From Agelas oroides (taxonomy: Eukaryota; Porifera; Demospongiae; Agelasida; Agelasidae), in the NCBI GenBank assembly GCA_949130485.1, contig OX422188.1:447391-511390 (forward strand): 64,000 bases of DNA. Direction: 5' to 3'. Positions 1-64,000 of this stretch are shown here, piece by piece. Both the position numbers and the translations under genes were made by a program. The notes beneath the pieces were generated by a model that saw only the letters and a program-made list of their open reading frames with translations, was not told the origin of the DNA and searched no databases. Position 1 is the stretch's first letter. Every line of letters begins with the position of its first letter.

Positions 1-10
1 TACAACTTAC

Positions 11-148
11 CAATGCATTGTCGACAAGGGCCACTACCATTACGAAACGATAAACCACTCCCAAGGCAGCAGTCCCTGGCAGTGCTCACACCAGTGACCT
101 CATTTCCTCCACACTCAGTAGCATCATGGCACTGGAACTGTGCAGAAC
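11..148 (-). CDS. Gene A six-cysteine motif 4 (last exon in window)
   Basis: C-x5-C-G-G, VTGVSTARDCCLGSGLSFR, C-x2-C-I-G, followed by donor G|GTAAGT at the window edge. It closes the third Calx-beta block and shows the gene goes on beyond the window. Confidence 0.84.
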
Positions 149-3100
149 CTGTGGGAAAACACAAGTTAGCGCTAGAACCTATAATTGTACCACATAAAAT
201 GAGTGAATTTGCTGTCTGCAATTCCATTATGTAATACTTTATGTATCCTTCTACAATTCTGTGGATATTCTACACTTGAACATGAGTTTTACAAGCAATT
301 TTTCTACAGTTAAACATTACTTTGACGAAACTAAAGCATAGTAACCACTATTGCCACATTGCTGATTATCTATGTCTGGTTTTGCTGTTAGCATGCTACA
401 TAGTCTTGCATTGCTGAACGCTTGCTTGTAAACACTGCAGTCTGGTGTCACCATGATTCAACAACCCTTTACTCAAAATCAGCCGAGTGTTGTTGTTGTG
501 GAATACAAGCACTAGTTTGAGGGATTTTTTTTATGTGTTAGCAACTCAGCCTGGTCTTAGCAGTGCGCATTGTTTCTGTTCTCAAAGCCTTGACACAATT
601 TTGTATGCAAGGGGTCAAGTTCGGTCAATATAATAAAACAACTTTATTAATTACAAATACTCAATAAGGCCAAAACAGCAATTTGTATTGATGAAAATTA
701 CCTAGACAGTGTGTAACAAGATGTTGCTGTGCTGATGTACTGGCACAGCTCTACTAAACAAAGTGCTTATCAGTCTCATGCTCAGCCATCCATGCCCACA
801 CAGGTGCACACATGGGGTCTGGGCTTGAGACTTGGTACTCTTACTGCAATTAACTTACTGAGGTCATTGTCTGTAATCAGCACTGTTGTTTGAGGTGGAT
901 CAACAATAATCCGGTCTGCAGTAATAGTTGTCACTGAAGCTGGTATGAGTGTCAACCTGGCAGTGAAGGTTTCATTTGATTCTGTAAATGAATCATTGAT
1001 GATTGATACACTGAAGCACTGTCTTGGACGCTGGCTGGTGAAGGTATTCAGGGTCATTGAAACACTCGTGTAGTCTTCAGAAGAGACTATAAAGTGTGTG
1101 TGTGCAATTGTGTTTAGGTGTGTACATATGCGTATGTGTACATGTCCACGTGTGCGAGAGTAGTATGTATGTGTGTATATAACAACATACTGCAACATAG
1201 TGACCATAAATGCACGTTTGATAATATTTTATAAAGCCACACACTATTTGATACCAAAATATGTATGGGGATGTGGGGAGGGTATACACATACAGAAGAT
1301 TACAAATCGTGCATATGTAATACTTCCCACTACAGAAATGAAAGCATTTAACTGCTACCTGCACTGCCATCTTGTGTCTCCACAGTGAGGTTGAAGGTAA
1401 CAGTACCAATGTCCTGTCGTCCTGGCACTGTAATGTTGACACACACTTGCACCTGTCCATCTCCTTCACCAGCTATGTACATGCGCCTCTCAAATCCCAC
1501 CACCACAGCTGCAAGAAGAACGGCAAGAAATTGAATGGTATCATAATATTCACCTCAGTTTCACAAACCCTATAGACACAGTTAAAGGGTCAGTGCACCT
1601 TCAAGCTCTGTGACATCATTCACTTTGCCTATGGAAGTATGTTACTGTGATAACAAGTATTGGATATACTACCTATACGAGGAGGAGTAGATCGTGTTTA
1701 TACGTACTCGGAGTATAGGTTGTATATCCTATTTTATACAACATTGAGACTGTAAACTATAACTCAGTTTTGTGTAAACTATTCTGTACATCATGCAAGT
1801 TTTGTGCAAAATATTATTGTACAATTTTTACATAACAGGAGTATATGTAATAGTTATAGCACAGGTGTCAGGGATTTATGGCAGTAAACAGACCGAGTCC
1901 GAGGGCGTAGCCCGAGGACGAGGTTTGTTTACTACAGCCATAAATCCTGGCACCTGTGCTATAATTATTATATATCCCACCTGATTGGTCCTTTGTTGTT
2001 ATTACTGTAAACACATCTGTACATGTGCAAGTGTTTACAGTAACTTCAATATTATTTACTGTCACAGAAAAATGATGTAAAATCTGTACTATAGTCTGAC
2101 AATGTAGTAGACTGTAAACTAAAAATACATGGAGAGGGAATTATGAGCCATAATTTCCCTTGTAGCCTTGAGGGGACAAATTATGACAGTTAAAGTCCAC
2201 TCTGGCCTATGCATGAAGTATAGTAGGTGGGATATACACATTATACTCCACTGTTCATCCAATGAAATACTTAGAAAGTGATGTAATGTGGTATAAATCT
2301 CTTAATCCTGAGGGCTGTTGACACATCTACAGGCATAACTGGACACTATGGTTATGACTATCTTTCTTAAATAAACCTGACAGAGTGGCATTGCCGCAAC
2401 TCAAGAGTTAGTGCATACCAGAAGTGCATTTAATGTTATTTGAGGGTGGGAACAATTGAAGGGCAAAAAAAAATAAAAAATAGGAAAATTGCATACAAAG
2501 ACATACAAGACTGTAAGTTGTGAGGGCAGCTTGACTCATACTACTCACTACTTCTCTGTTGGTGAAGATGTTCTCACCAAGTTGAATTTCCCCGCAAACA
2601 GGTGGTACATATTGTACACATGCATACATTTGATGCTGTGAATGGTCCCATGTTTGCTCACAATGGCCGACTTGCATAATGACGTCACGTACAAGGGCTG
2701 GGGTAAAACTTCGGCAGCTGGCCATAGAGAATGTATGGGGAATTCCAAACGCGTGTTGAGAAGATCCATCAGTTTGCTACGCGGAAAGACTGATCGTCTC
2801 CATGCGCTAATAATTGCTACCCGAAGAGTTGGTGTATTCATAAGTGAGTCCGAGGGCCGTATTGCATACAGTGTGTGGTGTTGATTGACAGGAAAGCCAC
2901 CGATGGTTCAGCTGATGATGTCTACCAATATGGAAAACGGCTAAGACCTCTCTGTCTTGAAAACTATTTGTAAGCCACCTTTTTGTCTATAATAGTTCTG
3001 TTTTGTGCAAAGGGGCGGGTCGGAAGGCATGAACAAGCCAGATTTACAGTAGTCTTGTCCCCAGACCTAATTTTTCGCGCGCGCCCTGCGGACTCGTTGA

Positions 3101-6100
3101 AAAATAGGGTCTTGACACTTTCACTACGAAAGCTGGGGCAAGTTTACATACGGCGGTCAGTAAATTGGGTAATTTGTAGGTGTTAATTACATTATCAGCT
3201 ATTTGCAGCATTTGCTTTGGCGCCCAAAAATTTGCAAGCTGGCTATTTGTGATGACGCATAACGCAATTTACTTTACCTGAACAATCTGATTGGTGCGAC
3301 AACATGCCAATACGCTAGTATGATTACGCCCCAGTTTTACCAGTGAATGTGTCCAGACCCTATTTTTTGATAAGGCCGCAGGGCGCGCACGAAAAATTTG
3401 GTGTCTGGGGACGAGACTAGATTTACAGCTGAATTTGTATGATTTAATTAGTTGTAGCTGCTGGAATACTCTTGTACTTCATGTGGGTATGCAACTTTTT
3501 CTTGGAGAGAGTAACCAGAAAGTAGACGGCGTAGCCTCTTTCTCAGGCCGCCACCGGCTTTCTGTTGCTTGCTGTATGGTGGTAAGCAACAGAAAGATGG
3601 GTGGGGCGTGCATGGGAATGAGGCTAGTGAGACTGTGTGTAGCTTAAGATTTGCAGCAGGGTATCACATGTAGCATTGTTCCCAGACCTTCTCCAAGTCA
3701 ACATTTTGATCATTTACAGCACGGAGAAGGCCTGGGAGATTTTCACATGATTGATATGAATTGCTGTGACGGAGGCAAAAGGGTCAAGAGATCTCAAGGT
3801 CTTTCTGGTAGCTAGTGCCTGTTGTTGTTGTGGCAAAAGAACGCATGCATGGGTAAAACACTCTATTTACACGTTTTGCCTCTTCCCCTCCATGCACTTT
3901 CACAGGGCCATAAATTGATGCTCTCCTTAGATGCCGACGAAGGCGACCATGAACTGTGCAGTGTGGAGACAATCCTCGAAGAGCTGCTTCTGTCCAAGAA
4001 GGCGCAACTGAACTTGCATGATCAGTGCTAAACTGTTGTTTCTGTACGTACTACCATTTTAGTCTTAATATATCTCCAAAATATGGCATGGCACAATGTG
4101 GCTGAACCATGGCTAAATCATGGAGGAGTGCATGTATGTGGGCGGGTCAGCAGGTTCTGCACCTTCTACAGGATCTATTCAAGTGTAGTAAGTTATCTCT
4201 GACGCTGACTCTAACTTGAGGTAGCTGTGAGGGCAGTTGTAGCGATTATAATTGGGACTCTTGAGCGCCGTGCGTAGCTTTGCATGCTAGCCGAAACGTT
4301 GCACAACGTCCGAAGCGTATAGAACTATTCAGAGGATAGAACATTCTGCTGTGGTCAATGCATGCAAAAAGAGCGGCAACAGCTACTATTGATCATAAGT
4401 TATAACGGTGTTTATCAGGGGTACAAAATCCCCATACATTCTCTATGACAGCCCTTGTACGTGACATCATCATGCAAGTCGGCCATTGACACAGATCTTG
4501 ATAAGTATATTATATTCATTGCAGATGAATTATTATTGCATTGCCAACTTGACAGTCTGGAGACAGACAGTTTCACTGTCCACTAACTCACGCTCACCTA
4601 ACTATTAATGACCACTTCCACATACCAAGTTGTGCTGAGACATATCAAATCTTTTAAAGATTGCCTTGTTAGGGCTAAACCCATGACCAAACAGTCTAAT
4701 AAACTTACAGCTAAAGTCTCGTATTCTGACAGTAGCCACAGCAGGTGTAACATTTACTGATCCTGGTGGCAGCTGCAGGTCAGGCCGAAGGGACAAGGTT
4801 AACTGCAGCTCTTCCACTCCCTCAGGAACATCATCCACAAATATAGGAAATGTAAATGTTTGTGACCGTCGTGTATCATTAAACATCTGATTCAGGACAC
4901 TGAATTCTGTGACGTCAAATGCCACCTCATCAAATGTATAATAGAGACCATTTTCAATCCGTGGAAAGTCCTCAACCCCAGGTAAAGGATTCTGCAGAGT
5001 GTCAATAGCTGAGTGTGATGCTGCATAAGGAAAGTACAAAAGAAGTACAGTAATAAACATTAGACTTGTTTCTAGGCATCTACCAAAAAGGAGTCAAAGA
5101 AAGAGGATCTGGTAATAAGGTTACATAACGAAACACAAATTCGTAAAAAAAATCACAACATTGAGGAAAACCACCTCTACCTGCAGAGCCATCCATAGAA
5201 TCCACACGGAGGGCAAACATGATCCCAAGTCCAGCTATACCAGGCGTTGGTAGTGGGCGTGTGATACTGACATTGAGAGTAGCTTGCCCATCAGTTTCAT
5301 TAACTTCAACCAGTGTGTCCACAAATCCAACCACAACAACTATAAGGTGAGAAGAGTATACTTAATATATATATATTTAATGACAGATAGTGGCCAGAAG
5401 GCCCAACAGTCAAGACAAGAGAGTTTAATCTCTAACTAAGTTGCATGGTTCATTATATATTGCTTTCTGGTTTGGAAGGCCTTAAGTAGAAAGACACCTA
5501 GTAAGTATAGTGCTTATGAGTTCCCAGCTGACCAAATGAGCTTGAATTTTTCAATGTTTAATTGTAGGGAGCTGAGTATTCCTTGAGTGTCTTATTACGG
5601 TGTTCTAATGAATAATAGATTTTAGACTATCACAGTAGTTGTCAAAATTATATTTTGCAATGTTTTAATCACACTCTGGTGTATGTATTCTGCAGGTAAC
5701 TTAGTTGCTACTGTGACAGTCCACGATATATCACTTTGAAAAATGAACTCTACCCACACTAAATTACACAGCAATCGCATGAACCAGACAGAAACTACAC
5801 TAAAAGATTGAGGCTAAGTTATGATCACCAAGCACACCACAGTTCACTGAAAATTTACAATGAGGATTCATCATATACATAATTGTCTGCAATACTAAAT
5901 ATTTGAGTACAAAATGTTGCGACAGTGGTTAGAGATGATGGCTTCTAAATTCGCGACCCATGAAGAAATGCTAAAATAAAAAATCTAAAATCTTTCTAAC
6001 TCACCATCCTCATCCTGAATCACTATTTCAAGTTGTTGAAAGCATCCATTGGCCTCAGTGCAGGTAAAAGTTGGGCTGCCAACGGCTGGAGTGATAGATA

Positions 6101-9100
6101 GCTGGAATACCTCTTGGTTCTCTGGTGTATTATCTCCAAGAATTTGGTAGGAAAATAATCTGTTGGGTTGAGGTGGATCTAGTCTTAGAAGCATAGTTGG
6201 ACGGTCACTTCCAGGGATTTCAAAATCTTCACCTCGTGTAGCACTTTGCCCAAATGGTGAGTTAAGAGTACTAATTTCAACTCGAGCAGTAAATGTTTGT
6301 TCAGATGCACGACTTTCATTAATGAGTGTATCAAACTGTCGAAACACTACTTCAGTGTGGAAGATTCTTCGTTGTGTAAAACCAATTTGAATAGCTGTAA
6401 ATAGGAGGGAAGGAAAGAAATAACAGTCAACACAGAAAATGCCAATTATTTTTGTGGTAAGCTGCAGTTACACAAACACTGATGGTACGTATTCATAGCA
6501 GGAATGCACGAACCCTTAGTAGTTGAATACATCTTTGTTGGTATTGCATTAGTGTAAGCATTGCCAACCCATGTTCAGATCCAAATAAAGCCATCTTGTA
6601 ACTATAAAGTGGAGTTTATATAATGTTGTGTATATTCATGGTTTACTTTTGAATAATTTTTAGCTGTACAAACTGATTAGAGTACATAGATAGTATCCAC
6701 AACAGAAGATTTCTACACAGTAAATAGAAGAAAGCTGCATACACGTTTTTGAGTTAGAAGGAAGAAAAAAAATCAAATGATAACTCTGTTCAGGTAGCTA
6801 TCTATTAATTAACTGCCATAGTGTACAACAGCTAATAGCCAGTAACTTTAACTTCTATGTACATGTACACTGGGCAAGCAAGTTTCTGAGGCACCACAAC
6901 TAGCATACGGTCCCAATTCAGGAACGACATAGGAATTTGGTTCTTGCACCAAACGAGAGAGTAGGCTCTCACTGAATAGAATAACCCCTTTTAGCCGAGT
7001 TATAGCACACACCCGCGCATGAGCAACACTTTTTTCATACCATATTATCATGCCAATTATCAACTGCCCATACATTTTCCTATTACAAATTATCGACCAG
7101 CAACAAGATTGTTTAATACCACCATGCCTCCTGTACCATACTGTTACACTAGCACCTGGCATTACACGAGAGCTGAGTCGGACGAACACAAACATGACTC
7201 ATGCAAATATAGCATGCCATACAGTCACTGAAACTGTTCAAACAACTGTGTTCAATGACTAGAGCTATAAACAGCTAACAGCTAACAAGAATATGGCAGA
7301 CTTGGCAGGATGGACCTCCACCATGAACAGACACACAGGTAGTAGGGTGTTTCTAAGACCCAGAGTTCCCGCCAAAACTACTAGACTTTCTCTGCTGGTT
7401 TAGACAAACAGTGAGCTCCAATCTTTCACAAAATCAGAAGCATATGCCACTGTCTTGTAAAGAAACTCAGTAAATAGCGCAAAACTGTCTTGCTGACTGT
7501 GCAATGCATTGACCGGAAGTTAAATGCCGTGCACTTACTACACATTCATGTAAAACTACTCAATATTTGCATGAAATTTTATCCGTATTCTACTGTTCGA
7601 TAATTGGTACGGTTTGATAATTGGCACCGTACGCTACTTCACACAAAGACAACACTGAAAAGTGAGTTGCGAACTTTCATGACATGCTGTACAGCAGACA
7701 TTAGTCTCATGAGGCTTTGCTAGACAAAACCTACATAAGCTGTATTTGGAGATTTAGTCAAAAGAAAAGTTTATTTGTGTCTCTGGATGTCAGAAATACA
7801 ATCTCACCATACCATGTACCATGAATCAAGTAGAGTACACAATTTCTTTTTGAAAAGGGGGGTGTATGAACTAGTAGTTTTGTAATTTCTACAGTACCTC
7901 CTTAAGAGAACAAGCACTAGACACTTGTCTTTTACACTTTGTTTCATATTTGAACATGTTGCTACACTGTTTGAAAGTGCAGGAACAGTTTTTGATACTG
8001 TAGTGCTTATGTCACTTTGAGGAGGAATAGATACTTGTGCCCACACTTAGCTATATAATGACCTCTGTAGCCAAGCATAAATGAACAGAAATACTTGTGA
8101 CACTAGCAGGGGACTTTCCTTGGTCGGAGTATTTAAACTAATTCAGTGTTTCTTGTGCATGGCTATGGATGGCTGGAGAGTGGTGATACTAGGCAGATTA
8201 CACTACATACAATACTTTTACAGAAAATGAAAGAGCCCAGATTGGCCACTGCATGGCATACTTGGTGCAATTTAACCTCACACAGTGCTACTCTGCAGAC
8301 ACTGTTCACTCCAGTTCACCCTATAATGCATAAGTATCTGTCTAGTTTACACAGCCAACAACAAGCATAGAGGTGTACTTTACATTCACTTATAAACAAA
8401 TATGTAACGCAAACATGCCTATTATCACCACATTAAGTTAATTAGCTATTATGATCTCATTGTAACTGAAAAGTGGAAGGATTTACCCATGCAATCCTGC
8501 ACAAGCTAAGTAGGCCTTGGGCATTGTTTTGGCTGTGTTTAAGGCTGCAAGGGAAAGAAACCTGCAAACACTAAGGAAGGAAACTCGTGTTTAGCCGTAT
8601 ATCTTGCGTGGGTCAGGCAGTAGTACTTATGAAAACAAGTCCTGAGGCACTTGTTTTATATGAGTCTTGAACATTTTGGTTTACATTTGAACACACTGCT
8701 GCATTGTTTATTGCATGTTTGAAGGGTTTTCACGCAGTTGTGCATCAAATGTATGCAAATTTTGCAAGATAACTTACGGTCACTTTTTCGAATCCTACAC
8801 AGGGTAGTTTGTATCCTGTACATCACTGTATTAGAGATGTTGCCCACAACTTCCAGAAATACATCAAAAACTTCTCGCCCTTCATTGATTTCATCATCAA
8901 TTATTTGGATTGCATGTACCAGCAGAGTTTGTGCTTCTGGAACTTCCGTTACAATTACTGTATCATTGAAATCATTCCCTGCATGGAAAGATATGCATAC
9001 ACGTTAATAAACTGTATCACTGTATTTCAAGTCTAAAACACACTCCCAAGATGCTCACAGAACCTAGCATTTAGTGCCATGGCTTACTTTGGCTAGTGCT

Positions 9101-12100
9101 AATGAGCTAATCATAACAAGACTCACCCTCAGATGAGCCACACATAGGTTTACTTCACATTTTCACTTACCTGCTTTAGTGTGCTCAATACATGCAGAAT
9201 TTTATATGGGCATATGGAGTGTGCAAATATATCACATAAGTGGGGAAAGCTCTTCTGGAGTCACTGTGAGGGATGAGGATCGTGTAAATGGCGATGGGAG
9301 GCTTGTTGGCAAGCTAAACTTTCAGAGTAAGTGCACCAGGACAATTTACTCAGATCGGATGTCCACTGCTTCCTCTAGTAACAAATGTACTTCCTCATGC
9401 TTGCTCCCCAATGTACTGCATTCCACTAGTTAATTCAAACCACAACCCAAGATGCAGCCAATGACCTGATGACAGTTACTCTAAAAGGACTTTACTACAT
9501 TACAGTCTATATAATTATAGCAGCCTCAGGAAAACACAAGACATTAACCATACCAGGAGCTTATAAGCGCCGCATAGCGGTTCATAAGCTCCTGACCATA
9601 CTTAGGTGCTTATGGTATGCACCATAAAAAATGACGCCATCATTTGGAACGTTTTTTCATACATGCATTTGCAGCACAACTTCACCACAAGTCGAAAGGC
9701 TTCTTTAGATAGTTGGAAGGCTCTCTAAAGAAGCAGATGGCTTTTTTCAAAGTAATGGAAGGCTTCATACAAAATGAAGAAGGACTTGTTCATACACACA
9801 CACTTCTGAGAATAAAATGAAATTTCTGGAGTTTCATTTCAGTTTTCCAGAGCTTCATTTGAGCCCACAGAAGCATCTTTTGTGTATTTGGAGTTGTGTT
9901 TGCAGTACAGTTGTGATGCAGTAGTGGAAATGGTTTCAGAAACACAGCATCAATTTAAAGATGTGTACCATAGCAGTTTACTTGTTAAGTCTGGAGTATA
10001 CGAAGGTACACTGACTCCAGTAAGGGCTTTTGCCATCAAACACTACTTGCCCACACTTGTTCAAGGTTTTCATTCATAAAGTATATAGGTACACCATGGC
10101 ACTAATGAATATGTACTCAGATTGGATCTCCAATACTTCCTCTGGCCAGTGTAGTATACCAGTCTTATGTGAATCCTATGTATCACATCGTGAGGGGTAG
10201 CTTAGCAAGATCTATTTGTTTATTCATACTGGTACGTATTTCATATTGATAAACTGTGTGTAGCATTATACCTCTTTTCCAATGCATAGTAAATAGGCAT
10301 AAAATTCAACTTTCTTACTTGTAGCATTTCGTTCTCTGGGTGTGAGCTGGATTTGTAGGGGGATTTCAAGACTCCTGTCAAAAATTTCAACAGTTACAGT
10401 ACATGGAGTGTTCGGTCGTGATACATCTGTAGGTTCTCCTTCATCCCCTATGTAGTCATCTTGAGAAAATCCAATCACCACAGCTGAAAATGTAATCATC
10501 GAGATAGAACACTGGTTATAATGCTTACTTTAAAGTATTCAACTTCACATTGTATAAATGGAATCACAAGACAATTGCCTCATTTGAAAGTCAGTAGCCA
10601 TCTTTGATGAGTTTCAGTGGCAGTTTTTGTCCCAAATGCCATAATGCTACAAAAGAATGCAAATGTTTAAATTTCAATAACAACCAAATAGCTGATGTCG
10701 ACGACATTGCAACAAGCTACATGTAGCCCTTCAGGGTAGCTAGTTTCCATCAGTGCTGAAGATTCAGTGTGTGGCAGTAGGTTGGTTCATAAGTGCAGAC
10801 TAGCCAACTAGTCCACTCTACTACTAGCTTCATTGGTGCCATAGTATTGTGATAGCTAATGGATCCACTTACCAGCTGGACAGTTTTATAGCATGTGTGA
10901 TGGTATGACATCACACGTAAACGCATGTAAGAAGCACATGATTTGTATATTCCTACACCTGAAAAAAAAACCTGTTGAGGCTGCTAAAACTATGGTTGTT
11001 CAATATTAAGAACACCTTATATCTGTACAGCATTGTACATCTACTGTAATGGGAATTAAAGAACGTCACATCAGCTCGAATGTAGTATTCTCACTAAAAT
11101 CCTCCCTTCACGGACATCAGGATCACATTATGATATACTGTATTGCCCCGAACAAGTGTTTATTTCGTGCAAGTGCCCACTGCCCAATCACGGGGTCTTT
11201 CGTATAACTACCCACCACCCTTTAAAATTCTTGCATACATCACATTGTGTGGTGATTCCTGTACGGTGAAAACATTAGCTGGCGGGCAGGGTTAGTTTTG
11301 TCACTGATTTCATGTCAAATGCCAAAACATCTGGCAATGTTCACCCACAATGATTTGTTTGTTCCCTTGCATGTTAAAGCCTTCTCCATTGCCAGCCCAA
11401 TGAGGCTGGCACAAAGAACAATGTCACCAAAGTGACAATGCAGGTTGATTCGGAGGTTTGCACAGCAACTTTGGATCCAGAAATCTGGAGTGGGTGCTTG
11501 TGCAGAGATATTCAAGCACTTCCTCCATGCAAACACTCACACCAGCTTGAACAGAGAGCACTCGTGTGCTTGCTTGAGCCAATACAGTACATGTACCTGG
11601 TACACGTTACTGCAATTTATTAACTATATAGCCACATGGCCAGAAAGATGGTACCATACAGTGAGTAACTCTAACTCTCAGAGGGTGCAGCAGGACACTT
11701 GTGATTAAGATATGGCTTTTTTATAGTTCATGCTATCATGCTGTGGATAAAATATTGTGCTATCTGCTATTAAGTTTACAGTTACCTGTCACATCTATAA
11801 CTCTGATGTTTAATGTATCCTGAAAGAAAATGTTTCCAGCACTGTTGACGGCAGTTTGTGTTGCACTTGTCAATATGAGCCGCAGTATTAGGACTTCAGT
11901 TCCCTCAATTTTATCATCAGCTACAGCATTGATGCCCACTTCAGATCTACTTTGCGCTGAAGGAAACCGTCGGAGCTGAATATTGCTACCACATCCTGTA
12001 TCAGTGAAGTCACTTGGGTCTGTTGAAAGAGAATTTACAATCATATCAAGGCAATCGTGCAATTCATAAATATTGACACACTGTTGTATCATTACTGTAA

Positions 12101-15100
12101 CATGGTCGGCTAGCTGAACAAGAGTTTTATGTTTTCATTGCTTGCTGTTGAACTGTCATAGGATGATTTTCTGAGGAAATGCTTGGAAATTTAGTTTTTC
12201 TCACATGGATCTATGTAGGGTCAATCACCTTGGTCTTTGGTTCACTTGAATTTGTTGCTTGCAAACTGATCATGAGTATACAGAGATGCTACAAGATGAT
12301 GCCAGAAAACTTAGTTTACAAAGGCATGCTAGTACCGCCTACTGGTTCTCCCAATATACTCACCAACTGCCTGAGGACTACCTCCATTGGAACTGTCAAT
12401 ACACATGAATGAGAAGTCAAAAGCCGTAACTCGAGTAGTTTCCCTGAGTGTGTTTCCTTTAACATCCAGAATCATTGTGATTACTTCCTGTGTGGCTCCT
12501 TCATTTATCACCAAATCAGATGTTTGAACAAAGCCATGGACTGAGGGAATGAACAAATGCACACATTATGTTGTAAATATGGAACAGGGTAGGTTCACTG
12601 TATTCAGGTGCATTAAGGACTATACTGAAACCATTTATCATTATTGGATTCTTACTGTGAACTTATAATTTTATTTATCATCTGACTGTGACCATATCAT
12701 TCTCATCACTGGTTAGGTGCATGATCACAGTTCATACAATCAGTCAGTTGGAACACATTCTTATAGTGCTATGCTTGCTAATGCCAAGTATTAGAAGTGG
12801 ATCTCAAGGGGAATCTAACTTCTACAGAGTCTTATCAATACATTTTGATGATATTATAGCTGTTTTGAATCTTCATTCTTTGCCATCCCTGTGAAAGTAT
12901 AGGGAGGCACTTGTTCAAGAGTGTGGTGTACACTGTGTTAATCATAATTGGTACAATGATTTAAAGAACAAGGTTATGAGATAGCTGACATGTACACTTT
13001 AGCATGAAAGCTGATGGTGATGAGAAGTATACTGGAACATGCTACGACTCAGTCACTTCACTCCCTGCCTCATTTACTTGCTCAAATATACTGATGCTGT
13101 ACAGTCTGCCTAAGCTAGAGAGCTTCCACTGTATTACTAGTAACAATGGGCTGCTGATAGCTTGCTAACCCTAACCCTAGATTGCAAGAAAGATAATCAA
13201 CAGCTTACCAATGCACTGTCGACAAGTTCCACCATTATTCCGAAATGATAAGCCACTTCCAAGGCAGCAGTCTCTGGCAGTGCTCACACCAGTGACGACA
13301 TTTCCTCCACAGTCAGTAGCATCATGGCATGACTGGATCCGCACAGAACCTGTGGGAAAACACAAGTTAGCAGTAGGACCTACATTGCTCCCCATTAAAT
13401 GAGTGAATTTGCTGTCTGCCATTCCAATACATAGTACATAGCTATTTTAATGTACAAGTACAAAAACTTTGTTACATCATTCACTCATTTTGTTTTTCCC
13501 ATTGATATGTTGTTTTCTTAATCAGCATTTTCCTGGCAAGTTTGCACACCATGAAAAGTTAGGTGAAGAGCTGCCAGCCACTATGGTGACAAGAAGTAAA
13601 CTAGGTAAATAGGTGGGTAAAAGCTCACATTGTGTCCAGTTCAAGTCATGCAGTGCATTTGCAATTTTTTATAAGGGCCTTGGTGGCATCTAATAGACAA
13701 TGCTAAATGTCATGGTTGTGTTCAAACATGTAAATACAATGTATCTCAAAATGATTAGCTAGTTTTAATCTAAAAACATCACTTATGAATTGGGGAGGTT
13801 GACATAGCCACAGTGCAAAATTGGGACTTATTATAATTGTTTCTTGAAAACTAGCTTTATGTACAGGATCAACTATGACACTTTAAATCGCAAGTAATCA
13901 TTTTGCTCAAATGTACATGTACTGTACATACACGTGTGTACCATTACTTTCCACTGGTTCAATGTACACTGAACAATGTCATCTCAGAAACTCTCTCTTG
14001 CCATCAGTGAACTCAACTGTAGCTGTGTCTGTATCAATCTACACTCCACTCTGACCAGCTGGAACCAATAACCTGCAGTGAACTGCTCCACACTTTCCAC
14101 TACATAATCATTTACCAATACTAAACTCTCCCCACCTTTGTTCCATACACCAGAACTTACTATCATCATCATCCCGAATGGTGACAGTAGTGGTTGACGG
14201 GTTCAACGTGACAGCACTGTCTGCTGTTGTCAGAGACATAGTGAAAGACTCAGTACTCTCCACCACATTATCACCAGTGATGGGTATCATCACAGTTTGG
14301 TTTGTAGTGCCACTATTGAATGTCAGGTCCATGGACACAGTTGTGTAGTCAGATGAAGCTGGAGGGAGGAAATCATAACACATGAATCACCCATCTATAA
14401 AGTCTGTGTATTTATGAGAGTCCCACCTGTGGCAGTGCCATCCATTGTCTGCACGGTCACTACAGCATTTCTGGCCAGGGAGCCACTCTGCACAGACACA
14501 CTGACAGATCTGGAAACACTGCTGTCAGTTTCAGTAAAGGTATAGGCTGTTGCATCGAATCCAATGGTTGCAATGGTCTCCACTGAGGAGAAAGAGAAAC
14601 AGTGAACATAAAATGCAATGTAGCTGTCCTATCAGAATTTCTACAGAGGGGGAAGAACCCAAATTTTATTCATCTTTCTCGCCCTCAAATTTTGCAATCA
14701 TACGATCCCTTCACTTGTGACTAAAACCATTTTATAGCTTAAATTTCAAGCATTCTTAGAGAGGTATGCCTTCAGATCAGAGAATTATGCTCTCCATATC
14801 AATCTCCTCCCTCACCCTCCTCTCTTAAAAACTTACTATCATCATCCTGAATAGTGACAGTAGTGGTCGATGGGTTCAGAGTGATAGCACTGTCTGCTGA
14901 TGTCAGAGACACAGTGAAAGACTCGGTACTCTCCACCACATTATCACCAAGGATGGGTATCATCACAGTTTGGGTTGTAGTGCCACTATTGAATGTCAGG
15001 TCCATGGACACAGTTGTGTAGTCAGATGAAGCTGGAGAGAGGAAATGATAAAACATGAATCACCCATCTATAAAGTCTGTGTATTTATGAGAGTCCCACC

Positions 15101-18100
15101 TGTGGCAGAGCCATCCACTGTCTGCACAGTCACTACAGCATTTCTGGCCAGGGAGCCACTCCGCACAGACACAATGACAGATCTGGAAACACTACTGTCA
15201 GTTTCAGTGAAGGTATAGGCTGTTGCATTGAATCCAACCGTCACCACTGAGAGAAAGAGAAACAGTGAACAAAAGACACAATGACATACTCCTTACGGTC
15301 CAAAAAACAACTCTACTTTCCCACAGCTTCATACAACGATCAACTTACAGCCATCACAGCTGAATGGGAAGACACACAAATGCTTCATATAGATCACATG
15401 ATAATCTGAGCCGCAAAAGAAACTTACCATCGGTATCAGTGATGTCAACTGTGGCAGTGTCTGCCCCAAGTCCCACTCTCCTCTGGCTAGCTGGTACTGA
15501 CAGCAAAGCAGTGAACTGCTCCACACCTTCCACAGAACTGTCATCCAAGATGGACACCGGCACAGTTTGTGAGGTCACCGTCGGTAGAAATGTTATTCTC
15601 TGTGATGTGGCTATGTAGTCTTGTCCAGCTATGCAAAGGAGATACGCAAAAATGGTAAAATTGGACGGCGATTACAGTCAAATAGTGAATGAACACTCAC
15701 CTGTAGCAGTGCCATCTGAAGTACTAAAGTCCACACTGACCGTCTGGGTTGTTTCTCCCCTCTTCACAATTGTGATGACAAAAACGCTAGACTCAGAGAC
15801 AGTGTAGCTTGTGGGATCAAACTCCACTATCACATCTGGGGATAGAAAATGCTAGTAGTTATTTCACTTCAGGATTAATAATAACTTAGACATACAAATT
15901 ACACTTTGGCATAATCAACCATTAGAAAGTGAAATGTGTTTATTTAGTTGGGGACCACTCCCCCTTTGTCTACCTAGGAAGACATTGACATCATTCACGT
16001 GAGAATGACATCTGGAATCAGATGGTTTCTCTATCCTGGCTGCTTAAGCATACTTGCTTCTGCTTTTGCTGCCATGGTCCAGTGGCTAAGTTGTTGGAGC
16101 ATCCAACTAGTACTTGGACACATAGACTACACTTTGAAAATCTTCCCTACTACATGTATGAAACTGTGAGATACAGTTTACCATATATGTCTGAATGCAA
16201 AAATTCCAACATGCAATCTCCTTAACATATAGCATGAATAGAGAAAGTGCATGGTGTTCCAAGTGGCTGTGCTATGTCAGAAGGAACACACAGCATCAGT
16301 TGGTTACCCAAGCAGACACTTCCCTTATAAATAAAATGAATCACACCTCCCTAGTGCTCCATCAGGAGCTTCTGCATACCCCTTCACCTCTGCAAACAAC
16401 TATATACCTTCCTTGTTTCCTGTAGGGCTTACATACCTACGTCCTGGATGATAATGTTAGCATCTCTGAAGAACAGGTTAGAAGGAGCTATTCCAAGTGC
16501 ATCATTCAGTACAAGCCTGAAGGTTTCAAAACGATCATCAACGGACAAAGTCTCCTGGGGGATAGTGACTTCAACAGTAGCATTTGGGGAGTTCCGAGTA
16601 AGAACAATCTGAGGGGTTGCAAGCTGGTAGTCAGATGCAGCTGTAATAAAAGAAAATGGCTATATCATGGGGGGCACCTTTATTACACTTTTTTGAGTTT
16701 TATTCAACAGTTGTTAGAGAGATTGGTTTTACAGAAGGCTACGATGGTCAGGGAAGTTTTTGACTATCATACTACTTGACTGCAGACTGATCCACAAATT
16801 TAGTGCCTCTATACACTTGTAAAAATCACTCAAGTGGAAGCCTGTGTGTGTTGTATTCTCACAAGCAGTGTCCGGTATGGCAGAGACTCCCAGAACCAGG
16901 TCCTGAGGAAGAAACCCTCGCACTGTTGTCACTGAAAGACTGTACAAAGCTGCTCGCTCACTTAAGGTGTACACCTCCTGGTCAAATCCAATAACTGCAC
17001 ACACAGACACATAAGGTAATGTTCATTGAAGTTCACTGTGAAGTTCAATATGAAACTTAGTGGAGATATATGAAAATTACCTGTATAAGGCATTTTGCAT
17101 GCTATACACTATATAGTGCACACTACTCTCCTAAGCTTTGAACTAACTATCCCACACAATAAACAGATTATGCAGCTAATGACAATCCCATGCTGTGAGA
17201 TTTAATTAATGCACTGGCATGTAATAGCCACTGGGCATTGTTGGTAACATGCATTGTAAACTTACGCAGACATGTCTGACAGAGTTGTGCACCAGCAGTC
17301 ATCCTAAAGGAGGTGCCACGCAGGTTCGTGCAGCAGTCTCTTACAGACTGAGCCTGAAATCCTTCACCCCCACAACTCTCAGCGTCAACAAAACATTGGA
17401 CTGTGGAATAGACATTCAGCTTAACCAACCACAGTCATCAGCCAGACAGGATGCGTGAGTACTTAAGTTGCTACTAGCTTGCAAATTGGCTATACAACTA
17501 TTAAGCTGCTAAGACATATAATTCCACACCATTTAGGAAATCAAAATGCTTACATCCTTACACAGAGCTTGAGAATTTCATGCCATGTATGTACAATCAA
17601 TGTTTTGTTTAACTTGCCTGTATTTGGTGGGTCATTATCCATGATAAGTATATCAGTGCTCGCATTGGCTGTGGGAATGCGTACCCTTCCATTGCTGGAC
17701 AACAGACTGATGAGCACCCGGAACATCTCTCTGTCATCTCTGATTGTGTCGTCCACAATATCAATGGAAGCTTGCTGAGATTGTTGCTCTCCAGTAGACA
17801 AGACTAGTGGAAGGTTCACAACACTCTGAAAGTCATCTCCAGCTGTGAAGAGATTCAAGAGAGACAATATCATTTGCTGACCATGGTTTTATACTGTCAG
17901 ATTTCAGACCAGAGTTACATTAATTTTGTGTTCAAACAACTGCATATAAGGAAATAAGTTTCAACTTAACATTGAAAACTTTGCCCTGATGAGAATGAAA
18001 TGCTTTAGTTGTTATCAAGGCACAAAAGTGAAAAATACTAAAGGTCAAAGGTCAGTGAGGATTGCTCCTGCTAATTGCTAGTGCTAATGATGCCAAGTAA

Positions 18101-21100
18101 GCTGTCATTGATGTGTATCCTGATAACTTTGCTGGCCTTCCCCCCAACTCATTGGCATATCAATCAAAGCTGCTGAGTGTGTCTAGAGGCATAGTAGCTA
18201 GGACAGTGAGTAATAGTAATTAACTCCTTGTTGGTAGCTTATCTTCGAGAAAATCAACAGAAAAACTGAAGACATCTTATACATGAAAACGAGCACATGT
18301 AGCCACTCAAAACCATGCAGCCAGTATTGTCTGTGCCACACACCTGTTGCATTCAGGCTAACTGTGGAAAGACCCACAGTGACAGAACTGTCCAACTGCC
18401 GGTCTCCCAGCACACGCACGGTCACTTGTAAGCTTTCTTCTCCCTCCGTCACAGTGCGCCGAGCTACATCCAATCCAATGTCTGCAACTGAGGAGCAACC
18501 ACATGAGCAATTACGTGGTGCTACACCATTCTCTCCTATTGCTCCATCCCTTCCTCTCCCTAGTAAGCTATTAATGAACCACCATGGTGCCGTTGTAAAT
18601 GCATGCTAATAACATACTGTCATTGTCGGTGATGGTAACTGTTGCCTCATTTGGTATCAACAGAATGTTGTCAGTCTCCACCTCCTCAGGTGCAAACTGT
18701 AGCTTAACACGAAACAACTCCAACATTTCCACAACATTGTCATCAGTTATTGGGATGGATACAATTTGTGAAGTTCCTGCATTACCACTGAACACAACCT
18801 CTTGTGAAAGTTGAGTAAAGTCTGAACCAGCTGTGTGTTGGATATAAGAATGAAAATATTTAGGTGTCTGGACAGAATTCTCAACATTAATGCAATTAAT
18901 GAATTGTACACTCTGTGACTAAACTAATAGTTGGAGATATTCAGAGAACCTAGCAGGTACTCCACAGGCAGATCCTGTGTATGCCAATGGAAAGCTGATT
19001 ATTGTACGCAGGAAATACTTTTCACATGTTCTGCATGCAGTATACCTAACACAGCTGATGAGGTTTGCTATTGGCCAACATGTGTCCTGTACAGTGGGTG
19101 ACTTTGCATAACACCTAGGCCTGCCTTATTTCAGGGAGATGTGGTTCATTGACTACGCATGTGTATACCTACCGTATTGTCCCAGGGAAGCGCCCATGGG
19201 CACTCGCAGCTCAGAGCACCAAATATTGAGGGTGGGTGGTTGCACAGAGGAGGTGCTGAATGGTTCAACTATTGCTTGCATGGGGATGAGCGCTTGCCCG
19301 CACAATACGGTAGTTATCACTGGTTAGTGCCTGACCACTGAATATTGTTATTGTACATACACTTACATAATACCTATCTGCATACCTATCTGCATACCTA
19401 TCTGTATTACAAAGGTAAACACAAATTACTATAAAGAACTTTATCAGTACAGGTCAATGAAGATCAAGGAGTAGGCAGATGTTCACTTCTGCCAACATTG
19501 CTCCAGTACACACTACTACTACGCTAGTACTACACTGTCTGTAGTGTCCAGAACTACGAAATTGTAGCTCCAGTATGGATTCATACTTATCCAGATACAA
19601 ATGTACTGGTACTTCATAATAAACACCCACCTCCCTTTTGAGGAGCCACTCAAGTTCATCACAAAGTAAAATATTGCAGCCAAGAAATACTGAAACTGAC
19701 CACACACAATACACACCCACCCACCCACCCACACACACACCCACCCACACACACACATCCACACACACCCCACACATTACCAGTTGCCGATCCATCCACA
19801 GTAAGCACAGAGAGTGCAACAGTTTTTCCCAGCGCTCCAATCTGGTGGGTCACATTGACAGAAAGAGAACGGGTTCCCTCCTCCACAGTGTACAACACGG
19901 GACTGAAGCCAATCACAGCAACTGTAGCAGAGATGGAGTGAAGGAAGCAAGACATGGGAGAGAGGGAGGTATGGTGAGGTAGGAGGAAGTGGACATCTTT
20001 AATATATACCATGAGTGTGGTGGAGGAATTAACTCAAGTAATTAGGTCAGGGTATTAACTCAAGTTATGAAGTCAACTAGTAGCCTGTAGTTATTAACTT
20101 GCAGTTATTTCTATTTTTTTTTTTTTTTTTTTTGTTATGGTTTACATGGGATGACCCAGTTAACGAGGAAATCTCCAATATCACTTAGGTTAATTTTAAG
20201 GGGTTTCCTGGGACCGACAGCTTAACGTCCTCCCCTCCGAAGGACACGAAGGAAAACCTTCTACTCAATTTTTGAGGTAGGGCTGAGTGCACCCAGAAGA
20301 GAAATAAATCTCTGCTGCGAGTGGGACTGGAACCCTCGACCTTTCGATCCGCAGTCCAGTGCTTTAACCAATAGGCCACCAGCAACTTGTAGTTATTAAT
20401 TTGCAGTTATTAACGTGTGGTTATTAACTTGCAGTTATTAACTCACAGTCGTTGTCTCTGATAATCACTGTAACATTGTTATTCTGAACTGCCACAGGAA
20501 ATGGGCCACGTATGGGTACAATTGTTGCAGTGAAAAGCTCCACGTTCTCAAGTATATCATTGTCCACAATCAGCACCATTCTACGCTTCTCTAGATCCTC
20601 AATACCAAACTCGATCCTTTCTTCCAAACGCCTGTAATCTTCCTCGGCTGTGAAGCAACAGATTGAGGGATGAAAATATATACCATTCCAGTGACAGAAC
20701 AAAGATTGAACAGAATGGAGCCCTAAGAACCACTACTGTAGTATCTAACATCTGGCCCCCACCCACGTGTGTAAGTGTGTGTACACAGCACATGGATAAC
20801 TGTCCAAACACTACACTACACTCTAGCAGACAGATGAGTATGTAGCCAACACTGGTTTATCTTATTTGCATGTTAGAAAAACCTCAAACAAATAAATACA
20901 CCTAGCAGTACTGAACATCCAATACACTAATTAAGTACTACTACTTAAGTACTCTTCTACGCCCATACACAAGAAGGCTATTTCCATGTGTTGTTGCCAT
21001 AGCAACAGAAAACAAGAAGCCACCTAAAATTTGGTTTAGTAACTAGTGTAAACGATCCACTTCAAAGTGTAACCCCTTCTTGAAAGTACACTTTGTACAT

Positions 21101-21548
21101 CAGTACACTTGAATCAGTTAACCCAAATAGAATATATATTCTCCCACTGTGATAAGTGAGAGTGTACGCATATAGTTGGGATGCATTCTTGTGTCTGATT
21201 AGCAAAGGTATTCAAGACATGGACAAAGGTGTCTGTATGTAGGTTCCACTGTAATGATATTTAATCCACACACCTCTTGCTGTGCCCTCGTGAGTCCTGA
21301 GAAGGACAGACACAGGTCCCACGGCTCCCGGTGTCTTCCGCAGCACAAACTCAACAACCCCGACCCCTTCCCTCACATTGATGACTGTTCTGGTGAAGCT
21401 GATGTTCATAACTGTTGAATAGAGCAAGATGTGTGTGCTGATCTTGCATGCTGGCTTCCATGAGAGTTAAATTTGACTGATGTAAAAATCATAAAACTGA
21501 TTTCATTATACACACACAACATGCATGCAAACACCCTCCCACTCGCAT

Positions 21549-21647
<99 letters not shown>

Positions 21648-24600
21648 CAGAGCATGCACACATGCATGCATGCTTCCACGCACACACACATGCATGCACA
21701 CACACATGCACAAACACACACACACACACATCACACACACACACACACACACATGCCTGGAAGGTCTGGATCATCATTCAGAATTGTGACCACGGTGTAC
21801 GTGAAGGGAGAGAGATATACTCCAGGAGAAGAAGCCAGGTACACTTCAAATGTCTTGTTGGGTGCTGGAAAAATGTCATCTTCTCCAAGCAGCAAACGGA
21901 ACTCCTGCGTTGTTTCTCCTGGCAAGAACTCCACTGTGATGGTACGTGGTATATAGTCCACTCCAGCTAAATGATAGAAAATAAATGCACATGATCACAC
22001 CGAACTGAAGGTCAGTCCTGGTTTAACTCTGAGAGTGAGAGAAAGCAAAAATTTCCTAACACCAGAGCTGATTCATGTACCTAAATCTTATTGGTTGGCA
22101 CCAGTTGGTTGCCTAGCTCCACAGCTGACTCACTTACCTATGGCTGCATTCTCAGAGGTGAGTTCTCGGGTCCTAACAAACACCGTTGCTCCCAACCGGG
22201 TGTCTCCGCTCCTTGTGAGGGTGAAGTTGGCTGAGACATTGCTTTCGTACAACTCCATCATGGCACTCTGCAGGGTCACCTGAGGCACTAGTGTCATAGA
22301 ACAAGCATTATGTCGACAGTTACTAGAAATTCAATGGAAGGCTTTGAATGAAAATCCACAACTTGTGCACACACATAGCCTCTTCCCGCTTCCAGTTTTT
22401 GACTGCTTACAATATGCAAACTGTAAGTGACCAAAAACTGGATGGTGGGAAGGCCTGGGAACAATTAAGACTAGCGTATACAACTTTGCATTGCTATTTG
22501 GAATGTGTATACCTTGATAGCGAACAGCTGTCACAGACGTACAATAATGTGACCTTTGAACTCGTTATGTAAACACCTACCATATGGTTGTTTACCAAGT
22601 ATAGTCCCTGACTCACATGCAATTGGCCTCTGCATAGCTCCCCCAAAATACCCGTGCCCTACTCTGAACGACAGCCAGTATGCTATTACACTGAAAGCAA
22701 CCTGAGGGTCTTCGTGAGTAATAAAATGAGTCCCAGGAGGAACGGACATTTGGGCTGCATAGGCACAGATATCTTCAGTATCGACACACTGGATTGCAGT
22801 AAATGTGGCTGTGATAAGTGTTCCATTTATGAGGATATTGGTATTAGATACAGGTGCGGGGACGAGAATATTGACAAAGTTTGTTCCACTTGTTGCTGCG
22901 CTCTGAAACGTGTTGATTGTGTAGTTGGTACGATACTGTTCCACGGGAGGAATCACCACCATGAAGGGATCTGCATCAGTAATACCGTCAACCCGACTTG
23001 ATACCGAAAATTGGACCAGAAGGACTGGATTATTGGACTCAAAGTAGCAAGATTGGTTCGAAAAAATTTGTAGATCAGTTATTTGACCTCTTGTGAGTGT
23101 GACTGGTGAAGATTGACCTCTGACGTTACACACACGTCTGACAATGGTCCCATTGCGAGAGGCAATCACTTTGAATATGTCATACTGTGCTCTGCTTGCT
23201 ATTGGCGCAGTGATGAATCTTGTTCCCCAGGTTGAGGTGGGAGGGATTTGCTCCACAAGCTGATCACAGAACAGCAGGTTGTCCGGAAGGTTCCCACACT
23301 CGTGACCGCTAATGAGCGATATTGGTTTATCAGACAAGACTCTGGAACTAGAAAGATCACTTTCGCTGGAAATAAGAAGTGTTTGTAGACGGTTGAGTAC
23401 AACTGTTTCCATACTGCCAGCTTGTATTGTGTTTCCTCCGATCTGGGTCACAAGGTCCGGGGCAGTTGAGATATCGACCGTTTGGGTGAGACTCAGGGTG
23501 ATGATTGTCTCGTCCTCTGTCGCAACAATGACAAAGGTGCTGTCACCCAGCGGATCTAAAGGCTCTCGTTCACCATCGTCATAGTCTATAAACGCATTCA
23601 TGCGTGGCACAGACACGGCGTAGTATTCGTACCCAGAGTCCGGGAGGTAGACACCTGGCAGCACTTTGAACGTATCAGCGGATGTAAATTCAGTAGCCAG
23701 TGCCACTACTGAGAGCACCTCCCCTTGCAATGACCTCACAAATATACCGTTACCTCTGGTCCTGACATCATCGATCCTTAGATTAGTGTCCAGATCTATC
23801 TCAGTAGGAGATGTCCGGTTGGCAGTATATGTGGTCACCTGTCCCCTGGCCTCGACTGTGAACTGGACATCCCTGTTTTCACTCACTCCCACCAGGAGTC
23901 TGATGTCTGCCCGGGTAAAGAACCCCCCGGGATTGAAATTGCTGAAGAATCCTAGGTAGAAGGCGTTTCCTTCACCAACAAATGCCTCTTCACCTGAAGA
24001 TAAAAAGAAACTTATATAATTCTTGAGAGTTAGTTTCAAATGCCTACGAGGGAGATTATAGAAACAACTAGAGTCAGATGGTGGTAGCTATCTGGGACTT
24101 ACCTCAACTAGAGTCAGATGGTGGTAGCTATCTGGGACTTACCTCAACTAGAGTCAGATGGTGGTAGCTATCTGGGACTTACCTCAACTAGAGTCAGATG
24201 GTGGTAGCTATCTGGGACTTACCTCGACCACATGCGGAAGTGTTGTGTTAATCTAATTACTAATGCACCAAAACCACAAGTTTTGGTTTATTTTGTCTTT
24301 TAGTTGGCATGCACCCATTTTGTCTGCCATCACTTTGTAACAGGAGAGAACAAGTGCTACCATAAATTACTTGTAGTAGGCGTAGAGGGCACTAACTAAT
24401 CACCTACTCTGGTCAAAACGTTGTGTAAAGTAAATACCAGATTTAATAGAATAACAACACACTCATATGCAGTTGACAAGCATGAACTAGCTATACACAT
24501 TGTTAAATTCTTTCTTAATCCCTGCTTTATGTTGTCTTGCCTCAATCAGCATGGTATGAGGCGAAACAGGAAGGTGAAATGCTAGCAGTCAAAATGTCTG

Positions 24601-26696
24601 TGTACATAAGTAGACTGAGAGCAAACTCACGAAAGCAGTTGGTACATCCTTCACTGGGTATGAGGAAGGAGAGGCCGGACCCTGCACAACAGTCCCCTGG
24701 CCTGCTCACTCCTCTCACCACATCACCACGGCAATCACTGACGCTAAAACAGGTGAACGCTTGGGAGACAGCTGCAGATAAGAAAAGATTAAAAACTTAT
24801 TATTCAGTGAAAAGAGGTGAACTAGAGGAGGGAAAAGCTTGCAGTTGCTAGGGATTGGATCCAGGGCTCCTGGCTTGAGCATCCAAGGAAACAACCAACC
24901 CTCACAATCTCTATACATACTGAACAGCATAATTGGATCCAGGGCTCCTGGCTTGAGCATCCAAGGAAACAACCAACCCTCACAATCTCTATACATACTG
25001 AACAGCATAATTTAGTCCACCTTCCGCCCTGTCTGGGGTAACCTCTTGCCTCAGACAATCCAAAGATCATTTCCGAGATTAGAGATCTCTAAAATTGAAG
25101 AAAGGTTTACTGTTACCAACTAAAATATTAATGTTTCAACTGAATGGTTCATCATCATCAAGGCGAAAGTGAAGAAACATCAGCTAAAAGTTGTCTGGTT
25201 TCAAGTTTGTAACAGATAACAGCCAGCTGAGAAGCCACTGAAAAAAGCACATCTTAAGATCTTATGTATGAGCACATGCAGGCCCTGTGCATCCAATGAA
25301 ACCAGTGCACAACAGCTGTAGTTTGGGGGTTGCAGCATGTTTCCTCTTTGACGTGTACACACTATAAAGACAATATAATGTTCCTCTCATAACCACAAGC
25401 CTTACAAGAAAATACAGTCTAGAATACCTGTCGCCAGACTCCCACAGAAACTACCTGATGTTTACTTATTAACTCCCACGTAAACAGATTAGTATAAACC
25501 CTGAGATACAACATTTGGAACAGCCTGTATGCCATCCCTCCCTCCCTTCTTTCTCCTTCCGTCCCTCCTTTCCTCCCTCCTCCCCTCCCTCCCTTCTTTC
25601 TCCTTCCCTTTCTTTCTCCTCCCCTCCTTCCCTCCGTCCCTCCCTCCCTCCCTCAGAATTGAACACACTGAAGTGTGTAATGCTGGCCAGGCTTTCCGTT
25701 AGTGGCTCCATGAATGGCTCCTATGTGAGACACTGTGCCATCCATCACCCGTTCAACCGTGCCATCACTGCACATGGTGTCCACAACATTCACACTATGT
25801 TCAAACTCCAGATATCGCTTTTATCCCATTCGCAACACATCCCTGGAAAACCTGTCTGAATTAATATGTTCGGTTTAGTTGGGATGATCCAGTGGCCAAC
25901 AGCACAATTAAGGTTAGTATTAAGGGACTCGATCCCAGAACCAACAGTTATAAACATCATTTCTGCAAAGTTCTTTGGAGGTAGGCTCAGTGCACCCCAG
26001 AGGATCGAGGAATTAATCTCTACTGCAGCATATAATGTTTATAGCCTGGACAAAGCATTTTCAGGGGTGGGAGGGGCAGGTTTCCATGGTGCCCCCATTG
26101 GTAGGCTTAAACAATTGTCAAATTTCAGTTTCACTTTACAGCATTCAAGTGGATCTATAAAATAACCATTTTATCTCTATGTGTAAATTAATGGAAGTTG
26201 CCTCTGTCGAAATTCCACTGGTGACTGTCTAGCATATCACAAAGTTTTCTCCATCTTTTGTATTTGCCTAGCACAGAACTGCCAAATTTCTGAACTCTAG
26301 TTTATATCAGATGGCTTTCTTCTACCACCAAGCATACACATCAGTTAACTATTGGGGATGAAGAATGATGCTGTGTGAAAACAGCAACTTGCGTGGGAAT
26401 AAATCTGCTGATAGATCCACACTGACCAAGATCTCCAGAAACATGTTTACATGGCAACCATCAGTGATCAAAAAGCACTCAAAACGCAGTGATCTCCCGT
26501 CATATTGCACTTTTTTGGAACAAATTTAGGGTTTGTATAATGTGTTACAATTATGCAGATATATGCATGCAGCATTATTTCGTGGTTCTACATAACAAGC
26601 AATACTGAAGTAAGTGCAAGGCAGTGTAGTCATACCTATGACGCAGCTGCACATGAGAAGAAACCGCGGCAAAGTTCCGACCGGTACCCCCGCCAT
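11..26696 (-). CDS. Gene A: secreted IgGFc-binding / Calx-beta multidomain protein, aggregation-factor-like (3' end outside window)
   Basis: Spliced gene read from 26696 down to the left edge. I place 31 coding exons (6,835 nt, about 2,278 codons): 26636-26696, 24631-24771, 22581-23993, 22138-22287, 21757-21966, 21274-21411, 20447-20647, 19781-19921, 18618-18830, 18344-18487, 17618-17842, 17266-17400, 16863-16994, 16437-16640, 15701-15835, 15428-15628, 15100-15246, 14837-15031, 14427-14582, 14161-14358, 13209-13349, 12364-12540, 11786-12019, 10319-10483, 8778-8978, 6005-6394, 5181-5339, 4709-5020, 1359-1508, 859-1086, 11-148. Every junction is phase 1. Order: signal peptide, six-Cys motif, IgGFc-binding domain, 4 Calx-beta, six-Cys, 4 Calx-beta, six-Cys, 5 Calx-beta, six-Cys. 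Calx-beta domains bind Ca2+ in adhesion proteins, so an extracellular Ca2+-dependent adhesive role is inferred. The last visible exon ends in a good donor, so the gene continues. Exon boundaries are predictions from sequence; no transcript was available. Confidence 0.85.
859..1508 (-). CDS. Gene A Calx-beta 13 (exons 1359-1508 and 859-1086)
   Basis: The first half opens VVVGFERRMYIAGEGDG and ends QDGSAG; the second opens SSEDYTSVSMTLNTF and ends VLITDNDLS. A 3.2-kb intron separates it from Calx-beta 12. Donors are CAG|GTAGCA and TCA|GTAAGT. Confidence 0.85.
1847..1970. mobile_element. Palindromic MITE-like element in gene A intron
   Basis: Two arms of roughly 50 bp are near-perfect inverted copies (outer ends TAATAGTTATAGCACAGG and its complement), with a short GC-rich loop (GAGGGCGTAGCCCGAGG). 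It carries no coding capacity. The flanks are AT-rich. Typical of a foldback MITE. Confidence 0.75.
3052..3419. mobile_element. MITE with about 65-bp terminal inverted repeats
   Basis: The left end (GTCCCCAGACC... CCCTGCGG... AATAGGGTC) is repeated inverted at 3350-3419 (GACCCTATTTTT... GGTGTCTGGGGACGAGAC). The inner 230 bp has no ORF of note. CpG content is higher than in the surrounding intron. Confidence 0.7.
3559..3739. repeat. Two small hairpins
   Basis: Inverted arms CTTTCTGTTGCTT / AAGCAACAGAAAG at 3559-3597, and CCCAGACCTTCTCC / GGAGAAGGCCTGGG at about 3680-3739. Probably remnants of short inverted-repeat elements. Confidence 0.5.
4709..5339 (-). CDS. Gene A Calx-beta 12 (exons 5181-5339 and 4709-5020)
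   Basis: The first half reads VVVVGFVDTLVEVNETDG, ending MDGSAG; the second exon is unusually long (104 codons), with about 30 extra residues before FDVTEFSVLNQMFND, then DDVPEGVEELQLTLSL and an end VRIRDFSC. Phase 1-1 throughout. Confidence 0.83.
6005..6394 (-). CDS. Gene A Calx-beta 11, single exon
   Basis: A complete 130-codon domain without the usual internal intron: IQIGFTQRRIF at the start, GEDFEIPGSDRP in the middle, NTPENQEVFQLSITP, and VIQDEDG at the end. Phase 1-1. It includes a C-x5-C pair (FTCTEANGCFQQ). The only other single-exon Calx-beta in the window is in gene B at 35349-35681. Confidence 0.88.
6395..8777. other. Long intron of gene A, nothing recognised
   Basis: A 2.4-kb intron between Calx-beta 11 and the second half of Calx-beta 10. 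I find no exon with phase-1 borders and no clear inverted-repeat element. Part of 7900-8020 is weakly similar to 8640-8740, which hints at an old local duplication. Confidence 0.5.
8778..10483 (-). CDS. Gene A Calx-beta 10 (exons 10319-10483 and 8778-8978)
   Basis: The first half opens VVIGFSQDDYIGDEGEP and ends ERNATS; the second opens NDFNDTVIVTEV and contains IIDDEINEGREVFDVFLE, ending RIRKSDR instead of the acidic cluster. The 1.34-kb intron has a small hairpin at 9550-9593 and no other recognised feature. Confidence 0.8.
9550..9593. repeat. Hairpin
   Basis: Arms CAGGAGCTTATAAGCG / inverted copy ending ATAAGCTCCTG around a short loop. No function visible. Confidence 0.5.
11383..11562. 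repeat. Dispersed repeat copy 1
   Basis: About 180 bp (CCATTGCCAGCC... GGAGTGGGTGCTTGTGCA... AAGCACTTCCTCCA) recurring in the same orientation at 50050-50217 with scattered substitutions and small indels. No terminal repeats were seen. Here it lies in a gene A intron, there between genes B and C. Confidence 0.65.
11786..12540 (-). CDS. Gene A Calx-beta 9, divergent (exons 12364-12540 and 11786-12019)
   Basis: The first half has VHGFVQTSDLVINEGATQ and an added C-x-D-S-S-N-G-G tail; the second opens DPSDFTDTGCGSN and ends LNIRVIDVTG. The extra cysteine in each half could form a disulfide across the domain (inference). The acidic end is reduced to a single D. Confidence 0.78.
13209..13349 (-). 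CDS. Gene A six-cysteine motif 3
   Basis: Pattern C-x5-C-G-G, VTGVSTARDCCLGSGLSFR, then C-x2-C-I-G. About 87% alike by eye at the DNA level to the copy at 11-148, much closer than to copies 1 and 2, so copies 3 and 4 come from a later duplication. Acceptor CCCACAG, donor G|GTAAGC, phase 1-1. Confidence 0.85.
13984..14125 (-). pseudogene. Decayed second-half Calx-beta exon inside an intron of gene A
   Basis: The minus strand carries VESVEQFTA followed by sequence that still aligns base by base with the end of exon 15428-15628 (GTGGAGCAGTTCACTGC shared), up to a degenerate copy of its ITDTDGK end and donor. Small deletions shift the frame and the donor is lost. It sits just after Calx-beta 8, where another domain would be expected, and has no first-half partner. 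Confidence 0.7.
14161..14582 (-). CDS. Gene A Calx-beta 8 (exons 14427-14582 and 14161-14358)
   Basis: Near-copy of Calx-beta 7: IGFDATAYTFTETDSS in the first half, SSDYTTVSMDLTFN in the second. It differs by a three-residue METI-type extension at the start of the first exon and by one extra Asp (RDDDDS) at the end. Confidence 0.9.
14837..15246 (-). CDS. Gene A Calx-beta 7 (exons 15100-15246 and 14837-15031)
   Basis: The first half has VGFNATAYTFTETDSS and ends VDGSATG; the second opens SSDYTTVSMDLTFN and ends VTIQDDDS. Exons and the 68-bp intron between them are almost identical to Calx-beta 8, so the two arose by a recent duplication that kept the intron. Confidence 0.9.
15428..15835 (-). 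CDS. Gene A Calx-beta 6 (exons 15701-15835 and 15428-15628)
   Basis: The first half reads VIVEFDPTSYTVSES and ends DGTATG; the second opens AGQDYIATSQRITFL and ends VDITDTDG. The second exon is the nearest relative of the decayed exon at 13984-14125. The intron between the halves is only 72 bp. Confidence 0.88.
16437..16994 (-). CDS. Gene A Calx-beta 5 (exons 16863-16994 and 16437-16640)
   Basis: The first half opens IGFDQEVYTLSERAAL; its donor GCTT|GTGAGA replaces the usual ACAG|GT. The second half opens ASDYQLATPQIVL but ends IIIQDVG, so the terminal acidic pair of the Ca2+ site is missing, which suggests weakened Ca2+ binding in this copy (inference). Confidence 0.8.
17266..17400 (-). CDS. 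Gene A six-cysteine motif 2
   Basis: About 45 residues: C-x6-C-G-G, S-V-R-D-C-C, G-T-S-F, then C-x2-C. It closes the first block of four Calx-beta domains. Acceptor TTCCACAG, donor C|GTAAGT, phase 1-1. It is the most divergent of the four copies in this window. Confidence 0.82.
17618..18487 (-). CDS. Gene A Calx-beta 4 (exons 18344-18487 and 17618-17842)
   Basis: The first half opens ADIGLDVARRTVTEGEE; the second opens AGDDFQSV and ends ILIMDNDPPNTG. The second exon ends ACAG|GCAAGT, a textbook GC-AG donor in phase 1, the second GC donor of this gene at the same domain boundary. No in-phase GT donor is present nearby. Confidence 0.84.
18618..19921 (-). CDS. Gene A Calx-beta 3 (exons 19781-19921 and 18618-18830)
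   Basis: The first half reads AVIGFSPVLYTVEEG and ends VDGSATG; the second opens AGSDFTQLSQEVVF and ends VTITDND. The 950-bp intron between them holds a CA/CCCA-rich tract right after the donor and a small inverted-repeat element at 19169-19313. Confidence 0.87.
19169..19313. mobile_element. Short MITE, terminal inverted repeat TACCGTATTGT
   Basis: About 145 bp bounded by TACCGTATTGT and its complement, with further inverted match (GGGAAGCGC / GAGCGCTTGCCC) inside. The TACCGTA start is shared with the element at 54632-55046. Confidence 0.65.
20114..20383 (-). mobile_element. tRNA-derived SINE with poly(A) tail
   Basis: Read on the minus strand, it starts with a tRNA-like head: A-box-like TGGCCTATTGG at 20368-20378 and B box GGTTCCAGTCC at 20324-20334. 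A unique body follows, then a 20-base A run (T run on plus, 20114-20133). Flanking direct repeats AACTTG[C/T]AGTTATT at 20096-20109 and 20384-20397 look like a 14-bp target-site duplication with one mismatch. It sits in the intron between Calx-beta 2 and 3 of gene A. Confidence 0.85.
20447..21411 (-). CDS. Gene A Calx-beta 2 (exons 21274-21411 and 20447-20647)
   Basis: The first half opens MNISFTRTVINVREGVG and ends EGTARG; the second opens AEEDYRRLEE and ends VIIRDND, the acidic Ca2+-site end usual for this family. Donors are GAG|GTGTGT and ACT|GTGAGT; both exons are phase 1-1. Confidence 0.85.
21551..21752. repeat. (CA)n microsatellite abutting the GC donor of gene A
   Basis: CA repeats of about 90 bp and 30 bp, interrupted by ATGC-rich spacers. 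On the coding (minus) strand this is a (GT)n tract that starts within five bases of the exon 21757-21966 donor. Confidence 0.9.
21757..22287 (-). CDS. Gene A Calx-beta 1 (exons 22138-22287 and 21757-21966)
   Basis: The first half begins PQVTLQSAMMELYESN; the second half begins AGVDYIP and ends ILNDDPDLP. The second exon has no phase-1 GT donor. CCAG|GCATGT is in phase and leads into a long GT/CA microsatellite, so a GC-AG intron is the best model. A GT donor two bases further on would shift the frame. Confidence 0.8.
22581..23993 (-). CDS. Gene A exon 3: IgGFc-binding N-terminal domain
   Basis: A single large exon of about 471 codons with the IgGFc-binding-protein N-terminal fold signature: FYLGFFSN near the start, FTVEARG, a G-x-F-V-R-S-L-Q-G-E segment, DYDDGEREPLDPLGDSTFVI, ISGHECGNLP, TTYxxN near the C-terminal third, HEDPQVAFSVIAYWLS, then a closing PIACESG. 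It aligns along its length with gene B exon 2, showing that A and B are paralogues. The 3' boundary has two phase-1 options, 22581 (G|GTAGGT) and 22596 (G|GTAAAC); I kept the one with G at +5. Confidence 0.88.
24065..24224. repeat. Four perfect 40-bp tandem copies, each with a consensus 5' splice site
   Basis: Unit ends ...GGGACTTACCT on plus, so the gene A strand reads GAGGTAAGTCCC once per unit. A fifth donor copy is at 24219-24232. No acceptable exon precedes them in phase (the nearest candidate meets a stop), so they are donor-like decoys inside intron 2, not exon ends. Confidence 0.85.
24631..24771 (-). CDS. Gene A exon 2: six-cysteine motif 1
   Basis: Encodes about 47 residues with the pattern C-x5-C-x-G, G-V-S, G-D-C-C, G-S-G-L-S-F, then C-x2-C (C at both ends, DCC in the middle). 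The same motif recurs at 17266-17400, 13209-13349 and 11-148. Acceptor CTGCAG, donor C|GTGAGT, phase 1 on both sides. I do not recognise it as a named domain; the cysteines suggest a small disulfide-bonded module. Confidence 0.8.
24854..25010. repeat. 78-bp tandem duplication with tRNA-SINE-like sequence
   Basis: Two essentially identical 78-bp units. The segment GGATCCAGGGCTCCTGGCTT resembles the B-box region of the tRNA-like repeat at 43600-43690, so this is probably a doubled SINE fragment. Confidence 0.6.
25868..26035 (-). mobile_element. Truncated, diverged copy of the 20114-20383 SINE
   Basis: Shares the blocks GGGATGA[C/T]CCAGT, TTAAGG, GAGGTAGG and a TTAATCTCT-type segment in the same order with the intact SINE, but lacks the tRNA head and A tail. 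In intron 2 of gene A. The adjacent 25520-25655 is a CCTTCC-rich tract. Confidence 0.6.
26636..26696 (-). CDS. Gene A exon 1: signal peptide
   Basis: The ATG at 26696 opens MAGVPVGTLPRFLLMCSCVI, a short N-region followed by a hydrophobic core typical of a secretory signal. The exon ends G|GTATGA in phase 1. I chose this ATG over the upstream in-frame one at 26798 because it places the hydrophobic stretch at the N-terminus and mirrors exon 1 of gene B. It lies 137 bp from gene B's ATG on the other strand. Confidence 0.8.
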
Positions 26697-26833
26697 ATTC
26701 ACCTCGATCTTCCCTCCACATGCGCGCGCCGCACTTGCACAAAGCTCCGCCCATTTCCGGGAGGGCAGGGCTGGAGCTGAACAATAGCTAGTAATCACTG
26801 AGGAGTGCGGACAGAGCGGCGGTGGTCGAAATT
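26697..26833. promoter_or_regulatory. Shared divergent promoter of genes A and B
   Basis: Only 137 bp separate the two opposite ATGs. The interval is locally GC- and CpG-rich (GCGCGCGCC around 26722-26730), has a GC-box-like TCCGCCC at 26746-26752 and an ETS-like CCATTTCCGG at 26751-26760, and no TATA box. Both 5' UTRs must lie within it unless there are upstream non-coding exons. Co-expression of A and B is the inference. Confidence 0.65.
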
Positions 26834-26909
26834 ATGGCAAAATATCTGTCATTGCTCCATGTACTGCTTGCAGCGTCCATTGCGGGAGCACTTCAGAGCT
26901 CACCGATTG
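26834..26909 (+). CDS. Gene B exon 1: signal peptide
   Basis: MAKYLSLLHVLLAASIAGAL is a clear secretory signal with likely cleavage after AGA or GAL. It ends ATTG|GTAAGA in phase 1, the same phase and a similar length as exon 1 of gene A. It is followed directly by the IgGFc domain; the six-Cys exon found in A is absent here. Confidence 0.9.
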
Positions 26910-29900
26910 GTAAGAATAATTTTACAATTTCAGGAAAAATTATTTATCCTGCCATCACTGCTTGGTGTTGTGAATTTTGGTGGTTTGCATGTGTACTATG
27001 AACTGTTAGATTAGGCGCCAAATTTAGTGAAATTGTGGCCACTTTTGTAGTTAAAGCACTCAACTCTGGGCCAAAAGCCTCTAAAGTATTGTTTATACCT
27101 TGGAAGACAGGCCTATTAGGCTGAGAGGTTAAAAAAAAAAAGAATATACCTTTACCTTAAGCCAAGGTGTCCCTAACTCAGGGGGTTCTGTACATTGAGT
27201 CCAATAGGCATGTAATCAAGTGATCTAATATAAACATATGAGACATTAATATGCACACATAACAACAGGTTTTGGTACATACTCAACCAAGGCAAATGAA
27301 TTTGTCATTGGCTTCATGGCAAATCCAGTTGACGACCCAACTCAAACCATTCCTCTGCTGGTGACAACGGATGAGCCACTTCCAGTGAATTTCACAGTGG
27401 AAGCAAGCAACCCTGCATTTGTAATGGCAGAAATAGCAACATATGGATCTGTTACAACTCTGCAGCTACCTAAAGCGGTTGTCGTCACTAACAGCTTACA
27501 GCGAAATAAAGGAATCCATATTAAGGCCGAGAATGGAAAAACGATTAGCGTCTATGGCTCAAACCATGAGATATCTTCAAGTGATTTTTTTACTGCCCTC
27601 CCTTGCATTGATTATCCTGCTACTCTGCGTAATGGACGCAAACCAAGACACAGATACTACATCGTCTCTGGGAGTTCAACAACATCTCCGACAGCCAACA
27701 GCCAATTTCTGATCATTTCATGCCAAGCTAATACCCAAATCCGACTTACTCCTACACAGAATATTGAAATCCCAGGTGGCTTAGCTAATGCAAGCCAAAG
27801 AACTACTTTCACCCTAGGTCGCTTGGAAACATATCTCGCACAATCAAGACAAGATTTGACAGGAACCTTTGTGGAGTCTGACTACCCCGTTGCTGTCTTT
27901 ACTGGGCATGAATGTAGCGATGTACCGGTGGGAGCCCGGAGTTGTAATTACCTTGTCGAAGCAGTTCCTTCACACTATACTTGGGGGGCATTTTTCTTTA
28001 CCGCGCCATTCGCAGGACGCAGATCTGGAGAAATATTCCAAGTTACAGCCCTGAACAGGGACCTCACAGCTGTAAACGTGACATGTACAACTCGTGGTAT
28101 GCAGAACTCGACTCGAGATGTCACCACGACGAACTTGGGCAGGGATGAGTATTTCAATTTTACAACAGGTCCAGATGATTTCTGCTGTATTGAATCTAGT
28201 CAACCTATTCTTGTAATGCAGTATGGCACAGGGGCCTCCACTGAGCCTAACAACACGCTAGGAGCTCCTTTTATGATGACCGTGCCTCCAGTTCAACAGT
28301 ACTCCAACAACTTCACAGTCTCAACGGCTCTTGGAGCTGGATTCACGACTCATTACGTGAATGTCCTGGTCTCAGCTCAGTTCTTTGATGATTCTCGTGA
28401 AGCCCAAAATAGCATCCAGTTGAACAACACTCGAGCGTCTGGAGACTGGAGCCCTCTCTACTGTAGAAGCCAAACTGTGTGTGGCTACGGGACACAGATT
28501 GTTCTTACTCAGGGAGATTCAACTGTGTTACACCAGGACCCCTCCGCAGGTATTGGTGTCTTTGCCTATGGGTACGGTGCCGGAGTTTCTTATGGCTACC
28601 CAGCTGGATTCAACCTAGAGCCCATTGCCTGTGAGTTTGACATCTTGGACCATCGTGGTAGTTTGCAAAATGCCACCACAATTAATTGCATGAAACCATA
28701 CAGGTGAAATCTGGGCTGTTTAAAGATCCACGTTACCATAGTTACTGTACCTGGAGGTAGTTAGGTATTTTGCATGAGTCCAACAGCTGTCAGGAGGTAG
28801 TTATATTTGCATGTGAGTCAGACAGCTGTGGAGGTAACTTTATTCGCTTGTGAGTGGGACTGGTAATTGTGTTTGCATTTGAGTGGGACAGCTGTCTGGG
28901 TGTCATTTGTATGCAGTCAGACCTACTGCTGAGGTAGTTGTATGTCATATATAGAGCTCCAGGTGGTGCTGTTTGGGTTGTTTGAACCTGATGTTTGCCA
29001 TCTGTCTTACTGGTGAGCAGCTGTAGAGGAGAAATTGGTTATGAAAACAGATGCCAGAGAAATTCCATGGCCTCCTTGGAAAACTATTCCAAGAATCCTC
29101 TTGATGATCTATGAATGGCCCTCTAGTACATTTTGTACTGTGTTTGCATCACAATTCTCACTTACTTCTCTTTCCCGCTATCCTCCTACTCCACCTTCTC
29201 TTCTCTCTATCTCTCCCCTCCTTCCTCCTCCCTCTCCTCTTCTCCTCCCCTTCCTGCTCTCTATCTCTCCCCTCCTTCCTCCTCTCTCCTCTTCTCCTCC
29301 CCTTCCTACTCCACCTTCTCTTCCCCCTCTCCAATCCTTACTTCCTCCTTCTTCTCCTCTTTTCCTCCCCTTCCTGCTCTCTATCACTCCACTCCTTCCT
29401 CCCCTTCCTGCTCTCTATCCCTCCCCTCCTTCCTCGATCCTCCCTCTAATTCCTTATCCACCTTCCTCCCCTCCTTTCTCTTCTCCTCTCATCTCCCTCC
29501 ATTCTGCCCTAACTCTGCTCCCATTTCCTCTCCAGTCCCCATCCTTTCTTTCTCCACTGAGGAGTACACAGTGGGGGAGGGTGCAGACAACGCTACGGTG
29601 GTGATAACCAGGCAGGGGGACACTTCTGTCCCAATAACAGTGATGCTGAACTCTGATCCCATTAATGCTACTGGTGAGTGAGTCCTATTCCCAGGCCACA
29701 TCTCAAGGACTGGGAATGGAACTTACAATGATCATACAATATATAGTATGGGTGACTTAACATAGCACAAGGAACAGAACACTATAGAAATCATTGATGG
29801 TATACTGACAATCAAGTTCTGTTCCCCGGGACTGGGAATGAGACTCCCAGTGTTGATACCTTTTCTCCGTTTCCATGGTATTGTTATGGAGGTGGTGTTA

Positions 29901-31038
29901 GCAAGGGTTACATACACAGTAGTAAAGTGAACAATTGTATACAGTGCTTTAATTAATTTGCCTGGAAGCCATTGTTTGGTAACTCAGCTACAATCTAGGT
30001 ACTTCAAAGGCACTATTAGTTGATTTTCATGGGAGAGTTTATTTTGTACACAATGAGAGTTAGTGGTACAGTCCTCAGTAGGGTATAGCCTCATTCCCAG
30101 GCTCTCTTCCCCTCTGCCTGGGAATGAGGCTACATGGAGGCCTGGGGGGCGGGGCTACATGGGCTTAATTCCAGCAAGTTATTAATTGTCACGGAAATGA
30201 GTATCAAGTTTGATTCCATAGTGATCTTCACTATGACCTATTCTAGTTCCATACCAGTACTTTAGAGTAATATCCAGTCTTTCGATACCGAAACGATATT
30301 GAAGGTGTTTGTGAGCTTTCACTGAGCATGTTTTTCTAATGACAGCTGGTGTGGATTACGACTCGGTTGCGTTGCAGCTGTCATTTCTTCCTGGGGAGGT
30401 GAGGGAAGACGTTGAGCTCAACATCACTGATGATCTTCTGCCAGAGGGAAACGAAACATTTCGTCTGGTGCTCTCAGTTGTCGGGGACGACACAGTGATA
30501 CTGAAGACAGCTGAATCCAATATCACCATCACCGATGATGATCGTGAGCAAGTATATTATGTTTATGGGTTGGGGGTTTGACCCTACTACTTACGTATAT
30601 GACTAATGAGGTTAATGCATTTATATATGATGTCAGTATGATGTAATCCCCCAATAAAGTTTGAAATTGGTTTGACCCTGCAACTTAAGACTGATCCCGT
30701 ATTTAGGTATGATGTCATTACGATTTAATACTTCCAATAGCAATTGAAATTGGGTTTGACCCTGCCACTTACATGACTGATGAGGCCATGGGGCGGGTGC
30801 CGCTGGTGATCAGATCCGAAACTCCTAATCCTGGTCCCACGACTATTGTCCTTCGTCTGACCACTGAGGAAGGAACAGCAACAGGTAAGGGAGGAGTACA
30901 TACCTCCACTAATTCCACACCAGTTTAGACTAGTCAAATGCATGACAAGAAGGGCAGGTCCTGAATTACCTTTTTGGCTGTTTATTGCATTTGTACACAA
31001 ACGTATGTATGTCTCTTACCTTCACATACACACATTGT

Positions 31039-31075
<37 letters not shown>

Positions 31076-31153
31076 GCACACACACACGCACACACAAATA
31101 TGCTCACACACACACACACACACAAACACACGCACACACACACACACACACAT

Positions 31154-31188
<35 letters not shown>

Positions 31189-31199
31189 CGCACACACAT

Positions 31200-31278
<79 letters not shown>

Positions 31279-34200
31279 CTCACACATACACACACACACA
31301 CACACAGCTGGTGTGGACTATCAAGAACTTTCAACAGTTATACTATTTGAACCGGGCGTGGTGGAACAAAGAATTCTTGTGGATGTATTTGATGATAACA
31401 TTGCTGGGGAGGAAGAAGAGTCGTTCTCCATAAGACTGGAGCTCGTGCAGTCACCAGTAGGAGTTACTTTTGGCCAGGAAAGGGCTACCATCTTCATCAC
31501 AGACATCAATAGTAAGAATAAATACCGCCATCTTAACAGTGAGAATATGGCGGAGACATTTATAGCCAAGTGTTCTATATGATTCATCCTCCCTTCCACC
31601 CCTTCACTTCTCCCTCCCCTTCCCTCTCCCTTCCCTCCCTCCCCCTCCCTCCCCTTCCCTCCCCCTCCCTCCCCTTTCCTCCCTTTCTCTCCCCTCCCCT
31701 CCCCCTCTCCTTCCCTCCCTTTTCCTCCCCTCCCTCCACACCTCCCCTACACCCTGGCTCCTCTTGAAGCGGTGGAGGTATCCCTGAGTCCAACTACTGT
31801 GGCGTTGAACGAGGATGATGGCACTGCTGTCATCTCTGTCACCAAGACTGGCTCCGCCAGCCGCCCGACAGTTGTGGTGCTCACCTCCCGAGACTCTACT
31901 GCCACAGGTGGGTACTGACAAGATGTGCTGCAGCTGTTTTCAATGACTAGAGTACATTAATGGTACCTTATGCAAAATAAGGTAAGTTTCATAACACACT
32001 GTGATGTTACCTTGGTTTTGTGCCTTGCTCTCATTTCAGCCCCAGAAGACTACCAAGCTATCAATGAGAGTATCACCTTTGCTCTGGCCGATGATGAGTT
32101 CAACATCACCCTCACGATTGTCCCTGACACCGCACTTGAGGAGGACGAGCAGTTCACCCTGGTACTCTCAGTACCCATGGGAGAGCCGGTTGACATCTTG
32201 CAGCCAGTTGCTGATGTAAACATCCTCAATGATGACGGTTAGGGATGGGGAATATTCTCAATCTCGTAGAGTTGTTTATAGCTCCATTTTTTCCAACTTG
32301 TACCGCAGCTGTGCAGGTACGGTTGGATCAAGTTTCTCGGCTTGTGGATGAATCAGACAGCAACGTCACTCTGATGGTCCTCAAGGAGGGCACTAACCGT
32401 CGTCCCTTCACCGTCACCGTGGTAACACGTCCTGTGGAAGCACAAGGTGGCTGCCAGCTGGCATAAAATGAATGATAGTTGTGTGCGTACTCAGACACTC
32501 GTACCACTAAAGCAACTTGGACCAATGGAAAGAGGATTTAGAACTTTAGGCAATGTAGCTTGTTCTGCTCCTCTGCCCATGCAGGGGTTTCAAATGGAGC
32601 ATCCCCCCCATCCCACACACCATACCTTTTTTCTTCCACAGAGTTCACCGACTTTGTGCCATTCTCCCGGGATATTATATTTGGTCCTAATGATACCAAT
32701 CACTCTGTTACCATGGAGATCATAGACGATAGGGTTGTTGAAAGATCAGAGCTATTTGTTGTGGCACTGACTACCACAGACGTAGGGGTAGAGATCGAGA
32801 GGACACAGCGAGAAGCCACCATTGTCATCAGTGATGATGATAGTATGTCTCCCCATCAGTCTGTCTGCCTGTCTAAATACACCTGATGACCCCTTCTTCT
32901 CTCCCTCCCTCCCTCTCTTCCTCCCTTTCTCCCTCCCATCTCACTTTTTAGCTGTTCAGGTTGGCTTTGACCAGGCCAACTACACAGTGGTGGAGGGGGA
33001 GGGTGTGGTGTTTGTGAGGCTGGTGATGGTAGGGAGGACTGCCCGGCCAATACAAGTACAGCTCTCCACTATTGATGGAAGTGCAATGGGTAAGAATACA
33101 TATAAATAGCCTCATTCCCAGCCCCCAACTTTACGTACTGCAAGTGGGGGGCCTGGGAATGAGACTAAAGCTACATAGCCTCGTTCCCAGACTCCCCTGC
33201 TCCGGAATGCGAACATTGAAGTTGTGCAGGTGGGGAGAGCCTGGTATTTTTTCTCACATGAGAACTGTCAAAGGAAGAAAGGGGGTAGAAAGACCTTAAT
33301 TGCACATGGGTATAGAAAGAGCGAAGGCAGTGGGTGACTTACTTCACATATATAGCTAGCAAGGGGCGAATATCCTACATACCGAGCATTGAACGTATAG
33401 TTGGATAAACAACATGTTAAACATTGCCTTTCTGTTCTAAAACCACTGGTCCTTTTCCGATTACGTCATGCTCACATGAGAAAAGATACCAGTGTCTCCC
33501 TGCGTATACACATTCGCGTTCCGGAGTGGGGAAGCCTGGGAATGAGGCTACATGTTCAATTGATGCCGTACCTTCATAATGCCACAGATTCTGCAGACTA
33601 TGAACAAAGATCAGATATCGTTGTGTTTGATGTGGGTGTTGTGGAACTGGTGGTGAATATCACCATCCTCGACAACAGTTTGTCTGAGGAGGACAGACGC
33701 TTCTTCGTGCAGCTGCTTCCTGTGGATGGTACGGTAGAACTGATGAAGGAGAGAAGGAGAGCTTCGGTCCTGATCGTGGACGATGATGGTAAGCACTGTG
33801 ATGTCATTGTGATGTCATAGGCGAGAAGTACTGGGAGATGATGGACAGCTGTTTTCCTTCCCTCCCCCCTCCCCCCTCCTCCCCTTCCCTTTCTCCATCT
33901 CCCTCAGTCGTGGTGGTGGGATTCTCCACTGCCAGCTACACAGTAATGGAGGGAGAGAGGCAGGTCACTCTGAGAGTCATAAAGACAGGGAGCACCGCCC
34001 AGTCCATCCCTGTAGAGTACTTCACTACTGGAAATGGAAGTGCCGTGGGTGAGAGGCTTTCCGTTCTGTCTAGCTGTTAGTCGTATGTGTTGTAAGCTTT
34101 CTATGACTATTTGTGACCATATACACCTTCTTTAGTTGGTAAGGCTTGATGTTGCTATAGAGCACATTTCCATAGTAACACTAGAATAAACTAGCTGGGT

Positions 34201-37200
34201 CAATAGCTTTCAATTCTGGGTGTGTATGAACAATGATAATGTTGCACCGGTCAGGTTCCAGTGATGACATGAGATCTCACAAATTGAATCTGTAATCTTT
34301 GGCTCAAAGTGCTGCCACCAAAGCAGTGGCCAGGGCACAGCACGCCTGCACTGGTAGGGCACAGCCTCTAGTTGCTAGGGCACGTGCCCCAGTGCGCCCC
34401 AGCTTGGCTACACCACTGCACCAAAGTTAGCTAGGTTCATATCACTAGCCAGCTCACTCTTGCAAGCATCAAAACTGCTTTTATTTCTGCAAGCCATGAA
34501 AATCTGGGCCAGGGCTGGGAATGAGACTACGTCTTTACCCTAAGAGCAGTCACTAAGGACTGATAGCTATTGTTAGAAACAGCTAGATAGTAACACTAGG
34601 ATAAACTAACTATAGTAGCTTTCAGTTCTCATATGCTAACCTACAATTGTATACTACTCTCCAATGTGCTATATATTCACCGTGCATTCTGGCCCCATTC
34701 CCAGGCCAGTTGGAAGGGTTCTGGGAATGATGTTATACAGTGGAACCTCTCTTAAAGGACACCCCTGAAATAATGACACCTGGTTAATCTGGACACTTGA
34801 CCGAGTTCCGACTTTATATAAATACATAATATATATCCCTGAAATAAGGACACCTCACTAATCAGGACAAGTATTTTGGTCCCAAGGGTGTCCGTATTAG
34901 AGAGGTTCCACTGTAGCTTCTGAATCATCTCCCCCTGTCTTCCACTCCTCAGCGGGTTCCGACTATACTGCTGTTTCTCCAACGGTCATTATCTTTGGTG
35001 AGGATGAGACGTTCCTCCCGGCTAGCGTAGCAATCATCAACAACAGAGTGGTGGAGGGGGTGGAGGAGTTTGGGGTGGGAGTGAGGGTGGTGGAGGGGGA
35101 GATGGGGGTGATCATCAGAAACGGCACTGCAGTCGTCCGCATCGTGGATGATGATGGTTCGTTTGTGGTTGACTGTACTAACGTATGATGTACATATTTA
35201 CTGTATTCTTTTTTCATTTTTCATTCAACCATTCACTTTGTGTCCAAAGTAGCAAAATGAATGTGATATAGGAAGATCTAGATCTGAATTGTAACCGTCC
35301 ATTTTTGTATCCTTGGTCTCTTCTAACTGGTTTGTTCTTTGTACTCAGAGGTGGTTGTGAGGTTTGTGCCAGCCGTCTACAACGTGAGTGAGTCGGTGGG
35401 GTTTGCGGGGGTCAGATTTGTCAAGGAAGGAGAGGCAGAAACCAATGTTACTGTGATGTTCACAACAGAGGGCAGGCAAGCCATCAGTGGCAGAGACTTT
35501 GTACCCCAGAGTGACAACGTGACCTTTGCACCCTCCGATGTTGAAAAGTTTGCTGCTGTGGAGGTGATAGAGGATGGGGTCTACGATGGAACCAAGAGTT
35601 TCCTTGGGGTGCTTACCCCCACGTCCCCCGGAGTGAGGATCGAGGGAGGACCAGCCATCATAAACATACTGGACAATGATGGTAGGACAATTACAGCGTG
35701 TAAAAAATAGAAGATTAAATGCTATAGCAATTAAAAAAAGGAAGCTTTAGGGACACTGTCATTTCGACATAGCCTCATCTGGGATGATTCACAGTGGCCT
35801 GTTAACACATGCACTCACACTGAACTGCATGCAGCTGTGGTGATGACCTTTAACCTCTCGGAGGTGACAGTGAGTGAAGCTGACCATGTGGCAACTCTGA
35901 GGATTGTGAAACAAGGAAGAAACAATGTTCCAGTGACCTTTACCCTCTCAACACTCAATGGCACTGCCAGAGGTATTCTTGCACCACAATAGCTACTGCA
36001 GTATACCACAGTAAAGTACAGTATACCACAGTAAAGTACAGTATACCACAGTATATCACAGTATATCACAGTATACTACAGCATATTACTGTAACAGTAT
36101 ATACAGGATACAAACTGTAACAGCCACATGGATACCATATATGGTCATACACAGGTCCTGGTGATTTTGAACCCTTGTCGGTCGAGATGACCTTTCACCC
36201 CAATGACAGTGAGCGGCTCGTTAATGTCACAGTACTGGAAGACGATGTTCTGGAGAGTATTGAGCAGTTCACTGTGGTGCTGTCCCCAAGAGTGGGCGTG
36301 GCCAGAGAGTCCAGAGCAACCATTTTCATTGAGGACAGCACACCAGGTACGTACTTATGTATACACTAGTCGGCTCCTAGCTCAACCGTCATCTTACCCC
36401 TCCTCCCCTCCCTCTCTCCTTCCATTTTTCTCCCTTCCACTCCCCTTTCTTCGGCTCTCCCTCTCTCCTCCCTCCTCCTCCCCTCCTCCTCCCCTCCTCC
36501 TCCCCTCCTCCTCTCTTCTTCTCCCCCTTCCTTCTGTTCACCTCTCTTCTACCCTTCTCCTTTCCCTCTTCCTTCACTTCCTCCCTCTCTCCTCCCCTTC
36601 TCCTCCCATTGCCCTCTCCTCTCCCAGGTCTTGCTGTGGGGTTTGACCGGACAGAGTTCAATGTTGACGAGAATTCTCAGGAGGCAGTGTTTCAAGTGTT
36701 CATATTTGGCACAATTGAGAGATCCATTGCAGTGCAGTTTCTGACTGAGAATGGAAGTGCAACAGGTAAAATTCTTCTTGCCTCAGTTGGAAATTGTTAT
36801 GTTGTGATTGAGGCTATAATAGCGGAAAGTGAAAAGCCAGCCATCGCATGAATCCAGAGTTCCTTGCTAGAATCTCAACATCGATTTTGATATCTGCCCA
36901 GTCGATCTTTACGGGTCACACTGTCATAAAATTTGCCAATTTTTTACCTGGCTGAAATTCAATGCTGTAACAAAAACATACACAATTTGGAGCCATGGCA
37001 ACAAGCTTGGTTTACAGGCGTTGTGATGTAATATGTAATGTGGTATTATGGGATGGACACTTGACAATACAAATAGTACATCTGCCGTATATGTCTAAAC
37101 TTACTTCTTGCGGACTAACTGGGTGATACACATGTATGTATATTGACATATGCTTGTGTAATTTCGTAGAATATGCGACTCAGTTGTGTGTTTAATTTTC

Positions 37201-38170
37201 CTCATGAACCAGCTGGAGAGGATTATGTAGCTACCATGACAACAGTGACCTTTGACCCTGGGGAGAGGATGAAGGAGGTGGGTGTGACCCTACTTGATGA
37301 CGTTGTTTTGGAGGGGACGGAGGATTTCCAGGTGACACTCAGCTCGGAGGAGGTGGATATCGTACTAACACCGGGAACAGCAGTCGTGAATATTGTGGAG
37401 AATGATCGTGAGTGATATATGGGACAGTGAGAGATAGAGCTGGTCTTGGGTCATACGTCATAGGTAGTCAAGCATCATATACCAGAAGTCATACACACTA
37501 TTGCATGAGCAAGCGTCACACACCATTACATGGTCAGATGTCATATGCCATTACTAGCCTCGTTCCCAGGCTCTCTCCTCAAAAACGGGAGGAGGAGAGA
37601 GCATGGGAACGAGGTTATACCATTACATGGTCAAACATCAAGTATTCACCACAACTGCAACTAGTAGTTGGCATTTGTTTGGTGCATGTTCAAGGTCACT
37701 GTGGACAAGCTGCCGATTTTCACAACTTCTGGAAACTAGTTTTGGTGCAAAACAGACCAAAAATGATCTTGTGACATTGCTACCTGGCTACATGTTCAGT
37801 GTGACTCTTTGTATATTCTGAAGGTGTTATGGTGACCTTTGACCCTCTGTTCTACAACGTGACTGAGGGGACACGAGAGGTGATGTTGCGGGTGGTGAAG
37901 AAGGGGGAGAGCATTGTTAGTGTGAACGTTACCTTCAGTACAATGGACAACAGTGCTCTTGGAGTCATACGTGAGTTGTTGGATGAGTGAAGTATAGCGA
38001 AGGAGGGAGGGAGGGAGGGAGGGAGGGAGGGAGGGAGGGAGGGAGGGAGGGAGGGAGGGAGGGAGGGAGGGAGGGAGGGAGGGAGGGAGGGAGGGAGGGA
38101 GGGAGGGAGGGAGGGAGGGAGGGAGGGAGGGAGGGAGGGAGGGAGGGAGGGAGGGAGGGAGAGAGGGAGG

Positions 38171-38239
<69 letters not shown>

Positions 38240-40036
38240 GGAGGCAGGGAGGGAGGGATCATTTTTGGTAGCGATGCATGTATACTTGCATAGTTTTCTT
38301 GTCTCCCTCTCTTCACCCATTTTCCTCTCTCTCTCTCCTCTCTCTCCCCTCTCACCTCCTTCCTTCCCTATCTCCCTCCTCTTCCATCCCTTCCTCTTTT
38401 GTCCACAGTGCTGTCAGACTATGTTCCCTTGACCCGGACTCTGGTCTTTGCTCCAACGGAAACAGAGCACACCATTCCCATAGAGATCCTGGACAACAAT
38501 GCTGTGGAAAGGACAGAACGATTCTTTGGACAGCTGGCAATCCCCCCAGGGGAGCAGGGGGTTACTCTTGTTGGGGACACAGCCTCTGTGCTCATCTACG
38601 ATGAGGACGGTGAGATGTCCCCTCCCTCCTCCTATTTCTTTCCCTACCCTTTCTCTCTCCCTCCCTGCTCTCCCTCCCTACCCTCCCTCCCTCTCTCAAT
38701 CTGATCTCTCCCCTCCCTCCCTCCCTCCCCTCCCCTCCCTCCCTCTCTCCCCTCCCTCCTCCTCTTCCCCCCTCCCCCTCTTCCCCCTCCACCTCTTCCC
38801 TCCCTCCTTCCCTCCCTCTTCTCCCAGTGGTGTTTGTGGGATTCGAGCGGACAACACATTTTGTACGAGAGGACAGAATGAGTGTAGTTCTCAACCTTGT
38901 CAAGTCAGGAGAGAGCCAGGTGGATGTGGATGTTGTGTTCACCATGCAAGACCGCACGGCAACTGGTATGTTCATGTAATGTCGTTAACTTCAATCATAA
39001 TGTGTCGTTATGATATTTTTTTCAGTGCAAAAGAGGAACGAAAATACTTAAAATCGTCATGATTGGAAATTTTTGACATGAACATTTTTTCGATCTACCC
39101 TTCCAGTAACGCGCAATGCTTATACATGCATTTTTAAACATTTAATTCGTGTTGGGTATGTTTTAAGATAGTTCTCTCCTTATGTAAGCAAAATGCCATG
39201 CGTGTTTGGACCGTATTACTGCAACCAACTATATTATTGATCTCTTCCTTATAGCCTCATTCCCAGACTCCATACCCCCAAGTTCCATCACTTACAGTAT
39301 CAGGCAATGATGGCATGAGAATCTGGGAATGGAGTCTGGGAATGAGGTTATCCCTTCCTTTGTGTGGGACCAGTGACACAAACGCTGAGGTTTGTATTTC
39401 TCCCCAGCCAATGATGATTACATCATGGATGCCCAGACAGTGCGGTTCCGACCTCTGGACACAACCCAGCAAGCTTCGGTGCAAATTCTTGATGATTTCA
39501 TTGTTGAAGGAGCGGAGGATTTCATTGGTCAGATTCGGATCCTTCCTGGACCTAGTGTTGAGGTGCTGAATGGCACAACCACCATTGTGATCCAGGATGA
39601 TGATGGTGTGTGTGCGTGTGTGTGTGTGTGTATTCATCATTTTGCACTTAACAATACATCATGATCACATGGCATCACATATCACATGATATCACATGAC
39701 ATAATACAACATCATACATCACATGACATAATACAACATCAACAACATCACATGGTATCACATAATCTCACATGACACATGATATCACATGACATTGCAG
39801 TGATAGTGCATAGAGATAACATCACATTGGTACCACGGTCGTGCCTATGTGACATCATGTATGCAATGTTTTGTGATGGTCTTTTGACAGTTATTGTGGT
39901 GAGGTTTAACCAGTCAGTGTACATGGTGGAGGAGGGGGAAGAAGCCGTGGTTCTGGACATTACCAGGGAGCAAGGGACAACTGTGATTCCCCTCAACATC
40001 ACCCTCCGCACATTGGACGTGAACTTCACTGCAACT

Positions 40037-40071
<35 letters not shown>

Positions 40072-43000
40072 ATGTGCGTGTGTGTTGTGATGATGAATGT
40101 GTCCTGCAGGTGGTGAGGACTTTGAGCACATGACTTACCAGGCTGTGCTGCTACCAAACACCACCCACACTTCTGTCTCTGTCCGAGTGTTTGACGATTC
40201 CTTGTTAGAGGGAAGAGAGGAGTTTGGTGTGAGGCTGTTGGGGGGTGAGGGGGTTGTGGTGACGGAGGGGGATGCTCGAGTGGAGATTGTGGATGAGGAC
40301 GGTAAGGGATGGTCATATGGACACGTAAGGGTGGTGACACTTGGGTTCATTGTAGCAATATGGATGAATGAATGAATGAATAAGTGAATAAATAAGTGAA
40401 TGAATGAATGAGTGAATGAATGAATAAGTGAATTAATAAGTGAATGAATGAATGAATGAATGAATAAGTGGATGAATGAATGAATAAGTGAATAAATAAG
40501 TGAATGAATGAATGAGTGAATGAATAAATAAGTGAATGAATAAGTGCATGAATGAATGAATAAGTGAATAAATAAGTGAATGAATGAGTGAATGAATGAA
40601 TAAGTGAATGAATGAATAAGTGGATGAATGAGTGAATAAGTGAATGAAGAGTGAATGAATAAGTGAATGGAGTGAATGAATGAGTGAATGAATAAATGAA
40701 TGAATGAATAAATAAATGAACGAGTGAATAAATGAATGAATGGATGGAGTGAATGAATGAGTGAATGAATAAATGAATGAATAAATAAATGAATGAGTGA
40801 ATGAATAAATGAATGAATGAATGAGTGAATGAATGAATGAATGAATAAGTAAATGAATGAGTGAATAAGTAAATGAATGAATGAATAAGTAAATGAATGA
40901 GTGAATAAGTGAATGAATGAATGAATGAATGAGTGAATGGGGATGGATGAACGGATGAATGAATGAATGTATTTGTTACAACACCCGAGACAGTCCTCAT
41001 AGGCTCACAAGTACAGTTATTCAGTTGGTGTTTCCTAATCTGAAACAAAGCGTACGTCGATCAAACAATCCCATTTCCATTTCTGTGAGCTTAATCTGGC
41101 TCTCTGATTGGTCAGGTCTCCAGTAACTGTTCTTTTTTTGCAGCACTGCGTGTGGGGTTTGAGGAGGTGAAGTATGAGGTGTGGGAGGATGGTGGGGAGG
41201 TGGAGGTGTGCCTCAATAAGTCTACTCAGGTTGACGTCAGTTTCCAGCTCAGAATCACCACATCACCTGCGTCCGCACAAGGTACCGTCCATGTGTGTGT
41301 ATTACAGGATGGGAGATGAGTCATGGAACAAAACTGTAGCTCGTGCTCCCCCCCCCTCCTCTCCTCCCCTTCCTCCCCTCTCCCCCTTCACTCCTCCCTT
41401 ATATCCTTCCCTCCCCCCTTCACTCCTCCCTTTCCTCGCCCCCTTCACTCCTCCCTTTCCTCCCCTCCCCCTTCACTCCTCCCTTTCCTCCCCCCCTTCA
41501 CTCCTCCCTTTCCTCCCCTCCCCCCTTCACTCCTCCCTTTCCTCCCCTCCCCCCTTCTCTCCATCCCTCTCCTCCCCCCTTCACTCCTTCCTTATATCCT
41601 TTCCCTCCTACCTCCTCCCCTCTCCCCTCTCCCTCTCAACAGCTAACATTGACTACCTTCCCATCTCCCAAGTGGTGACATGCCAGCCAGGGGATAGCAA
41701 GATGTGTGTCTCCATAGCCATACTCAACGACACCACTCTAGAAGCCACTGAGAGCTTTCGGATCACTGCGGAATTAGTTACCATGGAAACAGAGGATGTG
41801 GCCAGGTTAACTGTGGCTCCAAGCGAGACTCAAGTGTGCATCATTGATGACGACAGTGAGATATTTCATAATGCCACTAGCCATATCGTAGTCATAGTAG
41901 CAGGTGAACAGCTGCATATGTAGTCTGGTAAGCTCTGTTTCAGCTACTACTGTATTTTTTCGAATAGACGCCGCCCTCGAATAGACACCGCCCTCGAATA
42001 GACGCCACCCTTGAATAGTAGCCGCACAATCAGGGGCTCTGAGCAAATTAAACACCGCCCTTGAATAGTAGCCGCGGTTACTATATGCAGCACATGCACA
42101 TGTATGTGAATAGTTTCTGACGACGGCCATCGGGCTAGCGCAGGGCTGTTTGTGTTGTACAACTCATTACCACGGCTGACAGCAGGACTGATCATGAGAG
42201 GCTGTGCCTACTACCGACAGCGTCTAATAATCGTCACTGTATCACTCGTACGTACCTTATCCAGCTATCTTTGATGTCTGCGGGTTTTCCAAGGAAGAAA
42301 CGGCACCCTCGAATAGTAGCCGTGGCATCTGATTAAAGAAATATGTTACTCAGCACACAAACTCTAAACCATCTGCCTGACCACCCTCAACTTGTGTTCA
42401 TAATGTGTACTAGGCACTCACTCAGGCTCCCCCATAATGTCCTGTCAGATAGACTGCAACCGATGGAAAGCTGGGCGGGGCCTGGGAACGAGGCCACATG
42501 CCAGATTAGGTCAGGAGATAAGGCTAGTCCTCTCCTGCGTATTACATCACTATTGCTTTACCTCCTCAGCGGTGACATTCAGTTTTGATCAACCAACCTA
42601 CACTGTGAGTGAAATTGATGGCAGTGTCATAGTGAGAATCATCAAGGTCGGCCGAGCCGTGACTCCCGTCACCATAGCATTCCAGACAATTAATGGCTCA
42701 GCACAAGGTAATTAATTCTATGAACACTTTATGTCATTTTTTCATTTTTCTTGGGAAGAGGGGGGATTTTTATACATTGGTATGCAAAAACATTCTCAGG
42801 CCTAGGGAGGGATATAGCTATTTTTTATAACTGCATGGTTACCAATGCAACATAAAATAGACACATGACCAACATGTTGCCTAGGCAACAGGTTATTTAT
42901 ATTACGACTCCCACAACATACAGCTTCTACTGACTATGAGACACGAATCCAGGTGGTGACCTTTGACCCTGCTGATATTGAGCGAGATGTTTCCATCCCT

Positions 43001-46000
43001 ATACTCTCTGATGGTGTTGTTGAGAGCACAGAGGAGTTCTTTGGACAGCTGTCATTTGTTGAGGGAGAGAGGAGGCGGGTCAGGCTGGGACAGATTAACT
43101 TGACGGCCATCACCATTCTAGACAGTGATGGTGGGTCATCTTGCTGTTATGGATGTTGTCAGGATAGAGGGTGGGAGAGATCAAGTTTTTGTAGTTGGTG
43201 TACGTGTTAGCTAGAACTTTGCACGTTTCTGTAGCGATCATTCTCTCTCTCTCTTGTGATAATATCACTTGTTTCATCCTTCCTCCACTCCTTCAACTTC
43301 TATTCTACTATTGCTCCCCCCCCCCCCCTCCTTCCCACCCTTCCTCCCCCCTCAGTGGTTGTATTCCAGTTGGCCCAAGGGAGCTATTCTGTGCGTGAAG
43401 ATGTCGGAATGGCCAATATAACAGTCATAAAAGTTGGGGAGAGTGACAGCCCCCTCTCTGTCCTCCTACAAACCCAGGAAACCCAATTTAGGATAGCTAT
43501 TGCCAGGGGTAAGTATTGCCTGAAGCCTGAAGCCTTGGCTTGGTGAGAACAGAGTGATTGTAGATGTTCTGTCTAGTGTGTAGACAGTTTTGATGTTGTG
43601 AGGCAAAAGTAAAGCCAGCAATCGTTGGGAATTTTATCCGGGGCCCTTGGTTTGAACTCTTGACCGCTGAACTACCATCGCTAGGCAACCACTAGCCTAC
43701 ACAACCTTCTATACATGAGTTCTTCTGCTTCCGTTCCCTTATAGTTTGATATGTCCGGCCGAGCTATATAGTTAGTAAACTACAGTATACTGCAAAGTTT
43801 CATCTATGCGTATGAATCTATATAGTTAGTAAACTATAGTATACTGCAAAGTTTCATCTATGCGTATGAATCTATTTTGTAGCTTCCAGAGACTATGAAA
43901 ACACTACACGTCTATTAACCTTTGAACCCGGAGTCACCCAGCAGGAAGTGGGTGTGGTCATCCTAGAGAATGAAGTGTTTGAGAGAGACGAGGAGTTTGT
44001 CGTGGCACTGAGTGTGCCGATGGGGGAGACAGGCGTGGAAGTGAGACAAGGAATGGCTACCATTACCATTAAGGACAATGATGGTAAATCTCTCTGCATG
44101 GTTCCTACATTGCTCCAGATGCAGCTACTTGAAAAACAGTCTGGTCCATTTTAATAAGTTGTAGTGTTTTGCAGCACCTGGTACTGAACTGTTCTCCCTC
44201 CTTTCTTCCCTCCCTCCTTTCTGCCCTCCCTCCTTTCTGCCCTCCCTCCCTCCTTCTGTCTGTAGTGGTCAGTTTTGGGTTCCAGCTTCTCAGCTACACG
44301 GTTTCTGAGGGCGACTCCTCGGTGACAATTGTAGTGACCAAGAGTGGGGAAAGTGAGGCACAAGTCGGGATCCTCTTCTGCACCCGTGACAAGGAAGCCG
44401 TAGGTAAATATGGGAGTGTGTATAACATTAGTGTTGCTAGCCTCATTCCCAGGCTCCTGAAGAGGAACCTGGGAACGAGGCTAAGTGCTGCCACAATATA
44501 TTGTGATATACAACATTGCACAATAGTTTTTCTCATCTCAATAGTGTTATAGGGAACCTAAACGGGTGGTAGAAGGCTGCATTATGGCTTGTACGTAAGT
44601 TGATGATATGTATAGGTGAATTAGTCAACTAGAACACAAAACAGGGCATGATTCAAAGGCATAATTATGATAGAAATAGCTCATATTGTAATATAAATAT
44701 CGGTAGCTCTCAGGAGCCCCTCCCTTTTTTCTAATGCACTCTTGCAGCTCTAGGGAATATTACTTTTGTTCACTTGTTTAATTAGAACGTTTAATTTTGT
44801 TCTTTGTTAGATCAGAGAGACTATACAGGCATCTCTACTCTGCTGAACTTTGACCCTGGAGTTACTGAGCGAGCACTGGGTGTGGCTATCTTGGAAGATG
44901 AGGTGGTCGAGGGAGATGAAGAGTTTTTTGTGGTGTTGAGTGGGGGGAGGGGTGTGGAAGTGAGGGAAGGAGAGAACAGGACCAATGTTACCATCACTGA
45001 CAATGACGGTGGGTGCCCTTGAAACCATTTTGATGTCTTATTGTATACCCTCGTAGCTGTTGCACATGTAAGCCACATATTATGTAGTTACCTATCTGTT
45101 GCAGTTGTCACGGTGGGATTTGCTTCAGAGAGTGTGTTGGTTCGTGAGGACAATGGAACCGTATGGCTGGTGCTGGTGAAGAGTGGGGAGAATGCAGTCT
45201 CCGTTGCCGTAGAGTTCACCACCACAGATGGAAGTGCAACAGGTGAACAGCCATAGCTTTGTGGCTCCATGCTAGCCTTGAGCCCAGGCTTTCCATTCTG
45301 GATTTTGTGTCATGGCTTCTAATTTTTACTATATGAAGCTAGCATGGCTTTCCATTTTAGATTTTGTCTTGCAGCTGTACAAAAAAAAAAAAAGAAAAGC
45401 CATGACATTTGCATGATGCCAGTTTAACCCAAGGACAGAATATCAGCTGGAGATATTATTCCCCGTCTCACCTCAGCTCCTGAAGATTTTGGTAGCCTAG
45501 CAACAGTGGTGACCTTTGGCCCCAGTGCGGCAGGCTCCTCTGTTGTACGAGTGAACATTGTGGATGATGAAGTAGTGGAGGAGAGGGAGGTGTTTACAGC
45601 TAGACTGAGAGTGCCGTCTGGTCAGTCTGGAATTGTCCTGGGACAGGAAAACATCACAGTCACCATTGTGGAGGATGATGGTAGGTTTGACAATGGTGGT
45701 AGGTTTGACGATGATGGTAGCTTTGACAATGATGGTAGGTTTGACAATGGTGGTAGGTTTGACAATGGTGGTAGGTTTGACAATGATGGTAGGTTTGACA
45801 ATGATGGTAGGTTTGACAATGATGGTAGGTTTGACAATGATGGTAGCTTTGACAATGATGGTAGGTTTGACAATGGTGGTAAGTTTGACAATGGTGGTAG
45901 GTTTGACAATGGTGGTAGCTTTGAGGATGATGGTAGCTTTGACAATGATGGTAGGTTTGACAATGGTGGTAGGTTTGACAATGATGGTAGGTTTGACAAT

Positions 46001-49000
46001 GATGGTAAGTTTGACAATGATGGTAGGTTTGACAATGATGGTAGGTTTGACAATGGTGGTAGGTTTGACAATGATGGTAGGTTTGACAATGATGGTAAGT
46101 TTGACAATGATGGTAGGTTTGACAATGGTGGTAGGTTTGACAATGATGGTAGGTTTGACAATGATGGTAGGTTTGACAATAGTGGTAGGTTTGACGATGA
46201 TGGTAGGTTTGACAATGATGGTAGGTTTGACAATGGTGGTAGGTTTGACAATGGTGGTAGCTTTGAGGATGATGGTAGCTTTGACAATGATGGTAGGTTT
46301 GACAATGGTGGTAGGTTTGACAATGATGGTAGGTTTGACAATGATGGTAAGTTTGACAATGATGGTAGGTTTGACAATGGTGGTAGGTTTGACAATGGTG
46401 GTAGGTTTGACAATGGTGGTAGGTTTGACAATGGTGGTAGGTTTGACAATGATGGTAGGTTTGACAATGGTGGTAGGTTTGACAATGGTGGTAGGTTTGA
46501 CAATGGTGGTAGGTTTGACAATGGTGGTAGGTTTGACAATGGTGGTAGGTTTGACAATGGTGGTAGGTTTGACAATGATGGTAGGTTTGACAATGATGGT
46601 AGGTTTGACAATGGTGGTAGGTTTGAACATGATGGTAGGTTTGACAATGGTGGTAGGTTTGTGACAATGGTGGTAGGTTTGACAATGGTGGTAGGTTTGA
46701 CAATGATGGTAGGTTTGACAATGGTGGTAGGTTTGACAATGATGGTAAGTTTGACAATGATGGTAGGTTTGACAATGATGGTAGGTTTGACAATGGTGGT
46801 AGGTTTGACAATGGTGGTAGGTTTGACAATGATGGTAGGTTTGACAATGGTGGTAGCTTTGAGGATATCTCTTTCAATAGACCATGAAGCAGCCTAGCTT
46901 TGTCATACCTGTTTTACTGGCTCTCTTTCACAGGAACTCCTTCACCCATACCTCCTTCACCCATACCTCCTAACACATGTGAAGTTTCAGATACTTTACT
47001 CATAGCTCCTTTCCAAAGTCAGGGACAAAACTTCAACTTTCGTGGCATATGTGAACATGTCCTGGTCACAGCATGTGGAGAACAAGACCCACCTGGATTT
47101 GTAGTGACAGTCGATTTCCTCTCGAGTAATTTAGACATGGGGAGAGTCGGCATAAGGATCGGAGAGAAGAGAATTGTGATCTTAGAAGACTTATCCCTTC
47201 AGCTAACAAACCTTGGAGATCCGATTTCTGTAGCACTCAATGTCACAAGATACCGAGATGGTATTGTAATTACACAAAATAACAACGAGAGCACAATAGA
47301 CCTGACTGGATTTGGACTCCAAGTTTCTCGCAGGATGGACGATCAGAATATTCTGGTGGTGAATGCTACCAGACTGCAGACTGATGTGTGTGGTCTCTGT
47401 GGTACTGTGGAGGGGTCGTTACTTTACGGAGATCGCAGAAGAGTGGCGAGGATTGGGAACCGGTCAGAGATACAGCAATTTGCTGACAGCTGGAGGGTGA
47501 ATGCCAGGGACCAGTTCCTTCGTGAAGAAAGGAGGGAGTGTAGTAAGTGGAACGTGCGCAATGTTTGGAGCATGGTATACATGCTGAAAATCAGTAGAAT
47601 TTCCGCACAGTTATGGTTAAAATATAGATAGTTCCATTTTTACTTGATGCGTTCACAATATGTAAGAATTGCTACCTAGATACATTTATGTGAGCACATT
47701 TCACTGTAGCTGCTGGCCTGGCATGGTGATACCAAGCAAGAGCGCATAAGAACGGGCGGCTTGAGTAAGAGCGTGTGACTCCAATAGAAGCCCGTAGTCC
47801 GGTTGAAATTACTGAACCGTACTAAAAATAGAACACCCAGTCACGTGCTTAGCAACCATGGCTTATGTCTATGCAGCATGCCCAGTACATGTTACTATTT
47901 TTAGTACTGGAGGTAATTCCGACCGGTTTCAAATTTAGGGGGGTTACACGCTCTTACTCTAGCCGCCCGTTCTTATGCGCTCTTGACCAGGGTATATAGA
48001 GCATTCTACTGTAGCTGTATGGTGACACCAGTGAACCATATTATCATAAGCCAATAATTATTATTTCATCTATTACATCAATTGCGGGAGGATTAATTTT
48101 ACTGTAACTGATGATGGTAGTTTCTGTTTTACCCTTTATCCAGGTCTCCTAAATAACGACACTGTGATTGGAGACCCGCTGTTTACAGTTCCCTTGTACG
48201 ACAGGTCTGGATCTACACCGGGATCTGTCCCTCCAGCTCTCTGTTTTGAGATCCACGGTGCAGCAAACCGGACATTCAACCTCGTCTCGGACGTGTGTAC
48301 CTCAGTAAATGCCCAGTATACTCCCATGAACATACCGGAAAATGGTAACATCATCGATGCAATTGGTATCAGAGCTGTAAATAATCTGGGTTGGTGTTTA
48401 GATGTAGGAGTTAGTCTGGCTACTAACTGCACTCCAATTGTGTCAGAGGGCAATAGGACTTTCTCGACTAGTCGTTACCGATCTGGTGGTATATCGGTGA
48501 GCAAGCACAGAGACAGGGTGAGGGTTTCCGTACCAAACTGTGAGAACGTACAGCTGGTGATGTGGGTGGAGTGTGAGGAGGTGAGGGGACAGAGAATGGT
48601 GAAGTTTATAATCTCTCGTGGAGTCAATCTTCGACCTACTTCACATGGACTTTTAGGTAAGCATTCTGATATAAATATTTACCTGTCAATAGTGCTAGCT
48701 GGTTCCTATCTACAGAGCTGAAGAAAACATGTCCGCCTATCTATCTATCTATCTACCTACCTATCTATTTGTCTATCCCTCTACCTACCTATCTGTCTGT
48801 CTATCTACCTATCTGTCTATCTATCTATTTATCTATCTACCTAGCTGTCTATCCCTCTGTTTATCCCTCTATCCTCTATCTACCTATCTGTCTATCCCTA
48901 TATCTATCTATCTGTCTATCCCTATATCTATCTATCTATCTACCTATCTGTCTATCCCTATATCTATCTATCTATCCTCTATCTATCTATCTATCTATCT

Positions 49001-49495
49001 GTCTATCTATCTATCTATCTATCTGCATACCAGGCCAATCCCTATATCTATCTATCTATCTACCTATCTGTCTATCCCTATATCTATCTATCTATCCTCT
49101 ATCTATCTATCTATCTATCTGTCTATCTATCTATCTATCTATCTATCTGCATACCAGGCCAATTCTGGAACATCCCAATCAGATTTGACCAGTACAATTA
49201 CACGGGGTCAGATCCTCGTATAGGAGACTACTTCTCTCTGGATCAACTCTACATTATTACAGTCAACACACCTTCCGGACATCAGAGACGCTTCGTGGGG
49301 GAACGTTTCCAGCGGACATGGGATGCAAGAAGCATTCCTTGCTTTTATGCTGGCAGCTCACAAGGAGGACCGCTGGCTGAATTTGAGAGCCCAAGAGATT
49401 CAGTGATTGAAGGCAGATACTCTGACTATCAAGTAAATGGTTTTCATGATACAAACTTTGCTTATTCAAGATTTGATGATCAGTTGTGTAATTAA
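26834..49495 (+). CDS. Gene B: sponge aggregation-factor-like protein (IgGFc, 17 Calx-beta, VWD, ITIH C-terminal domain)
   Basis: Complete gene, 38 coding exons, 8,715 nt, about 2,904 residues: 26834-26909, 27269-28657, 29536-29673, 30346-30543, 30741-30884, 31308-31511, 31770-31907, 32040-32237, 32309-32446, 32642-32842, 32952-33089, 33588-33788, 33908-34048, 34953-35156, 35349-35681, 35835-35972, 36155-36346, 36628-36765, 37213-37407, 37824-37970, 38409-38609, 38828-38965, 39408-39605, 39891-40037, 40110-40301, 41144-41281, 41643-41855, 42570-42707, 42924-43130, 43356-43508, 43883-44083, 44266-44403, 44811-45008, 45105-45242, 45477-45680, 46934-47542, 48144-48656, 49158-49495. Every junction is phase 1 and the sum is a multiple of three. 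No membrane segment is seen, so it is secreted. Calx-beta array plus VWD plus a C-terminal globular domain matches the sponge aggregation factor family (established from memory, not searched). Exon borders are predictions. Confidence 0.87.
27269..28657 (+). CDS. Gene B exon 2: IgGFc-binding N-terminal domain
   Basis: About 463 codons, collinear with gene A exon 3: FVIGFMANP, FTVEASNP, NKGIHIKAENGKTISVYGSN, HRYYIVSG, FTGHECSDVPVGARSCNYLV, FMMTVPPVQQYSNNFTV, QDPSAGIGVFAYGYG, then PIACEFD. The 3' border is uncertain. GTG|GTAGTT at 28657 keeps phase 1; CAG|GTGAAA at 28703 is a stronger donor but phase 2, which no downstream exon accepts. Confidence 0.85.
29178..29530. repeat. C/T-rich expansion at a gene B acceptor
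   Basis: About 350 bp of irregular CTCC/CTTCC repeats ending at the acceptor of exon 29536. Similar but shorter tracts precede exons 31770, 33908, 36628, 38409, 38828, 41643, 43356 and 44266. The open frames through them are low-complexity and not coding. Confidence 0.85.
29536..30543 (+). CDS. Gene B Calx-beta 1 (exons 29536-29673 and 30346-30543)
   Basis: The first half reads ILSFSTEEYTVGEGADN and ends INATG; the second opens AGVDYDSVALQLSFLPGE and ends ITITDDDR. The acceptor of the first exon follows a 350-bp C/T-rich tract (29178-29530). Confidence 0.9.
30086..30132. mobile_element. CCTCATTCCCAGG inverted-repeat family, example copy
   Basis: TAGCCTCATTCCCAGGC and its inverted complement around a short loop. 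Other copies or half-copies: 33107-33167, 37555-37618, 39254-39350, 44439-44483, 49803-49855, 53455-53507. Probably one very short MITE family. Confidence 0.7.
30570..30740 (+). repeat. Two partial tandem copies of the start of exon 30741
   Basis: GGTTTGACCCT[A/G]C-ACTTA occurs at about 30580 and 30668 and again in the real exon at 30753, each about 85 bp apart and each preceded by a related AT-rich acceptor region with TATGATGT. The two upstream copies carry stops and mutated acceptors. Confidence 0.65.
30741..31511 (+). CDS. Gene B Calx-beta 2 (exons 30741-30884 and 31308-31511)
   Basis: The first half has IEIGFDPATYMTDEAMG, ending EEGTATG; the second opens AGVDYQELSTVILFEPG and ends IFITDINS. 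Partial tandem copies of the first exon's start lie upstream (about 30570-30740). The second acceptor is the end of a 270-bp (CA)n tract. Confidence 0.88.
31033..31306. repeat. (CA)n microsatellite forming a gene B 3' splice site
   Basis: About 270 bp of CA repeat with rare G/T/A interruptions; the last CACAG is the acceptor of exon 31308. It replaces the normal polypyrimidine tract. Confidence 0.9.
31770..32237 (+). CDS. Gene B Calx-beta 3 (exons 31770-31907 and 32040-32237)
   Basis: The first half reads VEVSLSPTTVALNEDDG, ending RDSTATG; the second opens APEDYQAINESITFA and ends VNILNDDG. The first intron's 3' end is CCCT-rich for about 150 bp. Confidence 0.9.
32309..32842 (+). CDS. Gene B Calx-beta 4 (exons 32309-32446 and 32642-32842)
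   Basis: The first half reads VQVRLDQVSRLVDESDS, ending VEAQG; the second opens EFTDFVPFSRDIIFGPND and ends IVISDDDS. Short introns, no large repeats inside. Confidence 0.9.
32952..33788 (+). CDS. Gene B Calx-beta 5 (exons 32952-33089 and 33588-33788)
   Basis: The first half has VQVGFDQANYTVVEGEG, ending DGSAMG; the second opens DSADYEQRSDIVVFDVG and ends VLIVDDDG. The 500-bp intron carries copies of the CCTCATTCCCAGG inverted-repeat family (33107-33167 and nearby). Confidence 0.9.
33908..35156 (+). CDS. Gene B Calx-beta 6 (exons 33908-34048 and 34953-35156)
   Basis: The first half has VVVVGFSTASYTVMEGER, ending GNGSAVG; the second opens AGSDYTAVSPTVIIFGED and ends VRIVDDDG. The 900-bp intron contains the MITE at 34736-34915. 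Confidence 0.9.
34736..34915. mobile_element. MITE with ACAGTGGAACCTCTC ends
   Basis: About 180 bp; terminal inverted repeats TACAGTGGAACCTCTCTTA and its complement, with internal GGACACC repeats in both orientations. In a gene B intron. Confidence 0.75.
35349..35681 (+). CDS. Gene B Calx-beta 7, single exon
   Basis: A whole 111-codon Calx-beta in one exon: VVVRFVPAVYNVSESVG, SGRDFVPQSDNVTFAPSD, IINILDNDG. The usual mid-domain intron is absent, as in gene A Calx-beta 11; phase 1-1 is kept. Confidence 0.92.
35835..36346 (+). CDS. Gene B Calx-beta 8 (exons 35835-35972 and 36155-36346)
   Basis: The first half reads VVMTFNLSEVTVSEADH, ending NGTARG; the second opens GPGDFEPLSVEMTFHPND and ends IFIEDSTPG rather than DD. 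The intron is built from a 19-bp-type CAGTATACCA repeat (about 35997-36080). Confidence 0.88.
36628..37407 (+). CDS. Gene B Calx-beta 9 (exons 36628-36765 and 37213-37407)
   Basis: The first half has LAVGFDRTEFNVDENSQ, ending NGSATG; the second opens AGEDYVATMTTVTFDPGE and ends VNIVENDR. About 240 bp of C/T-rich sequence precedes the first acceptor. Confidence 0.9.
37824..38609 (+). CDS. Gene B Calx-beta 10 (exons 37824-37970 and 38409-38609)
   Basis: The first half has VMVTFDPLFYNVTEGTR, ending ALGVIR; the second opens LLSDYVPLTRTLVFAPTE and ends VLIYDEDG. The intron begins with a (GGGA)n then (GA)n tract at 37999-38255. Confidence 0.88.
37999..38255. repeat. (GGGA)n and (GA)n tract
   Basis: About 160 bp of GGGA followed by about 60 bp of GA, in the intron of Calx-beta 10. 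The long open frames here are artefacts of the repeat. Confidence 0.95.
38828..39605 (+). CDS. Gene B Calx-beta 11 (exons 38828-38965 and 39408-39605)
   Basis: The first half has VVFVGFERTTHFVREDRM, ending DRTATG; the second opens ANDDYIMDAQTVRFRPLD and ends IVIQDDDG. The second donor GATG|GTGTGT runs straight into a GT repeat. Confidence 0.9.
39891..40301 (+). CDS. Gene B Calx-beta 12 (exons 39891-40037 and 40110-40301)
   Basis: The first half has IVVRFNQSVYMVEEGEE, ending FTATG; the second opens GGEDFEHMTYQAVLLPNT and ends VEIVDEDG. The 72-bp intron is mostly (GT)n, starting at the donor. Confidence 0.9.
40362..40965. repeat. (TGAA)n tetranucleotide tract
   Basis: About 600 bp of TGAA with TAAG/GTGA variants, in the intron between Calx-beta 12 and 13 of gene B. 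The 233-residue reverse open frame is not a gene. Confidence 0.95.
41144..41855 (+). CDS. Gene B Calx-beta 13 (exons 41144-41281 and 41643-41855)
   Basis: The first half has LRVGFEEVKYEVWEDGG with an unusual Cys (VEVCLNKS) and ends ASAQG; the second opens ANIDYLPISQVVTCQPGD, has C-x6-C, and ends VCIIDDDS. It is the only cysteine-bearing Calx-beta of gene B. Confidence 0.88.
41949..42335. repeat. CGAATAGACGCC repeat element
   Basis: Repeated blocks of (C/T)CGAATAG(A/T)(C/A)GCC, several in the first 130 bp and one at the far end (42308). It resembles a widespread invertebrate repeat with the TTCGAATA motif; ends not defined. Confidence 0.55.
42570..43130 (+). CDS. Gene B Calx-beta 14 (exons 42570-42707 and 42924-43130)
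   Basis: The first half has VTFSFDQPTYTVSEIDG, ending NGSAQG; the second opens ASTDYETRIQVVTFDPAD and ends ITILDSDG. Confidence 0.9.
43356..44083 (+). CDS. Gene B Calx-beta 15 (exons 43356-43508 and 43883-44083)
   Basis: The first half has VVFQLAQGSYSVREDVG; its end (ETQFRIAIARG) is longer and lacks the DGSATG motif. The second opens ASRDYENTTRLLTFEPG and ends ITIKDNDG. A 54-bp tandem duplication (43764-43871) abuts the second acceptor. Confidence 0.88.
43600..43690 (-). mobile_element. tRNA-like SINE fragment
   Basis: The minus strand has TAGCGATGGTAGTTCAGCGG followed about 10 bp later by GAGTTCAAACC, like tRNA A and B boxes. No poly(A) tail or target duplication seen. Confidence 0.5.
43764..43871. 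repeat. 54-bp tandem duplication next to an acceptor
   Basis: Two copies differing by about one base, ending 11 bases before the acceptor of exon 43883. Confidence 0.85.
44266..45008 (+). CDS. Gene B Calx-beta 16 (exons 44266-44403 and 44811-45008)
   Basis: The first half has VSFGFQLLSYTVSEGDS, ending DKEAVG; the second opens DQRDYTGISTLLNFDPG and ends VTITDNDG. Confidence 0.9.
45105..45680 (+). CDS. Gene B Calx-beta 17 (exons 45105-45242 and 45477-45680)
   Basis: The first half has VTVGFASESVLVREDNG, ending DGSATG; the second opens APEDFGSLATVVTFGPSA and ends VTIVEDDG at donor GATG|GTAGGT. The intron that follows is the 18-bp minisatellite made of copies of this donor, so the true exon end may vary (see findings). 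Confidence 0.85.
45681..46860 (+). repeat. 18-bp minisatellite of splice-donor copies
   Basis: About 65 units of GTAGGTTTGACAATG[A/G]TG, starting exactly at the intron side of exon 45477-45680. The first 54 units are exactly 18 bp (45681-46652); the next is 20 bp. Each unit recreates G|GTAGGT after ATG or GTG. Read through, it encodes hexapeptides G-R-F-D-N-[D/G], with K or S for R and E for N in some. No stop occurs in most frames on either strand, which explains the long overlapping open frames. Confidence 0.95.
46934..47542 (+). CDS. Gene B exon 36: von Willebrand factor type D domain
   Basis: 203 codons: a proline-rich linker with two PSPIPP copies, then a VWD domain starting TCEVSDTLLIAPF, with FNFRGICEHVLVTACGE, VTVDFLSSN, RIGEKRIVILED, DGIVITQNNN, and the VWD hallmark DVCGLCGTVEG near the end, then FADSWRV. 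Phase 1-1. In VWD proteins this fold supports disulfide-linked multimerisation; the classic CGLC motif is intact. Confidence 0.9.
47737..47985. mobile_element. MITE with about 45-bp terminal inverted repeats
   Basis: The outer 24 bp are perfectly inverted (CAAGAGCGCATAAGAACGGG at the left), extending to about 45 bp with few mismatches (GAGTAAGAGCGTGT inside). Young insertion in the intron between the VWD and ITIH-like exons. Confidence 0.85.
48144..49495 (+). CDS. Gene B exons 37-38: ITIH heavy-chain C-terminal-like domain
   Basis: Exons 48144-48656 and 49158-49495 end the protein (stop TAA at 49493). Segments match the C-terminal domain of inter-alpha-trypsin inhibitor heavy chains as I know it: GDPLFTVPL (compare GDPHF), LCFEIHGAANRTFNLVSD, THGLLGQF-like SHGLLGQFWN across the exon junction, GSDP, a Trp/Cys patch (RSIPCFYAG) and IEGRYSDYQV at the end. 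The position matches the C-terminal 'Wreath' region of sponge aggregation factors; whether the two are the same domain needs a profile search. Confidence 0.78.
48738..49157. repeat. (TATC)n tract with a duplicated 3' splice site
   Basis: About 400 bp of CTAT repeats. The real acceptor of exon 49158 lies in CTGCATACCAGGCCAATTC; an almost identical CTGCATACCAGGCCAATCC occurs about 125 bp upstream (49023-49041), with the whole intervening block duplicated. Confidence 0.85.
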
Positions 49496-50339
49496 AACGT
49501 TCTCACGTACCAAGTTAGAGAACATGATTTCTATCTCTCAGTTTAATTTTACAGTGGCAATCATAAAGACCGTTCTGCTAAACTGTCGTGATCAGTGGCC
49601 CAAATTTTGCATGGACGTGAATTCTCCCAGACCAGTTTTAGTTTTCCAACCGTAGACCCGCTACGGTGAGGTCTTGGGATATAAACACAACATTGTGCTG
49701 CCAATTGAGCTGTGCATCACAGTACAGCTGACATCAGACTGCATGCTGACCTGTACCGTGTGCTGTATCTAGATTGTTATTGGTTGGGGTGGGGCTGCCC
49801 TTAGCCTCATACCCAGGCTCTCAGTGGGCCCACCAAGAGACTGGGTACAAGGCTAGGGCTGTCCACAATGTGCACATACAGGTCATACAGGAGAAACAGC
49901 CCTTTGTGGAAATACTGTGGTGCATGTGCTAGTTCTGAAGAGGTATTGCTCATAGCTCACATCTCCGCTCCCCCTCCAAACTCCTGCTGCATTTCAGCAG
50001 GGAGCAGGGATTGCCACAACCAAGCATGCTCACTAACATGTTACAGCTTTCTCCATTGCCAGCCTAATGAGGCTAGCACAAACGAACATTGTCAGCGTTG
50101 TGACAGGTTGATTCAGGTTTGCACAGCAATTTCCGATCCAGAAGTCTGGAGTGGGTGCTTGTGCAAGGATATATTATTCAAGCACTTCCTCCACATGCTC
50201 CACATGCCACAACCAACACAAACACTCAAGTTTTACTAACACAAGTTTCATTCCTCACAGGGAAACTGATTACTTATTCAAGATTGCTGCCAGAAAACTG
50301 TAATGAATGTTTTGAGTTCCATGAAGCACTGCAGATCAG
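49496..50339. other. Space between the convergent 3' ends of genes B and C
   Basis: About 840 bp. It holds a CCTCATACCCAGGC inverted repeat (49803-49855) and dispersed repeat copy 2 (50050-50217). No canonical AATAAA was found on either strand close to the two stops, so both polyadenylation sites are undefined. Confidence 0.6.
50050..50217. repeat. Dispersed repeat copy 2
   Basis: Same family and orientation as 11383-11562; shared core GGAGTGGGTGCTTGTGCA. Confidence 0.65.
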
Positions 50340-50579
50340 CTACCTGCTACCATAGAAACGTTTCAAAGCCGTCTCTTGCTTGGAAGAAGTAAGGGATGAG
50401 AGAATGGCTGCCTTGCGGAGTTCCAATGCTCCATGAAGCTGTTTCTCTCTTCTCCCTTGTGGATGCAGACACTCCTGTGAGCAAAATAGCCGACAACATA
50501 ATAGTACAGTCTCTCCCCCAGTCCCCCTACACACACACCTGTCCTGTCGTAACACTGCCTTTAAGGTCACGTGTCCCTC

Positions 50580-50612
<33 letters not shown>

Positions 50613-52477
50613 ACTGGACCTACCATAAACTGTGCCAGCAGTTCCATGTTGCTGATCACATACCAGCAGCTGACTGACTGTACCTCTCCTTCCTGTCTGT
50701 TGCCCATCTCCACCAACACTCCAGGAAAACACTGCAACATGTAAGAGAGTCCCATAACCATACAAGATCATGGAGCTGCTCGTGTCATTGGTGCTGTTTA
50801 GCACTTCAAGCTGACCAGCAGCAGTTGGTAACAGAATTACACATAAAATGCTATCAAGTGTATGTTGGCAGTTCCAAGTAGAAACTGAACGTTATTATCA
50901 CATGTATTTCGATTGCACCACTGTTCAAACAGGTCCATACAAATTTCATAGTCGTATCAGATGGTGCATGTGTTTACACACCATCCACAATAAAGTGCAT
51001 ATGAACCTTGAAAGAAAGTCCAGTAATACAGAATGCAGTGATGAAAATTGAAATACACAAAACAATATACTCTATTTTTATCCAGGACTGCCACATGTAC
51101 ATAACACACAAAACACTACTACCCTTGATCTACCCCTAACATGTACATAACACACAAAACACTACTACCCTTGATCTACCCCTAACATGTACATAACACA
51201 CAAAACACTACTACCCTTGATCTACCCCTAACATGTACATAACACACAAAACACTACTACCCTTGATCTACCCCTAACATGTACATAACACACAAAACAC
51301 TACTACCCTTGATCTACCCCTAACATGTACATAACACACAAAACACTACTACCCTTGATCTACCCCTAACATGTACATAACACACAAAACACTACTACCC
51401 TTGATCTACCCCTAACACGATCCAACACTCATTTGTCCATTTGTTTTAGCTTAACGACATCCTTTTGTTGAGAAGAACATGTACCTGCAAGTGCCAGAAG
51501 GTTCTACCATAGCGATCTTCTCCCAGGGGTGTGTTTCTGAGTGCCAAGCTACAAGCACTCTGCTCACGCTGCAGAAAATGGCAGATGAGGAGGCATGGAG
51601 GCATGGAGGAAGAGAGGAAGAGAGGAAGGGAGGGAGCTTGAGAGAGGGAAGGAGAGTTGGAGGGAGAGTGGTATTACCTCAGCGGTGGTCCTCATCTCTG
51701 CCAGCTCTTTGGTGAAGTCTCTTCTCTTCTCCTCAATGTCACTCAGAGAACACCCACCCTCACACAGCTGCTTCAGATCATCACTGGGAACATTGTGTAC
51801 GCAGGAGAGAATGTTTACAGTAACACCTTCTTATTTGTGCTCACACACATTGTAACTGTCTCACCTGATCTGCTTAGTTCTGTCTCTCTCCCTCATACGA
51901 TGCTCCTTCCTGCACTTGTCTGCCCTGTCCCTAGCGGAGTCCATGTAGCCCACAATCACATCCTAAAGTTGAAAATCACAAAACACAAGAAATGAAATGA
52001 AAACACAAGTTGGGGGCATGGGAGCCTGGGAACATGGTTACTCACGCTCTGCAGTGCCTCCTGGCAGAGGTGCTCCAGGATGATCACAGACTCCTCTAGA
52101 CTGGCCCCTTCACCTTTCAAAGTGACAAACCCCTGACAGAGAGATGAGAAATGACTGGAATTGTGGTACAGTTGGTTTGCTTACTGTTTTAACGATTGGG
52201 ATCCACTTCTCCTCTCTCTCACCAGTTCTCACTCTTCCCATCTTTCTCTCTCCCACCCTCCTTCTCCTCCCCCTCCCTCCCTCCCTCCCTCTCTCCCTGC
52301 ATACATTCCTGCCTGCTCTGTGGAGGTGCTGTCTGGCAACTTCCTCCAGATCTCTCTGTTTCTTGGTGGGTCTCAGTTCCTTCCTCAAGCTCCCATCCTC
52401 CTCCGCCACCACTCTCAGCAATGCAAGGTAGACCTCAGAGAGACCACGCCCACCAGAGAGCATCGCACAGAGGTCCA
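50340..52477 (-). CDS. Gene C DDT end and WHIM region, C-terminus
   Basis: Seven small exons. 52305-52477 completes DDT (VDLCAMLSGGRGLSEVYLAL). 52046-52132 gives VTLKGEGASLEESVIILEHL. 51485-51568 holds LGEDRYGRTFWHL, the Asp-Arg-x-x-Arg-x-[FY]-W signature of WHIM. 50624-50731 has a VSCWYVISNMELLAQFM segment and 50340-50474 the ECLHPQGRREKQL helix, then the stop. Confidence 0.88.
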
Positions 52478-55400
52478 CTGGAGAGGATTAGTGTGAAATG
52501 AAAGTGTATAGTGTGTGTGTGTGTGGGTGTGGGGGGGGAGGGGGGGAGGACTAAGGCTGTTACTCACCGACATTGTGTGTGTGTGGAGGGGGGGAGGAGG
52601 GGAGAACTAAGGCTGTTACTCACCGACATTGTGTGTGTGTGGAGGAGGGGAGGACTAAGGCTGTTACTCACCAACATTGTGTGTGTGTGGAGGGGGGGAG
52701 GACTAAGGCTGTCACTCACCGACATTGTGTGTGTGTGGAGGGGGGGAGGAGGGGAGAACTAAGGCTGTTACTCACCGACATTGTGTGTGTGTGGGAGGGG
52801 GGGAGGACTAAGGCTGTTACTCACCGACATTGTGTGTGTGTGGAGGGGGGGAGGAGGGGAGAACTAAGGCTGTTACTCACCGACATTGTGTGTGTGTGGA
52901 GGGGGGGAGGAGGGGAGAACTAAGGCTGTTACTCACCGACATTGTGTGTGTGTGGGAGGGGGGGAGGACTAAGGCTGTTACTCACCGACATTGTGTGTGT
53001 GTGGAGGGGGGGAGGAGGGGAGAACTAAGGCTGTTACTCACCGACATTGTGTGTGTGTGGGAGGGGGGGAGGACTAAGGCTGTTACTCACCGACATTGTG
53101 TGTGTGGGAGGGGGGGAGGACTAAGGCTGTTACTCACCGACATTAAGCTTCCTCTTCAGTTTGAGTGCGCTGGCAAACGTGTGAAGGAGCTCACACACAA
53201 CCAACAGTCGTGGTACAAACTCAGCTGACACACCAAGATCCAGTGTTGGCAATTCAGGAAGGGAAGGAACACCGGTTGTCACACAACTGTCCGGTGAATC
53301 ATCAACTAGCACAACCTCCTCATTATCAGCGCTCATTAGTGTGGCTCCCTGCAGACAAGAGAAACAAACCGACACACATTTCACGAAAATTAGAATCAAG
53401 CACCATGCATGAACAATCATGAACCATGCAGCACCACAAAGCTACTAGCGGTACAGTCTCATTCCCAGACTCAAAGAAAGCTGGTGGCTAGCCTGAGAAC
53501 AAGGCTCTCATAGAAGATGGTTTGGGAAAGACATTTTTTTCTTTCTCCAAAGCCTAAGTTTGAGGCTCCACGCTTCCCTCACCCCCACAGCAGGAGCACT
53601 GCACAGCTCTTTCATCCTCCTCTTCTCCCCTGCCTTCTTCTCCTTCAGCTCCTGGAGCTGCCTCTTCTTGCACTCTTTCTCCCTCTCCCTCTTTCGCTTC
53701 CGTGAACTCCGCTGTGCCTCCTTGAGAACGCTTCTTGCCATCCGCAGCCTCTCTCGCACTGCTTGCCTCTTCATCCTCTCCTCTTCCCTCAACCTCTCCC
53801 TCTCCTCCAGTGCCTTCTGCCGGCACACCTTCAGCTCCTCCCTCACCCTTTCATTCTCGTCAATCTTAGTTGACCGAATTGCATCAAACTTCATCTGTTT
53901 CAAGGACCCCAGCTCTTCCTGTTTCTTTTTGCTCAAATCACAATCTCTGTCCTCCTCCACCGTAACAACCTCGACTTGAGAAGACTTAGACAAACACGTC
54001 GTCTCTCCACTAATTTGATTGCACGAGACCTTCCTGAAATCCTCCGCAGCATACTTCATCGGCAGCACCCTCATCCTAGGAGATCTCCGGAGAAGAGCAC
54101 TTATCTTCTCCCCACTCAGATTTCCATTCCGTGCAGACCGATTTCCAGCACCGTATCTTCTAGGACAGACTTTACGTCTGGTTGATCGTCGACAGAAACT
54201 TTCTGGTGTGGAAAACACACTTTCTGGTTGCAATTCTTTGTCCTCAAAACGTTCATTACACGGTTCTTCATTCTCCTGTCCATTCTGCACTGTTGTTGCA
54301 TCGACCTGCATAACATGTGTCAAAGAAAGACAGATGTGATCGTCTGCATTCTGGAATACACAGATTTGGTTATTGTGAAGTTTCACCAGATTTATTTGTA
54401 CCACTTGTTCGTCACCAAACCCCAACAAAGGATTTTGCTAGTTCTTGGGTGAGCAGCCTTAGCTACACGCTCATCTTTCTCATGTCTACAGCTTACTTGT
54501 AACTGGAGGTAAATCCTGGTAAAAATTTAACAGTTACATTCTAAAGACAACAGGTGCACATGAGCACAATAATTTTCATCAGTTAAATTTCATCAAATTG
54601 GTGACGATTACATCTGGTGAACATTTTCTACTACCGTATAGCCAGAAAATTTGACGGGGAATTAAATTTGGAGGTTTGGCGGTCAGGGTTGAAACCGCCA
54701 AATTAAAATCTGCCAGTATGATTTTCACCCACAGTGCATAATGACGTAATGCATGCAGTAGCGCTCTTGCCCCCCCCCCCCCCGCGGCCACTCTACGCAA
54801 GCTGTACATGTACATATAGCTAGCTCAGCACTAGTATGCTGCCAGTTATGTTTCTTGTAAATTTGCCGACTCACGGCATTGTTCAAGTGCCTCAAGCGAG
54901 AGGACAGCAACGCTCCCTGATAAACGCGCACGCAATGTTTATGATGACATAATACGCTGCGAGGTGCCACCGCCAAATTTAAATTCCGCTAATATTTATT
55001 ATGCTCAGTTTGGGGCCAAACCGCCAATATTTCCGGCTACACGGTATATGGTAAACTCTGGCACAAAGGAACTTCAGAGGTACAATTGTGTACCACTCTT
55101 ACACACACAGTACAGGTGTTTACAATAGCACATACAGTGTACACAATGCAGTATGCGTCTGCTAGTACATAGCACGTGATATTCAGCACCTCGACTTATG
55201 GTAAACTAGAAAGAAATATGATTACGATTATGTGGGGTCAACAAGGCCAAGTGTATTCATAGTTTGCACTGCAAACACAGAGTATGGTGACAGAGAAAGA
55301 CAATATTTGGCTATCAGTAACACCCCTTTCTTGTGTCCTCAACATTCCAGTTACATATTGAAAATTCATTAATAGTGTTTACAGACAACTGTGTGATTGA

Positions 55401-57936
55401 AACTGTACAATAAAGCTGATTTATCATACCACAAAGTGAGGAAGAAGGAAGCTTTGAAACAAGATGACAGATTAACACAAAGATCTACTCTATAGCTGCA
55501 CTGCAATGGTAACCTTGGCAACACGGGGGACGTCCAGGGAGGTTGGATCCTCGTCTAAGGTTATGGAGTAGCGAGAGTGGTTCAACTTTTGTCTCTTGTT
55601 ACCATGACAACTGAGGTCATCACCATGACAACTGGATGAACTCTGGTGAGTTGGTGTATTACTTGTTAGGGTCTCTGAGCTTTTCACATCACTCTGTCGT
55701 CTTTTTCGCTTTCTTGACTGTCCAGAAGTGGGTGCATCAGTGGTTTGCTGTTTTGCCCCATGTTCGCCAGACCTGAAGTCAAATTGACAGACAGGGATAA
55801 ACACACACACTAATATATGTAGACAGGTATACAACCCATGTGTATGATCAGAGAGTCGGTAGACTCTCTATGTAGGGATGGCGCGGATGCGCAATATATC
55901 CAATACTTAAGCAAAAGCTGTATAACTTCACCACAAATGCGCTAAAAACATATTTATATAAGCATCCAGCCTTCCTCTTTGAGTGCCTTTGTGATCAGCA
56001 AGACTCATATAGTTGCCCAAAAGCCTTGCAGAAGAAAGCTAAATGCAAAAGTGTACGGTAGCGAAAGTGAGCCCTAAGGTAAAGCCTGCATCGGTGGGCC
56101 TTCATGGCCATAATCATCTGATTCTGGTGTTTCGTTCCCAGGCTTCAGCTTTGGTCATGTACAGACTAAAACGACCATATGTATGAATGATGGTGCACAC
56201 ACACACACACCACACACACACACACACACACCACACACATGTACCCCTCTCTCACGGCCCCTGAAGGGTCTGGGGACTTCCACTGCAAGACCTTCGCAAT
56301 ATCATCTGTACCCTTGTCCAGAAAGTCAGACACATTCCCATATCCTGCGTTCTTGACCAGCGGAGTCAGAATTCCTGTGGCTAGCTTCCCCTCCTAGGAC
56401 AAGTCAACAGCAACTGTTTTAAAAGTAACTTTATTCTAGCTTTCAGTTGCATAACTTACAGCCCGTTTACACTAGTGCTCTGAGTCAAAACGGTTCGATT
56501 CGGTTCGAGTTATCTCGTAGTGTAAACACGAACCGAACCGCTCCAAACAGGGCCTAACCCTGTCAAACTGGATCGATCCCACTCCTGGTGTAAACGCAAT
56601 CGAACAACAAGGTCGAACCCGTTGGGCACACGTGACTGGTTGCCACGCACGTGTTGGTCGAAATGGCTACAAATTGGACTGATGCGGAGACTTTCCGGTT
56701 TTAAATCCCATTGCGCACTGACAACGCCCTCAGTGTAAATGCACTTCCCGGATCGAACTGGATCGCTACGTAGTGTAAACAGGCTGTAAATACCTGGAAA
56801 CAAAGCTAACTAGAAGTAAAAAAAAAAACCAGCTGTTTAGCATACGCATGTAACTAGCTACCTTGTTCTCAAGTGCCAAAACTTGCATTCAAACACATAA
56901 AATAAAAAGATCTTTGTACCCTGAGAATATTCTGGCCATGCTGTACCTTTCTTCTGCAGAGGGAACAGTTACAGTTCTTGTTGCACACTGGGCAGGTCCA
57001 CGAGGCAGCCACCACCTCATTCTTGATGACACCATAGCGATTGTGGAGACACTGCTCACACCTGCGACAACAGGAGAGAGTGAGAACTTACCACCAAACC
57101 AAGGAAGCCTTACATGGTGGGCTCCTAACCACTTGCACCTGATCAGGCTTCATGCAAGCTTCTTCTTGTCCAGTTTCTCACCATCTGGGACACCTTTTCT
57201 GATCGCTATCACCATTATTTCCACAACACAATTGGCTTATCAATCTTTAATAGACCCTTCCATAGACAAATACTATCAAAAATTTTTGGTACACTTGGGC
57301 AGTCTGAATATGAGCATCTTTGAGTGTGGTTTACATTCGTTTATAATACGAAACAAACGTCATTGCAGTTGTGGATTGCTGTGAGCTAGTTGACTCTCTC
57401 CTATTTAAGACAAGATATAGAAGTCAAACTTATATGGTGGTAGACAGAGGATGTTAAATTGTACTACCCACCTCACCTTGTCCCCAGACCCTCCTGAAAA
57501 ACTTTGTTGTGAGCTTTAAACACCCTTTCCAATGAGGCATACACGTAAGCTTCAATAAGTCTATACACTCATGCAAAGCAATTTGGCCTTGTATTTGAAA
57601 TGTTGATGTAGCCTTCACATATTTATCATAGCTTCATAAATGTGAAGACCATGGTAGGTACTACACAAGCTATTCCCCTCACCAGAATCGTGTGCATGTG
57701 CTGCACTTGAGTCTCTCTTTGCCGCTTTTGACCTCGGAGATGCCCTTACTGCTGTGGATGGACTGCCTGCACTGGTGACACGATTGGCTCTGCCCGCGGT
57801 GGCCTTCGCTTATGGCACCTCCCTTCTTCCCCTCTCCAGCTGCCTTCGACTTGTCCGCCTTGGAGGATGTTTGCTTCCTCTTGGCTGTCTTCTTCTTCTT
57901 CGCCTTAGACGTTTCTGCAGACTTGGAGGTGGGCAT
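50340..57936 (-). CDS. Gene C: zf-4CXXC_R1 (CDCA7-type) + DDT + WHIM chromatin protein
   Basis: 13 coding exons summing to 2,502 nt (833 residues): 57683-57936, 56947-57061, 56245-56393, 55514-55772, 53583-54305, 53138-53348, 52305-52477, 52046-52132, 51865-51962, 51678-51783, 51485-51568, 50624-50731, 50340-50474. All phases match. N-terminal Lys-rich tail; zf-4CXXC_R1 with CHQCRQ, CSTC, CEQCLHNRYG, CPVCNKNCNCSLCRRK, then a TGILTPLVKNAGY segment as in CDCA7; a K/R/E coiled coil; a DDT helix bundle (SAEFVPRLLVVCELLHTF... LCAMLSG); WHIM motifs PLGEDRYGRTFWHL and HPQGRREKQL. CDCA7 zinc fingers recruit the HELLS remodeller to DNA-methylated chromatin; DDT-WHIM proteins measure linker DNA with ISWI. 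The weakest link is donor AAG|GTTACC at 55514; if wrong, two genes are present (55490-57936 and 50340 to about 54428). Confidence 0.82.
51093..51416. repeat. 46-bp minisatellite, seven copies
   Basis: Seven nearly perfect units (CATGTACATAACACACAAAA... ACCCCTAA) in the intron between exons 51485 and 50731 of gene C. No spacers, so not a CRISPR. Confidence 0.95.
52500..53137. repeat. Tandem repeat copying the DDT-exon splice donor
   Basis: About 11 units of 45-57 bp. On the minus strand each has AATGTCGGTGAGTAACAGCC, identical to the end of exon 53138-53348 plus its donor, separated by C-rich and (CA)n spacers. Confidence 0.92.
53138..54305 (-). CDS. Gene C basic coiled-coil exon and DDT exon
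   Basis: Exon 53583-54305 (241 codons) has Ser/Arg-rich sequence (RRSTRRKVCPRR, RRSPRMRVLPMKY) then about 110 residues of E/K/R coiled coil. Exon 53138-53348 has an acidic EEVVLVDDSPDS stretch, PSLPELPTLDL, then the start of the DDT domain. Its donor GTCG|GTGAGT is the template for the tandem repeat next to it. Confidence 0.88.
54632..55046. mobile_element. MITE with TACCGTATAGCC ends
   Basis: About 415 bp; ends TACCGTATAGCCAGAAAATT and, inverted, TACCGTGTAGCCGGAAATAT. Internal inverted repeats around CCGCCAAATT. In the intron before the coiled-coil exon of gene C. Confidence 0.8.
56457..56788. mobile_element. MITE with ACAGCC(C/T)GTTTACACTA ends
   Basis: About 330 bp; both ends carry TACAGCC[C/T]GTTTACAC in inverted orientation. 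The interior repeats CGAACCG/GATCGAA motifs on both strands. In intron 2 of gene C. Confidence 0.8.
56947..57936 (-). CDS. Gene C zinc-finger exons (zf-4CXXC_R1)
   Basis: Exons 57683-57936 and 56947-57061. The ATG at 57936 gives a Lys/Ser-rich start, then SCHQCRQS, LKCSTCTRFW, and after the splice CEQCLHNRYGV, SWTCPVCNKNCNCSLCRRK. Cysteine spacing is that of the CDCA7/R1 finger; the residue between RF and C is W where CDCA7 has C, so one of the usual cysteines is replaced. Confidence 0.92.
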
Positions 57937-58326
57937 GTTTCGAGCACCAGCTAAGTACAGTTGAGTCCTGGCAAACTCGCGCTCTTTTTTACGTATGAGT
58001 ACATGTGACCTCTAACCTTTGACCTCAGCGTTCATGTGCATGTGCGTACTTCGCTCGCATTGCATACAGACACACCTGCCTACCTAGATCTCTGGTCACT
58101 TTATGAACAATTCATTTGTAGGTTGGTTACTTTGTGGGAAGGTGCAAACTTCATTTCAGGAGAGAAAGACAAAAAGTATATTATGTGCATGATATCATGT
58201 GACCTTGAAGTACAGTCATCACAAACTGCACCTCACTACAAAACAGAAATAAGCAGGTAAGCAGGTGGATGCTATTACACTACTAACTGTGAGAAGAAAG
58301 GGTCTCCTAAAATATTCCAGAGTCGG
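57937..58326. other. Space between ILF2 stop and gene C start
   Basis: 390 bp, tandem orientation. It must hold the end of ILF2 and the promoter of gene C. A CpG-bearing stretch (CTCGCGCTC at about 57975) is near the gene C ATG. No TATA box or AATAAA was recognised. Confidence 0.5.
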
Positions 58327-62505
<4,179 letters not shown>

Positions 62506-62676
62506 CACTAATAACCTTCTTCTTTACGGTTTATAGCAGGTGGCAAGCAGGCAGGACCAAACAAGGCACTTATATTTTGCAGGCACGTTGCCGCCCACTA
62601 CGCATGCGCAGAAATAACGCGCTCAAGTTCAAACCCTGCCTGGAGTCGGAGAGTCAGCGATAGTCTCGATAGAGAG
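62506..62676. promoter_or_regulatory. Divergent promoter of ILF2 and gene E
   Basis: 171 bp between opposite ATGs. Contains ACGCATGCGCAG at about 62600-62611, close to the NRF1 palindrome typical of animal housekeeping bidirectional promoters, near CCGCCC. No TATA box. Confidence 0.6.
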
Positions 62677-64000
62677 ATGGATCTCCCATTTCCAGGTCTG
62701 GACTCTCCGCCGTACACTCCACCCTCTGTTCATGAAGAAATCGAGGTCCACCATGAGGATGGTGAGAGCACCGATTTACCTTACACTAAGAGATCAGTTA
62801 ACAGACTAGCTCTTCTGTCGTCAAACTATCCAGCATTCTTGTTCCATGTTTGTAGCTAAGGAGGATGAAACTGTCTCCCAAGAAGAAGGAGAAGACCTGC
62901 AGACTCCACAGCCTGACAGTCACACACTCACATCCTCAGTGGAAGCTGTTGCTAAGAGCGGCTCTACTGCCTCCATCTACTTGGATGATGGACTGTCTGA
63001 AGATCCTCAACCTTCCAAAACTCCTCAACCTCAGAGGCGCCTCACCATGGTGAGTACCAGTACAAGGAATTTCTCACTTGTAGAATTCTCTCTAGTTATA
63101 TCATTAGGGGATTTAGTCGTCCTCCCATGTGACCTGAGTACAAGGCTAACCATCGTCATGGAAATTACTGATTTCAGTGAAGGCACTCCCCTCCCTCCTT
63201 CTCCTCTCTCCCTTTTCCATTCCTTTCTCTCTCTTCTCTTCCTTCTGTCTCTCCTTTCCATCCTCTCCCTTCCACCCCCCTCCCTTCTCACCACTCACAG
63301 GCACAGCGTGCCGCTATGGAAGCGCTTGCTTCCTTTGGCGGTACTGACCTCAGTTCAATGCAGGTGAAGAAGAGAGATCTGAAGACTGAGCTCAAGAGAG
63401 ATGCAGAGAAACTACGTGAGGAGGAGAAGGAAGAAGGAGAGGACAAGCAGGTTGAGATCAGGAAGACTAGGTGAAGAGCTTGTGCACTGCATTGTTTCAT
63501 TTCTGAGGGACCACTTTTTGGTTTCTTACAGTTGGGAGACCTGGGACATTCATGATATCAATGTCTACCAGCTTTTTTAACTTGCCAATGTTACAACTAG
63601 GTTAGTAAAATAACAAAGCTCTAACGGTGACTAGAGCGTCTATTATAAACCACTTTCAGTTTTTGTTGTCCCTGTTGAGAAGTGCCATTAAGACACGTAG
63701 CCTTTGTCCCAGGACCCTGTCCACCTATCCTTCAGTTACAGTACAGAGAAAAAGCTGGATAAACATTTAATATCAAATCAACTTATTTTTCTCATCTTCC
63801 AGACTGCAGGCTGCCAAAGAGGAGGCAGTGACTGCCTTCAAGGACACTGCCCTGGGTGAGAGGACTGGCAAAAACAGGAGAGGTGTTCTCCCCAATGCCA
63901 GGAAGACTACGTCAAAGGGAGGTGGTGGTCAGGAAGTGAAGCATGTCACAAGGGCACAGAGGGCAAAGTGTGAGGCTTATGAGTTGTTTGGCGGAGCCTC
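62677..64000 (+). CDS. Gene E: unrecognised protein, 5' part
   Basis: Four exons to the window edge: 62677-62761, 62856-63049, 63301-63470, 63803-64000 (open). Phases 1, 0, 2 are consistent. It begins MDLPFPGLDSPPYTPPSVHE, then an acidic, Ser/Thr/Pro-rich stretch, then a K/E-rich probable coiled coil (VKKRDLKTELKRDAEKLREE), then RRGVLPNARKTTSKGGGG and AYELFGG at the edge. No signal peptide or membrane segment. I do not recognise the family; a nuclear or cytoskeletal protein would fit. Confidence 0.72.

Follow-up and report, generated by a model that had tools for sequence, protein, structure and literature searches.

Where many equal donors lie side by side, competition for U1 can favour intron-proximal sites. 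In human IFI6, 26 units of 12 bp stand at an exon end and extend the protein by four or eight residues, while sponge aggregation factors combine Calx-beta, VWD and Wreath domains. PMC4526556 describes two downstream repeat units in IFI6 that act as donors and give rise to three mRNAs with different isoforms, and the paper by Turri, Cuin and Porter (1995) on the minisatellite of this gene (also 6-16 or G1P3) is cited there and in PMC2572611, PMC3618361 and PMC2915984. Calx-beta aggregation factors are tied to allorecognition in Amphimedon in PMC10815962, and intron gain by tandem genomic duplication is the topic of PMC4974935 and PMC3443670.

As in IFI6, a tandem repeat in the sponge Agelas oroides offers several donor sequences, predicted here from genomic sequence alone. 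It lies in a stretch of 64,000 nucleotides (the window, to which all coordinates refer), and neither the locus nor this genome's donor-spanning arrays were found in the searched literature. The host is probably a sponge adhesion gene: Calx-beta-like exon matches (tblastn) run along the forward strand from 31772 to 45679, and Pfam gives domain matches for three of the last exons and for the VWD exon, several Calx-beta domains thus preceding VWD. The last Calx-beta exon (45477-45680, forward strand) holds the second half of its domain and ends in phase 1 at GATGATG|GT; the open frame 45428-45679 matches PF03160 (E 2.6e-8), and the motif SAP[ED]DFG at the exon start is conserved in the five relatives reaching that far. 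The VWD exon (46934-47542, forward strand) is entered and left in phase 1 and matches PF00094 (E 1.5e-10). Of its 16 matches, 11 were read and P0012-P0016 (44-47% identical) were left out; P0001 and P0002 stand at 93-94% and also share the intron tail before VWD. Exon 48146-48718 had no significant Pfam match (best E 0.14), and further Calx-beta exon clusters occur on the same contig.

Between the last Calx-beta exon and the VWD exon, 66 units follow one another without a gap over 45681-46870 on the forward strand, all of 18 bp but for a single 20-bp unit, with the consensus GTAGGTTTGACAATG[A/G]TG and a donor-like hexamer opening every unit; TRF places the array at 45675-46862 (period 18, 65.9 copies, 93% matches). 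The sequence-only reading had the array begin right at the donor that closes the last Calx-beta exon, and unit 1 is indeed that donor (45681), the terminal GATGATG of the exon already matching the repeat; the 3' edge lies 63 bp upstream of the VWD exon. With at most three mismatches allowed, a 34-base pattern of two units gave 60 genome matches, all within the array, against none for the reversed control, so these matches are not due to chance. The same search did not find the repeat elsewhere in the 259-Mb genome, and with one genomic place only a dispersed repeat is ruled out. The whole array as a coding exon was likewise rejected, because unit 55 shifts the frame and a stop follows at 46897. 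No Pfam match was found for the repeat peptide.

All 66 units retain GT. The sequence G|GTAGGT, previously thought to be recreated in every unit, is present in 54, the others carrying GTAGCT (7) or GTAAGT (5); among the 55 in-phase donors the respective counts are 45 (donor 1 included), 6 and 4. Donor strength was measured by U1 pairing only, which is nearly equal for GTAGGT and GTAAGT (-8.8 and -9.1 kcal/mol) and weak for GTAGCT (-4.7), giving good pairing in 59 of the 66 donors and 49 of the 55 in phase, and weak pairing in 7 of 66. A donor weight matrix was discarded, being driven by the codons before the donor, with several automatically placed donors wrong (e.g. +35165, +45013). In-silico splices into the VWD exon are open from all of donors 1-55 and would add 0 to 54 hexapeptides, units 1-54 (45681-46652, forward strand) reading (G-R-F-D-N-[D/G])n if included. 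The initial count of 54 in-frame donors thus becomes 55, while the maintained phase and the range of inserted hexapeptides stand. Unit 55 (46653-46672, forward strand) is 20 bp long through a 2-bp insertion that keeps its own donor in phase and puts every later one out; it is the frame limit already recognised there, and splices from the donors of units 56-66 (46673-46870, forward strand) meet a stop in 11 of 11 cases. These last units leave the shortest intron, and three neighbouring introns measure 407, 96 and 234 bp, both of which favour a preference for the intron-proximal donors; this allele would then yield mostly frame-shifted messages, with expression lowered or switched off. However, the neighbouring and VWD exons are open and conserved, which fits a working gene, and we give this outcome very little credence.

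The open frame and the good pairing of most in-phase donors might instead point to a working device for length diversity, the model of the sequence-only reading, in which many of the 55 donors are used and the number of hexapeptides (0 to 54) varies by splicing and by allele. Such a device is improbable in our judgement. Openness is guaranteed by the unit itself, as none of the 54 single substitutions in either of two common units creates an in-frame stop; the statement that no stop occurs is correct for donors 1-55 and yet is no evidence of coding. The 11 distinct units encode 11 distinct peptides, and protein constraint on the units gives no sign of itself, at few events and little power. 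Missing stops and missing synonymous changes were discarded as evidence, having no power.

One search for relatives, limited to scoring the 7986 candidates with the most words in common, gave four hits, two of which (P0019 and P0020) were set aside as low-complexity matches without relationship; the viral and species-genome collections yielded no relative. The relatives are translated reading frames in which donors were deduced from the protein letters, and donor counts of 1 and 8 are deduced likewise. In P0021, P0022 and P0023 this junction has one donor only (...VEDD GKFE[D/N]LSFNRP*), and no more than some 30 intron bases are visible ahead of the stop, whereas P0017 has it with an 8-unit array that is in frame throughout, its single irregular unit exceeding the others by a whole residue. 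Over the 56 residues of the exon core, the window is 91% identical to P0017, 86-88% to P0021-P0024 and 64-68% to P0018, P0025 and P0026, the array being present in only the nearest (P0017) of the eight relatives. The nearest paralogue found in the sponge's own genome (150 of 346 candidates scored) is only 50% identical, hence we take the relatives as orthologues elsewhere. Copy number would then differ among relatives (1, 8 and 66); the variability proposed earlier is seen at this level and not between alleles. Both this difference and the intact frame of P0017 favour the diversity device, but the latter frame reads on into intron sequence (LSFNRS*) and so represents a genomic or unspliced frame, and the ancestral gene seems to have had one donor and to have lacked an insert.

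This ancestral state is suggested by the stretch 46853-46933 (forward strand), made up of unit 66 and the unique intron tail, the start of which reads GSFEDISFNRP* and matches the GKFEDLSFNRP* of the single-donor relatives. The match of the post-array sequence to the single-donor state points to an ancestral intron of about 81 bp, compared with 1253 bp from donor 1 today. The array might therefore be purely intronic, with donor 1 alone in use, units 2-66 inert and the intron simply extended from 81 to 1253 bp. The single-donor relatives agree with this, and a second array in the window must act so for a full protein. We nevertheless find it rather unlikely, as the in-phase GTAGGT donors and the four GTAAGT donors match donor 1 in U1 pairing and human IFI6 uses downstream units.

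The explanation that we favour, with moderate confidence, is a young minisatellite that arose by tandem duplication across the 5' splice site, is spliced mostly at the first or first few donors and is intronic in its bulk. A 6-bp direct repeat, GAGGAT, whose copies lie 18 bp apart and straddle the donor, is the likely seed, deduced from the two array edges in the window; in the corresponding region of the relatives, the second half has N for D in P0023, and P0024 is without the repeat. This repeat might have seeded the first duplication, after which the array could have grown, tolerated whichever donor was chosen because each unit restores the exon end and the donor and its length of 18 bp is divisible by three. 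Most transcripts would be spliced at the first or first few donors, so that no hexapeptides or only a few come to lie between Calx-beta and VWD, and the greater part of the array would behave as ordinary intron. In its favour are the anatomy and frame of the array, the single-donor and 8-unit junctions, the residual 81-bp intron with the seed repeat, the nearly equal U1 pairing of 59 donors and the use of downstream units in IFI6. Counting against this early-donor explanation, competition for U1 can favour intron-proximal donors, which are out of frame here.

Two other arrays in the window span donors, both on the reverse strand. The second (52518-53144; 12 copies of ATGT[C/T]G|GTGAGT spaced 47-56 bp, starting at donor 53137) has a stop directly after its first donor and a host unrelated to the Calx-beta gene, the joined flanking exons being DDT-like (E 0.025, below Pfam's cut-off). 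The third (60718-61273; a GG|GTAGGT donor in 12 copies, the first at 61252, mostly in 42-bp units) repeats roughly the final 20 exon bases in its units and keeps phase for donors 1-3 of 12 only; its joined flanking exons match DZF_N (E 9.4e-8). Being mostly out of frame, both speak against the diversity device, and their persistence without much in-frame benefit suggests that donor-spanning arrays do not have to contribute to protein diversity. A 40-bp array of four copies at 24065-24225, with AGGTAAGT per unit, was not counted, as no exon is apparent before it. Twenty 10-kb stretches at round-number positions yielded 35 array rows, and one of the six arrays with donor-like units that were examined closely was donor-anchored (L036), a sample that supports no rate or significance. 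Among Calx-beta paralogues (20 fetched of 62 places), none of the 19 aligned stretches showed, by TRF, an array that begins where the exon ends, with L062 not aligned and the donor not clear in L061 and L063. In L055, a 50-bp unit occurs twice some 80 bases past the exon end.

A more far-reaching notion, which we deem highly doubtful, is that a hypermutable donor array acts as a length dial in an adhesion and possibly self-recognition gene, and that such arrays arise repeatedly in the genome. Copy number (1, 8, 66 or more) would set which (GRFDN[D/G])n spacers, acidic through their D-N-D-G repeat, can separate the Calx-beta stalk from VWD, and individuals and cells would differ in protein length. 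At this locus a donor-array minisatellite can be compared between relatives at 1, 8 and 66 donors, and its likely seed is visible, which makes its birth, growth and effect on 5' splice-site choice testable. With dozens of donors nearly identical to one another, in phase as far as unit 55 and out of phase thereafter, it is a natural experiment on how the spliceosome chooses among equal sites. The gene might yield proteins that differ in length and, if inserts are made, the variation would affect a type of gene associated with adhesion and allorecognition in sponges.

With its many Calx-beta exons, its VWD domain and more Calx-beta clusters on the contig, the gene is like those of sponge aggregation factors. 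Intron gain by tandem genomic duplication likewise involves a duplicated stretch that includes a splice-site motif, but here the intron seems present in the single-donor relatives and only lengthened, the frames of these unduplicated relatives continuing past the same exon end into what looks like intron, where they stop. The resemblance to the IFI6 type extends to an array starting at a coding-exon donor (45681, Calx-beta exon) and a unit length that is a multiple of three (65 of the 66 units, with donors 1-55 in frame). In contrast to IFI6, the gene is a different one, the unit measures 18 bp, there are 66 units with one internal frame break, and single-donor and 8-unit relatives are visible. 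IFI6 thus sets a human precedent, to which the sponge array would add another case of a minisatellite with multiple splice donors.

The splice-donor array noticed in the sequence-only reading is real and was slightly understated. It comprises 66 head-to-tail units on the forward strand (45681-46870; 65.9 copies at 93% by TRF), 65 of 18 bp and one of 20 bp (unit 55, 46653-46672), and is anchored as claimed, with unit 1 starting at the donor of the last Calx-beta exon (45477-45680; second half of the domain, PF03160, E 2.6e-8). The next exon after the array encodes VWD (46934-47542; PF00094, E 1.5e-10). A 34-base two-unit pattern, allowing up to three mismatches, matched the 259-Mb genome (141 contigs) 60 times, always within this array, and its reversed control gave 0 matches. 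The 501 flanking bases had a single full-length genome match, with no second haplotype seen. The intron preceding the focal exon holds a dispersed short repeat (about 45260-45330) with dozens of genome matches, some as inverted pairs; of the 53 partial matches obtained with the flank, most fell within query bases 50-128. Pyrimidine-rich tandem arrays lie immediately upstream of Calx-beta exons at 36460-36604, 41377-41593 and 44194-44249, as if they were expanded polypyrimidine tracts. Large clusters of Calx-beta exons are also found on contigs C6 (G000:C6:352000-378400), C13 (C13:8364000-8417000) and C14 (C14:7564000-7580000), where even copy spacing (e.g. 2448, 1032 and 1171 bp, respectively) suggests tandem domain duplication. 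The window itself occupies G000:C6:447391-511390.

When the exon and the array, cut at each of the 66 donors in turn, were joined in silico onto the VWD exon, donors 1-55 gave an open frame with 0 to 54 hexapeptides added, and donors 56-66 all led to a stop past the junction. The predicted maximum of 54 inserts and the frame limit at unit 55 were thus confirmed, while the number of in-phase donors is 55 instead of 54. Donors 56-66 seem to be dispensable, judging from the two extra bases in unit 55. Among the in-phase donors, 45 read GTAGGT, four GTAAGT (units 12, 19, 24, 38) and six GTAGCT, and given U1 duplex energies of -8.8, -9.1 and -4.7 kcal/mol, respectively, 49 of the 55 appear similarly usable, with six weak ones. 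The open frame itself is no evidence for coding, since each of the two common units can undergo any of its 54 possible single changes without gaining a stop. Growth of the array was probably tolerated because every unit, with its length divisible by three, restores the exon end and the donor. Most splicing would use the first donor or one of the first few.

Two further arrays on the reverse strand of the window span donors. Twelve units at 52518-53144 begin exactly at donor 53137 of an unrelated DDT-like gene, where the exon ends in ...AATGTCG followed by GTGAGTAAC, and ATGT[C/T]G followed by GTGAGT occurs 12 times, 47-56 bp apart (DDT across the joined flanking exons, E 0.025, below cut-off and weak support for the junction). 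Spacings are mostly non-multiples of three, and reading on in the exon's frame past the first donor meets a TAA; a full protein can therefore come from donor 1 only. As this out-of-frame case shows, an array across a donor can be kept without contributing to the protein, so the focal array may be in frame by luck or tolerance rather than function. The putative length-diversity function is judged unlikely in its full 0-54 form. The third array (60718-61273; 12 donors) starts at donor 61252 of a DZF-domain gene, presumably NF45/ZFR-like, whose exon ends in ...CTCAGAGAGATACCCACGG followed by GTAGGT; DZF_N across the joined flanking exons (E 9.4e-8) supports this junction. Its units, mostly 42 bp, contain the donor together with roughly 20 bases from the exon's end, and with donor spacings of 42, 73, 41 and 33 only donors 1-3 are in phase. 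On the same strand, four identical 40-bp units at 24065-24225, each with AGGTAAGT, lie in an apparent intron with no exon evident just upstream, and seven identical 46-bp units at 51093-51417 carry GTACATGTT, the nine bases with which the intron begins at a donor-like site some 65-70 bases upstream of them. A background sample of the same genome, 20 more stretches of 10 kb each placed at round-number positions, gave 35 array rows, and one of six arrays closely inspected starts at a donor: forward-strand units of ATG followed by GTAC[A/G]TTG (L036:6572-6866) at an fn3-like exon (E 0.018, below cut-off), where the donor reads GATG followed by GTACGTTG, plus five more copies. By contrast, all 19 Calx-beta paralogue exon ends that could be aligned lack a donor-starting array. 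Given how densely genes and arrays are packed here, chance could produce a few donor/array overlaps.

Relatives were compared through three protein searches returning translated frames from public contigs. The VWD-exon search gave 16 matches, 11 of them read. The window's VWD exon shares 93-94% identity with P0001 and P0002, and both carry ahead of that domain a stretch matching the intron tail of the window (LSYLFYWLSFTGT in the window, MSHLFYWLSFTGT in P0002). Because the frames continue into intron sequence, they represent genomic DNA or unspliced RNA, with putative donors read from protein letters. At the Calx-beta exon end, P0021 and P0022 read ...ITVTIVEDD GKFEDLSFNRP and then end, P0023 reads GKFENLSFNRP and P0024 GKFLRTSLSIDH...; all four have a single donor-like GK position followed by unique intron-like sequence. 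The more distant P0018, P0025 and P0026 end directly after VEDDG[RK][FV]. P0017 has eight units in one frame, one of them longer by one residue (...ITVTIVDDD GRFDNG GRFDNN GRFDND H GRFDNN GRFDND GRFDNN GRFDND GRFGYLSFNRS), and the window's last unit and flank, GSFEDISFNRP and then a stop, resemble the single-donor state. Copy number therefore varies between relatives (single donor, 8 and 66 units), while the variation between alleles also proposed earlier is not yet supported.

Over the 56-residue exon core, identity to the window is 91% for P0017, 86-88% for P0021-P0024 and 64-68% for P0018, P0025 and P0026, and the closest paralogue in its own genome, the best among 150 of 346 candidates scored, is 50% identical. 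On these sequences, the simplest reading is that the window and P0017 share an ancestor in which the array had its one origin, with 8 and 66 units reached separately. The likely seed is a direct repeat of GAGGAT, which stands at -10 and +8, exactly 18 bp apart, once the exon end is joined to the post-array sequence; the stretch tested has no other donor-straddling repeat longer than 4 bp, its own parts aside. GAGGAT is kept in units 14 and 33 (GTAGCTTTGAGGATGATG) and in unit 66. Later growth included a block copy of seven units, 19 units apart (units 13-19 equal 32-38). The array-free intron measures 81 bp (46853-46933), and three neighbouring introns 407, 96 and 234 bp.

In its combination of Calx-beta and VWD the focal gene is like the sponge aggregation factors, a family whose architecture also includes a Wreath domain. 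A review ties aggregation factors to allorecognition in Amphimedon (PMC10815962). The focal array is unlike intron gain by tandem duplication, because the single-donor relatives already seem to have the intron. Among known systems, the minisatellite of IFI6/6-16, reportedly described by Turri et al. in 1995, comes closest to it. In human IFI6, according to a passage in PMC4526556, two downstream repeat units also act as donors, giving three mRNAs.
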